Assembly: GCA_014607495.2 (NCBI GenBank)
Contig: CP053175.1
Location: 4,588,001 to 4,652,000, forward strand
From: Carposina sasakii
Lineage: Eukaryota > Arthropoda > Insecta > Lepidoptera > Carposinidae
DNA length: 64,000 nt
Reading direction: 5' to 3'
Part shown: one piece after another, positions 1 through 64,000 of the stretch
How positions within the stretch are numbered: position 1 is the stretch's first letter
Layout: every line of letters begins with the position of its first letter
The notes under the pieces: model-generated
The model's database searches: none
Told to the model about the DNA's origin: nothing
What the model saw: the letters and a program-made list of their open reading frames with translations, nothing else
Made by a program: the position numbers and the translations under genes

Positions 1-157
1 TCTCATTTTATTGCAAGTAATGTATTCGTTTGATGCGTAAATTACAATGTACCTACAAAACTAACATTATAACATTTTGCCATGGTATCATTGGAAAAAA
101 TGCTTGTTAACCGATTTTAGATGGATTTTTGTAAAAAAAATAATAATACTAATGTAA

Positions 158-236
158 CTTTGGACGTCAATATCTTGGAATCCCCGTGGTATCCCAGGGG
201 TGCTTCCATTTAAAAAAATGATTGTGATGTTACAAA
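158..236 (+). repeat. Family F MITE remnant
   Basis: A diverged piece of family F. The phrases around TATCTTGGAA, CCCAG and TGCTTCCAT, followed by AAAATGAT.GTGATG, match the 3' third of the better copies at 5628 and 18124. Both ends are missing. Confidence 0.55.
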
Positions 237-348
237 GAATACGAGGTATTGAAAGAACAAAGTTGTCTTTTTACACCCAGTATTAGTAGCTGGAGCTAGG
301 TACTATAACTTTTTAAAATGATTACAAAATATTTCATTAACAATTTTT

Positions 349-729
349 GTGCTGATGCATCAGCTGCATATTCCGTGCATGTCGTAAGACTCGACCAAGA
401 AACTCAGGCAATAAGCCAGCAACTTGTAACTGATAATTTTCATCTGTCCCGCCCCCTGATTACGTAAAAGCGATGGCAAAGCCGAAGCCGCGAGATCGCG
501 ATAATTGAGAATGGGTGTGTGTGCGGGACGAGGTGCGGGGCGCGGGAAGACGCCAAGCGCTCGTTGCGCGCACGCTCTCAATCAACGCGATCGCGCGGCT
601 TCGGCTTTACTATTGCTTTTACGTAATCAGGGGGCCGTTTATGTTAAGCATGGCAGTAGGTACGATCTACTTTATAATCGTGCAGTTCTGTCTATTCCTT
701 TTCGGGACCACAGTCGTGTATGTATATGT
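349..729 (+). repeat. Family G repeat interrupted by a MITE
   Basis: The left part (349-451) has the family G landmarks: GTGCTGATGC, CAGCTGCAT, TTCCGTGCATGTCGTAAG and CATCTGTCCC. The right part (635-729) resumes the same family (GCAGTTCTG, TTCGGGACCACAG). The 183-bp element at 452-634 splits it. G is among the most frequent repeats in the window and is not obviously protein-coding. Confidence 0.75.
452..634. mobile_element. GC-rich MITE with ~58-bp TIRs, inserted in family G
   Basis: The ends are CCCCCTGATTACGTAAAAGC and its reverse complement, and the inverted repeat runs inward about 58 bp with few mismatches. A 3-bp CCG flanks both sides (449-451 and 635-637), and family G reads through once one copy is removed, so this is a real insertion. 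The core is very GC-rich for this AT-rich sequence. It has no transposase. A 3-bp duplication would fit a PIF/Harbinger-like element, but this is inference. Confidence 0.75.
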
Positions 730-1456
730 CGTGGCCATATCGTAGCTTTCATCATTTCATGAAATGCTCGAGTATTTCATGAAATGGTCTATTGGCAACA
801 TCATGATATGGTTTGAGCAGATAGATGATAAAAATCGTTTCTCGATATGGGCAACTAAACGCGCGACTTTTTCATGAAGTGGTCAAGATTATTGATCGTA
901 AAATAGTTACATGAATCACCGGTAGAGACGCTGCAAGCGCTTTGTATATATGTGAAGATGGCGGATTTTTCTTTTTAGGTTATAAAACAAATTAAGGAGA
1001 GTAGGGTGACTATGCAGAAGAAGTCCACGAATAGGTATATTGTATAATGTATGTTAGACTTAATGGTGGTTTATAACATTGTTAAACAAAAATCTTAGAT
1101 TACGATAGGTTAGGTTAAGTTAAATATTGAATTGTATCAGGCGTCACTATTCGGAAGTTCAAATTTCCATTGAGGGATCGCCCACCACCGGGCCCTACAC
1201 CCTCCGCTGACCCTCGGATCTGCCGACTCATAGTCATAGGTATGGTTAGACTATGACAAATAACGAATTTACGAATAAAATACATTCTGGATTTTATGGA
1301 CACCCTATTAATACGATTTGGCCAAACGTGGATGACAAAATCGTAAAATAAAATGTAGACGATCATTAAGATCTGGTCAAATTGAATTGGCCACTTCATG
1401 AAATGCGACCATTTCATGAAATGATCAATTCTACGATATGGCCACGACATATACAT
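720..1456. mobile_element. Foldback element L with CATTTCATGAAATG repeats
   Basis: The terminal inverted repeats read ATGTATATGTCGTGGCCATA at 720 and its complement ending at 1456, with further TATCGTAG symmetry. Just inside each end sit palindromic CATTTCATGAAATG or close variants: around 751-786 on the left and 1395-1423 on the right. The middle holds a family J piece. Minus-strand frames over the right end are a by-product of the repeats. No transposase is seen. Confidence 0.7.
1132..1235 (-). repeat. Family J repeat
   Basis: On the minus strand this reads GAGGGTGTAGGGCCCGGTGG, followed by AAATTTGAACTTCCGAATAG and TGATACAAT. The same block recurs in the 8-kb palindrome arms at 34830-34945 and 42180-42300. 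It sits inside foldback element L. Confidence 0.65.
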
Positions 1457-1690
1457 TGTGTTTTTTCGTTGCCACCCTTAACGAAGGGTACGTAATCTAT
1501 ACATCCAATAAAGTAAGTTTATGCCAAAAAAATGCTGGGAAACGCAGTCTATTTACTCAAATTTGGACCCTAATATTTTGGAAACCAGACACTTCCCAGG
1601 TATGCTTCCACGGTGAAAAATAATCATGATGATGAGCAGATTCAGTAGTTTTCAGAAACGTTGACGACCAAAAATCACCCTGTATATGAT
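1457..1690 (+). mobile_element. Family F MITE, internally deleted
   Basis: It starts with TTTTTTCGTTGCCACCCTTA and ends with AAAAATCACCCTGTATA, the family F termini. The block carrying CTTGATCGGGCGAAATTTAT, seen in the copies at 5628 and 18124, is missing, so the copy is about 100 bp short. Confidence 0.7.
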
Positions 1691-1893
1691 ACCCATCAAA
1701 GAAAAAAATATTACAAAGTAAAAGTAACAAAATGTGTACTTACGTATAGTAGAAATTAAGCCAAGTTTGTATTTTCGAAAAATTACCTGAAAGCAAACGG
1801 AAACAAGTAATTAATTTACTAAAAAATAATAGAGCATTGAAAGAAGAGTAGAAGTTAAAAAGAATATAAATGATCGACTTAAATAATTATTCT

Positions 1894-2167
1894 ATGCTGG
1901 TCTGGGAGTGAAAAAAAAGTATAATACTACAGCTGCTTCTCTTCCCGGGCATACTGTAAAAGTCAGTACAGGGACAAGAGGGTCTTGGTATTTTGTAGGC
2001 GATGGGCTGACCACCTGTCACTACTAACCGAACTTGTACATCTCAACTATACCCTCAAAATTGGTCAGAAGTGGCACCATGTGGTTCTATCGGCCCTTCT
2101 GACCAATTTTGAGGGTATAGAAGAGATACAGCGGTAGTATTATACGTTTTTTTACTCCCAGAGCAGC
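1894..2167 (+). mobile_element. Family C retroposon rearranged into a foldback
   Basis: It begins like other C copies (CTGGGAGTGAAAA, CTTCCCGGGCATACTGT, ACCCTCAAAATTGGTCAGAA). At about 2096 it turns back on itself, giving CTTCTGACCAATTTTGAGGG and ending with TACTCCCAGAGCAGC, the complement of its own start. The normal C 3' end is lost. Confidence 0.75.
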
Positions 2168-2235
2168 AAGGAAGAAAGAAGTAGTTTAACGTACGTTGGT
2201 ATCTAATTCAGTTAAATTGTTTGTATCCTCACCTG

Positions 2236-2308
2236 GCTCACCATATTGATCTTGGGTTTCGAACCCTGGTAGGTGCAAACATTGTTATGATGAATATCGA
2301 TGTTTCCT
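2236..2308 (+). repeat. SINE B fragment
   Basis: GGTTTCGAACCCTGGTAGGT is the B-box end of the tRNA-like head, followed by GCAAACATTG and GATGAATATCGATGTTT as in the longer copy at 17476-17721. The 5' half and the poly(A) are missing. Confidence 0.65.
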
Positions 2309-2530
2309 TCCTTCCAAGCGGGAGGCGTAATTTCGATCCCAGTCACGGGCCTGTACCAATGAATTTATTTCATGTACAGATTTTAATGTTGCAAAATTGT
2401 CACTTAGCTCGTGCCTCGGAACACGTAAGACCGTTGGTCCTGCGCCTGCGTACCTGGCCAATCTCCGTAGAGATTGGTCGCCTTGGCCGAAATACGGTCG
2501 GAGATCATCATCATCATCATCATCATCATC
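2309..2530 (+). repeat. SINE I copy ending in a CAT microsatellite
   Basis: The tRNA-like part has GGCGTAATTTCGATCCCAGT, a degenerate B box. It is followed by the family body (CACGGGCCTGTACCA, TTGTCACTTAGCTCGTGCCT, GAGATTGG). The tail is (CAT)n at about 2503-2530, which encodes a spurious His run in one frame. Confidence 0.7.
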
Positions 2531-3098
2531 GATGCTTATTTTGAGTATTTACCGTTGCTTAGTAGGTAGTAGTACCTAAGATACAAAATCTAAGGGATTT
2601 TGGTATGGAACAAGGTTAATAAGTGGTAAAATATATGGTTAAATATTTATTAAAGTAAATGCTTAAATTAATTACATTATAAACCTTTTTTGTTAAAATA
2701 AATCTTTTCTTAAATAATAAAAATAAAAAAAAATCATGAAATCGGATTAACCAACCCGTTATTTTAATAACTTAATTTTGAATCTTTGTAAATACGTAAT
2801 TCCATAATTTATTTACATTTATTGAAGTTTTCACAATATTCTTCGTAACTAATAAGTACTACCTACCTACGTACTAAAAATATTTGTAATAAAATCTACA
2901 CCTACGTACTAAAATTAGGGCTAATTCCATAATTATTTTGCACATGTCATTATTATTTACACGCTTCGCCTCGTGGCAAATAAAAGAGCTTTTATCTTAC
3001 AAAAAAAATATTATTTTTTGTGATCTCCAGGAAAATACCCATCTCTTACTTGCCGGAAGTGACATATTAATATCTTCCCAAATTATATAATATTTACT
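2531..3098. other. AT-rich stretch, nothing recognised
   Basis: Mostly A/T-rich non-repetitive sequence with short homopolymers. I see no open frame of note, no TIR and no known repeat landmark. Confidence 0.5.
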
Positions 3099-3345
3099 AC
3101 TAGCTTATACCTGCGACTTCGTTCGCGTGGACCACAGAATATAATGTGTGTCCTTCTTCGTACTTCCAAGCATGAAGAATTTACAAACAAACAAACTTAT
3201 TTTCTCATAATAATAACAGCCGCCCACGACTGCGTCCGCGTGAACTTTGAAGTCCATGTATTATTCTGATGTGCTATATACGTGGCAAGTTTCATCAAAA
3301 TACGTTAAGTAGATTTTGCGACTCACAAACATTCGCATTTACAAT
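3099..3345 (+). repeat. Two family H fragments
   Basis: CTTCGTTCGCGTGGACCACA (3117-3136) and GACTGCGTCCGCGTGAACTT (3229-3248) are two copies of the family H head. The second continues into GGCAAGTTTCATCAAAATAC and ACTCACAAACATTCGCATTT. Both are truncated and diverged. Confidence 0.6.
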
Positions 3346-3644
3346 ATGAGTAGTCGAGATGTGCTATACTACCAAAGAGATATAATTATTTCTTTAAAAC
3401 AGTGTTTTCTACCTTATCGTTGCAACAAGAACCAGTAACGTCCCCTAGTGTACTCTAGGATAACACATTACACTGTAGCCTTTGCAAAATGGCGTACATA
3501 TTGCATAAGGCTAAGTTTACACAGTTAGGTTTTTGTTGAGGGTGCGAAGTTAACGTTTTAAGCATTTAAAAAGGCTATTAGGCATGTATTAGCAAATACA
3601 AAATATGTAATATAATCACAAGATGTCCTGTGCTGAATGCCGCC

Positions 3645-3942
3645 TAAAATGAGGTAGCCAGAACTGCAACATCATGAAGAAGATCACTTTACAGCCACGT
3701 TTACGAGTAGCATCGCGAGGGTCTATCTAAAAGATCAGTGACAAGCGCTCTCTTACAACATGCACGGATGGAGATGCAGCCAATGTATTCTGACGACATG
3801 CACGGAAGGAGATGCAGCCGATGTATTCTGACGACATGCACGGAAGGAGATGCAGCCGATGTATTCTTACGACATGCACGGAAGGAGATGCAGCCGATGT
3901 ATTCTTATGAAGCCCCGCATTAGCACAGGACCTTCGAGCAGT
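3645..3942 (-). repeat. Family G copy with an internal 4x38-bp array
   Basis: It is in the G minus sense: GGTAGCCAGAACTGC, ACAGCCACGTTTA, AAAAGATCAGTGACAAG, GGAGATGCAGCC, ending GAAGCCCCGCATTAGCACAG. The block normally present once near the end is repeated four times (next entry). Confidence 0.75.
3759..3910. repeat. 38-bp tandem repeat, four units
   Basis: CATGCACGG recurs at 3759, 3797, 3835 and 3873, an exact 38-bp period. Each unit carries GGAGATGCAGCC and ATGTATTCT. It is an expansion inside family G. The ORF through it (3738-3923) simply translates the repeat. Confidence 0.9.
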
Positions 3943-4477
3943 CGACCCAAATTAACACTTAATTATTCTATACCCATGTCTGAACACCCTAATTATATTT
4001 AAACCATTTTAAACCCTTTAAACCAAGAGGTTTAACCACAAGCTCTTTCACTAATCTCCTTTGTAAATACATTTTACATTAGCATAATTAAAAATTCTCT
4101 TGTTAATTTAATAAGTTTTCTCAACAACATTCCCTTGGATTACTTAACGTCAACTGTGTAAACAAAGCTTTATCAAAATGGCTTTTCTCTTATTACCACA
4201 GTAGAAGTAAAAGAGATAGATGACTAAATGGCATTCTCAAAAAGGAAGGACAGAAAGGAGGATTTCAGGTGGCAATTGTAATCGAATTTCAGGGTGAATT
4301 TTATGCAACCAGTGATCACAGAACAGTATGAAATGGACTAACCACTGGCCAACTTTTGTGTCAGACCATAGACCATAGTCCCCATAGAAAGAAAGAAATA
4401 AAGCAATCATTTTCAAAACACATAATAACAAAGTTAATAAACATAAAAATAGTATTACATTACTTACGATATACAAA
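3943..4477. other. No recognised feature
   Basis: An AT-rich interval. A minus-strand open frame at 4237-4476 is hydrophobic, as random AT-rich sequence tends to be, and has no recognisable motif. Confidence 0.45.
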
Positions 4478-4612
4478 AGCGGTGATAGTTAAGTGGTTAG
4501 GACGTACGCCTTCCTAGCAAGAGGTGTAAGTTCGAACCCAGTCACGGCCCTGTACCACAGAATTTGTTTCAAATACGGATTTGTAAAATTATCACTTAGC
4601 TATATCCTTAGC
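4478..4612 (+). repeat. SINE I copy, tRNA-like head
   Basis: AAGCGGTGATAGTTAAGTGG followed by TTAGGACGTACGCC is a tRNA-like A-box region. AAGTTCGAACCCAGTCACGG is the B box. The body CCCTGTACCACAGAATTTG and AAATTATCACTTAGCT matches the family. The 3' part is truncated. Confidence 0.75.
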
Positions 4613-4885
4613 TAATACCTGGGCTAGCGTAAAATTTTGCATCCTACCTTCGTATTACTTTTCAGTACTTGTATTGCATACTTGCAATTGTATTTAATCA
4701 TACTACCACTGTTCTTATCGGGAGCTTTAAATGATGCCAATCACTAATTGGATCATTTCTAGTAATTCGATGTCTAGTTGTACGACGGAAAATTAGTCAC
4801 AACTCAGCATAATATTAAAGCCTAAATTGCTATTAATATGCATAATATGTTGTCTTCCGTGGTATTAACAAACATCTATTCTATT

Positions 4886-5180
4886 TACACATATAATAAA
4901 AATGTAACGGATTGATTGAAAAAATATATTAGGAGACCTTTATCAACGCAATAGAACCCAAAAAGAATGATTTTTGGAAATTTTGTCTGTGCGTTTGTGC
5001 ACGCTAATCTCAGAAACGGCTGAACTTATTTCGATGCAGTTTTCAGGAATATATTGTGACAGGTCCCACTTAACATATAGGCTACTTTTTATCCCGGGAC
5101 AATGTTTTTATCCCGGACGATTTCGATATTTTGTTTTTTTCTGTAATCCACGCGGACGGAGTCGCGGGCGTCCACTAGTT
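4886..5180 (-). repeat. Family H repeat, near complete
   Basis: It opens with ACATATAATAAAAATGTAAC and ends CGCGGGCGTCCACTAGT. Between lie GCACGCTAATCTCAGAAACG, TTCGATGCAGTTTTCAGGAA and ATCCCGGGACAATG. The same order, in either orientation, is found at 13333, 19648, 26828 and 53625. Confidence 0.85.
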
Positions 5181-5499
5181 TCTTTATATATTTCTTTAAT
5201 TTAGCCGGGATAGCCGTAGCTTGGCAAAGGTCTCCTTCTTATGGGTCCACACATTCTCTTTATTACTATCGGTATCGAGGTCAAACTTATCGAGGTCATC
5301 ATACTTCTGTTATGTTCTTACTCCATGTTCCCGGATATAACCAGCCTTTGAGAATGCGCTTTTTGTAGCATACGCTTTGCTGTCTGCTGCTGGCGTGAAA
5401 TGTAAATGGATGAGCATGAGGTATGAGTTGAATACGATTTTAGGTTTCCACAATAAAAAGGTAATGGAAAATATTACATTACATTCGTATTCATTCATA
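5181..5499. other. No recognised feature
   Basis: Unique-looking interval between a family H copy and a SINE I fragment. No motif or repeat is recognised. Confidence 0.4.
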
Positions 5500-5627
5500 C
5501 CCAATGGTTGACTTGCGCCAAGGCGTAGGTTCGATACCAGTCATGGGACTATTATACAGTATTTTTTTATAATAATAGTAATATTATTAGTAATATTAAT
5601 AATATTTTTATTGGTAGTAATATTTTT
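5500..5627 (+). repeat. SINE I fragment and AT-rich microsatellite
   Basis: GGCGTAGGTTCGATACCAGT and CATGGGAC (to about 5556) are the SINE I B-box region. From about 5560 to 5625 the sequence is a degenerate TAATATTATTAG-type simple repeat. Confidence 0.6.
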
Positions 5628-5968
5628 TTCGTTGCCACCCTTAACGAAGGGTACGTACTCTATACATCACATAAAGTAAGTTTATGTCAAAAAAATGCTG
5701 GGAAACGATGTAATTTTTTTTTTAATTTCTTGATCGGGCGAAATTTATAGTGTCAAGTGTTTATGCTAGTTTTATCATAGACAGATATTAATTATTTCTC
5801 GTGGAAAAATCTTGCTACACGCGTCTATGTGTATTTATGCTGAAAAACGCAGTCTATTTACTCAACTTTGGAACCTAATATCTTGGGAACTAGACACTTC
5901 CCAGGTATGCTTCCATCGAGAAAAATGATCGTGATGATGAGGAGATTCCGTAGTTTTCGGGAACGTCC
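5628..5968 (+). mobile_element. Family F MITE, most of the unit
   Basis: It contains the whole series of F landmarks in order: CGTTGCCACCCTTAACGAAG, GTTTATGTCAAAAAAATGCT, TTGATCGGGCGAAATTTATA, AATCTTGCTACACGCGTC, ACGCAGTCTATTTACTCAAC and TTCCGTAGTTTTCGGGAACG. The 3' terminus (AAAATCACCCTGTA) is lost. Confidence 0.8.
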
Positions 5969-6195
5969 TATATAGGTAATACTTTTATTTATTTCATATT
6001 TCAAAGGAAACCATATTGCGCCGAGACGCCGTAAATAATGGGATGAGGACAGTAAAACATACATAAAAGATATTACATTCATATAATTCATATACACTGC
6101 TGTGTCTGCTTAATGGGGTAGTTAAAATGTAGGATCATGAAGGGAATCTAACAGTCACGTTAATCATGTATAGGAAAGAATAAAGTCAAGTCAAG

Positions 6196-6406
6196 TCAGT
6201 AGAGGGACAAGAGGGTCTTGGTGTTTTGTAGGCGATGGGCTGACCACCTGTCACTACTAACCGAACTTGTACATCTCAACTATACCCTCAAAATTGGTCA
6301 AAAGTGACACCATGTGGTTCTATCGGCCCTTGGTGCTCTGCCTTTATACTGCCTTTACGGGGTCGTAAGGGATAAAGGCGTGATTATATGTATATATAAG
6401 TAGCAA
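6196..6406 (+). repeat. Family C retroposon, 5' truncated
   Basis: It starts at GTCAGTAGAGGGACAAGAGG, lacking the CTGGGAGTG head. It runs through ACTATACCCTCAAAATTGGT and GGTTCTATCGGCCCTTGGTG to the normal tail GGCGTGATTATATGTATATA. Confidence 0.8.
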
Positions 6407-6645
6407 TGGTTAAACTTACTATTAATTTACCCTAGTTGTGATTGTGCATTGTAGTTAAAAATGCACACCCACGGCACGGCATCTTTTTCTCAAGTCGGTA
6501 AAACTTAACGCGACATTAAGCAGGCTTCAGTTTTATTAGCCGGCTGCGAGCGACAATAGTAATGGTTTTCAACTTCTTCCGTGCATAACGAGTTTTTTTC
6601 TACTGACTATCATAGTATAGGCACGGATAATATACGGATAAAATA

Positions 6646-6850
6646 TTATACAGGTTGTAGCAGAATGGGTATTATAAAATTATTAATAAAGATATGGAAA
6701 ACATTCTACACTCGAGTGGGAATCGAACCCACGACCTCTGCATTCTGTGCCAGAATGGGTATGTTAAGCTGATTACGATAAGAAACTATTATATACTATA
6801 AGAAACTAGACCCGAGTCGAAATCACATATTTATTTCTGAAGATGGTATA
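6646..6850. mobile_element. Family K mariner-like MITE remnant split by an A insertion
   Basis: TATACAGGTTGTAGCAGAAT at the left resembles the K terminus CAGGGTGTAACAGAAAG. GGTATGTTAAGC and GAAATCACATATTTATTTCT to the right match the interior of K copies in the 8-kb palindrome. An A element lies at 6673-6750. Confidence 0.55.
6673..6750 (-). mobile_element. Family A element, 5' truncated, with 12-bp target duplication
   Basis: On the minus strand it starts inside the tRNA-like anticodon arm (GCACAGAATGCAGAGGTCGT), has the B-box arm GGGTTCGATTCCCACTCGAG, and ends with the A tail CTTTATTAATAATTTTATA. CAGAATGGGTAT occurs immediately on both sides (6661-6672 and 6751-6762). The truncated start and target duplication fit target-primed reverse transcription. 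Confidence 0.85.
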
Positions 6851-6954
6851 TACATTTGTTATACTCGTAGTTTACTCTAGTTGTCTCACATATTAAAATT
6901 TTCGGTTTTAAATTTGATTGATAGTTTCTGTCATTATATCACATTACACCAGAC

Positions 6955-7160
6955 ATTTGCAGCCCACTGCTGGGCCTAGACAGGGCACGCTACAAGGCTA
7001 CTGCCATAGGAAGGTTTATGCCTATAGACATCACGCTGAACATGCGGGTTTGAGATCGCAATGTGATTTTCAGACTATGTTGTCACGGGAGGCCAATGCC
7101 CACCTCCCCTTACGATACCCACGGGAAGACATGGGCTGGTGCTATTCTTCTCTGCCGCCA
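6955..7160 (-). repeat. Family D retroposon, diverged
   Basis: Plus-strand landmarks: CAGCCCACTGCTGGGCCTAG, CAGGGCACGCTACAAGG, ACTATGTTGTCACGGGAGG, CGATACCCACGGGAAGACAT and TTCTCTGCCGCC. It lacks the TGATGATG tail and its LINE-like end is mutated. Confidence 0.7.
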
Positions 7161-7616
7161 TTTCTCTCTATAGAGAAACCCTATGGTTAACATACACCTT
7201 CTTCTACATTCTGTATAATTTCATGGTTCTGTACCTACATAAAGTAACTAATCCATAGTTTTTTTTTACTATATTCCTTACTTAGCTTAATGATTCATCA
7301 CCCAAATTGCATATTTAACGATACACACGATATTAAACCTATTTTATATGACAATAAGGTTCATAATGCCATCTACTGGATTGGTAAACTTAATAACCAG
7401 CTAGTCAAGTAATATAGACTATTATTACGTAGCCATAAAGTTGAATTTAGTGTGAAGTGAAATATTCGCTTAATTTCCGCTTGATGCATTAAAGTGATTA
7501 AAGGCTTATGTGCTGGGAATATGATTAATATTTGATTGCACTTTAGTAAAATTGTGGTAAGTAGTGCTCAAAACTGAAAACAAGTTATTTTTTGTATCAA
7601 AACGAGCAGAATATAA
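7161..7616. other. No recognised feature
   Basis: AT-rich, no repeat landmark and no supported open frame. Confidence 0.45.
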
Positions 7617-7740
7617 GTTTCCGAGTAATTGACCCGGTAGCTCAGTGGTAAGAGCGCTGGCACGGAATGCAGCGGTCGTGGGTACGATTCCCACTCGGGT
7701 GAAGAATTTTTTCCATTTCTTTATTAATAATTTTATAATA
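7617..7740 (+). mobile_element. Family A element with tRNA-like module
   Basis: CCGAGTAATT leads into a tRNA-like block: GGTAGCTCAGTGGTAAGAGC (D arm, A box) and GGGTACGATTCCCACTCGGG (T arm, B box; the usual TTCGATT is changed to TACGATT). It ends GAAGAATTTTTTCCATTTC and TTTATTAATAATTTTATA. Acceptor-like GACCCGG pairs with TCGGGT, but the anticodon arm does not fold cleanly, so it is not called a tRNA gene. Confidence 0.8.
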
Positions 7741-7893
7741 TATAATATCTTGACTAAGATAAATTTATAAAAACACTTCTCCATAATATAATCCGTTAGG
7801 ATATGGTTGATCGTTTCATCATTAAACATTGTGCTGAGGGATTCAGCTTTGTTTGCCGAGATTTGGCTAGTGTATAGCTATCGGGATGAAAAA

Positions 7894-8050
7894 ATAACCT
7901 TGCCAATAACGTAAATTAAAAAAAGAGATGGTAAAATTCGTCATCCGAGTAATTGACCCGGTAGCTCAGTGGTAAGAGCGCTGGCACGGAATGCAGAGGT
8001 CGTGGGTTCGATTCCCACTCGGGACGAAGAATTTTTTCCATTTCTTTATT
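7894..8050 (+). mobile_element. Family A element with ~65 bp 5' of the tRNA-like module
   Basis: The copy includes conserved upstream sequence (ACCTTGCCAATAACGTAAAT, AAAGAGATGG, AAATTCGTCATCCGAG) shared with the copy at 15380. It continues through GACCCGGTAGCTCAGTGGTA and GGGTTCGATTCCCACTCGGG to the usual ATTTTTTCCATTTC tail. The tRNA-like block is therefore internal or 3', not the 5' head. Confidence 0.8.
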
Positions 8051-8061
8051 ATAATCTTAGA

Positions 8062-8262
8062 TCATAAGTTATGATGTGTTCACTAGAACACATCAGCTGC
8101 ATCTCCTTCCGTACAGTTGACTGAGGAACTCGAGCATTCTCTCAGGCGATAAACCAGTAACTTGCTCCTTATAATTTTCCCCCGCTCTAAAAGTAGCTGT
8201 AGAGTCTCCTTTATGATCTTGCAGTTTTAGCTACCTGATTTCGGGAACACAGCCATGTACCA
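8062..8262 (+). repeat. Family G repeat
   Basis: Ordered landmarks: CTAGAACACATCAGCTGCAT, CTCCTTCCGTACAG, GGAACTCGAGCATTCTCTCA, GGCGATAAACC, GAGTCTCCTTTATGATCTTG, and GATTTCGGGAACACAGCCAT. Confidence 0.8.
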
Positions 8263-10405
8263 ATGTACTCAGTTTCAGGTCTAATATTTTGTACTTGTAG
8301 GGTGTGTTCTTCGTATGAATCGCTGATCTTAGAGACCCTTAAACTCAGAGGGTAAGGTATTCTTTGTACTACGTAGGTATATCCAATAAAAAAGGATTCG
8401 CGTTTTAACGGAAACATGGCAAACTTGAAATAGTATTTTATAGGTAGGTATTAAGTTTAGTGGGCGACCACTAGTATCACAAGTATATATAGAACGCAGA
8501 CGAAATTTCGTTATAAAATTTCACGCTTTTCACAAAGCGTATCTATAAAATAAAAACTTTTTAATACCTTCTCTTTCAGTGTTAAAAAGTAAGTAACCTA
8601 ATAGCCAGGTGGACTGTAAACTCTAGAAACGTATGCAGTTCATTAGTCTATATCCGGTTAGTTTATCCGGAGGTTCCCTCATTCAGATTAAGCCGGATTT
8701 TGCCGTATGAAACCGGATAGAAGCGGATATAACCGAACCTGCCCGAAGCTTCGGTAGTTAGGTAACACGAAGCTAAAGAAATGTGGAGTCAATTCCCAAC
8801 TTATTATTATAAATGCAATTCACGCAATATTCTTGAAATTTTGCATACTTATATAATAATATAATAGGAGTCCACGCTTAACCAAGTCGCGAGAAACAGC
8901 TACTTTTAAATATTTTTACTCAATAGCTATCCAGTCACGGAAGTCTGACTAAGGTTCTGTTCTAGGTATTAGAGAAAGACTGCATCAAACTCATTTTTCA
9001 TATAGATTTATCATCAGATATTATTTACTTTACCTGAAAAATCTGGTACTTAATGTATCCACCGGTCGCACATCTTGAAAACTGAACGATCGGAATTTTT
9101 ATTATTTACCAACCCTATTTATTCAACCAACCATCCCGTTGATGAGGCGTGTTGATCGAGTCGGATAATACCAACACCAAAATCAAGTTGATTTCAAAAT
9201 AGGACGAAGCGACTCCATGGCCACTATAGCTTCATGGTTGAGTATGCTATGTTCTTTTATGTTCGTTAGATGATAGTTTCTCTCGTATCTTGTTAGATCT
9301 TTAAAATAAAATGTTCCTCTACATTTATGTTCTTTCTTAGGAGTTAGTGCTAAACGAATTATACTCTTCGTTGAAAGCTCTAAACTTGAGTTATTTATTT
9401 TTCTTGCTGTATAAAACTTTTACTTATTTATTTTTATTTAAAACTCTGGACGTGTTAACCCAACAATAGAGAGAGGAAAATGGCCGACCACACTTACTTT
9501 TTAAATCTACAAGGCAAAATAGACAAAGGTAATATAGCTCATACAGACAAGTATACTACACTTGCTGCAACCGTTCATTATCGTCAAACACCTAACAATG
9601 TAAATAGGGTGTAACAAAATGATTTTGGTAAGCGAAATGCTAGAAAAATAGCCTACTATATATACTATATATATAGATCCTAAAATGTAAATTCGAAATT
9701 ACTATTATGGGGAAATGAAATGCCTAAGCAACTCAAGAATTCTTATACAATTTTGAAAAAGAACTTTTGTGGGTATTTGATTTTGAGTTGGTATCATATA
9801 GTGTGTTGTTCTACTTAATAGTATTTCACCTAACATACATGTTTTTAGTAATTTAGTATTTTAAATAATTATAAATACTTATACAGTTTTTGTAAAAATA
9901 ACTTGCAATTTCTTCTTCTATAAGTAGTCAAAAAATTTCAGCTATAATATTCTGAAATAGGTTTAAAATTGTTACAGTTTAACAAGCTTTTTCGAATCGT
10001 CCCCTCGGGCTTAAGGACCAATAAAATATAGCCTCCTTATAAATACTCGAACCCGAGAACTCGTTGAAAACTAAAAACGGTCCGGGAACGGTTTAAATAA
10101 CGTTTATCGTTTTCTGAAAATGTTTTTCAATATCAGGGAAGGGTATATTTAATTTGAAACTTTTATTTGTTTTTTACTAAGCCATGTCCAAAGTTAGACA
10201 GTCAAATTTTGGTAATGTTTTTTAGTTACAGTATATAGTTACTTCCTTTCTTTTTTTTTATTATAAAGAGTCTTAAACGTGAAATACCAAAACGTGTGTA
10301 GACCATTTTCAACTTTCGCGTGGGACCATGTATTTCTTCCTTACGATTCCTTGATTTTATATCAAGACCGAACTAAATAAATAAATTTAATAGAATATAT
10401 AGATA
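8263..10405. other. 2.1-kb stretch, mostly unrecognised
   Basis: No coding feature is supported. About 8648-8760 has a cluster of CCGGAT/ATCCGG words (TATCCGGTTAG, AGCCGGATT, ACCGGATAG, GCGGATATAACCG). A short TATATA run lies near 9655-9675. The rest looks unique and AT-rich. Confidence 0.4.
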
Positions 10406-10515
10406 GTCATCCGAGTTAATTGACCCGGTAGCTCAGTTGGTTAGAGCACAGCACGGAATGCGTGAGGTCGTGGGTTCGAGTCCCACTCGGGTGAATTTTT
10501 TTTTTTCATTTCTTA
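10406..10515 (+). mobile_element. Family A element with tRNA-like module
   Basis: GTCATCCGAGTTAATTGACC is followed by GGTAGCTCAGTTGGTTAGAG and GGGTTCGAGTCCCACTCGGG. The last two are good matches to the A and B boxes of RNA polymerase III promoters. The 3' end is a T-rich run and CATTTCTTAA. Upstream identity stops at about 10406, another 5' truncation point. Confidence 0.8.
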
Positions 10516-10619
10516 AACATATTTAGAATAGATATTATAATTAGCGTTACATACAAGTATAATTAAGCTACGAGGAGTACTAGTACTGCCGATACATTAT
10601 AGATACCTATATGGACCTT

Positions 10620-10749
10620 CACCTACGGTCACCAACCCGCCTGCCCAGCGTGGTGACTATGGGCAAAAACCCCCAATGGCAGTCTTGTGGCGTGCCCTGG
10701 GGGAGGCCTACGTCCAGCAGTGGACTGCAATAGGCTGATGATGATGATG
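10620..10749 (+). mobile_element. Family D / RTE 3' end with 11-bp target duplication
   Basis: It is 5' truncated. The plus strand reads TGGCGTGCCCTGGGGGAGGC and so on, translating as WRALGEAYVQQWTAIG then stop, the usual C-terminus of lepidopteran RTE-type ORFs. It ends in (TGA)n. ATATGGACCTT (10609-10619) and ATATGGATCTT (10750-10760) form the target duplication, 10/11 identical. Confidence 0.85.
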
Positions 10750-10760
10750 ATATGGATCTT

Positions 10761-11091
10761 ACAAATAAAACTAAATAATTACGTACAAAGCTAAATAATG
10801 TTTAATTTGTCGGTTATTCCATACATTCTGCTCTCAAACGACGTGTTAATCGGATGTATACACGCAGTTTATTAGTAACACCGAAGGTATACTCACCATA
10901 TGATACCCACTTTATCCCTCTATTTATTTATCTCGGGAATTAAATAATATTCGAACTAAACAAAGATCCACTCGTACGCATTATACGATATTTGCTACGA
11001 ATTTTCGTAGTAGCTACGAATCCGTAGCTTCTACTATGTAAGATTAATTCAAATAGAACTTTAGGAACAGTTTCAATTTCAAATAGTGCAT
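10761..11091. other. No recognised feature
   Basis: AT-rich. A small cluster of CTACGAA/TTCGTAG words near 10993-11030 can form a short hairpin. Nothing else stands out. Confidence 0.4.
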
Positions 11092-11104
11092 AAACTTTAT
11101 TAAT

Positions 11105-11365
11105 ACATACATACATATAATCACGCCTTTATCCCTTACGGGGTAGGCAGAGCACTAAGGGCCGATAGAACCACATGGTGCCACTTCTGACCAATTTCGA
11201 GGGTATAGTTGAGATGTACAAGTTCGATTAGTAGTGACAGGTGGTCAGCCTATCGCCTACAAAACACCAAGACCCTCTTGTCCCTCTACTGACTTGTACA
11301 GTATGCCCGGGAAGAGAAGCAGCTGTAGTAATATATATATTTTTTTCACTCCCAGAGCAGCATAG
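11105..11365 (-). mobile_element. Full-length family C retroposon with 13-bp target duplication
   Basis: The best copy, 261 bp. On the minus strand it runs from CTATGCTGCTCTGGGAGTG through CTTCCCGGGCATACTGTACA and ACCCTCGAAATTGGTCAGAA to GGCGTGATTATATGTATGTA. AAACTTTATTAAT (11092-11104) and AAGCTTTATTAAT (11366-11378) flank it. The (ATGT)n tail and target duplication show it is a retroposon. No protein-coding frame is evident. Confidence 0.88.
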
Positions 11366-11451
11366 AAGCTTTATTAATATTGACTTTTATTATTTATTTA
11401 TTAATTTTATAAAATTTACAAATACACTAATCATTAACACCTATACCAGCT

Positions 11452-11535
11452 AACCTAAACGTGTCTGTAGGATCTCATTTATGATCCTGCAGTTCCGGCT
11501 ACCCCATTTTGGGAACACAGCCGTGTGTATATATT
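11452..11535 (+). repeat. Family G 3' part
   Basis: AACGTGTCTGTAGGATCTC, TTTATGATCCTGCAGTTCCG, and TTGGGAACACAGCCGTGTGT are the 3' part of family G. The 5' part is absent. Confidence 0.75.
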
Positions 11536-11877
11536 TATATAGAACAATACAACAGTCACTCGGAACTAGCGACCCTAGTTCATTACTTTTGCCCGAGGGT
11601 CGGAACAATCGCCTCTTGACTGTGTTTCATTATTATTTGCTCACTCGTTTTAATTGCGATCTGAGTTCTCCCATTTCCTATTTATATTATGATAGTTTGT
11701 TAAGGTATACCCAAGTAGCACAAGAGGCTGTATAGCAACTGAATATTGGACTAGAATTACCCTTGAAGTGGTATAAGAAAGCTGCATAAAAGCTGATTCC
11801 GAGCTTATTCATCCCTTAAACCACTTAAATGGGCACAAATTATTCAGCTCTAATGTCACATAAGCAGGGCGCAGAAT

Positions 11878-12138
11878 CAGAAATTTAAGAGAGTTATAAG
11901 GGATAACAGGTATTGTAAGAGCTGAATATCAACTGGTTAAGAGAACATGTTACTCTTTATTCAGCTGAATACCTAAATAATGTATCACAACGGGCCTGTT
12001 GGTGGTAGAAGCAGAAATTTAAGAGAGTTATAAGGGGTAACAGGTGTTGTGAGAGCTGAATATCAACTGGTTGAGAGACCATGTTACTCTTTATTCAGCT
12101 GCATACCTAAGTAATGTATCACAATGGGCCTGTTGGTG
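11878..12138. repeat. 134-bp tandem duplication inside element M
   Basis: CAGAAATTTAAGAGAGTTAT begins at 11878 and again at 12012. Both units continue through AACAGGT.TTGT.AGAGCTGA and CATGTTACTCTTTATTCAGC to GGGCCTGTTGGTG. They differ at only a few positions. Confidence 0.9.
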
Positions 12139-12631
12139 ACGCGAGACTATAGAAAATAATATTTTTGTATATTCATTTTACTTATTGTTGAAAAGTGTCC
12201 GTAGTAACTTGTGACAAAATAAACGTAAACGCCATATTAATGGCGGTGTCGTTTCATAATATATTTATTGGTACCTAAGTAAACGGAACGGTTTTCTTTA
12301 TTAGTGCCAAAAAATATTTGGGAATGCAAGTTTACTGACATTATATATGTATATTATATAAGAAAATTTTGGTGCGCTACGAAAATATTGTGTTTTTAAA
12401 TAATATAGTAATAAATAATGTAAATAAGCTATGTGTTTTAAAATCTTGGCCCAACAATTTTCAATAGTTTGGACAGAACTATTAAATAAATAGAGACTGT
12501 TACGATAAGAAGTAATACCTAATTTAATAGGTTCGTAATTCATGCACAAAAGATATAAAAAAATGTAAACTAAATTATCATATTTCCAGGTTAAACACAA
12601 TAAAATGGTGGTTGATGTTAAACAGCTATGC
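12139..12631. other. AT-rich middle of element M
   Basis: A minus-strand open frame (12301-12648, 115 codons) covers most of this part. It is rich in Ile, Tyr and Leu, as AT-rich noncoding DNA tends to be, and matches no family I know. AACGCCATATTAATGGCGG near 12228-12246 is a short hairpin. Confidence 0.4.
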
Positions 12632-12755
12632 GAACCGTTATTTATCAAAGGGCTGTTTAGTGATTCACTTGTGAACCTATATTCATCAAAGGACTTCTTA
12701 GTGTTTCACATGTGAACCATTACTCATTAAAGGGCTGTTAAGCGTTTTACGACTT
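12632..12755. repeat. 41-bp degenerate tandem repeat, three units
   Basis: GAACC starts units at 12632, 12673 and 12714. Each runs through ATTCATCAAAGG-like and CTGTTTAGTG-like words to TCACTTGT or TCACATGT. A more diverged unit may begin at about 12784. It lies within element M. Confidence 0.7.
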
Positions 12756-13332
12756 AAAGTTAAATTCACTTATTTTGATATACTAGTGAACCTCTAAATA
12801 TCCATGAGGCATCTGGTGAATGTTTAAACTGCCACTATTTGCAGACAGTGTCAATTGATAAATAAAGGCTGCTTAGCGGTAAATATGTTCAGCGCTAAGA
12901 TATATTATGAGCCACAGGTGTCCCGTTATGCGTCTATTGGCTTAAATTATGAGAACTTGTGCTCCTTTAATGAGTCAGCTCAATAACAGTTCACAAGTGC
13001 TTTCTTATATTGCTCTTGGCTCTTTCTATAACTCTTTGCATTTTAAGGGTATATTTGTGACCCATAATGCAGCTCTTATTTACCCTTAAGCTGTTTAAAT
13101 ATCACTGACTGCTATTATGCAGCTAAGGGACCACGAGTGTATTCTTATATGAGTATTAATATGCCCAGAGCTGTGTGTAGATCTAAAAGTGAGTATTTAT
13201 TCAGCTATCTGTGCTACTTGGGTTGCAATCAGGTTTTATATTAGATAGGAAATTGACCATAAAAGTAGCATCACTTATGCCTATAGGTTAAAACCCTAAC
13301 TTAAAAGGACCTCTTTGACAAAATTATTACGT

Positions 13333-13656
13333 ACTAGTGGACGCCCGCGACTCCGTCCGCGTGGACTACAGAAAAAACAAAATTTCGAAATTATTCGGGA
13401 TAAAAATATTTTCCCGGGATAAAAAGTAGCCTATATGTTAAGTGGGACCTGTCACAATATATTCCTGAAAACTGCATCGAAATCGGTTCAGCCGTTTCTG
13501 AGATTAGCGTGCACAAACGCACAGACAAACAGACAAAAATTCCAAAAATCATCGTTTTTTTGTCCTATTGCGTTGATAAAGGTCTCCTATAATATTTTTT
13601 CTCATATATCTTCCATCTACAGACAGCGATCCGTTACATTTTTATTATATGTATAG
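13333..13656 (+). repeat. Family H repeat, near complete
   Basis: It opens ACTAGTGGACGCCCGCGACT and closes CATTTTTATTATATGTATAG. Inside are TCCCGGGATAAAAAGTAGCC, AAAACTGCATCGAAATCGGT, and TTGCGTTGATAAAGGTCTCC. It is complementary in orientation to the copy at 4886. Confidence 0.85.
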
Positions 13657-13808
13657 ACATAGATAGATTGTATACGTTATACATATACTATCTTAGAATA
13701 AATATTCGCTCCGCTTCGCGCGGAGCAAAGACCTATCATTAATCTAAGTATACATACTGTGTTATTTCAAAAGAATTCAAATATTGTTTAATGTAACCAT
13801 TGTGTAAC

Positions 13809-14024
13809 ATCGGCCCTTGGTGCTCTGCCTACCCCGTAAGGGATCATCATCATCATTTACAGCCCTGAGAAGTCCACTGTTGGACATAGGCCTCCCCCAA
13901 CAACCTCCACTCCGACCGGTCGGAAGCAGCCTGCATCCAACGCGACCTTGGCCAGGTCGTCCGTCCACCTCGTAAAGGATAAAGGTAAATAAGGGATAAA
14001 GGCGTGATTATATGTATGTATGTA
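13809..14024 (+). repeat. Family C 3' part split by an RTE fragment
   Basis: ATCGGCCCTTGGTGCTCTGC (to 13844) and GGGATAAAGGCGTGATTATA (to about 14024) are adjacent in intact C copies. Here an RTE 3' end (13845-13970) lies between them. Confidence 0.8.
13845..13970 (-). mobile_element. Family E (RTE LINE 3' end) with 10-bp target duplication
   Basis: The minus strand translates as RWTDDLAKVA, then after an apparent 8-bp deletion as WMQAASDRSEWRLLGEAYVQ and a stop, and ends in (TGA)n. CGTAAGGGAT (13835-13844) and CGTAAAGGAT (13971-13980) flank it. Compare the uninterrupted copy at 40378. Confidence 0.85.
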
Positions 14025-14908
14025 AACATTGTCTAAATTTTACATATATTCCAAACGTTTTACTGGTAGCGTCGTGTTTAATGGGTGTAATTTACACACG
14101 GTTTATTAAGTATAGTTTTTAACCTGTGTTATAGATATCAGAGGTTTGTTAGATACTTACATTAATATCACAAGTAAGGCTAAAAGAATAACTAAATTTT
14201 CAGTGGACAATATAAATAAGATTAGGTGTAACAAAAATAATATATACAGTGGCGCCATCTGACAGTCGTCAGTCACATTCCGAATCCCAAACGGGTCTAT
14301 AATGATTCATGGATTGAAAACAGTACAATTATCTCTGTCGCATCATAATTGATATCCTCGCGTTTTGATATCCAAAACAGAGGGGTTTCTTACAAGATAC
14401 GACACGATATTACCTATACATGGCTAATATTATGATAATAGGTATGGACTGGGTAAGAGGCTTAATAATTTTCAAGATACACAATAAAGATAATTAATAT
14501 GACAGAATCTAGAATTTTGTTTTATCCATCGAATTATTAATTTACAGATTACTGTAGGTACGTATTTTTCATAAATTCTTATTATTTGTGCAAATATTTA
14601 ATAAAAGTATTCTATTTACACGTAAAAATGAAGAAAAAAAAAACATGTTTTAATACTAAGTAAATAGCCGGATTCTATCAAACTTCCAACCAAAATCGTG
14701 TCGCTAGCTTAAAAGAAGCGTCCCAGTGCCACAAAAGCCAGGAGCAACATTTGAATCGTTGCCAAAGGGAAGGCATTACTGTCCTTCTATTCTGTTTGGC
14801 GACATCCAGTCTAGAGAATAAGAGGCGCGCTCACTGAGTACATTCAGATAGCCGGGATTCGGAAACGAAAAAATCGGAATGGAATTTAGTGTGCTGTAGA
14901 TTCAGAAC
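14025..14908. other. No recognised feature
   Basis: Unique-looking AT-rich DNA. The part near 14690-14880 has more G and C, but no open frame or motif that I can support. Confidence 0.4.
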
Positions 14909-15090
14909 TGTGCTAATGCGGCGCTTTACTAGAATACATCAGCTGCATGTCTAACGTGTATGTCGCAAATTTCATTTAAGGTAGGTACTCGGACATTCTC
15001 AGGCAATGAGCTAGCACTTGATCTAGCTAGAAATAGCAAATGAGATACCCCGTTTCGGAAATACAGCCATGCTATGACGACAGCAAATAG
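14909..15090 (+). repeat. Family G repeat
   Basis: TGTGCTAATGCGGCGCTTTA, CTAGAATACATCAGCTGCAT, CAGGCAATGAGCTAGCACTT and CCGTTTCGGAAATACAGCCA are G landmarks in order. The middle is partly deleted. Confidence 0.78.
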
Positions 15091-15379
15091 AATCCTGAAC
15101 GAGTGAAGATAACACACACATAATGTATATAGAATTTCGAATTATTATTTCGGATCAAAATTTCAGTTTTGAAATTCGGAATTCCATCGGTTTTCCGTCT
15201 CGGCTCTAAAGATGGTAGAATTCGACCTAGTTTCGCAGTTCTGCACCATTAATTTTTGGTAACATATTACAAGAGTTACTGAGCCACTTAGTACCGTAGT
15301 TCAGCTAAGAATACAGTACCTACGGAGCGATAAATTGTGCGCTTTTGAAAAGAAAGACAGTTGGCTAATTTGAATGAAT
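15091..15379. other. No recognised feature
   Basis: No repeat landmark or supported open frame. Confidence 0.4.
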
Positions 15380-15540
15380 AATAACGTTGCCAATAATGTA
15401 AAAAATTAAACATGTAAAGAGATGGTCAAATTCGTCATCCGAGTTAATTGACCCGGTAGCTCAGTTGGTTAGAGCGAAGCACGAAATGCTAGAGGTCGTG
15501 AGTTCAAGTCTCACTCGAGTGAATTTTTTTTTCATTTCTT
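15380..15540 (+). mobile_element. Family A element with conserved 5' extension
   Basis: ATAACGTTGCCAATAATGTA and AAAGAGATGGTCAAATTCGT match the region upstream of the copy at 7894. The tRNA-like block follows: GGTAGCTCAGTTGGTTAGAG and TGAGTTCAAGTCTCACTCGA, a mutated B box. It ends in a T run and CATTTCTTAA. Confidence 0.8.
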
Positions 15541-15576
15541 AATATTATTTGAATTTTTATTTTTATACATACAATT

Positions 15577-15798
15577 AGCTGTATTTCCAAAGTTGTGTAG
15601 CCGGAACTGCTGGATCACGATGGAGGTCCTATAGTCTAGTATAGCTAAGCGACCAAACGTAAAAGATCAGTGTCAAGTTGCTAGCTCATCGCCTGATAGA
15701 AGGGAAACTCAGGGGGTCCATAGTCGATTCTTACGACATGCACTCAAGGAGATATACCTGATGGATTCTAGTGAAGCCCTGAATCAGAACAGGATATG
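15577..15798 (-). repeat. Family G repeat
   Basis: GTAGCCGGAACTGCTGGATC, AAAAGATCAGTGTCAAGTTG, TAGCTCATCGCCTGA, ACGACATGCACTCAAGGAGA and CTAGTGAAGCCCTGAATCAG are the minus-sense landmarks. Confidence 0.78.
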
Positions 15799-16825
15799 TA
15801 GGTATAAAAGTTTCATAGAATACATCAAATGTACGCTGCCCTTTAGGTTGTTATTGGCTAGGTAACTCTATCCTTGTCCCTATCCTCCCCTGGGCCATCC
15901 CTAAAAGGGTTATTACATCATCCTGTATAGTCCCACCGCTGGGCAATAACCTCATTTGTTAGACTTAATGAATTCTAACTTATCTAATAAGAAATAAGTT
16001 ATAGGTTTACTTACGTTACATTTTTGAGTTATATATTAGGAGTTTTTCAAAACGGCATCAAATATTACGTCTTACGTTGCTCAAAAGACCTCAAAAATAC
16101 TGGTTGAAAGTTTATAATCTTTAAAATTCTCGTGCACAATGTTCGATACAATACTCCTCCGAATCGGCTTGATCGATTTTTATGAAATTTATATATTCAG
16201 TAGGTCTGAGAATCGGCTACTATCCAGTTTTCATACCCCCTATTATATACACGGGAAACAGTTAATATTATCTATATCTGAATCTCCAAAATCTAGATTC
16301 TGTTTGCTCTAGAACTCTGAAGGAATAGAAAGTAGGCTATGTTATCTTTAAAGTGTAGTAATGATGTGTTAACTAGAAAGACTGGCCGCAAAAAAAGTCT
16401 GCTGAAAGAGTAAAACAGTCCAAGAGTGTGAAAGATCTTTGCCTAGTATTGGGACGATGTAAAATAATTTGATAAATAAGAAGCTAAGACATACCTCGAA
16501 TATCTCTCAAATCATATTCGACTCATATGTTCCGCTTATTCACTAATAAACCACACGTATAGTTATACAATCTTTTCATACGATATTTGACAGCGAAATA
16601 TCGTATATATAATTATAGTATATATAATATATCATATTCGTCTTAGCATTCTAGAAAACCGTGGTTAAATTCATATATTTATTTCAATATAGTCTCTTTC
16701 ATTGCAAAGTTGCCCGGAAATTCAAGTTAAGTATTTCAATTTCACACTTTGAAAACTTGGGGATATACCCTCCTCCTCCTACTTCAAGTTTCTTCATAAA
16801 ACAATATCCTGGGATGCATTTCCGC
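15799..16825. other. 1-kb stretch, no recognised feature
   Basis: AT-rich and unique-looking. A short hairpin CGATATTTGACAGCGAAATA(TCG) sits at about 16580, beside TA-rich DNA at 16597-16640. Confidence 0.4.
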
Positions 16826-17094
16826 TAAAATTTTAAGCCGAAACGCAATCACTAACCAACCGTAAAAAGCTATGCCAAGCAATAATTACTTTACGGTGAC
16901 GTAATTATAGGTGGACACATTTTTGTACGAGACAGGTATTTGTTTTACTCTGTTATAATCGCGACCGATGCATTGCTAAAATATACCTAATAATATAATT
17001 ATTTACTCAATTGTTAAGTTTTCTGTTAAGTTTTGTAAACGGCGGCGGTTACATTAACGGTTTGTTAGTGGTTGCGTTTCGGCTCAAATTTTTT
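16826..17094. mobile_element. MITE with ~36-bp imperfect TIRs
   Basis: AGCCGAAACGCAATCACTAA near 16836 pairs with TTAGTGGTTGCGTTTCGGCT ending near 17085. A-rich/T-rich sequence extends the symmetry outward and CCAACCGT/ACGGTTTG inward. The element is about 269 bp. No target duplication was found and no ORF. Confidence 0.7.
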
Positions 17095-17475
17095 GTTGAA
17101 TTGCTCCCCTGTTCTTCAAAAGAGATAATTCTTTCGTCAGCTCGGAGGTTCTGACAGATGATATTATATTAAAAATAAACTGGCTAAAAACGAGAGATAC
17201 GTTAATGGAAGAGTTCATCTAATACGTTAATGGAAATTAGTTTTTAATGTCTTACAGTCCAACCAAAATCAATCTACTACATCAGTCTTATTGCAAAACC
17301 GCGTCTAATTTTGACATTGTTTATTAATGTCATTTGACGGCAAAATGTATAGAAAATTTGTCAAATTTTGTCAATGTTTAGCTTAAATAATGTTTAAATT
17401 CTTTGACAGATATTAATGAAAGGTTTGCAGCCGAAAATGGGAAGGTGACAACCACGCTTAGCTTACAGTGACAAG
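17095..17475 (-). other. Unique DNA ending in a family G fragment
   Basis: Nothing is recognised until about 17456. There ACAGTGACAAGTT looks like the minus sense of family G, which resumes at 17722 after the SINE. Confidence 0.4.
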
Positions 17476-17506
<31 letters not shown>

Positions 17507-17721
17507 ACACAACACATTAACCTAGTCCCACACTAAGATCCCTAAGGTCTTGTGTCGTGGGTACTAAGCAATGGTATATAAATACATAGATAGATATACA
17601 AACATCCATGACTCGGAAATAAACATCGATATTCATCATATCAATGTTTGCACCTACCGGGATTCGAACCCAGGACCTATGGCGTCGCAGGCAGGGTCAC
17701 TACCACACCAATCGGCCGTCG
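17476..17721 (-). mobile_element. SINE B, near full length with poly(A)
   Basis: On the plus strand it starts with about 28 T (the poly(A) tail of a minus-strand SINE), then AAGATCCCTAAGGTCTTGTG. It ends with the complement of a tRNA-like head: GGGATTCGAACCCAGGACCT (B box) and the A-box region near TAGTGACC. GTTGCTAGCTCATCGCC directly after it continues family G, so the SINE landed inside a G copy. Confidence 0.85.
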
Positions 17722-17964
17722 TTGCTAGCTCATCGCCTAAAAGAACGCAAAATACATTCAAGTTGGAAAAAAGGTATAACCAAAGCAGTAACCTGTTGTA
17801 AGACAACATTTCCCCAAATAAATGATGAAGTAACGAACTGGACTTTGAAGTTGCCAACTTCACGACTTTGGAATTCATTTTTTATTAATTTTCTTCAGAA
17901 GTAATGCTGGAAATATTAAGCTTATTATTTGATTCCAAAATTTATTATAAGAACTGAGAAAAGG

Positions 17965-18037
17965 GCGTCAAAGTTTAATTCAAATGGATATTGGATATTA
18001 AGTATATCCAATATCCATTTGAATTAAACTTTGACGC
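17965..18037. repeat. Perfect 33-bp inverted repeat, 7-nt loop
   Basis: The arms are 17965-17997 and 18005-18037, and I find no mismatch over 33 bp. The loop is TTAAGTA. The arms include GCGTCAAAGTTTAATTC and AATGGATATTGGATA. The size resembles a pre-miRNA-like foldback, but perfect pairing also fits a young MITE or a replication hairpin. Confidence 0.95.
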
Positions 18038-18123
18038 TATTTGACGTTAAGACTATTATTATCTAGTTAATTATTATCTTCTATACGCTCTGAATTGTGA
18101 CTATTGTTTATTACAATACAATA

Positions 18124-18463
18124 CAGGGTGTATACATCAAATAAACTAAGTTTTTGCCAAAAAAAATGCTGGGAAACAATGTAAATTAAAAAAAAAAATA
18201 TATTACTTGATCGGGCGAAATTTATAGTGTCCAGTGTTTATGCTAGTTTTATCATAGACAGATATTAATTATTTATCGTGAAAAAATCTTGCTACACGCG
18301 TCAATGTGCATTTATGCAGAAAAACGCAGTCTATTTACTCAACTTTGGACCTTAATACCTTGGGAACCAGACACTTCCCAGGCATGCTTCCATGGATCAA
18401 ATGATCGTGATGATGAGGAGATTCCGTAGTTTTCGGGAACGTTGACGACCAAAAATCACCCTG
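18124..18463 (+). mobile_element. Complete family F MITE, mariner-like ends
   Basis: CAGGGTGTATACATC at the left and AAAAATCACCCTG at the right are each flanked by TA (18122-18123 and 18464-18465), as expected for Tc1/mariner-type insertion. The TIR is short (CAGGGTG). The interior includes TTGATCGGGCGAAATTTATA and ACGCAGTCTATTTACTCAAC. It is 340 bp with no transposase. Confidence 0.75.
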
Positions 18464-18465
18464 TA

Positions 18466-18545
18466 TGTCGCAGGTAATTTGTATGATTCCGCGTTATTAC
18501 AAACAGCGTCAGCATTTTAAGCAAGTAGCATAAGGCAAAAGTAGT
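18466..18545 (+). repeat. Half copy of the TGTCGCAGGCAATTTG MITE
   Basis: TGTCGCAGGTAATTTGTATG is the terminus of the element at 56726-57036. It continues ATTCCGCGTTATTACAAAC. No partner end is nearby. Confidence 0.6.
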
Positions 18546-18919
18546 AAAGCGCAGATTTTTCAATAGGCATATACCAGTAGTCCTAATTGATAGAATGTTG
18601 TATTATTTTCCTAAAACTGTATCAAAGTAGAGATAGTATCATAAACGACCTATCTAACCATTGGAAAAATAGTCCCTAAAATATATTTTAACTGTTGTTG
18701 TGGCAATAGCTAATGGAAAAGTTATCTTTGAACCCATGATATATCCTCAGAATAAAGCAATGCCTTAACACAGAAACATAGAGGGATATTTTCCTATTTT
18801 TCGATTATTATGGGATCGGGAAATCCCCTAGCTTATCCAAATAAATTGGTATGTTACGAAGAATTTCAATATACGCGTAGCTACTAGATTTTATTGGTAA
18901 AAGACTATGCCTATGGAAA
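18546..18919. other. No recognised feature
   Basis: AT-rich sequence with no recognised repeat and no open frame worth reporting. Confidence 0.4.
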
Positions 18920-18998
18920 ATTCATCATCATCATTTCCAGCCCTGGGAAGTCCATTGTTGGACTTAGGCCTCCCCCAAATGGACATAGGCCTCTCCCA
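18920..18998 (-). repeat. Family E 3' end with internal duplication
   Basis: TCATCATCATTTCCAGCCCT, GGGAAGTCCATTGTTGGACT and TAGGCCTCCCCCAAA form the complement of an RTE 3' end. TGGACATAGGCCTC is then repeated, so the end is locally duplicated. Confidence 0.7.
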
Positions 18999-19108
18999 TG
19001 GAAAATTACTTGAAATCAACCGATACTTGTGAGCTGATTCGCCCAAAGTATACATTGTGTCAAAAATAATTTTATGATGGAATTTTGAATCAATGATTAG
19101 ATTATGCA

Positions 19109-19235
19109 TGAGAAATTCATCGTATGAGGGAATGCCCCTGAGTTCCTTAGTCGACTCTTAAGACATGCACGGGAGGAGATGTAAGCTGATGTACCTACTT
19201 ATTCTAGTGAACCCCGCATCAGCACAGGATATGAA
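19109..19235 (-). repeat. Family G 5'-end fragment
   Basis: GCCCCTGAGTTCCTTAGTCG, AGACATGCACGGGAGGAGAT, and GTGAACCCCGCATCAGCACA are G minus-sense landmarks. The rest of the unit is absent. Confidence 0.75.
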
Positions 19236-19647
19236 TGATTAAGAAGGTTTTTATATACATGAAGCTATATGTTTTCATATGAATGTAATACCGGGCTATT
19301 GATAAAACCGGGGAACAATAGACATGATTTAACATTTTTGAGACAAAAAGCCCAAAAATAAGTTTGGCAACTTTAAGCTCTGCTGTCAATAAAATGCGGC
19401 ATTCGGTCCATGAATATTCCAAAGCTCCTCTATATTTAAACGGAAAAACGGGAACAAGAGAGGTCAATGACAGTTTAAATATTTATAATTTTGTACAGAG
19501 GCTTGCTCCCAATCCCCGCATAAATAATTTCTAAGTAGGTAGCAGTACCTAATATATTTTACCTAAATAAGATAGTTAACAAGAACATACCTACAGTGAT
19601 CTGGAACCAAAGTTGTCACCTTTTACATTTTTCAATTTTATTTAGGT
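19236..19647. other. No recognised feature
   Basis: A minus-strand open frame (19219-19467) has no motif. No repeat is recognised. Confidence 0.4.
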
Positions 19648-20000
19648 ACTAGTGGACGCCCGCGACTCCATCCGCGTGGACTAGAGAATAAAAACAAAAT
19701 ATCGAAATTATCCGGGATAAAAATATTTTCCCGGGATAAAAAGTATCCTATATGTTAAGTGGGACCTGTCACAATATATTACTGAAAACCGCATCGAAAT
19801 CGGTTCAGTCGTTTCTGAGATTAGCGTGCACAAACGTACAGACAAACAAATAAAGCGACAAACAGACCGACAAACAGACAAAAATTACAAAAATCATCGT
19901 TTTGGGTACTATTGCGTTGATAAAGGTCTCCCATAGTATTTTTTCTCATATATCTTCCATGTACAGACAGCGATCCGTTACATTTTTATTATATGTATAG
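19648..20000 (+). repeat. Family H repeat, near complete
   Basis: It runs from ACTAGTGGACGCCCGCGACT to TTTTTATTATATGTATAG. A duplicated ACAGACAAACA-type stretch (about 19839-19882) makes it longer than the copy at 13333. Confidence 0.85.
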
Positions 20001-20084
20001 AAGATATGTAGCCTCGCTTTGCTAAACATAGCTGTAGGTAGAATATCCTTCGTGATCCTGTGTGTGCGCCTGAATCTTATCATA

Positions 20085-20165
20085 GGCCCAAGTCATGGGC
20101 CTGTATCGTTGAATTTCGTGTATGAAATTCAGCTGTAAAACTGTTACTTAGCTATGCTCAAACAA
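20085..20165 (+). repeat. SINE I body fragment
   Basis: CAAGTCATGGGCCTGTATCG, TGTATGAAATTCAGCTGTAA and ACTGTTACTTAGCTATG match the SINE I body. The tRNA-like head is missing. Confidence 0.6.
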
Positions 20166-20489
20166 GATAAATTTCTCAAACTTAATTTGCTACTGTTTTT
20201 TTTAAATTGAATCTAATAACTGATTCATTTTGATAAATAACAAGCAAATATAACTTGAGTATCTACAGCCTATATATGTCCCAGTTAATATATCCCGAGA
20301 CTAAGTCATTCCTAGTATTACTATGCTTGAAGAGATATATTCATGCTCGACTAAGCGTGTACGATAGCTTTACTCCTATTCTTAATATTCTGCTTGGTAT
20401 TAGTTTTTCTATTTGTTTTGATACTTTTTGTATACGTTTCCAAAATAGGGTAGTCAGACCTGTAAGATCACGAAAGAAATCATCCAGCC
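20166..20489. other. No recognised feature
   Basis: An open frame on the plus strand (20255-20542) runs into the SINE and has no family signature. Confidence 0.4.
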
Positions 20490-20800
20490 ACGTTATGCAT
20501 GTGTTGGGAGGCGTGATCCCAGTTATGAGACTGTACCACTGACTGCACCAATGAATTTATTTCATGTACGGATTTTAATATTGTAAAATTGTCACTTAGC
20601 TCGTGCCTCGGAAAGCACGTAAAACCGTTGGTCCTGTACCTGATCTCTCTCCGGTCGTGTCGGCTTTCCGTCCCATCGGACTATGAGAGTGATGAAATAG
20701 AGAGTGCATCTGTGTTTGCGCACATACTTCTGCACTATATCCTGCGCACCAGGCTAATCTCAGTAGAGATTGACCGCCACGATTGACGTTCGGAGACATT
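20490..20800 (+). repeat. SINE I copy with long 3' body
   Basis: GGGAGGCGTGATCCCAGTTA is a decayed B box. The body has TTTATTTCATGTACGGATTT, AATTGTCACTTAGCTCGTGC, GTCGGCTTTCCGTCCCATCG, GACTATGAGAGTGATG and TAATCTCAGTAGAGATTGAC. It is the longest copy of this family here. Confidence 0.75.
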
Positions 20801-21532
20801 CATTATCAAATTCGTTATGTAATATGATAGGTATCCTCGATTCTGAATTATGTACGCTCGAGGTGGTATTTACAGATGGCTGAGCCCAAGAGATACTCAG
20901 TCGAGTGGTTTCAGAAATATTACAAAAAGCTGACGACGGACTTGAGGATACCCGGATTTTTCGCATAAGTCAAGAGAGTGGAAGGTTTATAAATAGACAG
21001 TATGAAGACCTGGCATACGGTTGCGGATTTAGGATGAGTAAGAATCTCAAGCACATTCCGTAATTATCGAAAGGAACTCGTGACAAATCATAAAAAGAGT
21101 TTAAAGTTTTTCCCTTGTATTTCAAAAAGTAGCACAGCTTGTGATTGGTAATTAAAATTATAGCTATTCACTCAACTACGCCAGAAAAAGGGCTGTTTTT
21201 CAAGGGAATGTAGGTATGTATATTTGCAAGTTTGTAAGAATGTATATTTATTTGGCACGCTATGACACTTAAACGGCTTTTCAACTTGGGAAGTATGATC
21301 TTCGTTTATTTCGTGAGAGTGACACTGGGTAGGTAGATACATCAAAATATTTACTCAGTCGGGGTTTTTTCTATATGTAAATGAGGTCATTCCTGTCTCG
21401 ATTATAAATTACTCAGTCAGATAAATAAATCGGCTCAAGTTCTCTAATCTATAAACCATTCTTTGATCCGCAACTGCTTACATAGATAACAGAATCGAAA
21501 CTATCGACAGAAACGGCGTTGTTATGTTATGT
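20801..21532. other. Mostly unrecognised; one very short ORF
   Basis: A 30-codon frame (20876-20968, plus strand) starts MAEPKRYSVEWFQKYYKKLT right after a TTTACAG that could be a splice acceptor. It is too short to support as a gene. The rest shows no repeat landmark. Confidence 0.3.
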
Positions 21533-21746
21533 TCAAGGGCGGATATCGAATTATGACCAAAGTTATCGAATTATGACCACCCTCTGACTTCCTGGCGGCG
21601 TATAATCATCGCAGAGGCGAAGAATGTAGGGAAGACCTGAATCGAAATAAAACGCGAAGCTCAAAACCGAGCGGGATGGCAGAGATCTGTGAAGTCCCTC
21701 TGCCCCAGCTAGGGACACAGGAATACAAGTCTGGAACCGCCCTTGA
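21533..21746. mobile_element. Small element with 10-bp TIRs
   Basis: TCAAGGGCGG (21533-21542) and CCGCCCTTGA (21737-21746) bound 214 bp. Inside, ATCGAATTATGACCA occurs twice near the left end and GATGGCAGAGATCTGTGAAG near the right. It is GC-richer than its surroundings. It sits about 20 bp past the stop codon of the IQ exon, on the 3' side of that exon. No clear target duplication. Confidence 0.55.
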
Positions 21747-21767
21747 CTACCTAAGTCTACTGATTCT

Positions 21768-21955
21768 TTAGTCTTGGATCATGCACTCCTCACCTTTATC
21801 ATCAGGTCGGAACTCCGCCTCCAGCTCAGCCCTGCTGGGCTCAGGTTCTGGCTTCTTAGCTGCCTTCATGCTCATTGTCTTTCTGGTCTGATGCCCTCGA
21901 AACGCCGCTTGAATCTTCGTCGCTGCCTGCTCTTCTGAGGTCTTGTTGGTGTCTT
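21768..21955 (-). CDS. IQ-motif exon, igloo / neuromodulin (GAP-43)-like
   Basis: The minus strand has a pyrimidine-rich acceptor (CTTTTCTTTTCTAG) ending at 21956, then an open frame from 21955 to a TAA at 21768-21770. It contains AATKIQAAFRGHQTRKTM, a full IQ calmodulin-binding motif (IQxxxRGxxxR type), preceded by an acidic stretch with EEQ and followed by KPEPEPSRAELEAEFRPDD. This is the layout of neuromodulin/neurogranin-type proteins. In insects the known member is igloo, a neuronal calmodulin-binding protein. AAAG|GTGAGG at 21794/21793 is a good splice donor. Using it gives a 162-nt exon, phase 1 at both ends, so it may be an internal exon; otherwise it is the last exon, ending GEECMIQD. 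Codon use is GC-richer than the surroundings. No sister exon was recognised in the window, so introns would be long. Family assignment is from memory. Confidence 0.72.
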
Positions 21956-22035
21956 CTAGAAAAGAAAAGAAGGAGGTTAATAACATAATTTTAGGAATAA
22001 TCAGTGATTTACAAACGTACATATATATATACACA

Positions 22036-22255
22036 CGTCAGTGTTTCCAAAAATGGGGGACCCGGAAATTCAGACTCGCAAATGAGAACCTACAGCCACG
22101 TTTAGTATTGCGGGGTCAGATGTAGAAGATCAGGTACAAGTTGCTACCTCATCGCCTGAGAAAACGTCCCTGAGTTCCTTAGTCTACTCTTACGACATGC
22201 ACTGAAGGAGATGCAGATTATAGTCTAGTGGAGCTCCGCATCAGCACACGTAGAC
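22036..22255 (-). repeat. Family G repeat
   Basis: GTGTTTCCAAAAATGGGGGA, CTACAGCCACGTTTAGTATT, GAAGATCAGGTACAAGTTGC, TTAGTCTACTCTTACGACAT and GGAGCTCCGCATCAGCACAC. It lies about 80 bp upstream of the IQ exon, within the presumed intron. Confidence 0.78.
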
Positions 22256-22293
22256 GAGATATAAGTAGTACTTATATTATTTATAAGTTCGGA

Positions 22294-22545
22294 TTAAGAA
22301 TAGATATTTATCATCTTCCTGCCCTGTTCCCATTTGTTTGGGGTCGGCGCAAAAGTACTTTTCTTCCATTTATCCCTATTATCCGTCATCTCATTGCTCA
22401 CTCCCAGTACACGCATATCCTCTCTCACACAGTCCATCCAACATTTCTTTGGTCTACCTCTTTCTTTATATCCATCCATATTCATGTACAATGCTCTCTG
22501 TAAAATATGCCTTTCACCCCGTCGCTTTACATGCCCGTAACAAGG
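22294..22545 (-). pseudogene. RTE-type LINE ORF C-terminal fragment
   Basis: The minus strand is open from about 22545 to a stop at 22294, about 83 codons. It reads YGHVKRRGERHILQRALYMN, then DGYKERGRPKKCWMDCVRED and a Lys-rich end (DKWKKSTF). The GHVKRR and GRPKKCWMD phrases are typical of the tail after the reverse-transcriptase domain in RTE-type LINEs, whose product acts in target-primed reverse transcription. The catalytic domains are absent, so this is a dead 3' fragment. Related sequence (SLKVAPI-like) continues to about 22590, and the same phrase recurs in the fragment at 29690-30030, so the two probably belong to one family. Confidence 0.8.
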
Positions 22546-22599
22546 TTACTTTGTAACTTGTCTGTGATCGGCGCAACTTTCAGACTTCTTCTGGCGACG

Positions 22600-23711
22600 G
22601 ATAAAGTAAAGATATTATCTCCGAAAATAGGTCACTGTGGGTGACCAGCCATAACAAAGAAGTAAAACATAACATAGAAGTTATATAAGGGGTTTCTCGA
22701 GAAAGTAAAAACTGTACTTTTAATAAGTTTTCTTTTTCAGGTAGTAAACACAAAGGGGACTAAAATGTTGAAAGCTTTTACGTTTTTCTCTTTTACTTCT
22801 TTGATCAGAACCGCTTCTAATAGAAACCTTGGTCTACTTTACTAGGTTTGTGAAACAAAAAAGTCTAATATGAAGAAATAATCTAGATGTACAAAGGAAC
22901 GCACTTAAGAACAACTGTGACAAATTCTTCGCAAAGTAAAAAGACATTAAGATTTATTCAGGTTTTCTTATTGTACCTACTTATATTCTTTGTGATTCTT
23001 TGAGTTATATTACAGTTCTGTGAATTATATTCTTCAACCTGTACTTTAAGCCATGGAGAAGAAATAAAAGAGGAGTAGCGGCTAAGCATATTTTCATACA
23101 AAAATAGTATGCCGCGGAGCGGGGGTGAAGTATGGGACGAGGGGAGCATCCTAACACTGTAGCCCTGCCCATTTACATAGAAACCACCTTGTAGTGACTA
23201 GTCAAACTACTTGCTCATTATCAATATGGTTCAAGATTGTTTTACTAGTGCAATTACTTATCACTAGATGGCAATATTACTACGTTTTGGTAAAAAAGTA
23301 CCCCGATAAAAGCGCTAGTGTCTTTGTAATTTTAATACTGTTACATTTCGGAGTACAAGCGTGTAGTTACAGCTACTGCGTTACACTAGCGCTTAAGCTC
23401 CGCCCTTATCATGACGTCATGGCCTCACGATTGCCACACGACTCAGTTCATAGTCCCACCTCCTCTTTTACACCTTCTTCATGAACTTATATTTTATATC
23501 CGACATTGCTTACAATAGCTAAAATGCATATTTAACATACTTATTGGAAAGGAAGCTATTTGCAAACAGTTAATGGTTGTTGAATTCTATGATGATATCA
23601 AGCTCTCAAGTGCTATCATCCAGAAAAATGTACATTCGGTACAAGATAAAGTAGTAAAAATGTAGGATTTAAGTAATACGATGCGGTAAAGGCATATTAC
23701 ATAGTATGTAT
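22600..23711. other. 1.1-kb stretch, no recognised feature
   Basis: No repeat landmark is seen. A TGACGTCA-type CRE palindrome lies at about 23413-23420 (CATGACGTCATGG) in a GC-richer patch. It is the only regulatory-looking word noticed. Confidence 0.35.
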
Positions 23712-23840
23712 GAAGCTAGCAACTTGTCACCGATCCTTAGCATCTGTACCCGCTATGCTAAACGTGGCTGTGTGATCTCCTGTATGATCCTGCAGTTCTG
23801 GCAATCCCATTTCGGGACTACAGCAATGTCTATGTGTATA
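23712..23840 (+). repeat. Family G 3' part
   Basis: AAGCTAGCAACTTGTCACCG, CCGCTATGCTAAACGTGGCT, TGTATGATCCTGCAGTTCTG and CCCATTTCGGGACTACAGCA. Confidence 0.78.
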
Positions 23841-23894
23841 AATGGATAGATGCTTTATTTAACCGATTTTCGGTAATACTATGAAATACAATGT

Positions 23895-24159
23895 CATCAT
23901 CATCATCAGCCTATTGCAGTCCACTGCTAGACATAGACCTCCCCCAGGGCACGACACAAGACTGCCATGGGGGATATTTGCTTATAGTCACCACGCTGGG
24001 CAGGCGGGTTGGTGACCGCAGTTTGTATTTTGGACTATGTCGTCAACACGTAAGGCGCTGTTGCCTACCCCCGGAAACTCTTAATCGCCTTGTACGATAC
24101 CCATGGGTAGGCATGGGGTGGTACAAATTCTACTCTGCCGGCACCACGCGGCAATACAT
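23895..24159 (-). mobile_element. Full-length family D retroposon, 9-bp target duplication
   Basis: On the plus strand it goes from (CAT)n and CAGCCTATTGCAGTCCACTG to CTGCCGGCACCACGCGG, the complement of the family's constant 5' end GCCGCGTGGTGCCGG. ATACAATGT flanks both sides (23886-23894 and 24160-24168). A constant 5' end together with an RTE-like 3' end suggests a SINE that uses an RTE LINE's machinery. Confidence 0.87.
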
Positions 24160-24168
24160 ATACAATGT

Positions 24169-25055
24169 ATGATATCTTAAACAATCATGTTGTATGTTAT
24201 AGTACCTAATATATATTATTTTTTCAATATGTATGCCATAACGAGTATACATTAAAAGAACTTCAAGTAGTCTAAAGTAGGCAATTTGGCACCATTCTAA
24301 GAGTAGAGAAAAAATATTCAGCCATAATTTCAACGCTGTTTTTCACAAACTTGCGAAAGAGATAGATACGATAAATCTAACAAATCGTTTGTAAAGGAGA
24401 GAGAAAGAAGACTAAGTATCAGCTTTGTTTCTGTGAAGTTATATTTTTAAAGGATTCCAGGATTTAAATTGTATACATTTGAAAGGTGTAGCAAGTGGTT
24501 AAGGTTACTCGGAATATACAAAGTTTGATGAAACGTGGCAGTTATATAGCTTACAAGCGACCGACCTGCGATTTCGTCTGTGTAAAATTCAAAATTCTCG
24601 TTATTTCCCGTCCCCGTGGGAATTTCGGGAAACATCTTCTTAGTGGACCTATACGTCACAAAAGGAAGCCACGGTCTAAATATCACGTTTCAAACTTCAG
24701 TAATCATGCCTGGGCATTGATTAATAGGTCATTTTAACAGGGGTAACATCACAATAACACCCATCTACGTAGGCTATCAATAGGTCGAAATTGTGGACAT
24801 CAGCTGCCATTAACATATTTTTTTTCTACCTATTTCTGAGCCTTTCTATACATATTATAAAAGCACAAGGAAGTATGACGCTATAAAAAAAACTACTATA
24901 CACACTCCATCCGATCAGAATAAAGTAGATGAAGTTACAAAAGCAGTGAAGGCACGAGTAAAAATTTGATGTGGGTTCGAGGAGAGCTTAACGTCAGATA
25001 ATTTAAAAAGCTTTAAGTTATTTTTTTGTTAAAATACCTATATATTTTTATTTGC
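24169..25055. other. Mostly unrecognised
   Basis: The stretch 24540-24680 (GCGACCGACCTGCGATTTCG, TTATTTCCCGTCCCCGTGGG, AATTTCGGGA) resembles a decayed interspersed repeat with a family-H-like ending. The remainder looks unique. Confidence 0.35.
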
Positions 25056-25251
25056 ATAAATCCTACTAATATTATAAACGCAAAAGTTTGTAAGTATGGA
25101 TGAATGTTTGTTACTCTTTCACGTAAAAACGGCTATTTTAATAAAATTTGGCATACTTTCTATCCCGGGAAAATATTTTTATCCCGGTTCATTTCGACAT
25201 TTTGTTTTTTCTGCAGTCCACGCGGACGAAGTCGCGGGCGTTCACTAGCAC
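25056..25251 (-). repeat. Family H, short subtype
   Basis: CCTACTAATATTATAAACGC, AAAGTTTGTAAGTATGGATG and TACTCTTTCACGTAAAAACG form a head different from that at 4886. The second half (TATCCCGGGAAAATATTTTT to CGCGGGCGTTCACTAGC) is shared. A second trace lies at 25440-25483 (GTTGCGGGCATCCGCTAGC). Confidence 0.82.
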
Positions 25252-25483
25252 TTTATAAAACCTTACTTGCTTAAAAATAGCGCATATCTGATTTGAATGT
25301 AGGCATTATTCATTCTTGCAAAATCTAGAAACAGTTGTCATATTTTTTTAATCTATCACGCAAAACTATTTTACGGATTTTAATTTAACTTAGCTACCAG
25401 TTATATACCTCACACATTAGACAAACACATAGGCTATATTATATACTACAGTTCAAGCAGACGAAGTTGCGGGCATCCGCTAG

Positions 25484-25904
25484 CCTATATTTTCCATTTA
25501 TTGACAGAACAGGGAAGTTTTCTACAAAATATCTCCACTGTAAGCAAATATATCAAATATACGGTTTCAAGTGATGTGAGAAATGTTGCCAAAAGTCCCT
25601 CTCCGCTTCTTTTCTAGTCGGAAAAACACATTTATCATGTGTAATCGGGCGAAGTCTATAGATAGATATTCGCCGAGATATTTTTCATCCTTACTGCCTC
25701 ACTGGCCGACTTGGCTGATAATGAAAATGGAATTTTACTAAGGACTTCATATTCGTTGTAAATGTTTTTTACACGTCTGACTTGTGGGCAAATGCCACCC
25801 AACAAGACACATGTGGGCTCGAATTGGGGAGGCTCTAGCTGAAATTTATCGTTTACTATTGTATTACATACTATATTATATACTTTTTTAAATATACTTT
25901 TCTT
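25484..25904. other. No recognised feature
   Basis: Unique-looking AT-rich DNA without landmarks. Confidence 0.4.
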
Positions 25905-26189
25905 TATTTACCTATGGTGTTTCCCTCTGCTGGGCCAAGGCCCCCCCAAGACCAAAACTTGCGGTTGTAGTATCATAGGGCGTGGGATTAAACATGCAAA
26001 CCACGCTGGTCCAGTGCATATGATATCATTTCATTTCTTTGCTAGGCATGGCAGCGCGTAGAAAGGTCATCCGCGAGACGGGATAGCAAATATCTGCTGG
26101 ATGCAGACTTACAACAAGTCGCAGTAGAGATCATTGGGAGAAGTCTTGACAGCAGTGGACTTCGTATGGCTAAAATTATGGTGATGATG
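25905..26189 (+). pseudogene. Decayed RTE LINE 3' end
   Basis: The stretch 26050-26189 ends CAGCAGTGGACTTCGTATGG then TAA and GGTGATGATG. It translates in one frame as QQWTSYG then stop, the same C-terminus and TGA-rich tail as other RTE ends. TGGATGCAG upstream matches the WMQ position, but frameshifts break the rest. The stretch 25905-26000 (CTCTGCTGGGCCAAGG) may be a separate decayed D-like piece. Confidence 0.6.
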
Positions 26190-26300
26190 CAGTGCCGTAG
26201 GTAAATAGGGCAATGCACCAGCCCTAGGGCGTAGACTCTGATCCAAAAATGGCTAGACAAGGCAGGACTAAATAGGGCGCAATTTAAGAAAACGGCACTA
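26190..26300. mobile_element. Decayed hAT-type MITE
   Basis: CAGTGCCGTAGGTAAATAGG at the left and AAACGGCACTA at the right form a short TIR. GGGCGTAGACTCTG and AGGGCGCAATTTAAGAA inside match the better copy at 31307-31461. The flanks no longer show a duplication. Confidence 0.6.
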
Positions 26301-26764
26301 TGTGTTTGAAGCTAGTTTAGCATTACAATCTGCTTACAAGTCGAATAATACAATAAACTTTATTAGTAAGATAAGGACAACTCTCATAAGAGCTTGTGCT
26401 ATAAAGCATTTATAGGCTGCCATCTCGATAAGCTTCCTTTGAGAGAGTTTTCGTTTGACAGACACTTCGCAAGTTTACGTTTGAATAGCTTACTCGAATT
26501 TGTGCTCGCCTTTAGTTCTTTAGTACTTAGCACGGGAAAATTTTGAAACTTGATATTACTGTAGTAACAGAAATACTATGCGCTTTGGCAACGTAAATAA
26601 CAAAGAAATCGGTGGTAGATAGAACCGATATTGAAGAAGAGAATATTGATTGCTCTTTTTTCGTGTTGGTACCTACACCTAACCTACCTCTTTCTTCTTA
26701 GGCAAAAATATACGCAAAAATATTCCCTCTAAAAAGATTATTAAACCATGTTTATATATGTATG
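26301..26764. other. No recognised feature
   Basis: No landmark or supported open frame. Confidence 0.4.
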
Positions 26765-26821
26765 CCCGGCAAGATTCTTAAGCCACGATTAGTGACAAGT
26801 TGCTAGCTCATCGCCTGAAAC
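26765..26821 (-). repeat. Family G fragment cut by family H
   Basis: AAGCCACGATTAGTGACAAG and TTGCTAGCTCATCGCCTGAA stop a few bases before a family H copy starts, so the H insertion (or a deletion) ended the G copy here. Confidence 0.7.
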
Positions 26822-26827
26822 TCATCT

Positions 26828-27152
26828 ATACATATAATAAAAATGTAACGGATCGCTGTCTGTACATGGAAGATATATGAGAAAAAATATTATAGGATAT
26901 CTTTATCAACGCAATAGTAACCAAAATAATCATATTTGGAATTTTTGTCTGTTTGTCGGTTTGTCTGTCTGTGCGTTTGTGCACGCTAATCTCAGAAACG
27001 GCTGAACCGATTTCGATGGAGTTTTCAGGAAAATATTGTGAGAGGTCCCATATAGGCTACTTTTTATCCCGGGAAAATATTTTTATCCCGGATAATTTCG
27101 CCATTTTGTTTTTTCTGTAGTCCACGCGCACGGAGTCGCGGGCGTTCGTTAG
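26828..27152 (-). repeat. Family H repeat, near complete
   Basis: It runs from ATACATATAATAAAAATGTA to GTCGCGGGCGTTCGTTAG with all family landmarks, including GCACGCTAATCTCAGAAACG and TTTATCCCGGATAATTTCGC. Confidence 0.85.
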
Positions 27153-27738
27153 TTGTTAATATACATCAACTGCCAATCTTACTGATCAGTACGATAGATA
27201 TATTCATTAAAATTTTATCATAATGCGTCATCTGGTAGGAAAATCAAATCTACAGTCCAATATATTCCTGAATCACTTGTTAAAGATTAATTAAAACAAG
27301 AGCCGAAGAGAGTTGAAAACAGGAATTCTCGTTTAATCGAATTCCAGGGGGTAGCCATCCTTAATGGCGGTGGTTTATTTGAAACTTGTAACTATTGATG
27401 GCGTCATTGAAAAGTATTTAACTGACGACGGGTTTTGGATTTTGTGTGGTTTTGCCAGAAATTAGGAAGAGTAAATACCTATTGGATATTTATTAGCTGT
27501 CCAGCTTTATCTGACTCTATTTTAGAGAACAGGATAATTCCCTTGAAACCTGATTTGTCAGTTGTTTCACTTTTTAAGAAGTCTCACATCTTCTTGCCAT
27601 TATTTATGGGGTCAGCTCAATATGATTTCTTTCAAAACTCATATTGACATGGCGTTTGTTTTATGGCCGGCTATCTGCCTGACAATTTTACCTAACCTAA
27701 GCCTCCTATAATTTTAGAATAGTTAAATTCGTACATGA
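27153..27738. other. No recognised feature
   Basis: Unique-looking. An open frame at 27435-27647 (plus) has no family signature. Confidence 0.4.
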
Positions 27739-27832
27739 TATTAATTCAGTGGTACAGGCCTATGACTGGGATCGAACCCACGCCTTACGCCTGAAAGGTG
27801 CACGTCTTAACCATTGGGTTATCACCGCTTTA
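27739..27832 (-). repeat. SINE I head, best preserved
   Basis: Complement of GCGGTGATAACCCAATGGTT, AAGACGTGCACCTTTCAGG and GTGGGTTCGATCCCAGTCAT: a clear tRNA-like head with A and B boxes. The body after CAGGCCTGTACCACTGAATT is lost. Confidence 0.8.
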
Positions 27833-29169
27833 GTACAAGTCTCTAATAAGCAATAAAATTCTCGGTTACAAACACGAAACGACTTGCCAAACTGCAAGGC
27901 TATCGAAAAAAACGTCCCAAGAGAATGCTACTACAAAAGGTGCTACTTTAGTCGAGAATTTATCCGACCAAAAAGAAAATTGGAACGTTAATACCATTTT
28001 ACATTGTTGGTGTGGCTGACCTCAGTCGGAGAGGATACGGAGTAGATGTAAAGAGGAGTTGAGATAGCCTTAGCAGATTTAAATCTCGATACATGTACCT
28101 AAACTCTTCTGACCAAACGTGTTTCGAAGTTTGTGCATATCAAGCGATTTTTATACTTTAATATAAAATTAAAAGTGTAATAGAGTAAAAAGACCTGTAG
28201 CTATACTGACGCTATAGGCTAATATTTTTGAGGGTAAAAAGACTTCTATGTCCGTTTTTATATTAATACAATACTTGACTGTAGGGTAAAGGAAGACCTG
28301 CAGTTGCAGTCAGTAGACTATACTACAGGGAGCTTACGTTTAACTTTGGTAAAACAAAAGTTGTCAACTGACACATAAATGTGTTAGGATTCTTCTAAAT
28401 CTGAGGAGATGCCAAGGAATAATGCATAAGACAATGTAATACGTACGAGCGACGGCAAATTATCAAAACAATTATTCTTCAATAAGCATTCATTTAGCGC
28501 ATTGTTGTTATGAAGTCTAACTGCTCAATAGAACCATTGTGGAAATGTATCGACAACTTTGCGAACTTCGCTGACGCTCGTATTTCATTGTCTATGCCAT
28601 CAGACCAACACATGGGTGAAGAAGGTACGTAGGTGAGGTCACGACTTCTGTAGTCACGAGTCACAAGTATGTACTCCGTGGTTAAGGTACGAGAACAAAG
28701 GCACTAACATTTTAAATCTGGGACGCGAAAATGCTTGGTGTTTTCCTTTAGAAGGTCAACAACATAAAATGTAGTGCACACAATGTAATGAAAAGGACTA
28801 TTGTTATAAGTTATAATCCACTGGAAGTATTGGGATTTATACATTTGTATCTAGCAACATTAATAAGATTAGTAGATAGAGTGCTAATGGTGTTCGCGTC
28901 ATCTCTCTCTCTCTGTGTGTGTAACATTCGTGGAATTCGCAATAATGCAGCTCCCATTAGTTAATTTTTCGGTGCCTTTATGTAACATAGCAAGCCAATT
29001 TCAACAGTCCTGCACAGGAGACAATAATTGCTTTGGATTACTATACTTTTGGTTACAATAGAACATTGCCTTAGGAATATAATAGTGTACATAGTTACTA
29101 ACACATGGGGTTTGTGAATTACATTAGTTCTGAAGAACATACTAGTGTCTTCTATTCACTATTAAAGTA
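27833..29169. other. 1.3-kb stretch, no recognised feature
   Basis: One of the longest repeat-free intervals. No splice-flanked open frame or repeat is recognised. A short CT/GT microsatellite lies at about 28903-28922. Confidence 0.4.
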
Positions 29170-29352
29170 CTTCTGGGTGCCTACCCCAGGGCCCACAAGG
29201 CACTGTCCGAGGGGGGTTTTGCCCTAGTCACCCTCCACGGGTTGGTAACCCTCGGACTTTGTTGTCTACGGAGGCGCTGCTGCCCACTCATAATGCCTCG
29301 TACGATACCCAAGGCAGGGGTAGTACAAACTCTACTCTGCACTACGTGGCTA
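29170..29352 (-). repeat. Family D retroposon, decayed
   Basis: CCCCAGGGCCCACAAGGCAC, GGTTTTGCCCTAGTCACC, GGACTTTGTTGTCTACGGAG, GCGCTGCTGCCCAC and CTCGTACGATACCCA keep D order with many small deletions. Confidence 0.7.
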
Positions 29353-29385
29353 ATATACCAATAGCCGTTATCAGAGTGAATTTCA

Positions 29386-29500
29386 GTCCTTGATACTTAA
29401 TTGCATTACTATACGTTATAATACATCAGTAATGTACTCGTAGTTACTACTACATTACTATACATTACACTAATAGAATCTAAGTGTCAAGGACTAGAAT
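29386..29500. mobile_element. Short hairpin MITE
   Basis: AGTCCTTGATACTTA near the left pairs with TAAGTGTCAAGGACT near 29480-29494. CATTACTATAC/GTATAGTAATG words extend the foldback inward. The foldback spans about 115 bp. No ORF. Confidence 0.6.
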
Positions 29501-29689
29501 TGTGAGGCATCGAAAAAACTAATGGTGCATCGAAACTGTTAGTATGACATTAGCACTCTATGTCTACATCTTATTCCTCTATGGTATGGCACATGCACAT
29601 CTCAGGTGGAAAACCAGTCTAAAGCTATGATTGAATATAAGAAAGCAGTACCGTCACATAGCGACCGTCTTTCTTAGCTTCTTTACGAT

Positions 29690-30030
29690 GCCGACGTGTG
29701 ATACAATCCTTCACAGTCGCAAAAGACGTACACTTACTTATGCAGGTATGTCAAGTGTATATTTGGGTAAACCGCCGTGTGCCCTATTCCCATATTTGGG
29801 GTCAATCCTTCACAGTCGCTCACTCCCAGTACACGCAAAAGACGCACACCTACTTATGCACACGCTCTCTGTAAAATATGCCTTTATCCCGTGCTTTACA
29901 GTATCAAGACAGACGATTATACTTGTCTTGATCGGCGCAACTTTCAGGGTAAACCGCTTACATGCAGTCGATACGGCCCAGCATTCAGATCCATACAAGA
30001 CGACAGGTCGAATTACGGTCTGTTCTTTTA
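29690..30030 (-). pseudogene. LINE ORF fragment (GSECWAV motif), rearranged
   Basis: The minus-strand frame ending at 29810 begins YGSECWAVSTACKRFTLKVA. YGSECWAV is a well-known phrase downstream of the reverse-transcriptase domain in RTE-type LINEs. SLKVAPI-like sequence also follows the fragment at 22294. A CAATCCTTCACAGTCGC block occurs twice (about 29705 and 29802), so the copy is internally duplicated and broken. Confidence 0.65.
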
Positions 30031-30331
30031 ACGTTTATCATTAAAAAAGCCTTATGTAACTGATATCCAGCTATCATTACGGAATAATGGGTTTGTGCTT
30101 ACTTATCCTATCGTAGTTATATACCTTATTAGTATTCATCCAGCGTGCATTGCCCATCGGGTTCCACAGATATCTCCAATTCAGCCATAACTAGGGCACA
30201 AAATCGATATATCCATTATTTATCATTGAAAGGAAACGTATAATGATTGGTTATTACGTTCAAAACTGGGTACTATCTGAGTTTGACACATGTTGACATC
30301 ACGATCCAGGTTACTGATGTGGTTATTCGAC

Positions 30332-30390
30332 GCTAAGATCCCCAAACTCTTGTGTCGTGGGAAGGTACTAATCAATTACGTACTAATACA
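30332..30390 (-). repeat. SINE B 3' fragment
   Basis: CTAAGATCCCCAAACTCTTG and TGTCGTGGGAAGGTACTAA match the poly(A)-proximal part of the SINE at 17476. Confidence 0.6.
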
Positions 30391-30505
30391 TCATCATCAT
30401 CCTGTTAAGTCCTACTGTAGGCACACCCCCAGGGCACGACACAAAGCTGGTGCCATAAGGGAATTTGGAAAGACGGGGTAGGTGACCGCAATGTGATGTC
30501 GAAAC
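30391..30505 (-). repeat. Family D fragment
   Basis: CATCATCATCCTGTTAAGTC, CCCCAGGGCACGACACAAAG and GGTAGGTGACCGCAATGTGA are decayed D landmarks. Confidence 0.65.
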
Positions 30506-30519
30506 AAAGCTTGTCTTAG

Positions 30520-30672
30520 TGCTCAAGAGCATCTCCTACATTTTCTCAAAGTTCTTCATCGTTTTTTGAATACTCATGATGTAAAATGTGATTTCGAGTC
30601 ACAAATTTTGTAGATAGGTTCTCTACAGTGGGCTACTTTCATAGAATTTCGCTCAACATACACCTTTTGTGG
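30520..30672. repeat. Family K MITE fragment
   Basis: TGTGATTTCGAGTCACAAAT, TTTTGTAGATAGGTTCTCTA and CAGTGGGCTACTTTC match the interior of the K copies at 37018 and 39896. The CAGGGTGTAAC termini are missing. Confidence 0.65.
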
Positions 30673-30800
30673 CCAGATGGACCGATGCGATGACTCAAAG
30701 AAGGCGGCTGGTAGTGGCTGGATGGCAAAAGCGGGAGATCGAGCCTTGTGGCGTGCTCTGGGGAGGCCTACATCCAGTAGTGGACTGCTATAAGTTGACG
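30673..30800 (+). pseudogene. Decayed RTE LINE C-terminus
   Basis: GCCAGATGGACCGATG (ARWTD) and CGAGCCTTGTGGCGTGCTCT (RALWRAL) followed by GGCCTACATCCAG (AYIQ) mark the LINE ORF end, but frameshifts put them in different frames. A TAG and loss of the TGATGATG tail complete the decay. Confidence 0.65.
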
Positions 30801-31020
30801 AGAGATCCCTTTTGTTTTATATACCTACCTATATATACTATTATTACGTACTACGTAAAGGACTGATGAAAATTTAAATCAGTTGGAACTATTCTCTTAA
30901 TAACCCGCACCTGCTTTAAAAGGGTTTAACTCTTTACATTAGGCATCCGCAAACTTTTATTTGTTTGTAGTCAGGGAGATGACATACATTTTAATAAAGA
31001 TAATCTGAGTTAGATACCTA

Positions 31021-31030
31021 CCTATATATA

Positions 31031-31064
<34 letters not shown>

Positions 31065-31066
31065 TA
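31021..31066. repeat. (TA)n microsatellite with mirrored ends
   Basis: An uninterrupted TATATA run is bounded by TATACTGTATA on the left and TATACAGTAT on the right, so the whole is also a hairpin. Confidence 0.9.
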
Positions 31067-31306
31067 TCCAGGTTGGCTGGTAGAGAATGCCTTGCAAGCA
31101 TTAAGAACCTTGTACAAAATGTTTTTATAGTAGGTACAATAAAGAATCTCTATAACTAAAATAATAACCTACCTACATTTTTATGACGATAAAAGAATAA
31201 CGGATTGTAGAGGTATGTAGATAAATAAATATGTGACACAGAAAAATATTGCGTTTATTTCGTAAGCCTAATTGCATGTGGATTATAACCTAATAATACA
31301 AATATA

Positions 31307-31461
31307 TAGTGCTGTAAATAGGGCGGTGCCACCGATACCCAGGCACAGGGCGTAGACTTTGGAGGGCGCAAGAATGGCCACTTGGTCATACCAGGTAGGA
31401 TTAATTAGAGCGCAGTTACAGAAGCTCGTACAGGGCGCAGAAAAGGATATTTACGGCACTG
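31307..31461. mobile_element. hAT-type MITE with perfect 8-bp target duplication
   Basis: The TIRs are TAGTGCTGTAAATA and TATTTACGGCACTG. CAAATATA is duplicated exactly on both sides (31299-31306 and 31462-31469). An 8-bp duplication with CAGTG-type ends is diagnostic of hAT elements. At 155 bp it is non-autonomous. It contains AGGGCGTAGACTTTGGAGGG, as in the copy at 26190. Confidence 0.88.
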
Positions 31462-31469
31462 CAAATATA

Positions 31470-31866
31470 CACTAACTCTTTTCTAATTTTCCAGTTCATT
31501 CACCTAAATATTTTCCATTGTAATGCAGTTTTTACACTCGCGTGTTTCCACTCTGGTTTCGAGAGCCAAGATGGCCGCTTAATATTCCGCTCGTGTACAC
31601 AAAACCGCGGCAAGTTGATACGAAATGGTACCTTACATTGTTTGAATATGCTTGTTCAAACTTGCAATGCTGGCTGGTTTTAGTTTTGCAATAGTTGGTG
31701 GCGTTGGAGTTACAAATTCTATGGAAAACTACATTAACTTTCAAACTAGCTTGGTTTGTTATGATAAGGCGAATACCGTAATCTTAGGTATAGTATACTT
31801 TTAGCTTTTAACTTAATAGTAAAATAAAGTTAGTTCAATATTAAAAGAAAATAGGCCATATAAATT
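31470..31866. other. No recognised feature
   Basis: A minus-strand open frame (31532-31744) has no motif. No repeat is recognised. Confidence 0.4.
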
Positions 31867-32122
31867 TGCCGCGTGGTGCCGGCAGAGTAGAGTTTGTACC
31901 ACCCCTGCCTGCCCGTGGGTATCGTACGAGGCGATTAAGGGTTTCCGAGTGGTGGGCAGCAGCGCCTCCCGTACTGACAACATAGTCCGAAAATCACACT
32001 GCGGTCACCAACCCGCCTGCCCAGCGTGGTGACTATGGGCAAAACCCCCCCTGTGGCAGTAGCCTTGTGGTGTTACCTGGGGGAGGCCTACGTCCAGCAG
32101 TGGACTGCAATAGGCTGAAGAC
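31867..32122 (+). mobile_element. Family D retroposon, full length
   Basis: It starts at the constant 5' end GCCGCGTGGTGCCGGCAGAG. It runs through TCGTACGAGGCGATTAAGGG and GGTCACCAACCCGCCTGCCC to GGCCTACGTCCAGCAGTGGA and GGCTGA. The last codons read LGEAYVQQWTAIG then stop. The TGATGATG tail is reduced (GCTGAAGAC). Confidence 0.82.
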
Positions 32123-32296
32123 AAGGCCTTTACACACTATACGTACGTACATTGCTAAACCCATTCATTTTACAAGTGTTAATATTTGATAAACGTAGCA
32201 GTCTATGATTACCATAAATATTGGCTCCTGTATCTGTTTATTGAGATATTTTTTTGAAATAAAAGTGTTCTTCATTAGTAGTTAGCCATAAAATAC

Positions 32297-32430
32297 TTTA
32301 GCATTCTCTCAGGCTAAGCTAGTAACTTGTCGCTGATCGTCTACATCCGTCCCCGATATGCTAAACGTGGCTAAGCAATCTTCTATGTGATTTTGCAGTT
32401 CTAGCTACCCCATTTCAGGAATACAGCTGT
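32297..32430 (+). repeat. Family G 3' part
   Basis: TTTAGCATTCTCTCAGGCTA, CCGATATGCTAAACGTGGCT, GTGATTTTGCAGTTCTAGCT and CATTTCAGGAATACAGC. Confidence 0.75.
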
Positions 32431-32655
32431 AATCATCTATTTTTTACCATAAAGATTTTTTTTCGCATATGCAAATTTTCTACGCTCATATCTCCCGGAC
32501 TATCGAAATAAACTTGTGTACCACAAATATTTGTGCCGCACTTCCACACTACCACATACGTATAAATACACATACAATTTACAAAGGTTACTCGTTATGT
32601 GGGTGTGTGTGTTCGTAGTAGTGTTGTTGAATGCTGCGGTGAAAATGTTAACTTT

Positions 32656-32889
32656 ATCCTACTAATAATATTATAAACGCGAAAGTTTGTGAGTATGGAT
32701 GGATGGATGGATGTTTGTTACTCTTTCACGTAAAAACGGTTAGAGCGATTTTAATAAAAATTTGCTATGGAGTTAGCTGACACCCTGGATTAACACATTT
32801 TATCCCGGGAAAATATTTTTATCCCGGATAATTTCGGCATTTTGTTTTTTCTGCAGTCCACGCGGACGAAGTCGCGGGCGTCCACTAGT
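32656..32889 (-). repeat. Family H, short subtype, well preserved
   Basis: CCTACTAATAATATTATAAA, GTGAGTATGGATGGATGGAT, GCTGACACCCTGGATTAAC and CGCGGGCGTCCACTAGT. It has the same head as the copies at 25056 and 36796. Confidence 0.83.
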
Positions 32890-33089
32890 CTTTTATAAGA
32901 TTTGTCTAGGTGATTTGTTTTGTTTGTAAATGACATACTACATAAATACGACTAAAATGTTGATGTTCAATCAATTGTAGAAATAGGAACGGCGATCTAG
33001 AGAACTTGTGTCTTTTGCAGAAGATAAGCACGCCTTTATAGGTATTTTTTGTAAATTCTTTGTAATTACTGTAGTATATTGTGTACAAT

Positions 33090-33186
33090 CGGTTGGATGC
33101 AGGCCGCTTCCGACCGGTCGGAGTGGAGGTTGTTGAGGGAGGCCTATGTTCAGTAGTGGACTTCTCATGAATGATGATGATTGATG
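33090..33186 (+). mobile_element. RTE LINE 3' end with perfect 12-bp target duplication
   Basis: It is 5' truncated. It reads WMQAASDRSEWRLLREAYVQ, then a premature TAG, WTS and a TGATGATGATTGATG tail. ATTGTGTACAAT flanks it exactly (33078-33089 and 33187-33198). A clean product of target-primed reverse transcription. Confidence 0.9.
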
Positions 33187-33198
33187 ATTGTGTACAAT

Positions 33199-34555
33199 AA
33201 ATAATAAGAAATTTAACAGCATTATTCTAATTTATTTATATTCCAGTCTTTAATATTCTATGGTTTAGTTATCTCCGAAAGAAGAAGAAAACAGTGACAA
33301 AGAAGTGACGCTGGACTTTCCAAGCGGACGGAAGTAAGTAAGGACTTTAAGTTAGCGTAAAAAAGTTAACGGAAATTACTTAACCAAGTTAGATTAGAAG
33401 TTCACGGTTCTGACATAGATTTCTATTAATTAGAGCGGGGAAAACTTATAACACCGCTTTTCTCTTGCTTTAGAGTTTTTACCTGACTGCCATGGAATTT
33501 AAGTTGTATAGGTTAGGTGTTAGTCTTAACATACTATGGAGCTACATAACTGTCAAGTTTCATTAAAATCTGTTCAGCATACCGTCAAACTATAAATCAA
33601 TTTTTACAAACTTTCACATTTATACTAAAATAAGAATTTCTCAGCGTTGTGTTTACACGCTGCGCTACCGTAATCACATCCGTACATAACACACATATTT
33701 AACAAAAACAATTGCAAACCAGCTACTTTGAAACTACCACAAATATTTTTTAATTATTCAAACTAGAAACTTGCATCAAAACCTACATTCTACAATCGCA
33801 CTTTGCCAGCAACATGGAACCTAACAATCTGCAATTAGTTTGTCGCCTAGTGCGGATTGTTGCCTGCATAGTTCGCTGTATAATAACATACATATACAAT
33901 ACACTATGTAAGCTAAAGGTCTTAGCTCACCTACGTGTCCCTGCTCCAGCAACGCTCCCACCCAACACTGCATCCAGCCATAGAGGAATAAATTCCTCTA
34001 TGATCCAGCGAACCATCAACCACCATGCAGTCTGATAGCAGAAAGCTCGCTGATAGCTTTTTTTACAATCCTTACTAATCCCAACAAAGTTTAATAAATA
34101 AATTATCTAGACACTACTAAAAGTAAGTTTGTTAACCCTTCGTGAACGCTTAATTTACTCAACTAATCTTCAAATTTTGCATACATTAGTTAGGAGTACG
34201 GAAAAAGACATACTAGGCATACATTCTGCAGTCCACTAAGTCACTCACAACTCTAGTATATACCTATAAGTATAAATAAAGCAAACAGCCTTAGGTATGC
34301 CCATATTTAAATTATATTTTACTTTTCGGGCGATATATTGTACAAGTGAGCTAAGACCTTTACTCCTGTATTTATATACGGGGTGTATACCCTTGTGTGT
34401 CTTGGTTCCATTCATGGAATTGTAGGCTGGATTCCATGTTGCATGCAAAGTTGGATTATTGTGTTATGGCTACAGTTCGGAGTGTAATCTTCTAGTATAG
34501 CTGACTTGATTCTTATTATGTTTGTAGGTAGGAATGTATATTACATAGTGCATTC
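33199..34555. other. Mostly unrecognised; one spaced inverted repeat
   Basis: About 33520-33640 (AACTGTCAAGTTTCATTAAA) looks like a decayed family H tail. A perfect 16-bp inverted repeat, AAAGGTCTTAGCTCAC near 33915 and its complement near 34346, brackets about 430 bp. No gene is supported; the ORF at 33814-34035 has no motif. Confidence 0.4.
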
Positions 34556-34589
34556 TATAATATAGTGATTCTAGGTTATATTTTAAGTG

Positions 34590-34902
34590 CCATCGAGGAT
34601 TCGCCCACCACCGGGCCCTACACCCTCCGCTGACCCTCGGATCTGCCCGGATGCCTCGGATGTTCGTGATGATCACACGAACACAAGATACTACAGTCGT
34701 AACGTGTTGGGTGTCGGCGAAACATATGTCGATTAACAATTTTAATTAGTTTTCGGATTAGCAGCTACATATTTATGGTTGCATGCTAGGTGCTTGGATC
34801 TGGCTACTCGTTACGACTGTAGTTGTGTTCGTGATCATGAGTCGGCAGATTCGAGGGTCAGCGGAGGGTGTAGGGCCCGGTGGTGGGCGAACCCTCGATG
34901 GA
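34590..34902. mobile_element. J foldback in left arm of palindrome 1
   Basis: Inverted family J ends (CACCACCGGGCCCTACACCC at the left, its complement at the right) enclose about 200 bp. A second symmetric block, TACAGTCGTAACG/CGTTACGACTGTA, lies inside. The mirror copy is at about 42224-42537. Open frames here (34470-34739 minus, 34783-35010 plus) are translations of the repeat. Confidence 0.75.
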
Positions 34903-35112
34903 AATTTGAACTTCCGAGAAGTGACGCCTGATACAATAAAATGTTCCCAAAAGTGGGTTAGCCAGGACTGCAGGATTGTGTTGGAGATGCTACAGCCACG
35001 GTTAGTATAACATAGGTTACAGCCAGCAGTAAGCTGAGGTGGGACCGAGTTTGTGACAGAATACTTCCTGTAATGTAAATATTTTATTTTATTCTTTGTT
35101 ATGTTTCTGTCT

Positions 35113-35145
35113 CAAATAAAGCTTTTCATTCATTCATTCATTCAA
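35113..35145. repeat. (ATTC)n microsatellite, arm-variable
   Basis: TCATTCATTCATTCATTCA in the left arm corresponds to a longer GAATGAATGAATGAATGAAT run at about 41975-42000 in the right arm, one of the length differences between arms. Confidence 0.8.
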
Positions 35146-35206
35146 CATGGTCAGATGGTCATGGTGAGTGACAACATTCTTGCTCATCGTCTGTAGCCTT
35201 GATTTC

Positions 35207-35524
35207 AGGGGATCTACTCTGAAATGCCGCTTTCGAATCTTTCTGTCCGACCGAAGCCCGACCGAATCGAAGCCTTTGACCCTACTACGAAATTGCTTCG
35301 GATTCATTCATCTGAGTTCACAATTCATTCGGAACCATAGAGAATAATTCACATTGACTAATATAATAAGCTTTCTATTATCTAGCCTTATACCTGTCAA
35401 ATAGAGTTCGATCGGACCGAATGAAAAAACGGCGCGACTGATCCGATCGAAGGAAGTTCGTAGTAGGAAACACCTCGATATTCGGCCGATACTTCGTTTA
35501 TCGTCACTTCAGAGTAGACCTCCT
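35207..35524. mobile_element. 318-bp TIR element in palindrome 1 left arm
   Basis: AGGGGATCTACTCTGAAATG at the left pairs with CACTTCAGAGTAGACCTCCT at the right. CCGAA/TTCGG words are repeated inside (GACCGAAGCCCGACCGAATC, GATCGGACCGAATG). The mirror copy is at about 41600-41915. No ORF and no target duplication identified. Confidence 0.7.
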
Positions 35525-35599
35525 GGAAGGAGATGCCGCTGATGTTTTTTTTAGTAAAGCCCCGCATCATAGAACCTCTCGGTCCGTAAGCACATAGAT

Positions 35600-35870
35600 T
35601 TTGAACTAAAAACTCTGTTAGGATGGCGGCCGACTTGTTTTAAAAAAAACAAGTCACCACCTAAGTTTATTATTTAAACACTATATCTATTAACTTTATA
35701 TAGTTAGGCACAGCTTTACTTTCACAATCCACGGTGGAGTGGACACATAGATGCACCAGGCCGGCAGGAAGGGAAACCAGTTTGCTAGTACTGACTCGCT
35801 AGCGTTACGCTGATCGCATCTTATTATTTACTACAAAAATGGAATTGGTGCAATTCAGCAATAAGTATAT
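35600..35870. other. Left-arm-only segment of palindrome 1
   Basis: Sequence between the CCTCTCGGTCCGTAAGCACA region and ACAGTTCGTGCTTACCCC has no mirror of equal length. The right arm instead has a short, GC-rich junction near 41460-41545. Either an insertion on the left or a deletion on the right. Confidence 0.65.
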
Positions 35871-36502
35871 ATTTGGAGTATGTAACAGTTCGTGCTTACC
35901 CCACAGCACAGGTATATATTATAATAGCACTACTTATACAACATACCTACGCTGCTACCAAAGTTGGGAGTTAGTTTTGTTAAACATCGAATAGAAAAAA
36001 ATAATCTAAGATTTCAAAATTATTGCATAGTAAATAATACTGATCATTTTTGTTATTTTCCTATCTACAAATCCACTATGCACTATGCACCAGTTAATTA
36101 AAAAGCAGTTCACTGTCGATCTGGCTTATAACTAAATTAAATATTGACTTAAAATTTTTAATGGCTTTGAGTTCTGAATTTTTGCAAGCATTAGCTTTCA
36201 GATAAAAGTTTAATTGATAAAATAGGAATTATGTTCCTCCATTTGCTCTAATTTTTCGTTATTTGTTTGGAATTTCTGAAAACTAAAATGATGAAATAAG
36301 AAAATCTTGTGTCGTGTTTTTTATTATTATCAGCATATCAGTATTAGTTAGAGAAACATCTATGACTATCTATTGACCGCGACTCCGCTCGCTCGATAAT
36401 CGAATATTATCGCGCGGTGGTGCCACCTACCGCAATAAAAAGTAGCCTATCTCCTTTCTCGGGCTCTAGACTATTTGTGTACCAAATTTCATTCAAATCA
36501 GT

Positions 36503-36694
36503 TTAGTAGGTTTGCCGTGAAAGACGGACAAACATACACACACACACACTTTCACACCTCGCGGGTGGCCTTCCCACGCTGCGCTTGCCGATACGTGGTA
36601 ACTCTAGAACTTTCCGACTCCATCGGCCATCAGTTCTTCGAGCTATGTGCCCATGTGTATATAACGTATATAATAGGTATATTAATATTTGCAC
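36503..36694 (-). pseudogene. RTE LINE C-terminus truncated by a deletion (left arm)
   Basis: The minus strand reads GHIARRTDGRWSRKVLELPR, then IGKRSVGRPPAR, a typical RTE-type tail. It then runs abruptly into GTGTGAAAGTGTGTGTG instead of the expected (W)ADDL continuation. Compared with the right arm (40378-40620), about 310 bp are missing, with GT/GTG microhomology at the join. SINE B sequence (GGATTCGAACCCCATACATA) adjoins it. Confidence 0.75.
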
Positions 36695-36765
36695 CTACCA
36701 GGATTCGAACCCCATACATATATTGCTGCAGACAGGGTCACTACCAACCACGTCAATCACATGTT
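36690..36765 (-). repeat. SINE B head in left arm
   Basis: CACCTACCAGGATTCGAACC (B box, complement) and CAGACAGGGTCACTACCAAC (A-box side). The mirror copy is at about 40285-40352. Confidence 0.75.
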
Positions 36766-36795
36766 AACACAATTTTAACGAAAAATATTTACTAT

Positions 36796-37015
36796 TATTG
36801 GACGCCCGCGACTTTGTCTGCGTGGACAGCAGAAAAAATAAAAAGGAAATTGCCGGGATAAAAATATTTTCCCGGGATAAAAAGTATGTGTTAATCCAGG
36901 GTGTCAGCTAACTCCATATTAAATTCTATTAAATTCTATTAATTCGCTCCAGCCGTTTTTACGTGAAAGAGTAACAAACATCCATACTCACAAACTTACG
37001 CGTAAGTATAATATT
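36796..37015 (+). repeat. Family H short subtype in left arm
   Basis: TTGGACGCCCGCGACTTTGT through TCCCGGGATAAAAAGTATGT to TCCATACTCACAAACTTACG. The right-arm mirror (about 40083-40250) lacks about 50 bp of the tail. Confidence 0.8.
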
Positions 37016-37017
37016 AT

Positions 37018-37266
37018 ACAGAAAGGGTATGTTAAGCGAAAAGCTGTATAAATAGCCCATTGTTGGAGAACCTATTTCCAAAATTTGTAACTCAACCATT
37101 TTTATTTTTCAAGTGTATCATCTGAGATATTTAAAATTTTTATTTTTCATCATTGTATCGGGAAAAATAAACATGTGATTTCGGATCTCAAATTTTGTGG
37201 ATAGGTTCTCTATAGTGGGCTATTTACATAGCTTTTCGCTTAACATCCTCTTTCTGTTACACCCTG
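37018..37266. mobile_element. Family K mariner-like MITE, left arm
   Basis: The right end ...CTTTCTGTTACACCCTG is followed by TA. The left terminus has lost about 10 bp (GGGTGTAATA). Interior arms with GTTAAGCGAAAAGCTGTATA and its near complement form long inverted repeats. It keeps about 80 bp that the right-arm copy has lost. Confidence 0.75.
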
Positions 37267-37534
37267 TATAGTAGGATTTTAAATATCAAAATAAAGGCAC
37301 AAAACAGTATAAAAAGAGACATTTGATATTCATAAATGGCATAACTTAAATATTTATATTTCGGTAAAACATGGCCAGTAGTAATTACCGCTGCTACATG
37401 TTTACGAGTACATTAATTATTCATGTATTTACTTATCATGCTCTGAGCGTATTATTTGCTGAAATCAAGGTATTTTTTATTCAAAGCTGTTCAGAAATAA
37501 AACGGCGTAAGGGAAGGTAATTATTTACTCCTGT

Positions 37535-37725
37535 GCTGATGCGGTGCTTCACTAATATACATCAGCTGCATCTCTTTCCGTGCATGTCGTAAGATTACTG
37601 TCGTGGTGATGTCGTTGACTAAAGAACTCGGGCATTCTCTCAGGCGATGAACTAGCAACTTGTCAATGATCATTTACATCAGTCGCCGCGATTCTAAACG
37701 TAGCTGAGGGATCTCCTATATCCTT
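37535..37725 (+). repeat. Family G copy in left arm
   Basis: GTGCTGATGCGGTGCTTCAC, ACATCAGCTGCATCTCTTTC, CTCAGGCGATGAACTAGCAA and GATTCTAAACGTAGCTGAGG. The mirror is at about 39455-39645. Confidence 0.82.
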
Positions 37726-37737
37726 CAACCCTTACTA

Positions 37738-37945
37738 ATATTATAAATGCGATAGTAACTCTTCTATCTGTCTGTCTGTCTGGCTTTCACGCCAAAACTA
37801 CTGAACTGATTGAAATGAAATTTGGGAAGAGTTTGGGAAATGATATAGGCTACTTTTCATCCTGAGAAAATATTTTTAACCCGGATAATTTCTAAATTTC
37901 GATTTTTCTGCAGTCCACGTGGACTGAGTTGCAAGCGTCCATTAG
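37738..37945 (-). repeat. Family H in left arm, diverged subtype
   Basis: ATATTATAAATGCGATAGTA, CTGTCTGTCTGTCTGGC, TTGGGAAGAGTTTGGGAAAT and GCAGTCCACGTGGACTGAG. The mirror copy (about 39222-39440) differs by several substitutions, for example GAGTTTGGGAAA against GAGTTTAAGAAA. Confidence 0.8.
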
Positions 37946-38140
37946 TTAATTATATGGGGCTAACTAATTCAATATTTAAACACATACAATCACCCTGCTA
38001 CGGTCGCAATGAAATCACAGCTACCGTTTTCAGTGGTCACAATAACTCAAGGACACAATCAGCACGAGAGAGCCACTCGCGCGCAAATTAAACACACCCG
38101 GCCACCTATCAACAGAGCCGTCTGAATAATTGACTAGACA

Positions 38141-38221
38141 ATGGCGGATATGGCTGTGCTGATAAATAACTTTTGGTCTTTTTTACCGGGATCGACCTAT
38201 CCCCTGCAACTCCTGTAAGCC
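38141..38221 (+). other. Short ORF after ATGGCGGAT, identical in both arms
   Basis: ACAATGGCGGATATGGCTGT starts a 26-codon frame (MADMAVLINN...), stopping at TAA near 38219. The right-arm copy on the minus strand is the same over this stretch. The context is good for insect initiation, but the peptide is short and matches nothing known to me. Confidence 0.25.
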
Positions 38222-38572
38222 AGGATCAACAGAGGCAACCAGAAAAATGCAAAAAATGCATAGAAAATTTGGTCTTTTATAATCAACGCGATTCTATCTA
38301 TCAAACCCGGTATAGGTATGTATACAAGCTTAATAATGAGCTGGACTTTCGTCATATTTGCTTGCTGATTTGCTTTTCTGAGAAATGACATTGATATTAA
38401 TAAAGTCGAAATTAAGACTAAATTACTAGTAACCAGCAATTAATTCTAGTGGAGTATGCGCTAGTCCTTGTAGCTTCGTTGGCTATATACCGCTTATTTT
38501 AGTACCTTTCTACTAGATGGATTTGTTTATCTATTATTCATTCATAGTTGTTGAAACACTGGCTAGGGTAAC

Positions 38573-38610
38573 GGTGTGTAACAAAAAATATAAATATTTG
38601 TTTATACACA
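38573..38610. other. Spacer of palindrome 1
   Basis: 38 bp, mostly A/T, between perfectly matching 20-bp arm ends. AATATAAATATTTGTTTATA is itself weakly symmetric. Confidence 0.9.
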
Positions 38611-39895
38611 GTTACCCTAGCCAGTGTTTCAAGAACTATGAATGAATAATAGATAAACAAATCCATCTAGTAGAAAGGTACTAAAATAAGCGGTATATAG
38701 CCAACGAAGCAGTTTAATCTTTAGTACTAGCAATTTAGTCTTAATTTCGACTTTATTAATATCAATGTCATTTCTCAGAAAAGCAAATCAGCAAGCAAAT
38801 ATGACGAAAGTCCAGCTCATTATTAAGCTTGTGTATACAATATACCGGGTATTACCTATACCGGATTTGATAGATAGAATCGCGTTGATTATAAAAGACC
38901 AAATTTTCTATGCATTTTTTGCATTTTCTGGTTGCCTCTGTTGATCCTGGCTTACAGGAGTTGCAGGGGATAGGTCGATCCCGGTAAAAAAGACCAAAAG
39001 TTATTTATCAGCACAGCCATATCCGCCATTGTCTAGTCAATTATTCAGACGGCTCTGTTGATAGGTGGCCGGGTGTGTTTAATTTGCGCGCGAGTGGCTC
39101 TCTCGTGCTGATTGTGTCCTTGAGTTATTGTGACCACTGAAAACGGTAGCTGTGATTTCATTGCGACCGTAGCAGGGTGATTGTATGTGTTTAAATATTG
39201 AATTAGTTAGCCCCATATAATTAACTAGTGGACGCTTGCAACTCAGTCCACGTGGGCTGCAGAAAAATCGAAATTCAGAAATTATCCGGGTTAAAAATAT
39301 TTTCTCAGGATGAAAAGTAGCCTATATCTTTTCTTAAACTCTTTCCAAATTTCATTTCAATTTTTTCAGTACTTTTGGCGTGAAAGCCAGACAGACAGAC
39401 AGATAGAAGAGTTACTATCGCATTTATAATATTAGTAAGGGTTGAAGGATATAGGAGATCCCTCAGCTACGTTTAGAATCGCGGCGACTGATGTAAATGA
39501 TCATTGACAAGTTGCTAGTTCATCGCCTGAGAGAATGCCCGAGTTCTTTAGTCAACGACATCACCACGACAGTAATCTTACGACATGCACGGAAAGAGAT
39601 ACAGCTGATGTATATTAGTGAAGCACCGCATCAGCACAGGAGTAAATAATTACCTTCCCTTACGCCGTTTTATTTCTGAACAGCTTTGAATAAAAAATAC
39701 CTTGATTTCAGCAAATAATACGCTGAGCATGATAAGTAAATACATGAATAATTAATGTAAACATGTAGCAGTGGTAATTACTACTGGCCATGTTTTACCG
39801 AAATATAAATATTTAAGTTATGCCATTTATGAATATCAAATGTCTCTTTTTATACTGTTTTGTGCTTTTATTTTGATATTTAAAATCCTACTATA

Positions 39896-40065
39896 CAGGG
39901 TGTAACAGAAAGAGTAGAAATTTGAGATCCGAAATCACATGTTTATTTTTCATACAATCTTGAAAAAAAAAATGTGATTTCAAGTTACAAATTTTGGAAA
40001 TAGGTTCTCTATAGTGGGCTATTTATACAGCTTTTCGCTTAACATACCCTTTCTATTACACCCTG
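39896..40065. mobile_element. Family K mariner-like MITE, right arm, with TA duplication
   Basis: CAGGGTGTAACAGAAAG and CTTTCTATTACACCCTG are 17-bp TIRs with one mismatch, flanked by TA on both sides (39894-39895 and 40066-40067). TA duplications are the Tc1/mariner hallmark. The left inner arm is deleted compared with the copy at 37018. Confidence 0.85.
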
Positions 40066-40377
40066 TATAATATTATACTTATGCGTAAGTTTGTGAGTAT
40101 GGATATAATATGGATATAATATGAGCTGACAACCTGGATTAACACATACTTTTTATCCCGGGAAAATATTTTTATCCCGGATTTTCGGAATTTCGACTTT
40201 TTATTTTATCTGCTGTCCACGCAGACAAAGTCGCGGGCGTCCAATAATAGTAAATATTTTTCGTTAAAATTGTGTTAACATGTGATTGACGTGGTTGGTA
40301 GTGACCCTGCCTGCAGTAATATGGGGTTCGAATCCTGGTAGGTGCAAATATTAATATACCTATTATATACGTTATAT

Positions 40378-40620
40378 ACACATGGGCACATAGCTCGAAG
40401 AACTGATGGCCGATGGATTCGGAAAGTTCTAGAATGGATACCACGTATCGGCAAGCGCAGCGTGGGAAGGCCACCCGCGAGGTAGGCGGACGACCTGGCC
40501 AAGGTCGCGGGCGTCAGTTGGATGCAGGCGGCTTCCGACCGGTCGGAGTGGAGGTTGTTGGGGGAGGCCTATGTCCAACAGTGGACTTCTCAGGGCTGTA
40601 AATGATGAATATGATGATAC
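40378..40620 (+). pseudogene. RTE LINE C-terminus, right arm
   Basis: It reads GHIARRTDGRW, KVLE, RIGKRSVGRPPAR, a TAG in place of the usual W, then ADDLAKVAGVSWMQAASDR, SEWRLLGEAYVQQWTSQGCK and stop, with ATGATGAATATGATGAT following. It is the least damaged RTE tail in the window and shows what the left arm lost. Only the post-RT C-terminus remains. Confidence 0.85.
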
Positions 40621-42570
40621 ACATGGTTGCGTTCCCAACAATGGGCTATTCAGAACTGCTGAAACACGAAGAAGAAACAAAGCCACTTTTGGCATAGCAA
40701 AGATTAATATGATAAACGGCACCTTGGTATTGCTGTAATGCCGTCAAGTCCGTGTAATAAATAAATAAATGATGAATGAATATGCTATTATTATAAATGT
40801 GAAAGTGTGTGTGTGTGTATGTTTGTCCGTCTTTCACGGCAAACCTACTAAACTGATTTGAATGAAATTTGGTACACAAATAATCTAGAGAGAAAGGAGA
40901 TAGGCTACTTTTTATTGCGGTAGGTGGCACCACTTCGCGATAATATTCGATTATTAACAAACGAAGTCGCGGTCAATAGCTAGTCATAGTTGTTTCTCTA
41001 ACTAATACTGATATGCTGATAATAAATAAACACAAGATTTTCTTATTTCATCATTTTAGTTTTCAGATATTCCAAACAAATAACGAAAAATTAGAGCAAA
41101 TGGAGGAACATAATTCCTATTTTATCAATTAAACTTTTATCTGAAAGCTAATGCTTGCAAAAATTCAGAACTCAAAGCCATTAAAAATTTTAAGTCAATA
41201 TTTAATTTAGTTATAAGCCAGATCGACAGTGAACTGCTTTTTAATTAACTGGTGCATAGTGCATAGTGGATTTGTAGATAGGAAAATAACAAAAATGATC
41301 TGTATTTTACCATGCAAAAATTTTGAAATCTTAGATTTTTTTCTTTCTATTCGATGTTTAACAAAACTAACTCCCAACTTTGGTAGCAGCGTAGGTATTT
41401 TGTATAAGTAGTGCTATTATAATATATACATGTGCTGTGGGGTAAGCACGAACCTTTTTACGCGGCGCGGCGTAACGCTAGCGAGTCACTAGCAAAATCT
41501 ATGTGATTCTAACGTTACGGACTATCGAGAGGTTCGTGCTTACCCCTATGATGCGGGGCTTTACTAAAAAAAACATCAGCGGCATCTCCTTCCAGGAGGT
41601 CTACTCTGAAGTGACGATAAACGAAGTATCGGCCGAATATCGAGGTGTTTCCTACTACGAACTTCCTTCGATCGGATCAGTCGCGCCGTTTTTTCATTCG
41701 GTCCGATCGAACTCTATTTGACAGGTATAAGGCTAGATAATAGAAAGCTTATTATATTAGTCAATGTGAATTATTCTCTATGGTTCCGAATGAATTGTGA
41801 ACTCAGATGAATGAATCCGAAGCAATTTTTTAGTAGGGTCAAAGGCTTCGATTCGGTCGGGCTTCGGTCGGACAGAAAGATTCGAAAGCGGCATTTCAGA
41901 GTAGATCCCCTGAAATCAAGGCTACAGACGATGAGCAAGAATGTTGTCACTCACCATGACCATCTGACCATGTTGAATGAATGAATGAATGAATGAATGA
42001 AAAGCTTTATTTGAGACAGAAACATAACAAAGAATAAAATAAAATATTTACATTACAGGAAGTATTCTGTCACAAACTCGGTCCCACTTCAGCTTACTGC
42101 TGGCTGTAACCTATGTTATACTAACCGTGGCTGTAGCATCTCCAACACAATCCTGCAGTCCTGGCTAACCCACTTTTGGGAACATTTTATTGTATCAGGC
42201 GTCACTTCTCGGAAGTTCAAATTTCCATAGAGGGTTCCCCCACCACCGGGCCCTACACCCTCCGCTGACCCTCGAATCTGCCGACTCATGATCACGAACA
42301 CAACTTCAGTCGTAACGAGTAGCCAGATCCAAGCACCTAGCATGCAACCATAAATATGTAGCTGCTAATCCGAAAACTAATTAAAATTGTTAATCGACAT
42401 ATGTTTCGCCGACACCCAACACGTTACGACTGTAGTATCTTGTGTTCGTGTGATCATCACGAACATCCGAGGCATCCGGGCAGATCCGAGGGTCAGCGGA
42501 GGGTGTAGGGCCCGGTGGTGGGCGAATCCTCGATGGCACTTAAAATATAACCTAGAATCACTATATTATA

Positions 42571-42589
42571 CTTTATTAGAACTATATTA
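42571..42589. other. 19-bp junction between the two giant palindromes
   Basis: ATTAGAACT occurs at 42575-42583 and again at 42586-42594, an 11-bp-period direct repeat. Its second copy runs into the edge of palindrome 2. Confidence 0.85.
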
Positions 42590-45500
42590 GAACTTTAGTT
42601 AAAATTGCATGATAATATTGCAAAGTTTAGAAAACTAAAACGTTTTGCGCTCGGAGCAAGAACGTAATAATAATTCACACACATTTTACCCGAAGCGCTC
42701 TGGCAGGAGGGTTATATTTGTACTTGTGTATATAAGTTTTAATGTGTGTATTTTCTTCGGCATCTTATGTAGGATTCTCGATCGAATCGATAGACGTTCG
42801 ACGTCGTAATATTTCTTCAGAAGTCTGACTAGAATACATCAGCTGCATCTCTATTCGTGCAAGTCGTTAGAATCGACTAAACTATACAATGCATCGAAGT
42901 ATTACATGTAATTTTTGTTTTACTTCAAATTTTGTAGGAATGGTAACAAAAACTAACACCTCTGTCACAAAAATGATTTTTTTTTAAATTTTTCATACAA
43001 AATCAGATCTTAAGTTTCTTATTACTTTCTTATCAAGAATACAAACATTTATTTTTAGCTAGCTCCATGTGACGGAATTCTTAATATAAACATTTAAAAA
43101 ATATTATCCAAAACCACTTTTGTCACGTTGTTGTTTCTTAAAACATAAAACTTTTTAATTGTATGAAAGTCTTTCATTAAAGTTACCTGAAAATCTGGTG
43201 AACAGCTTTATTGTATAGAATGTAATAATAGAAAACGCTATTTTTGTAAATATTACACTACACTACTTTGTATTTAAATTATAAGGGGGTCAAAATGTGA
43301 CCGACTGGTTAACGACGTGAAGGAGTGGTAAATAGTGATTACGTACAGAACAAAGTTCATCTTAAACAGTTTAATATTTAAAAAAAAACAATAGCTTTTA
43401 CTTCTGCAACGATTTTAGTGTTAAATTTGCTCTTTTCACGACACTGTCGTTGTTTCAGATTGTACCATTTTTTCATTTACTTGATGGTAACACGTCAAAT
43501 GAACAAAATAATCGACGATGTACTATTGTATTGATATAATATCCAACATAAGAAAATTTACAATTAACTAATATAAAAATGAATTAGGGCTCAACTTTCA
43601 TACAAAAACGACCACTCCGTCACGAGCTTTACCACTCTGTCACATTTTTTGTTACAGAGATGCTCCGTGACGGAGGTGTAAAATAGTAATGTTCGAGATT
43701 TTCAGCATTTACCTTATTATGATTTATACATAAAACTGGGCATTTATGAAATATTTATTAATAATAAATTAAATAATATTAAAATACAGAAATTACAAAA
43801 CCATTTGGAAGTAGTAACTTACGTGACAGAGCGGTCGCTTAATAAACCCACGCACCTCCTTTTACTGTTTGCAACCAATTTAATGGAGTTGGCGGCATGT
43901 AGGGACGCATAGCGTGGGTCCGGGCTCGAGGGGGACTATGCTCTCGTCTAGTGACTACGGTCAAAATTGCGATCGCATATTATTTTGTACCTTAAAATAA
44001 GTGACAGAAGGTAGCAACAAAAATCACATACGTCGGGAGACACCTAATGAAATATTTTTTATTTAATAAAACAAACATTAAAAAATATTACTTGTTATTA
44101 ATTTAATAACAACGGTTAAGTAGTACAGTAAATGTTTTCGGATAAAAGCTTTTAATATGATTTTTTTCAAAGAGAGCAGTTTGTTTAGATTAGTGGTCAC
44201 AGAGGGACACATTAATTTTGTATGTAAAACACCTACGTCACGCTTTTTGTATACTATGTCACAGTAATTTTGTAAAAAATATACTAATAATTAAAATCTA
44301 GATTTGAAGATATTATAATTGTTGCACTATCAAGTATATTTTTGTAAACAAAAAAAATTAAAATGTAGAATTTTGCAGCTATAACATTTTTTTGACGGAG
44401 AAGACACGTGATTGTCGATAAAATAGAAGAACGTCCCATTTACATCTGTCCCCGCTATGGTAAACGTTGCTGTGAGATCTCCTTCTCTTAGAGTTTAGAA
44501 TACCCAATTATTGGAAAATAGCGGTGTTTATGTACATATAAACACCGCTATTTTCCAATAATTGGGTATTCTAAACTCTAAGAGAAGGAGATCTCACAGC
44601 AACGTTTACCATAGCGGGGACAGATGTAAATGGGACGTTCTTCTATTTTATCGACAATCACGTGTCTTCTCCGTCAAAAAAATGTTATAGCTGCAAAATT
44701 CTACATTTTAATTTTTTTTGTTTACAAAAATATACTTGATAGTGCAACAATTATAATATCTTCAAATCTAGATTTTAATTATTAGTATATTTTTTACAAA
44801 ATTACTGTGACATAGTATACAAAAAGCGTGACGTAGGTGTTTTACATACAAAATTAATGTGTCCCTCTGTGACCACTAATCTAAACAAACTGCTCTCTTT
44901 GAAAAAAATTATATTAAAAGCTTTTATCCGAAAACATTTACTGTACTACTTAACCGTTGTTATTATATTATAAACAAGTAATATTTTTTAATGTTTGTTT
45001 TATTAAATAAAAAATATTTCATTAGGTGTCTCCCGACGTATGTGATTTTTGTTGCTACCTTCTGTCACTTATTTTAAGGTACAAAATAATATGCGATCGC
45101 AATTTTGACCGTAGTCACTAGACGAGAGCATAGTCCCCCTCGAGCCCGGACCCACGCTATGCGTCCCTACATGCCGCCAACTCCATTAAATTGGTTGCAA
45201 ACAGTAAAAGGAGGTGCGTGGGTTTATTAAGCGACCGCTCTGTCACGTAAGTTACTACTTCCAAATGGTTTTGTAATTTCTGTATTTTAATATTATTTAA
45301 TTTATTATTAATAAATATTTCATAAATGCCCAGTTTTATGTATAAATCATAATAAGGTAAATGCTGAAAATCTCGAACATTACTATTTTACACCTCCGTC
45401 ACGGAGCATCTCTGTAACAAAAAATGTGACAGAGTGGTAAAGCTCGTGACGGAGTGGTCGTTTTTGTATGAAAGTTGAGCCCTAATTCATTTTTATATTA

Positions 45501-46478
45501 GTTAATTGTAAATTTTCTTATGTTGGATATTATATCAATACAATAGTACATCGTCGATTATTTTGTTCATTTGACGTGTTACCATCAAGTAAATGAAAAA
45601 ATGGTACAATCTGAAACAACGACAGTGTCGTGAAAAGAGCAAATTTAACACTAAAATCGTTGCAGAAGTAAAAGCTATTGTTTTTTTTAAATATTAAACT
45701 GTTTAAGATGAACTTTGTTCTGTACGTAATCACTATTTACCACTCCTTCACGTCGTTAACCAGTCGGTCACATTTTGACCCCCTTATAATTTAAATACAA
45801 AGTAGTGTAGTGTAATATTTACAAAAATAGCGTTTTCTATTATTACATTCTATACAATAAAGCTGTTCACCAGATTTTCAGGTAACTTTAATGAAAGACT
45901 TTCATACAATTAAAAAGTTTTATGTTTTAAGAAACAACAACGTGACAAAAGTGGTTTTGGATAATATTTTTTAAATGTTTATATTAAGAATTCCGTCACA
46001 TGGAGCTAGCTAAAAATAAATGTTTGTATTCTTGATAAGAAAGTAATAAGAAACTTAAGATCTGATTTTGTATGAAAAATTTAAAAAAAAATCATTTTTG
46101 TGACAGAGGTGTTAGTTTTTGTTACCATTCCTACAAAATTTGAAGTAAAACAAAAATTACATGTAATACTTCGATGCATTGTATAGTTTAGTCGATTCTA
46201 ACGACTTGCACGAATAGAGATGCAGCTGATGTATTCTAGTCAGACTTCTGAAGAAATATTACGACGTCGAACGTCTATCGATTCGATCGAGAATCCTACA
46301 TAAGATGCCGAAGAAAATACACACATTAAAACTTATATACACAAGTACAAATATAACCCTCCTGCCAGAGCGCTTCGGGTAAAATGTGTGTGAATTATTA
46401 TTACGTTCTTGCTCCGAGCGCAAAACGTTTTAGTTTTCTAAACTTTGCAATATTATCATGCAATTTTAACTAAAGTTC
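42590..46478. repeat. Giant palindrome 2: 3.9 kb, near-perfect, 8-bp spacer
   Basis: The arms are 42590-44530 and 44539-46478. The centre is GCGGTGTTTA, spacer TGTACATA, then TAAACACCGC. The outer edges are GAACTTTAGTTAAAATTGCA and its complement. In the parts I compared, only rare differences appear (for example near 44100 against 44965, and 44160 against 44910). Each arm carries a family G copy split by about 1.5 kb of unique AT-rich DNA with repeated GTGAC-GAG-GG words. No coding frame is supported. The flanks beyond the edges differ, with no obvious target duplication. Confidence 0.95.
42828..44500 (+). repeat. Family G copy split by 1.5-kb AT-rich DNA (left arm)
   Basis: CTAGAATACATCAGCTGCAT with ATTCGTGCAAGTCGTTAGAA (to about 42890) is the start of G. 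CATTTACATCTGTCCCCGCT and ATGGTAAACGTTGCTGTGAG (about 44437-44485) resume it. The intervening sequence is not a family recognised elsewhere in the window. The mirror copy occupies the right arm. Confidence 0.7.
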
Positions 46479-46660
46479 CATAGCACAAACCATTGAGTGA
46501 ATGATTTAGAAGGTCTAACCTTTAATTTAATGGTCAATATAACCATCGACGTACCCTTTGAAGGGCAAACTATCGCGTGTATTTATAAAATTGATGCTCT
46601 TATCTTTGAGATGCTATCTACGATGTACTATTGGAATCGATATATGCAAAATACCTAAAG
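46479..46660. other. No recognised feature
   Basis: Short unique interval between palindrome 2 and the 3' end of the LINE. Confidence 0.4.
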
Positions 46661-46986
46661 CATAATAATAATAATAATAATTTATTTTACAAAACACAAT
46701 TGTACAATAAGCGCACTGAGATTAATATAAGTTGAGTTATAATAAATAACAGTGACAATATGCGCGGTAGAAACGCTGCTGTCTACCTAGGATTTAACCT
46801 GTTCTTGTAGACATCAGTGCCCTCCTCGACATTTATGAATACATAGTATATAAAACAATAAGTACTTAAGTGCACCAAATATGCTCTACAAGACTGTTTT
46901 ATCTAAAAACAGCTTAGAGAAAGAAATAACATTATTAAATCTTAACCTAACAGAAATACATGCACACCAAACCAACTTATCCTAAC

Positions 46987-46990
46987 ACCA

Positions 46991-47039
<49 letters not shown>

Positions 47040-47045
47040 GTGTGC
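46987..47045. repeat. (GT)n microsatellite
   Basis: A near-perfect GTGTGT run with one GTGCGT interruption near its end. It lies in the 3' UTR of the LINE. Confidence 0.95.
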
Positions 47046-47074
47046 ATTTGAGGGTATGAGTCATTATTATAATA

Positions 47075-47743
47075 TTATCTTACTACTCTCAATAGAGCTT
47101 CCGTTTGTTCATAAGTAAGGTTCTGAAGAAATTTTGAAACTGTCTTTTTGCATAGGTAATATTTTAAGGGTTGCAAGTTAAGTTCTTTATTTAGTTTATT
47201 ATAGAGGTAACCTCCCAGAAAATATTCACTTCCTTGACTGGCGACACATCTAAGGTAAGGAGTTTTAAAAAGTCTACCTCGTCTTCGAATGTCATTTCGG
47301 TCACTATCTAATGATCCAGCCTCTCTGTGCTTCCTAAGAACGACATTGAGAATAAAGAGTTGCCTCACCGTCAGTACCAGCGCTCTTCCATATAGTGATG
47401 AAGTCGGGAAAAGATATGGCAGTGCTAGGCTGACTTTGAGAACAGCTCTCTGTGCCATCTCAAGTGGAAGCATATGCGTCATACAGGTACCCCCCCACAC
47501 ATTTATACAGTATTGCAGAAGAGGCTGACATAGGGTGAAGTAAATCATTCGTGTAATTTTTGGGTCTGCAACGTTTCTCATGGTTCTAAAAACAGCCATC
47601 AACTTGCGAATCCTGTTAGCCTGTGACTGTAAGTGTGATTGGAAAGTAAGTTTGTTGTCAATTACAACGCCAAGATACCTAATCTCAGCAATAGGATCCT
47701 TTTGGAGTATGTGATCAATCCAGTTCCACTTGTCGTGTTTGTA
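47075..47743 (-). pseudogene. LINE reverse-transcriptase C-terminal ORF, open 222 codons
   Basis: The minus frame has a stop at 47744-47746 and is then open to the terminator at 47075. IRYLGVVIDNKLTF (near 47690-47640) is the conserved (Y)LGVxID block just after the polymerase palm of non-LTR reverse transcriptases. MIYFTLCQPLLQYCINVWGG is the following conserved region (A..Y/H.L.YG...WG), then a basic tail. The catalytic YADD motif lies upstream and is missing. The enzyme would copy LINE RNA at a nicked target; this copy cannot. The absence of stops over 222 codons suggests a young insertion. It is the longest open frame in the window. ATG context is irrelevant, since the start is a truncation point. 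Confidence 0.88.
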
Positions 47744-49329
47744 TCATAGTTGTGTGAGTCTTTTGTGTATCAAACCCATTGTATACTCTTTGTTTTCTGA
47801 AATAAATGTATTATATTTAATTATGGTAAACCTGTGTGCGATAAATTGAACGCATACAAAATGTTTGTGCGCAGAGGTACAGAGTGTAATCAAATGTCGC
47901 GACTCTAAGACACTCGTGATAATTATGTGTACCTACACTAATGTCAACAGCTGGAGTGTATATTGCATTTATGAAACAAATATATAGAGGAGGTGTGATA
48001 ATATAGCTATGCCGTCAATGTGGTCTTGTGGTTTGTCCATAGCCCGAATTTCCTCCAGTATTAAGTACCTACGCCTATGTGGTAGTGTATCCTCTAGCTT
48101 TAAGTATCTACGTTATTACATTTATATATTTTTAACACTAGTGATCTCTCAGAAGCTTTGTTTGCTTCAATCTCATCGTAGTCTCATTTAAACCTTCCAT
48201 GTCACATTATGTAAATTTTAAATAAGTATGACATGAAACTCGCTAAGTCTATAAAAACATTATAAAAGATTAATAAGTATAAGATTATTCTAATGCTCTT
48301 AAAGACGGTTCTAAATATATTTAGGTAGCATTAAGTATGAAAGTTTTCTCAATAATAATAGTAAGAACCACAGGCCTTTTACGGTAGTCCTCATTTTTCA
48401 CGTCATTCTTGTAACTAAGATGCTATTTTCTACGTGGTTAGTACACCTCCTCTTTATATTTGCTCCATGACTACATTACAGATTAATGCGTGTAATTTAC
48501 TTGCAAGTAATCTAAATTCGGTAGTAGATCAGCTCTCGCCGATAATGCGTTTTAGGGTGTAATCGTAAATTCCGATTCGGAATGCTATTCTAAAGCTGAA
48601 GTAGGTTCTTCTAATGAGCATGATGTTTATTGATAGGTATTTTTATGGACTGACACTTTTTACATAGTAAGTAGGTACATGCGTTAATGCTAAGATAATG
48701 TCCAATAAGTATAAAAGTTCTCCCATTGAGTGATTATTACTATTTGTCTGTACTCGCAGTCGCATTGGAGGCTTTTGCTGGTGGTCGATTTTCAGCAGTG
48801 GACCTAATGAGTAAAATGATGACCTGTTTTAGCACCGCTTCTGGCAATAATTAGGTAATTCTATTCTTTTCTAGATTTAAGTTGAATCGAGAAGTAGCAC
48901 ACATAACTGACCTTTCTTATTACAAAAAGCAAGATGGTATGTATGTGGAAATTATAAAGTATTTCTATACTTATGGATAAAGTTGAAACTTTTACGTGTT
49001 TGTTGCAAGTGAGCCTCAGAAAACAAAGTTATGCCAAAAAATATCCGAACAACATACAAAAAATCCATGAAATAAAACAGCCTCTAATTCCTGTCGGATA
49101 AATAATCCCATCTGTGCAACATCCGGTCGGTATTCACGCGGCTCCGAAAGGAAATCACCGACCGAACCTACTCGCTCGAATATACGGTATTTTTTAAAGA
49201 GCTCTTTGTTATTTTAAATTAGATTATACCGGTTTTTGTGTATATGCAGTGTATGGTTATCTTTATCTAATAAAATCACAGTTGTAATAGGATCATGTAG
49301 GTATCAGTATCTACTGTATATACCTACAT
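47744..49329. other. 1.6-kb stretch, no recognised feature
   Basis: Unique-looking. The ORF at 48009-48191 has no motif. GAGCTCTTTGTTATTTTAAA and other sequence around 49190 is not a known repeat here. Confidence 0.4.
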
Positions 49330-49528
49330 ACGGCGCTGCTGTGTTCTAGAACTGGAAAGGGGGTATTCCCCATCCAGTCACTACCAGCCGTCCTCTTTAA
49401 GTCATCGGTCCATCTGGCCGGAGGGCGCCCCACGCTACGCTTGCCGAGGCGCGGTTTCCATTCGAGAACCCGTTTACTCCACCGTCCATCGGTTCTACGA
49501 CAGATGTGGCCTGCCCACTGCCACTTCT
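49330..49528 (-). pseudogene. RTE LINE C-terminal fragment, frame intact
   Basis: The minus strand is open throughout, about 62 codons. It reads WAGHICRRTDGRWSKRVLEW, KPRLGKRSVGRPPARWTDDL and KRTAGSDWM, then diverges (GNTPFPVLEHSS). It is the best-preserved version of the RRTDGRW...GRPPARWTDDL tail in the window. Neither the polymerase domain nor the WTAIG end is present. Family G sequence starts directly after it. Confidence 0.85.
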
Positions 49529-49529
49529 C

Positions 49530-49578
49530 GGAAGGATATGCAGATGATGTATTCTAGTGAAACCCCGTATCTGTACAT
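49530..49578 (-). repeat. Family G end fragment
   Basis: GGAAGGATATGCAGATGATG, TATTCTAGTGAAACCCCGTA and TCTGTAC are the end of a minus-sense G copy. Confidence 0.7.
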
Positions 49579-49623
49579 CTAATGCATTTACTATAGTCTA
49601 CTACATCTGCTATCTACATCTTC

Positions 49624-49886
49624 TATGCTGCTCTGGGAGTGAAAAAAAAACGTATAATACTATAGCTGCTTCTCTTCCCGGGCATACTGTACAAGTCAGT
49701 AGAAGGACAAGAGGGTCTTGGTGTTTTGTAGGCGATGGGCTGACCGCCTATCACTACTAACCGAACTTGTACATCTCAACTATACCCTCAAAATTGGTCA
49801 GAAGTGACACCATGTGGTTCTACCGGCCCTTGGTGCTCTGCCTACCCCGTAAGAGATAAAGGCGTGATTATGTGTATGTATGTATT
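49624..49886 (+). mobile_element. Full-length family C retroposon
   Basis: CTATGCTGCTCTGGGAGTGA to GGCGTGATTATGTGTATGTA, with all landmarks. TACATCT occurs just before the start and just after the tail, a likely short target duplication. Confidence 0.85.
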
Positions 49887-49899
49887 ACATCTATATCCA

Positions 49900-50284
49900 C
49901 ATAAAGTGTATAGGATGGTTACCAAAATAGAAAATTGTTCTGAAAGTCCTTGCATTGCGCCTTCGAATCTATGGTTCTGACAACACTCGGAAAACAAATT
50001 GGAGTCAGGAATAGTAAACATTTATGAAGTTTTAACGCGATTCATAATCGGAGCACGTTTCGTTTCGCTGAAATAACAATCCTCTTGTAGAATTAAAATG
50101 GTTCGTGTCAGATGAATATTTATACTTACTTCCCAGGGAATGTCGTGAAAAATTGTGCATGTATCAGAGTCGTCAACATTTCGTTTAGATAAACATTAAT
50201 TCTATCAACTTAAATTAATACGTTAATATTCTAAGTAAATATCACCCTCACAATACTGGCTAAACACATGCTTCGGGGAGGTAG
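49900..50284. other. No recognised feature
   Basis: Unique-looking AT-rich DNA. Confidence 0.4.
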
Positions 50285-50450
50285 GTCTCCCTCAGAGCAG
50301 GCGCCAATGCTACTGCCATAGGAGGGTTTTTGCCCATAGACACCACGCTGGGCAGGCGGGTTGGTAACCACAGCGTTTCACATCACGACTGGAGATGTCT
50401 GTAGTCATGAGTTGTCAGATTCGAGGGTGAAAGATATAGGGCTAACCACA
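50285..50450 (-). repeat. Family D fragment joined to a J trace
   Basis: GGTAGGTCTCCCTCAGAGCA, CTACTGCCATAGGAGGGTTT and GACACCACGCTGGGCAGGCG (to about 50375) are D. AGTTGTCAGATTCGAGGGTG and ATAGGGCTA (to about 50441) recall family J. Confidence 0.65.
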
Positions 50451-50934
50451 GTTGGGAATTATTAACCAAGATAATGGTCCAATATACCTACCTAATCTAG
50501 TTACAACAATGTTCATCATATCTGATGCGGGCTGTGTTTCACCACAGCCGCATTACACGAATCGCATTCAATGTAACATGACCCTTAATACAATTAGTAA
50601 TGGATAGGAGAGAAATACATAACATACCAACAAATGTACTTAACATTATACAGCTGTAAGCGCTAGAGCCTTGTCTGTTATATGTTAGTACGTATCTATT
50701 GCAAAAACCTACACCAACCTTAAAATAAAACCACATAAACTTCTTCCATTTCCGTAATACAACCGTGCCAGCTAAATCAGATTTCCGACTTGAAAATGTA
50801 TATTTTTGCCGTAGGTAGGAACTCCATAAAATACTTTGCGTAAATAAACCTCAATTACCACAGTTGTTAGATAAGGCGATAAGGCGTATATCCTAGTGGC
50901 CATGTATGAAAAAACTATATACGAGTATAAGGTC

Positions 50935-51180
50935 TATCCGAAATTAGTGATTTGCTTTTGACATGAAACTAGGTACGTAAAAAGAAACAACTTTCATTAT
51001 GGGACCAACTCCGAAATATTGAAAAAATCAGCTGTTCCATACATTCTTGAATGATTACTAAACTGAAATGTATGGAACAACTGTTTTTTTTTCACTATTG
51101 CGGAGTTGGTCCCATATTGAAAGTTGTTCCTATTTACCTACCTAGTTTCGTGTAAAAATAAATCACTAATTTCGGAAAGT
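50935..51180. mobile_element. Foldback MITE, copy 1
   Basis: Arms of about 100 bp: ATCCGAAATTAGTGATTTGC, GAAACTAGGTACGTAAAAAG, GGGACCAACTCCGAAATATT and CAGCTGTTCCATACATTC. These are mirrored by GAATGTATGG-like, GCGGAGTTGGTCCCATATTG, ACCTACCTAGTTTCGTG and AATCACTAATTTCGG. The loop is about 20 bp near 51045-51065. The second copy is at 58140. Confidence 0.85.
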
Positions 51181-51259
51181 TTTATATTAAGTTTTTGTTT
51201 GTTTTCTTAATTAATTCGACAAATTCATTAAATTGATACCTATATTTACCTTACAAATA

Positions 51260-51430
51260 AATCCTACAGCGAGGTTTAACATAGCGGCACTAGATATAAT
51301 AGATTCAATAACAAGTTTCTGCCTCATGTGGCCTGAGAGAACGGCCTGTATGTTTTCGTCGACTGTTACGCCATGCACGGAAGGAGATGCAGCTAATGTA
51401 TTCTAGTAAATCTCCGCATTAGAACAGGCT
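51260..51430 (-). repeat. Family G repeat
   Basis: CAGCGAGGTTTAACATAGCG, GTGGCCTGAGAGAACGGCCT, GCCATGCACGGAAGGAGATG, CAGCTAATGTATTCTAGTAA and ATCTCCGCATTAGAACAGG. Confidence 0.8.
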
Positions 51431-51432
51431 TG

Positions 51433-51690
51433 ATCATCATCATCAGCCTATTTCAGTCCACTGATGGACGTAGGCATCCCCCAGGGCACGCCACAAGACT
51501 GCCATTGGGGGTATTTGCCCATAGTCACCACGCTGGGCAGGTGGGTTGGTGACGGCAGTTTGAATTTTGAACTTTGTTGTCAACACGGGAGGCGCTGCTG
51601 CCCGCCTCTCGGAAACCCTTAATCGCCTCGTACGATACCCACGGGCAGACATGGGACGGTACGAATTCTACTCTGCCGGCACCACGCGGC
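51433..51690 (-). mobile_element. Full-length family D retroposon
   Basis: The plus strand runs from ATCATCATCATCAGCCTATT to CTGCCGGCACCACGCGGCC. On the minus strand the end reads LWRALGDAYVHQWTEIG then stop. It directly follows a family G copy. Confidence 0.85.
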
Positions 51691-51832
51691 CAGTCCTATT
51701 CTCTGAATAGAATAAAAAAATTAAATAATAGTTAAAATTAGTTAAAATAAAAAGTACCTAAGTAATTAAGATGTGGGTCATTGTTAGCAATACGGTAATC
51801 ATCACTCATATTTATTATCTACCAGGTGTGTG

Positions 51833-52620
51833 CAGTGTAGCCAACCCTACAGTTTTAACTGTAGATCTACAGTTTTTTGGAAATTCTCTCAGTTTTCAGT
51901 TTAGGCCTCGATATCTACAGTTTTGTGCTTATGATTCTAGCGCCACCTTTATTTGCTACGTGGTAGTCCGTGCACTGAGCTTCAGTAAAACCAACTATCA
52001 TCTAACCTGAGGTAATAGTCATCAATCGATTTAATAGATGGCGTTAGTATTGGACAGTCGTAGATTGTTTCGGTCGATGTCTGTTTTACTGACATTCTAT
52101 TTTTCTTACTGGGGAATCCCCGCGGATGCTTTGACAATCGAGATATATGTACTTGACTGTGCATTCCGTCATTCGTCAGATTAAATTCTTTGTTGTTCGG
52201 TAAACGTTATAAGTTGAGCAAAAAGTTACGATTATGCAAATCTGTAGTAATGATAGTGAGTCAGATGTTGACAAATCCCCAGGAAGAAAAAAGAAAGCAG
52301 TGAGATACGAGCAAAAATTTATTGATTCTTGGCTCGATGATGAAAAATTTAGTGGATGGCTCGCAAAAAGTAAAAAAGGTAACACATATTTTTATTTTAT
52401 CTTTATGACTTTTGATATTAAATTTGATTAAAACTTCGATAATCACATGAATTTTCTTGTTTTTAATTGCCTCTCTAAAATGTATTCTATTTATTACCAT
52501 CATTAAATTATAAAAATATTAAGCTGTAGATTTACTGTTTATTAATTTGATATATACAGTTTTCTACAGTTTTTTTTAGTATATCTACAGTTTAGCGTGT
52601 CCTGGGGGTTGGCAACACTG
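51833..52620 (+). mobile_element. Internally deleted hAT transposon, perfect 8-bp target duplication
   Basis: The TIRs are CAGTGTAGCCAACCC and (complement of the right end) CAGTGTTGCCAACCC, one mismatch in 15. GGTGTGTG is duplicated exactly on both sides (51825-51832 and 52621-52628), the 8 bp expected of hAT transposases. Near both ends CTACAGTTTT recurs several times, like transposase-binding subterminal repeats. It carries a first transposase-type exon (next entry) but is only 788 bp, so the catalytic exons are gone. Confidence 0.93.
52234..52378 (+). pseudogene. First exon of a hAT-type transposase
   Basis: ATG at 52234 opens 48 codons that are Ser/Asp-rich and then basic (PGRKKK), ending in YEQKFIDSWLDDEKFSGWL and a Lys-rich stretch. 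The frame meets a good splice donor, AAAG|GTAACA, at 52378/52379. A K(F/Y)...W....F..WL block at the N-terminus, normally followed by a zinc finger in the next exon, is known from hAT-type transposases and from host ZMYM/ZNF862-like proteins derived from them. The following exons, dimerisation domain and catalytic residues are absent. The coding direction is left to right in the element. No function is expected now. Confidence 0.75.
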
Positions 52621-52628
52621 GGTGTGTG

Positions 52629-53151
52629 TGTAGTGTACATGGAGAAATAGTGTAGGTACACTAGTGTATGTAGAAGTATACCTTAGTTTGAGCTTAATTT
52701 TCGCCCAATATGACGAAGGTTTTTTATAATACACGTTTTATTTTATCTAAAACAGTATTTATGGATTAGTAAGTTCTTTATGGCAAACATAGATAGTAAA
52801 AGATAATTAAGAAACTAATAAGTATTTTAATTGCGTGGTTGGTACAAATATAGGTACATAAAGACAGGCATACCTTAATAACAGGAATCTTTTAAAACTT
52901 TTAGTCATCAACTTCTGCGTAGTTTTGAAATAATATTATTAATTACTACAGGTACATACATAGGGGTTTGTCGTATATTTTTATCATAGACAAAATTACC
53001 TTCTACGAGTTGGAGTAAATTGACGTCAGCCAAATTGAAAAAATAAACAACAGAAAAAGCTGTAATTATCCACCTGCACTGTAAACTTGCTTTAATTTTA
53101 TAACAAACCAAGTACTACTGCATTTATAATGCCATATAAACGTCACATGCA
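52629..53151. other. No recognised feature
   Basis: Unique-looking AT-rich DNA. Confidence 0.4.
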
Positions 53152-53215
53152 TTAGCCTGTCGCAGTCCACTGCTGTACGTAGACCTCCTCTATTGCACGC
53201 TAACAAGACTACTGC
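53152..53215 (-). repeat. Family D 3'-end fragment
   Basis: TTAGCCTGTCGCAGTCCACT, GCTGTACGTAGACCTCC and AACAAGACTACTGC are a diverged D end. Confidence 0.6.
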
Positions 53216-53624
53216 TCATAACGAGCTAAATCATGATCGTAATAGTGTCGTATCATCTAAAGGGGATCACCACAGTAGGTACAGCTATGTAGAGTCTGTG
53301 GCGTACAGTACACGTGCCACAATTCTGACCGGTCATCCGAAAGTACACGGATGTGGGAGGGGACAGGTGGGTGGATGCGGCATAAATATAACAACGTTAT
53401 AATCATAATAAACTACGCAACATATTTTGATGCGGTTTTTTTTTAAATAGATAGAGTGATTCAAGAGGAAGTTTATATGCATTACCAGCATTGCATCCGT
53501 GCAAAGCCGGGGCGGGTCGATAGTTATTAACTATATTAGGTAAGTATTCAATATTGCTTAGCCAAAATATGACTGCCTAACACCGCAACTTGATATAATA
53601 AAAATACTACAATAGAATATTATC
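53216..53624. other. No recognised feature
   Basis: CCGTGCAAAGCCGGGGCGGG near 53500 is reminiscent of common insect repeat ends but is isolated here. Confidence 0.35.
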
Positions 53625-53937
53625 TATACATATAATAAAAATGTAACGGATCGCTGTCTGTACATAGAAGATTTATAAGAAAAAATATTATAGAATACCT
53701 TTATCAACGCAAAAGTACCCAAAACAATGATTTTTGTCTGCCTGTGCGTTTGTGCACGCTAATCTCAGAAACGGCAGCACCGATTTCGATGCAGTTTTCA
53801 GGAATATATTGTGATAGGTCCCATTTAACATATAGGCTACTTTTTATCCCGGGAAAATGTTTTTATACCGGATAATTTCGATATTTTGTTTTTTATTCTG
53901 TAGTCCACGCGGATAGAGTCGCGGGCGTCCACTAGTA
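53625..53937 (-). repeat. Family H repeat, near complete
   Basis: CTATACATATAATAAAAATG to GTCGCGGGCGTCCACTAGT, with GCACGCTAATCTCAGAAACG and GGCTACTTTTTATCCCGGGA inside. Confidence 0.85.
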
Positions 53938-54126
53938 TACTATATTTTATACTATATCTGTATTTTTATGAATTCGAGGCATATTAAATGATATACCATA
54001 TAGGTATCATAAAAGAAAGATTTTTTTGCCCCGGAATAATGAGGGTGTATTTTTTCATTGCGAATAAAAAATTACGGTTCGTTTTGAAATATTTGTGAAT
54101 AATATGACTCGTGTTATAATTATTAC

Positions 54127-55227
54127 GACCTATTTTTAACCCCCGACGCAAAAACAACGGGGTGTTATAAGTTTGACGTGTCTGTGTGTAAATGTGTATG
54201 TGTCTGTCTGTGGCATCGTAGCTCCCAAACGGATGATCCGATTTTAATGCGGTTTTTTTTGTTTTAAAGGTATATCAGTAGAGAGTGTTCTTAGCTATGT
54301 TTGGTGGAAATCGGTTCAGGTCTTCAAGGTCATCAGGTCGTTTGTTAGGTGTGATAGGAATGTTATACGCTCAGTTTGCTTGCAAGCATATGTGGGATCT
54401 GACATTTGAAACACTAATGTCTTATGGAACCACTGAGCTGGTCTGCTGTTAGGACTCGAAGATAGGAGACGTAACCCTGGACTGCCTTTCAGTAAACCCA
54501 TCGATTTTGGGCTCGTTGGATTTGTCTTAACTAGTTCTCTTTATGTTTCTAATTGACGAGGACCTGATGCTGGAAATCTGGAACCTCTGAGCTGGTCTGA
54601 TGATAGGGCTCGAAGGTAGGAGCCGTAACCCTGGTCTACCTTTTAGTAAACCCATCGAGTTTGGGCTCGTTGAATTTGTCTTGACTGGTTCTCTTCATGT
54701 TTCTAATTGACGGGGACCTGATGCTGGAAATGGGATGGGCGGATGAAACCCTGGAATGCCGGAATGAAACGGATAAACCGATTTATATTTTTGCTGAAAA
54801 TCTAGAATGACCAAAGTTTAATCTTTATTGTTTCTTAATCTCTGCAATTCTCCCAGAGTCAGTTTGTCATGAGGATTGTTAAACAGCTTCCTTTGGTCGA
54901 GATCGCATATAGCGACCCCATCTAAACTTTTTACGTGGCGAAAAATAAAAGAAATTAAATGAAAGAATGAAAAATTAAGGAACTCCTCCAAAAAGCATGA
55001 AATAAAAAAATAAATTTAAAAAAAACCCCGACCCAAAAAAAGTACGGAATTATTATGACAAAAGGTTTAAAATGCTAAACCCTATAAAAAACAAAAAATA
55101 ACTTTTAACACTACGTAAGTACCAACTAAAGCATGGCAGACTATCTACTCGGGACTTTGTGCCACCTTTATGTCGGAGGCATAACCGCTAATTTTGAACT
55201 GCAAATGGTTATCTTGGCCTGCTGTTG
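54127..55227. repeat. CCCCCGACGC-type interspersed repeat with tandem duplication
   Basis: AACCCCCGACGCAAAAACAA, GGGGTGTTATAAGTTTGACG, GTGTCTGTCTGTGGCATCGT and AGCTCCCAAACGGATGATCC form a repeat type I know as common in Lepidoptera, probably a LINE 3' UTR (from memory). The region to about 55227 (AACCCCGACCCAAAAAAAGT, GGGACTTTGTGCCACC) looks like more of it. Confidence 0.55.
54427..54737. repeat. 164-bp tandem duplication
   Basis: GAACCACTGAGCTGGTCTG starts at 54427 and GAACCTCTGAGCTGGTCTG at 54591. Both units continue through GTAACCCTGG, TTTTGGGCTCGTTG-like and TTTCTAATTGACG.GGACCTG to GATGCTGGAAAT. Identity is high with scattered changes. Confidence 0.88.
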
Positions 55228-55552
55228 ACCGTACGTATGAAATTTTAGATTAAATTTTGTCGCGTCGGGGGACCGCTTTTTACCTTCAAAAATACTTACT
55301 TAAATCAAATGATTCCTACCTAATCACAACATTCGTATAAAAAAAATCACCTATCTAAACAAAATTATATTTATAATTACTGATATAATGTTTTAAAGTG
55401 AGTAGGTATTCAGAATTAAAGTGAAGTAAGCAATTATATTTGTATAACAATGGGATTGAGGACTTCTTAATGTGCGCTTCTAATGTTAGGCTAATAAATT
55501 AGAGCGGTCCCCCGACGCGACAAAATTTAATCAAAAATTTCATACGTACGGT
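55228..55552. mobile_element. MITE with 50-bp near-perfect TIRs
   Basis: 55228-55277 and 55503-55552 are reverse complements with one mismatch. They start ACCGTACGTATGAAATTTT and end GGGGGACCGCT. 325 bp in all, AT-rich core, no ORF. The right flank is family C sequence and the left is not, so target duplication cannot be judged. Confidence 0.9.
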
Positions 55553-55618
55553 AAACCGGGAAGAGAAGCAGCTGTAGTATTATAGGTTTTTTTTTTCACT
55601 CCCAGAGCAGCATAGAAG
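55553..55618 (-). repeat. Family C 5'-end fragment
   Basis: CCGGGAAGAGAAGCAGCTGT and TCACTCCCAGAGCAGCATAG are the complement of the C head. Confidence 0.8.
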
Positions 55619-55699
55619 AACGTTTTATGTGTTTTTGAATTGTAATGACATAATGTTAATGATATTATATGTCTGATGAATAATGACATTAACATACAT

Positions 55700-55925
55700 A
55701 CATATACACGACTGTGTCCCTAAAATTGAGTAGAAAGAACTGCACAAGCATGAAGAAGATCCAAGAGCCACGTTTAACATAGCGAGACCAGAATTATCCA
55801 TATATTACCAGATCGGTGACAAATCTTGTCGCCTGAGAGAACGTCCCTGAGTTCTTTAGACTCTTACGATATGTGCGGAAGAGATTCAGCTGATGTATTC
55901 TAGTGAAGCCCAAGCGAATTAGGTG
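55700..55925 (-). repeat. Family G repeat
   Basis: CGACTGTGTCCCTAAAATTG, AGAGCCACGTTTAACATAGC, TGTCGCCTGAGAGAACGTCC, GAAGAGATTCAGCTGATGTA and TTCTAGTGAAGCCC. Confidence 0.8.
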
Positions 55926-56725
55926 CATGTGTGGACATAATGTCACGAAATCAAAAGTATATGTAAAAGTTAAATTAGTTAGACGTTCATCATTACTTTA
56001 TTTAACTTAACATAACTTTTCGCCATCATAGCGTGACCGCCTGATTTATTTAAGTGTATCCGCCACCATTTTTGATGTTCACCATTTTGTATTTCTGGAG
56101 TAAGTAGTATTTTTTTTCCGCCATATGGCCACATTTATTATTTAGGCTTAGTTTCGTAGCTTTATGATTATAATGGAATAAAAGTTAGTTTTCATTTGGT
56201 TATTTTTGGTAAAGTGGAAAGTATTATTTAGGCCGCCCCGCCCATGACGTTGTCTGCTTATATTTTGTAGCTCGCGCTTATCCCCTAGGAAATCCCGAAA
56301 AACCCTTCCTTAATAAGGCTTAGGATATATTCATGCCACATTTCACCTTTGTATAGCCTCGTGTTCAGGCCACGTTTTTGTAACTGTACGGTGTGTTGCC
56401 GTACGGTCAAGAAAACGTGCAAGCTTGCACATGGCACAGCAAATCTAACCTCTAACCTCCCATATTGATCCATACAACACTGACAATCGTGCCTACGTAC
56501 GTCTAATTAATTGTAGATTTAGACGGCCGAAAAATGTGTGCGAATTAAGAGGCTTATTCTTAGTAGTTACCGACTGTACGTTCTATGTCAGTCACTCGGT
56601 AATCGAAGAGTTTTTATTTCCATAATGGATAGAATTTAGTTCAATCATCTGTATTAAAGTTAAGTATACAAAAGCGTATCTAAAGTCAGACAATGTTTAA
56701 AAATGACAGTAAATTCAACTTTATG
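55926..56725. other. No recognised feature
   Basis: Near 56050-56130 there are CGCCACCATTTTTGATG, ACCATTTTG and CCGCCATATGG words, perhaps YY1/Pho-like, but no other promoter evidence. The ORF at 56285-56473 (minus) has no motif. Confidence 0.35.
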
Positions 56726-57036
56726 TATATGTCGCAGGCAATTTGTATGATTCGTCTTTATACAAACGGCGTCGTCCGTTTATAAACGCTCTCCAGGCAT
56801 TTTGAATAGTATGAGAGAAAAAAATCCTTTTAGCACTTCGCCGGTCGCTGCAGGGACATGCTCGCTACGCTCACTTGACTCGTGCGTTGTTATTTTAACA
56901 GGTCTAACATAACCTAACCTAATTAATTAAGCAGACCAATTGCTAGAAGCCAAATTGTCTCGCTCCAAAACCCATACTATTCAAAATGCCTAGTCGTTTT
57001 GTATAAAGACGAATCATACAAATTGCCTGCGACATA
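56726..57036. mobile_element. MITE with ~40-bp TIRs (TATATGTCGCAGG ends)
   Basis: TATATGTCGCAGGCAATTTG, TATGATTCGTCTTTATACAA at the left is matched exactly in complement at the right end (to 57036). A second symmetric block, GGCATTTTGAATAGTATG, lies inside. The interior has CTAACATAACCTAACCTAAT. 311 bp, no ORF. A half copy is at 18466. Confidence 0.88.
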
Positions 57037-57394
57037 TATATATAGGTATAATATCATTTTAAAAATTAAAAACTATCAACTAGGGATAGTTGAAGTCGAT
57101 ATACTTGATATCTATTTCCAGTCTGTCTTTTTTGTACAGGAAAAAATATTATTACTTACTAGATAAAATAGCATATTTGTCCTTTTTCAGGCTCTAGACT
57201 ACTACTAATATTATACCTTCATTTAAATTGAGTGAAACCTACCGATAGAGTTTATTTCGTATTTATAATCGATTGACAATGATTGGCATGATTTTATGTG
57301 GGTAAGTAAATAATAGCTGCGTTACCGGTTACTAGAATGTTGTATTTGTGCCCGAAAAGCAGTGGCCAGCTCGCGTGGGGTTAACACGTTCATC
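57037..57394. other. No recognised feature
   Basis: Unique-looking AT-rich DNA. Confidence 0.4.
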
Positions 57395-57600
57395 ATTCAT
57401 TATTTCTCGTGACAAAATCTTGCTACACGCGTCAATGTGCATTATGCAGAAAAACGCAGTCTATTTAGTCAACTTTGAACCCTAATATTTTGGAAACCAG
57501 ACACTTCCCAGGTATACTTCCATGTTGAAAAATGATCGTGGTGATGAGAAGGTTCCGTAGTTTTCGGGAACATTGACGACCAAAAATTATTCTGTATACT
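57395..57600 (+). mobile_element. Family F 3' two-thirds
   Basis: ATTATTTCTCGTGACAAAAT, CTTGCTACACGCGTCAATGT, AACGCAGTCTATTTAGTCAA and TTCCGTAGTTTTCGGGAACA. The last bases are mutated (AAATTATTCTGTATA). Confidence 0.78.
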
Positions 57601-57724
57601 TCTGTAAACCAAAGACCATTAAATTGATATAACGTAATACTTATAAATACATCAAGTACGAGTACATCATTGGCCTTCCTTCCGTAAGCACATCCAAAAT
57701 TTACAAGCCACAACTTCTGGTATA

Positions 57725-57770
57725 TGGGGGTAGGGGGAGGTGTGGGGGGAGGCAGGTGTTATGACGTCAT
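57725..57770 (+). promoter_or_regulatory. G-rich tract and CRE palindrome
   Basis: GGGGGTAGGGGGAGG, TGTGGGGGGAGG is an unusual run of G in AT-rich DNA and could form a G-quadruplex. About 20 bp on is ATGACGTCAT (57761-57770), a perfect cAMP-response-element palindrome. No TATA box or exon was tied to it, so a regulatory role is only a guess. Confidence 0.35.
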
Positions 57771-58139
57771 GCAGATAAAGGCTGAATATGACCGCGTTCT
57801 TTGTTTTAAAACTTGATTTTTTGCACTTTTTACAAATTAGGTTTTACCTACTTAGTAAGAGAGGAGTGTCGTTGGTTGTTGAAGGTCGGTGAGTGGTTTC
57901 TTTTTGGCTTTCTTTTTGAACTTTATACAATTTCTACTTCTATGGATGGATTAATGACACCCGCAATTGATGTACATAAAAAATAATAAAATATCATACA
58001 CGATACTACCTATGATCTGGGGTTATCCTAGTATAGTATCGTATTCGCAACAAACATATTCAAATATATAAAACTTAATTTTAACTTAAATGCTTTTTCA
58101 CTTTTACTTTTTTTTATTCTGTACGAGTAGGTATATAAG

Positions 58140-58335
58140 ATCTTTTCAAAATTAGTGATTATCTTTTGACACGAAACTAGGTACGTAAAAAGAAACAACT
58201 TTCACTATAAGAACTACTCCGAAATAGTGGAAAAAACATCAGCTGTTCCATACAATCTCGAATAATTACTGCACTGAAATGTATGCAACAGCTGATTTTT
58301 TTTTTCACTATTTCGGAGTAGGTCCCATAAAAAAA
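58140..58335. mobile_element. Foldback MITE, copy 2, right arm truncated
   Basis: AATTAGTGATTATCTTTTGA, CACGAAACTAGGTACGTAAA, CTACTCCGAAATAGTGG and ATCAGCTGTTCCATACA. These are mirrored by GTATGCAACAGCTGATTTTT and CACTATTTCGGAGTAGGTCC, where the right arm stops. Same family as 50935-51180. Confidence 0.82.
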
Positions 58336-59420
58336 TTCCTTACACCAACTTACTAAAAAAATTAGAACATTAAGTATATCCTTTTAATCGCAAACAATAT
58401 AGATAGTTACTCTTAAAATAAGATTAGACTTTCTACGTTCTACTCAAAAAGGTAACTTACGAAAAGACTCCATAAAGACTCATAGATAGCAACATAAAAC
58501 CTTTTTGATTGGTTTATTTTTATCTAGAAAAAGCTTGCGTCCTTTGATCTACTTTAAGTATACTTTATAAAGGTAAACAATAGATCAAAGGTTTGATACT
58601 TCTTGGAAACACGAGTAAGTGAAAACCTTGAAAAATATAGGAAAGTTTTAATTGTAATCTGTAACATAAGAGTTAACAGCGGTGGTGTTAGGTTATTTTT
58701 AACGGATGATTGACTTCTTAATTAACTTGCATCAAAACGCTAACAGTGTTACATCAAAAAACATTTTTCAAGCTAAATATTGTGTAATTTTTGCGGATAT
58801 TTCATGCATTTTGCTGTCAACTGTCATTTTTAAACAGTGTTTAACTCATTTACTTCACACGCGGTTATGTAATAACACTGTCAATGTCATATATTTTTAA
58901 TCCGAATTATCTGAGTTACGTAAATTAACTGAAAGAGATGCGATTTGTCTAGGATTTGTAAAGACGACATTTAAAATTAAACCTAAAAGGATATAGTGCA
59001 CAAGTATGATGGACAAGGGAACCACATACACGCTATGAGTCATAGGAATACGTACATAAAAGACTTTTTAGTTTTACTAATCACGTGTACCTACTGAAAA
59101 CGACGGTAAAATTTCAAGCTCTATTTTCAGCCGAAATAAACGAAACATTTTGAAATGAAAACCTGTATTTCCAAATATCTACACAGAAAGACACAGTAGT
59201 GTTAACCACTGTTAAAATAGCTCGTTCCCCATGGGAATACTGTGCAAAACCCCGGAAAAACTACTGGAAATACGCCATTAATATTTAACTAGCAAATCCG
59301 TATAAAATACTAACAATCACATGTACCAACCATGTAGCACTTAATAATAAACGACATGCCATCAAAGTGAAATTAATAGTCAATAAGTTTTAATCTTTCG
59401 GCGGGAAACTAGACCATTAG
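58336..59420. other. 1.1-kb stretch, no recognised feature
   Basis: A short inverted pair (CCTTTGATCTA near 58540 and TAGATCAAAGG near 58580) is the only structure noticed. Confidence 0.4.
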
Positions 59421-59517
59421 CCGCCATTTTGAAAAGCGCAATTTACAAAATGGCGGATGAGTCGGCAGTCTTGTTTGTGTTGATTTATTGAGGTGTTTAC
59501 GAAAATTCTCTTACAAG
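59421..59517 (+). promoter_or_regulatory. Possible promoter and first exon
   Basis: CCGCCATTTT (59421-59430) and AAAATGGCGG (59447-59456) are exact inverted copies resembling YY1/Pleiohomeotic sites. The second overlaps CAAAATGG, a good insect start context at 59450, opening a 14-residue frame (MADESAVLFVLIY) that stops quickly. At 59517/59518 TTACAAG|GTAAAT is a strong splice donor. A noncoding or uORF-bearing first exon would look like this. No downstream exon is proven. Confidence 0.35.
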
Positions 59518-59844
59518 GTAAATTGGTTAGGTTGTCTTCGAGGTAGGTGGATCGTTAAGGTAGCCAAAGTAGGCTATAGACGTTATATTATGAATATTAT
59601 TTGGACGTTTCAAGTTAGTGCATTAATAAATTGGATCGGGTTGCATCAATCCATCAACTAGGTTTAAGATCGACTAGGTTAGATGCAGCATCATTTTGTG
59701 GCGTTTTTACTTACTTTAATTTTTAAAGTGGTTCTCAAAAATCGATCTGCTTTACCGCAAGTAGGAATGGAATTCGAGATCTACATATTATAAGTAGAGA
59801 TCTAGATATAAGAATACTTCTTACGTTTTTTAGTCGACTTTTAA

Positions 59845-59895
59845 AAAATGCATAGAAAGAGATGCAGCTGGTGTATTTTAATGAAGCATCGCATC
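59845..59895 (-). repeat. Family G end fragment
   Basis: ATGCATAGAAAGAGATGCAG, CTGGTGTATTTTAATGAAGC and ATCGCATC. Confidence 0.6.
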
Positions 59896-59984
59896 TTCTT
59901 CCCCGTAGTTTAATGCTAATTAAGGCTAACCCGTTAGCCGAAATCATTACTTAGGTATTTGAATATCGGGATTGGTAGACCAAT

Positions 59985-60050
59985 TCCCGCTCACTCATTC
60001 CTCATTCAATTCCCACTCACTCATTCCTCAGTACTCATTCCCGCCACTGC
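59985..60050. repeat. Short direct repeats CTCACTCATTCCTCA
   Basis: CTCACTCATTCCTCA occurs twice (about 59989 and 60016) with CAATTCCCAC/GCTC spacers, then AGTACTCATTCCCGC. A small local duplication. Confidence 0.75.
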
Positions 60051-60486
60051 AACTGCCGTAGCCAGAATCAACAAAGGAATAAAAATACAGCCTAGAAAAA
60101 CCCGACAAGACCAAGCAAGCGCTTATTTAAACTGTAGTAATGACATATTGTATTTCAATTTGGATAGGAATCGAATTCATTCCCTTAGGCCATGAAATTC
60201 AACTCGAAGTATTTTGCCAAATCGATCGTTAATCTATTCGAATAGGATATAACAAGTATCGATTACTAACAGCCTTGTAACATTTTACCTTTAAGTAGTA
60301 GTTACAGACGGGCAATCGTATAAAATTTGTAAAATGTATGAGTCTTGATTGTATTCAGGTTTTTGTTATTTATTGCAATTTTCGCATATAATGTATGTAA
60401 ACTATACATTCATGCCAAGAAGTAAAATAACGCTTTAATCGGTATTATTAAAACTGAATCTAAAGTTAATTAACCACTGTTTATAA

Positions 60487-60930
60487 ATGACATTTAAAGA
60501 TATGCATGCATTTGTACATTTTATTTTTGATAAATTTTATGTTAACATTTTTTTGTGTACAATAACAAATAAGTATGTAAGACATTTTACAGCAAAATAT
60601 ATGGAATATTTGTCAAAAATGAGACAAATTTTATCAAAAATAATATGTAAAATTGTGTGTGTGTGTGTGTATCTTAAAACAAAATCAGTTCATCGTAAAC
60701 AAATATCAATATCAGTTTCACAAGTATGCAAGTTACTAAAACTATATCGCAAAACCGCGGTTAACAGATCAAAGGCCGCCGACAGTTTAACTACGTCCGG
60801 CCTATTAACCAGCGATCAAAAAGCTATGACTTTCAGTTCCAATACACTGACGTTAGTTAATAGCTTTCCCGATGGTATTGAAAACGGCCCGGAGATGTGT
60901 TTTCTCAATCACGACGAGTTGATTGAATAG
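60487..60930 (+). CDS. Unrecognised ORF, 147 codons, doubtful
   Basis: The first half is AT-rich, with Ile, Phe and Tyr typical of random open frames and a (GT)n run at about 60655-60670. The last part (about 60765-60930) has different, GC-richer composition and encodes SKAADSLTTSGLLTSDQKAM, then VNSFPDGIENGPEMC and DELIE before TAG. Upstream of this part GCGGTTAACAG could be a splice acceptor. A diverged duplicate about 385 bp downstream keeps VNSFFDGIESG in frame. It might be a terminal exon or a decayed gene fragment; no family is known to me. Confidence 0.25.
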   Translation: MTFKDMHAFVHFIFDKFYVNIFLCTITNKYVRHFTAKYMEYLSKMRQILSKIICKIVCVCVYLKTKSVHRKQISISVSQVCKLLKLYRKTAVNRSKAADSLTTSGLLTSDQKAMTFSSNTLTLVNSFPDGIENGPEMCFLNHDELIE

Positions 60931-60999
60931 ATATTTTTATTATAGATAGGGTTATTGATTACGATAGTATTAGATTGTTTTTTATTAGAATAACGTACA

Positions 61000-61072
61000 C
61001 CAGACTAAAGAAAAACAAAATGTCGAAATTGTCCGTGGATATGTTTCTCCGGGATAAAAAGTAGCCTATGTT
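61000..61072 (+). repeat. Family H fragment
   Basis: AGAAAAACAAAATGTCGAAA, TTTCTCCGGGATAAAAAGTA and GCCTATGTT are part of family H. It sits between the two duplicated blocks. Confidence 0.65.
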
Positions 61073-61170
61073 GAGAAATGTGTCCTATCTTCTCTACCTA
61101 TAGTATAGTTTGTGATTTCAGTGATAATTACAAGTTTTTGATTGACAAATAATTAATTAGTTCCATTGAA

Positions 61171-61327
61171 CAGTTCAAAGGCCATGTAAATCCATCAAAC
61201 AGAGATCTAAAATCGATGTTTTAATCCGACACAATACAGGCGATAGTTAATAGCTTTTTCGATGGTATTGAAAGCGGCCTCGATGATTTGTTTGTGAAGC
61301 TTATCGACAAAAATAAATCACGTGTTT
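61171..61327 (+). repeat. Diverged duplicate of the 60765-60930 block
   Basis: AGTTAATAGCTTTTTCGATG and GTATTGAAAGCGGCC correspond to AGTTAATAGCTTTCCCGATG and GTATTGAAAACGGCC upstream. GTTCAAAGGCC corresponds to GATCAAAGGCC. The frame here reads AIVNSFFDGIESGLDDLFVK and LIDKNKSRV, then stop, but a stop also occurs before it. Confidence 0.7.
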
Positions 61328-61329
61328 AA

Positions 61330-62031
61330 ACAGTCATTAAAACGTATCAACAGCATTCTAAAACATTTTTTCATCAATACAGATTATCTACTTTTAAATA
61401 TAATCCACCTACCTATTAAGTATCATGAATGTGTTGCAATAGAAAATTTATATTCGGATACCAAAAAAAATATTTAAAAAATAGAGTAAATATTTACAGC
61501 ACTTTCTTGGTTATAAAATATCTAAAAGTATTTTATAAACCTTCACTTAAATAAACCTTTGGATTTAAAGTCAGTCGGAAAACAACATGTCCCCTGTATG
61601 TGATTTGATGACATTTTTCAAGACTCATTTATTTTATGGTCAGCCCACTATCCTATGTCAGATTTTTTTTAAAGCTTCTACTGGTAAACATACTTAATAT
61701 TATCTCCATGAATAACATTGTCCAACCCTCAGCATGATTTATGAATAGGGGATGACCGGGTGGAAACTTGTACGGTTATTTACCCGAACTGGCCCAAAGG
61801 GAGGATCCTAATTGATTTGCTTTGGTAATAAGCGTATTTTTTTTGTATTTTGGCGATCAGATTTGTAAAAAACAAATGCCGAATTTCGCCAGTCATAGAG
61901 GCTTTTTACGCAAAATCGGTCAGTAAGCCCGCTTTTGCACAGGTTTGTGAAGAAGACGGTATGAAGGTGCAAAAACTACATGTTGCATCTATGTTGAGAA
62001 CAGTTTTTGTCCGGTGTATAGGTTCGTCCAG
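61330..62031. other. No recognised feature
   Basis: Unique-looking. An open frame starting at 61850 runs into the following repeats. Confidence 0.4.
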
Positions 62032-62094
62032 GGCTTCCCTAGAATATATCAGCTGCATCTCCTTCCGTGCATGTTGTAAGGGTCGACTTAAGAA
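62032..62094 (+). repeat. Family G fragment interrupted by family F
   Basis: CCTAGAATATATCAGCTGCA, TCTCCTTCCGTGCATGTTGT and AAGGGTCGACTTAAG, then an abrupt change to F. Confidence 0.75.
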
Positions 62095-62405
62095 GTCAAT
62101 ACCTGGGAAGTGTCTGGTTCCCAAGCTATTAGGGTCCAAAGTTGAGTAAATAGACTGCGTTTTTCTGCGTAAATGCACATTGACGCGCGTAGCAAGATTT
62201 TTTCAAGAGAAATAATTAATATCTGTCTATGAAAAAAATATCATAAACACTGGACACTATAAATTTCACCCGATCAAATAATTATATGTATTTTTTTTAT
62301 TTACATCGTTTCCCAGCATTAATTTTGGCATAAACTTACTTTATTTGATGTATAGAGTACGTACGTGCCCTTCATTAGCAAAACAATAAACGAAAAAACA
62401 TCCTG
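62095..62405 (-). mobile_element. Family F MITE, minus orientation
   Basis: CCTGGGAAGTGTCTGGTTCC, GAGTAAATAGACTGCGTTTT, TTGACGCGCGTAGCAAGATT, TTTCACCCGATCAAATAATT and ACGAAAAAACATCCTGTATA. The last is the complement of the full F 5' end, showing that intact F begins TACAGGATGTTTTTTCG. Confidence 0.8.
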
Positions 62406-63643
62406 TATAGGTACACTTATTTATCATTAAGAAAAGTAAGTTTAGTTATGTATTTTTTGACATAAAAACTATCTGTAAATCTATCTGTTGTAACATAACA
62501 TAAATATTATGTGAGCTAGTAAATATGTAGTAGATAAAACACATACAATAACATATCATTAATCTAAATTACTACAAAGATAATGTACTTATAATCGTCT
62601 TTGATTACTAGTTAGCACAGTTAACATTATGACAATTTTTCATGAAATTAATGGTAAGTAGGTAATGTTGACCATTATTGATCATTATTAAAGAATATTG
62701 CCGCATCCATTTTGATAGTTACATTAATCAAATGAAGACTGTCAATAAATAAAACTACTACTAGTAAAGACAGAGTTGCTTTAATCTTAAGTGTAAAATG
62801 ACATTTTATTTTTAAAAAAGACACAAGCATGAAAAGGCCATGTGTTTCGACCAAAGATTACTTCTACCTTCAATCCCTCCTTTAGAACGTTTATCAAATT
62901 CCAATTAAAATAGTCATTTCCAAAACCACGTAAAGTACAAACCCGCGAGGAACAATTCCTTTCTTACGGTTATAGGCCAATATACCACAAACCATAGAAG
63001 GTAATACCCATTACCTTTTACGTTCTGTGGACAGAAGTAGGTACCAAAAATAGCCACACGAGGTCGTCCCGAGCTATCATTTATTTATGACCCCTATACA
63101 GTGTGTCAACGGTCGATATCGTAACCAGGTTAATAGAGGCTGTATTATACAGCTTTCAGCTTTATTGCGGTCATATAAGAGTTTCGGAGTTCACCTGTGT
63201 CGGTTTTGCTGGGGTGACTGCAATGTTACTACGAAGAGCTGGCGTTTTGGTATTGTTATAGGACTTTATGGCATGTGTGTTGAAGTATTATTCATTGGTG
63301 ACTGTATTTGAAGGAAAAAAGTATCTATATGAAAAACTATTATTGATTTGATGTGAAAGTAAGTCAAAAAGTAGTCTTAAGTGTAAAAGTAGTCTTTTGG
63401 AATTCGTTTTGCGGATACTTGGATAGATAGATAATTATGTATTGTTATACAAATTTTACAAATATAGGAGAGCTCAATGCCTTCACTACCAGCTAATCTG
63501 GTTATGTAAGAAAATATTATTTGCTTACTTGGAAATGCGATTACTATGATACTATCTGAACACGACAATTTTTGTAGGAACCTTATCTACACCTAATCTA
63601 GCGCCTACCTACTGACAGACAATTTTACAATAGTTGAGCACTA
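62406..63643. other. 1.2-kb stretch, no recognised feature
   Basis: The stretch 63087-63311 has a plus-strand open frame of 74 codons in slightly GC-richer DNA, with no known motif. The rest looks unique. Confidence 0.4.
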
Positions 63644-63652
63644 ATTTTATAT

Positions 63653-63906
63653 CATCATCATCATCAGCCCGTTGCAGTCCACTGCTGGACTTTCCCAGGG
63701 CACGCCACAAGACTGGCATGGGGGTTATTTGCCCATAGTCACCACGCTGGGCAGGTGGGTTGGTGACTGCAGTTTGTATTTTGGACTATGTTGTCAACAC
63801 GGGAGGCGCTGCTGCCCACCTTCCGGAAACCTTTAATCGCCTCGTACGATACCCACGGTTAGACATGGGGTGGTACGAATTCTACTCTGCCAGCACCACG
63901 CATCAT
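63653..63906 (-). mobile_element. Family D retroposon with 9-bp target duplication
   Basis: CATCATCATCAGCCCGTTGC to CTCTGCCAGCACCACGC on the plus strand. ATTTTATAT flanks both ends (63644-63652 and 63907-63915). A small deletion removed part of the TGGACGTAGGCCTCCC block. Confidence 0.87.
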
Positions 63907-64000
63907 ATTTTATATATATTTAATCTTCAGCAATACTAATTTCGACTTAAGTGCCATGAAGAACATACATGACAAATTTCGCAATTTTTTGTCAATCGAT

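Follow-up and report, generated by a model that had tools for sequence, protein, structure and literature searches.

Two abutting kilobase palindromes with unequal arm divergence in Carposina sasakii point to probable successive fold-back duplications

Inverted duplications in described systems

The foldback and Galileo transposons of Drosophila carry long inverted arms around a short middle, and the arms of the foldback elements are made up of short tandem repeats. In yeast, interstitial fold-back insertions of 2 to ~150 bp, mostly shorter than 14 bp, are found at breaks and arise from microhomology beside the break through the action of polymerase delta and end joining, as set out in the available part of the report (PMC11724301). 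Yeast foldback inversions, as described in the accessible portion of a second report, may have loops of less than 15 nt and stems as short as 4 bp; Mre11 and Sae2 suppress such small loops, and in strains where both are intact the loops are larger, with a median of 36 nt (PMC7467729).

The locus described here lies in a window of 64,000 nucleotides of Carposina sasakii, this being the whole stretch of DNA that was analysed, and comprises two neighbouring palindromes, A and B (Table 1). With the local fold-back insertions of yeast, as far as the available text characterizes them (PMC11724301), they have in common an interstitial position and, on the interpretation given below, a fold-back at short inverted homology and capture of the second end by end joining, but they differ in having arms of 1.9 and 4.0 kb and in apparently comprising two events in succession. 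The short loops of A and B and the short, AT-rich self-complementary stretch at which each would have started are compatible with the yeast foldback inversions; the latter were, however, selected as gross rearrangements and are resolved by secondary rearrangements in the part of that study consulted (PMC7467729), whereas A and B are local and interstitial. In humans, large inverted duplications are of the same inverted kind as A and B and turn, as A and B may also have done, at short inverted homology or at repeats, but in the excerpted account their spacers span 766-70,466 bp and they are mostly terminal with an associated deletion, while A and B are interstitial and turn within 4-6 nt (PMC3907307). 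In its long, near-identical inverted arms, B furthermore resembles the sex-chromosome palindromes that are kept alike by gene conversion, as outlined in the portion of the source available (PMC3723533). Unlike these, A retains no sign of conversion after clustered differences are collapsed, and no gene was recognised in the arms. Among the matches listed for palindromes in Lepidoptera, fold-back in insects and adjacent or tandem palindromes there was no obvious counterpart, which does not imply absence from print.

Structure and repeat content of the palindromes

Self-BLAST and alignment of the arms confirmed the two long inverted repeats, and the short stretch that separates them, at the coordinates proposed in a sequence-only reading of this DNA. 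The arms of both, in length and identity, are far beyond what chance would produce. When the window was scanned for inverted repeats with ungapped arms of at least 40 nt within 1 kb, five of the 13 pairs found lay outside A and B, with arms of just 48-72 nt. Both palindromes occur once within the window by self-BLAST, their edges are abrupt and the flanks on both sides are unrelated.

Table 1. Coordinates of the palindromes and associated repeat segments within the window
Feature	Position	Strand	Description	Basis
Palindrome A, whole	34556-42570		ends 19 bp before palindrome B	self-BLAST
A left arm	34556..38589	+	315-bp deletion relative to right arm	arm alignment; inner end from inverted-repeat scan
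A central loop, 4 nt	38590..38593	.	flanked by 117-nt arms, 95% complementary	
A right arm	38594..42570	-	inverted copy or original	self-BLAST, arm alignment
Segment exclusive to A right arm, 315 bp	40484..40798	.	part of dispersed repeat	
Stretch separating A and B, 19 bp	42571..42589	.		self-BLAST
Palindrome B, whole	42590-46478		one inverted repeat, 99.64%	self-BLAST
B left arm	42590..44531	+		self-BLAST, arm alignment; inner end from inverted-repeat scan
B central loop, 6 nt	44532..44537	.		inverted-repeat scan
B right arm	44538..46478	-		self-BLAST, arm alignment
Dispersed repeat W, 5' part	42828..42888	+	in B left arm; mirror copy in right arm	
Dispersed repeat W, 3' part with TA-rich tail	44437..44540	+	crosses B fold-back point	

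Palindrome A is composed of collinear inverted blocks which run inward from 34556 and 42570 with identities of 98.6, 95.1, 93.7, 85.2 and 94.2% (self-BLAST). Over 3,590 aligned columns its arms show 123 substitutions together with 27 gap runs, which total 835 gap bases; one of these runs (56 bases) is merely the central spacer, leaving 26 indels within the arms. As a palindrome A is thus imperfect, with indel-rich islands interspersed among near-identical, difference-free tracts. The centre, initially read as a 38-bp spacer, is in fact an imperfect stem (38473-38589 against 38594-38710) closing on the 4-nt loop, and no match to it was found elsewhere within the window. Two of the indels can be polarised. 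Window copies at 13843-13972 (90.6% identity) and 49401-49511 (71.2%) align across the inner edge of the 315-bp segment of the right arm, and as the repeat continues past this edge, the left arm must have lost the 315 bp. Conversely, 51 bp exclusive to the left arm lie within a repeat copy that can be matched to 32707-32887 along its entire length, and the loss of these 51 bp is therefore assigned to the right arm. With one loss in each, the two arms of A have had separate later histories. A hairpin element is present near both outer ends of A (34585-34906 and 42220-42541), with 63-nt arms that are 90-94% complementary and 196 nt apart; a partial relative is located at 1123-1236.

The arms of B align over 1,944 columns with six substitutions, two of them within the central loop, and a single homopolymer gap of 1 bp. 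Three of the substitutions are grouped at 44097-44103, and none falls within the outer 1.5 kb. The 8-bp spacer originally attributed to B proved to be the 6-nt loop. Both A and B hence consist of collinear inverted arms about a short turn, the structure of a fold-back inverted duplication. The present centres of both are AT-rich and self-complementary, a property which the duplication itself confers on them.

Two candidate features at the edges were rejected. For a continuation of A across the 19-bp stretch there was no significant similarity (P 0.50-0.84 by three nulls). A tandem duplication at the edges of A, where the sequence outside resembles that inside with 14 and 13 matching bases when gaps are allowed, is not claimed; the likeness reached P 0.04 when compared with random positions in the window and 0.10-0.12 when compared with locally shuffled sequence, and the two edges, being mirror images, are not independent in this test.

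Matches to other parts of the window make up 29-30% of each A arm, as compared to 13-41% in 12 background segments of 4 kb. These matches belong to several unrelated dispersed families, arranged as a mosaic and present elsewhere in the window, and A as such resembles ordinary background DNA that was copied in inverted orientation. By the same within-window test 8% of the B arm is repeat, most of the arm being seen nowhere else in the window. Within B, the two ends of the dispersed repeat W are separated by ~1.5 kb of unmatched DNA. The fold-back point of B seems, from the alignments, to coincide with the TA-rich tail of W: three of the eight BLAST rows for the 3' part extend to 44539-44540 (67-69% identity). 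The other five end at 44478-44483, so that just 3/8 rows reach the fold-back point, which counts against folding of B at this tail. A 38-bp tandem array of 4.1 copies, built of the W 5' part, is situated at 3751-3907. No repeat crossing an outer edge of A or B, which would reveal the original arm, was seen in the window. Repeat motifs of the window such as GACATAGGCCTCC are, we take it, of a moth or butterfly kind. A literature text search with three repeat motifs, including GACATAGGCCTCC, found no paper, and the W-family pattern had no matches in the viral_contigs collection, from which near-host records may be absent.

Divergence of the arms and relative age

The two palindromes differ strongly in the divergence of their arms. 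Away from gaps and three islands, the arms of A show 39 differences over 2,982 sites (54 over 3,074 with the islands kept), while those of B show four over 1,938 sites outside the loop, forming two clusters (Fisher P 1.4e-5 for 39/2,982 against 4/1,938). The site counts were made differently for the two: A was masked near gaps and over three islands chosen by visual inspection, a step that lowers the count of A, and the B counts were taken by hand from the arm alignment. The contrast is also seen when clustered events are compared (26 against two; Fisher P 2.8e-4) and in the indels within the arms (26 against one; P 1.7e-4). With ~1.3% substitution between its arms and many indels, A appears old. 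The simplest reading of these sequence differences would be that B is younger than A; the near-identity of the B arms could also reflect gene conversion rather than youth.

The raw substitutions of A are clustered (dispersion 2.18; P 0.0002). When those within 15 bp are collapsed, 26 events remain, with a dispersion of 0.75 (P 0.64) and a longest identical run that is unremarkable (P 0.77). Gene conversion between the A arms is accordingly not claimed, the collapsed events being scattered as by chance despite the raw clustering. The differences in B are too few to reveal conversion tracts. Comparison of 34556-38563 with 38600-42570 furthermore showed that A substitutions are denser within dispersed repeats (19/842) than outside them (20/2,140; Fisher P 0.007), an excess that may stem from ectopic conversion or from errors in polishing.

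As the arms of A have diverged far more than those of B, it is unlikely that both palindromes formed at once in a single event, unless the B arms were made alike by gene conversion. The proposal of a shared mechanism, namely fold-back replication at one fragile site, thus fits best of those first put forward in regard to mechanism and place, but is to be amended to two successive events, with the same proviso for conversion in B.

Origin of the palindromes and neighbouring features

We suggest that A and B are probably two successive fold-back-primed inverted duplications, captured through end joining, and that the earlier one either favoured the formation of the later or set its limit. Both would be interstitial inverted duplications of genomic DNA, produced by the same type of accident at different times. 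At a double-strand break, the resected 3' end may have paired with itself at a short, AT-rich stretch of self-complementarity, with just a few nucleotides left in the loop, and primed synthesis along its own strand for ~4.0 kb in A and 1.9 kb in B, after which the copied strand would have been joined to the other end of the break. A would have formed first and B later, beside it. As a hairpin or cruciform, A may have been a structural hazard: either it caused the DNA to break a second time, or its hairpin in the template brought the copying to a halt just before its edge, and B would be later and adjoin A for this reason. Observed in the sequence are the small loops, the sharp edges, the lack of a target-site duplication at the exact edges, the unequal divergence of the arms and the centre of B at a repeat tail; the break, the fold-back priming, the end joining, which palindrome came first and the part played by A in the origin of B are inferred. 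Counting against fold-back duplication are the 1.9- and 4.0-kb arms, which exceed the ~150 bp of the yeast interstitial insertions, and the suppression of small-loop hairpins by Mre11 and Sae2 in that organism.

The unusual feature of the locus is that just 19 bp lie between two palindromes of differing apparent age. One tentative extension of the fold-back model is that, during the fold-back synthesis of B, the polymerase heading towards A was halted at the hairpin of A, and that palindromes may grow in this way as chains from one fragile site in the animal germ line. The 1.9-kb arm length of B would then equal the distance from break to barrier, and B would for this reason end 19 bp from A. 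Instability is expected of palindromes with kilobase arms and loops only a few nucleotides long, and A nevertheless seems old. If the two ages hold, the locus would preserve a natural history of fold-back repair recurring at a single site in the germ line of an animal, and abutting palindromes of different age would allow it to be asked whether one provokes or delimits the next.

Transposition and artefact are both less likely than fold-back duplication. It is unlikely that A, B or both represent non-autonomous transposons of the foldback, Galileo-like or giant MITE type, with terminal inverted repeats of extreme length, that inserted side by side. The long inverted arms and short middle are shared with the Drosophila foldback and Galileo elements, the edges are sharp with differing flanks, and the B arm, most of which is seen nowhere else in the window, would allow B to represent one family. 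The pair of foldback transposons envisaged in the sequence-only reading is, however, at odds with several results. The exact edges of A, of B and of A and B taken together have no target-site duplication, and a search for shifted (up to 10 bp) or palindromic duplications at the same three sets of edges found nothing above chance (best P at least 0.28; 300 random placements each). A palindromic TA or TATA duplication could be hidden in the ends of A, but B yields just a 2-bp TA, and this after trimming of 8 bases. The arms furthermore lack the tandem-repeat make-up of foldback elements: A has four small arrays of 26-47 bp, B has no array at all, and the A arms are a mosaic of unrelated repeats. 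No remnant of a transposase, integrase or polymerase gene was found among open reading frames of at least 110 amino acids, of which B has none and A three; the three match no Pfam family at E 0.01.

It is quite unlikely that either palindrome, or the pair, is a fold-back artefact of sequencing or assembly. The near-identical arms of B would be expected of such an artefact, fold-back reads make up ~0.55-0.6% of Nanopore genomic reads, with virtually none in the few PacBio samples examined, in the part of the survey available (PMC12870357), and artificial palindromes are produced by whole-genome amplification, according to the sections seen of two further reports (PMC6218980, PMC13265396). The A arms, however, differ by the substitutions and 26 indels enumerated above, one of the latter polarised as the 315-bp deletion, and this divergence argues against a same-molecule fold-back for A. 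Two haplotypes could plausibly diverge to this degree too, but had they been joined head to head, the sequence should continue as a mirrored copy of the left flank, which is absent here. Both palindromes moreover return sharply to unrelated flank, such that two misjoins would be needed for each, B included.

A comparably low probability is given to the insertion at a break of palindromic pieces that were made elsewhere or extrachromosomally (hairpin-capped or template-switched), neither arm being native. The placement in yeast of inverted sequence pairs from one distant locus at breaks, in the available part of PMC11724301, and the hairpin-capped extrachromosomal DNA proposed for inverted copy-number variants, in that of PMC10766183, are consistent with such an origin, but if A and B had been inserted together, their arms should have diverged to an equal extent, and the divergence observed is unequal. 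Very improbable is a single origin of A and B, through breakage and fusion or a chain of template switches, followed by gene conversion that kept only the B arms alike, for although A and B lie so close together and conversion holds the arms of human Y palindromes at >99.9% similarity in the text available (PMC3723533), A lacks conversion-like clustering after the 15-bp collapse, and sister fusion, which had been considered at the outset, would by itself not yield the different, unrelated flanks on the two sides of each palindrome.

If transcribed, B would give rise to nearly perfect double-stranded RNA. In the moth Trichoplusia ni, long hairpin RNAs are among the sources of endogenous siRNAs, as stated in the part of the source available (PMC5844692), and by analogy it is a reasonable idea that A and B could serve as hairpin sources of small RNAs.

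Several further features were observed in the window. At the gathering score, Rfam returned four tRNA matches and nothing else. These tRNA-like matches, all on the plus strand (7631-7702, 7955-8026, 10422-10494 and 15450-15522), lie inside mutually similar repeats, which are perhaps tRNA-derived SINEs. A 222-amino acid open reading frame on the minus strand (47075-47743) itself matches no Pfam family; ten homologues were identified among 127 candidates, two of them with a reverse transcriptase domain (PF00078), and from its sequence the frame is probably a LINE remnant. Two-copy tandem duplications are located at 11873-12138 (unit of 134 bp) and 54425-54731 (unit of 154 bp).
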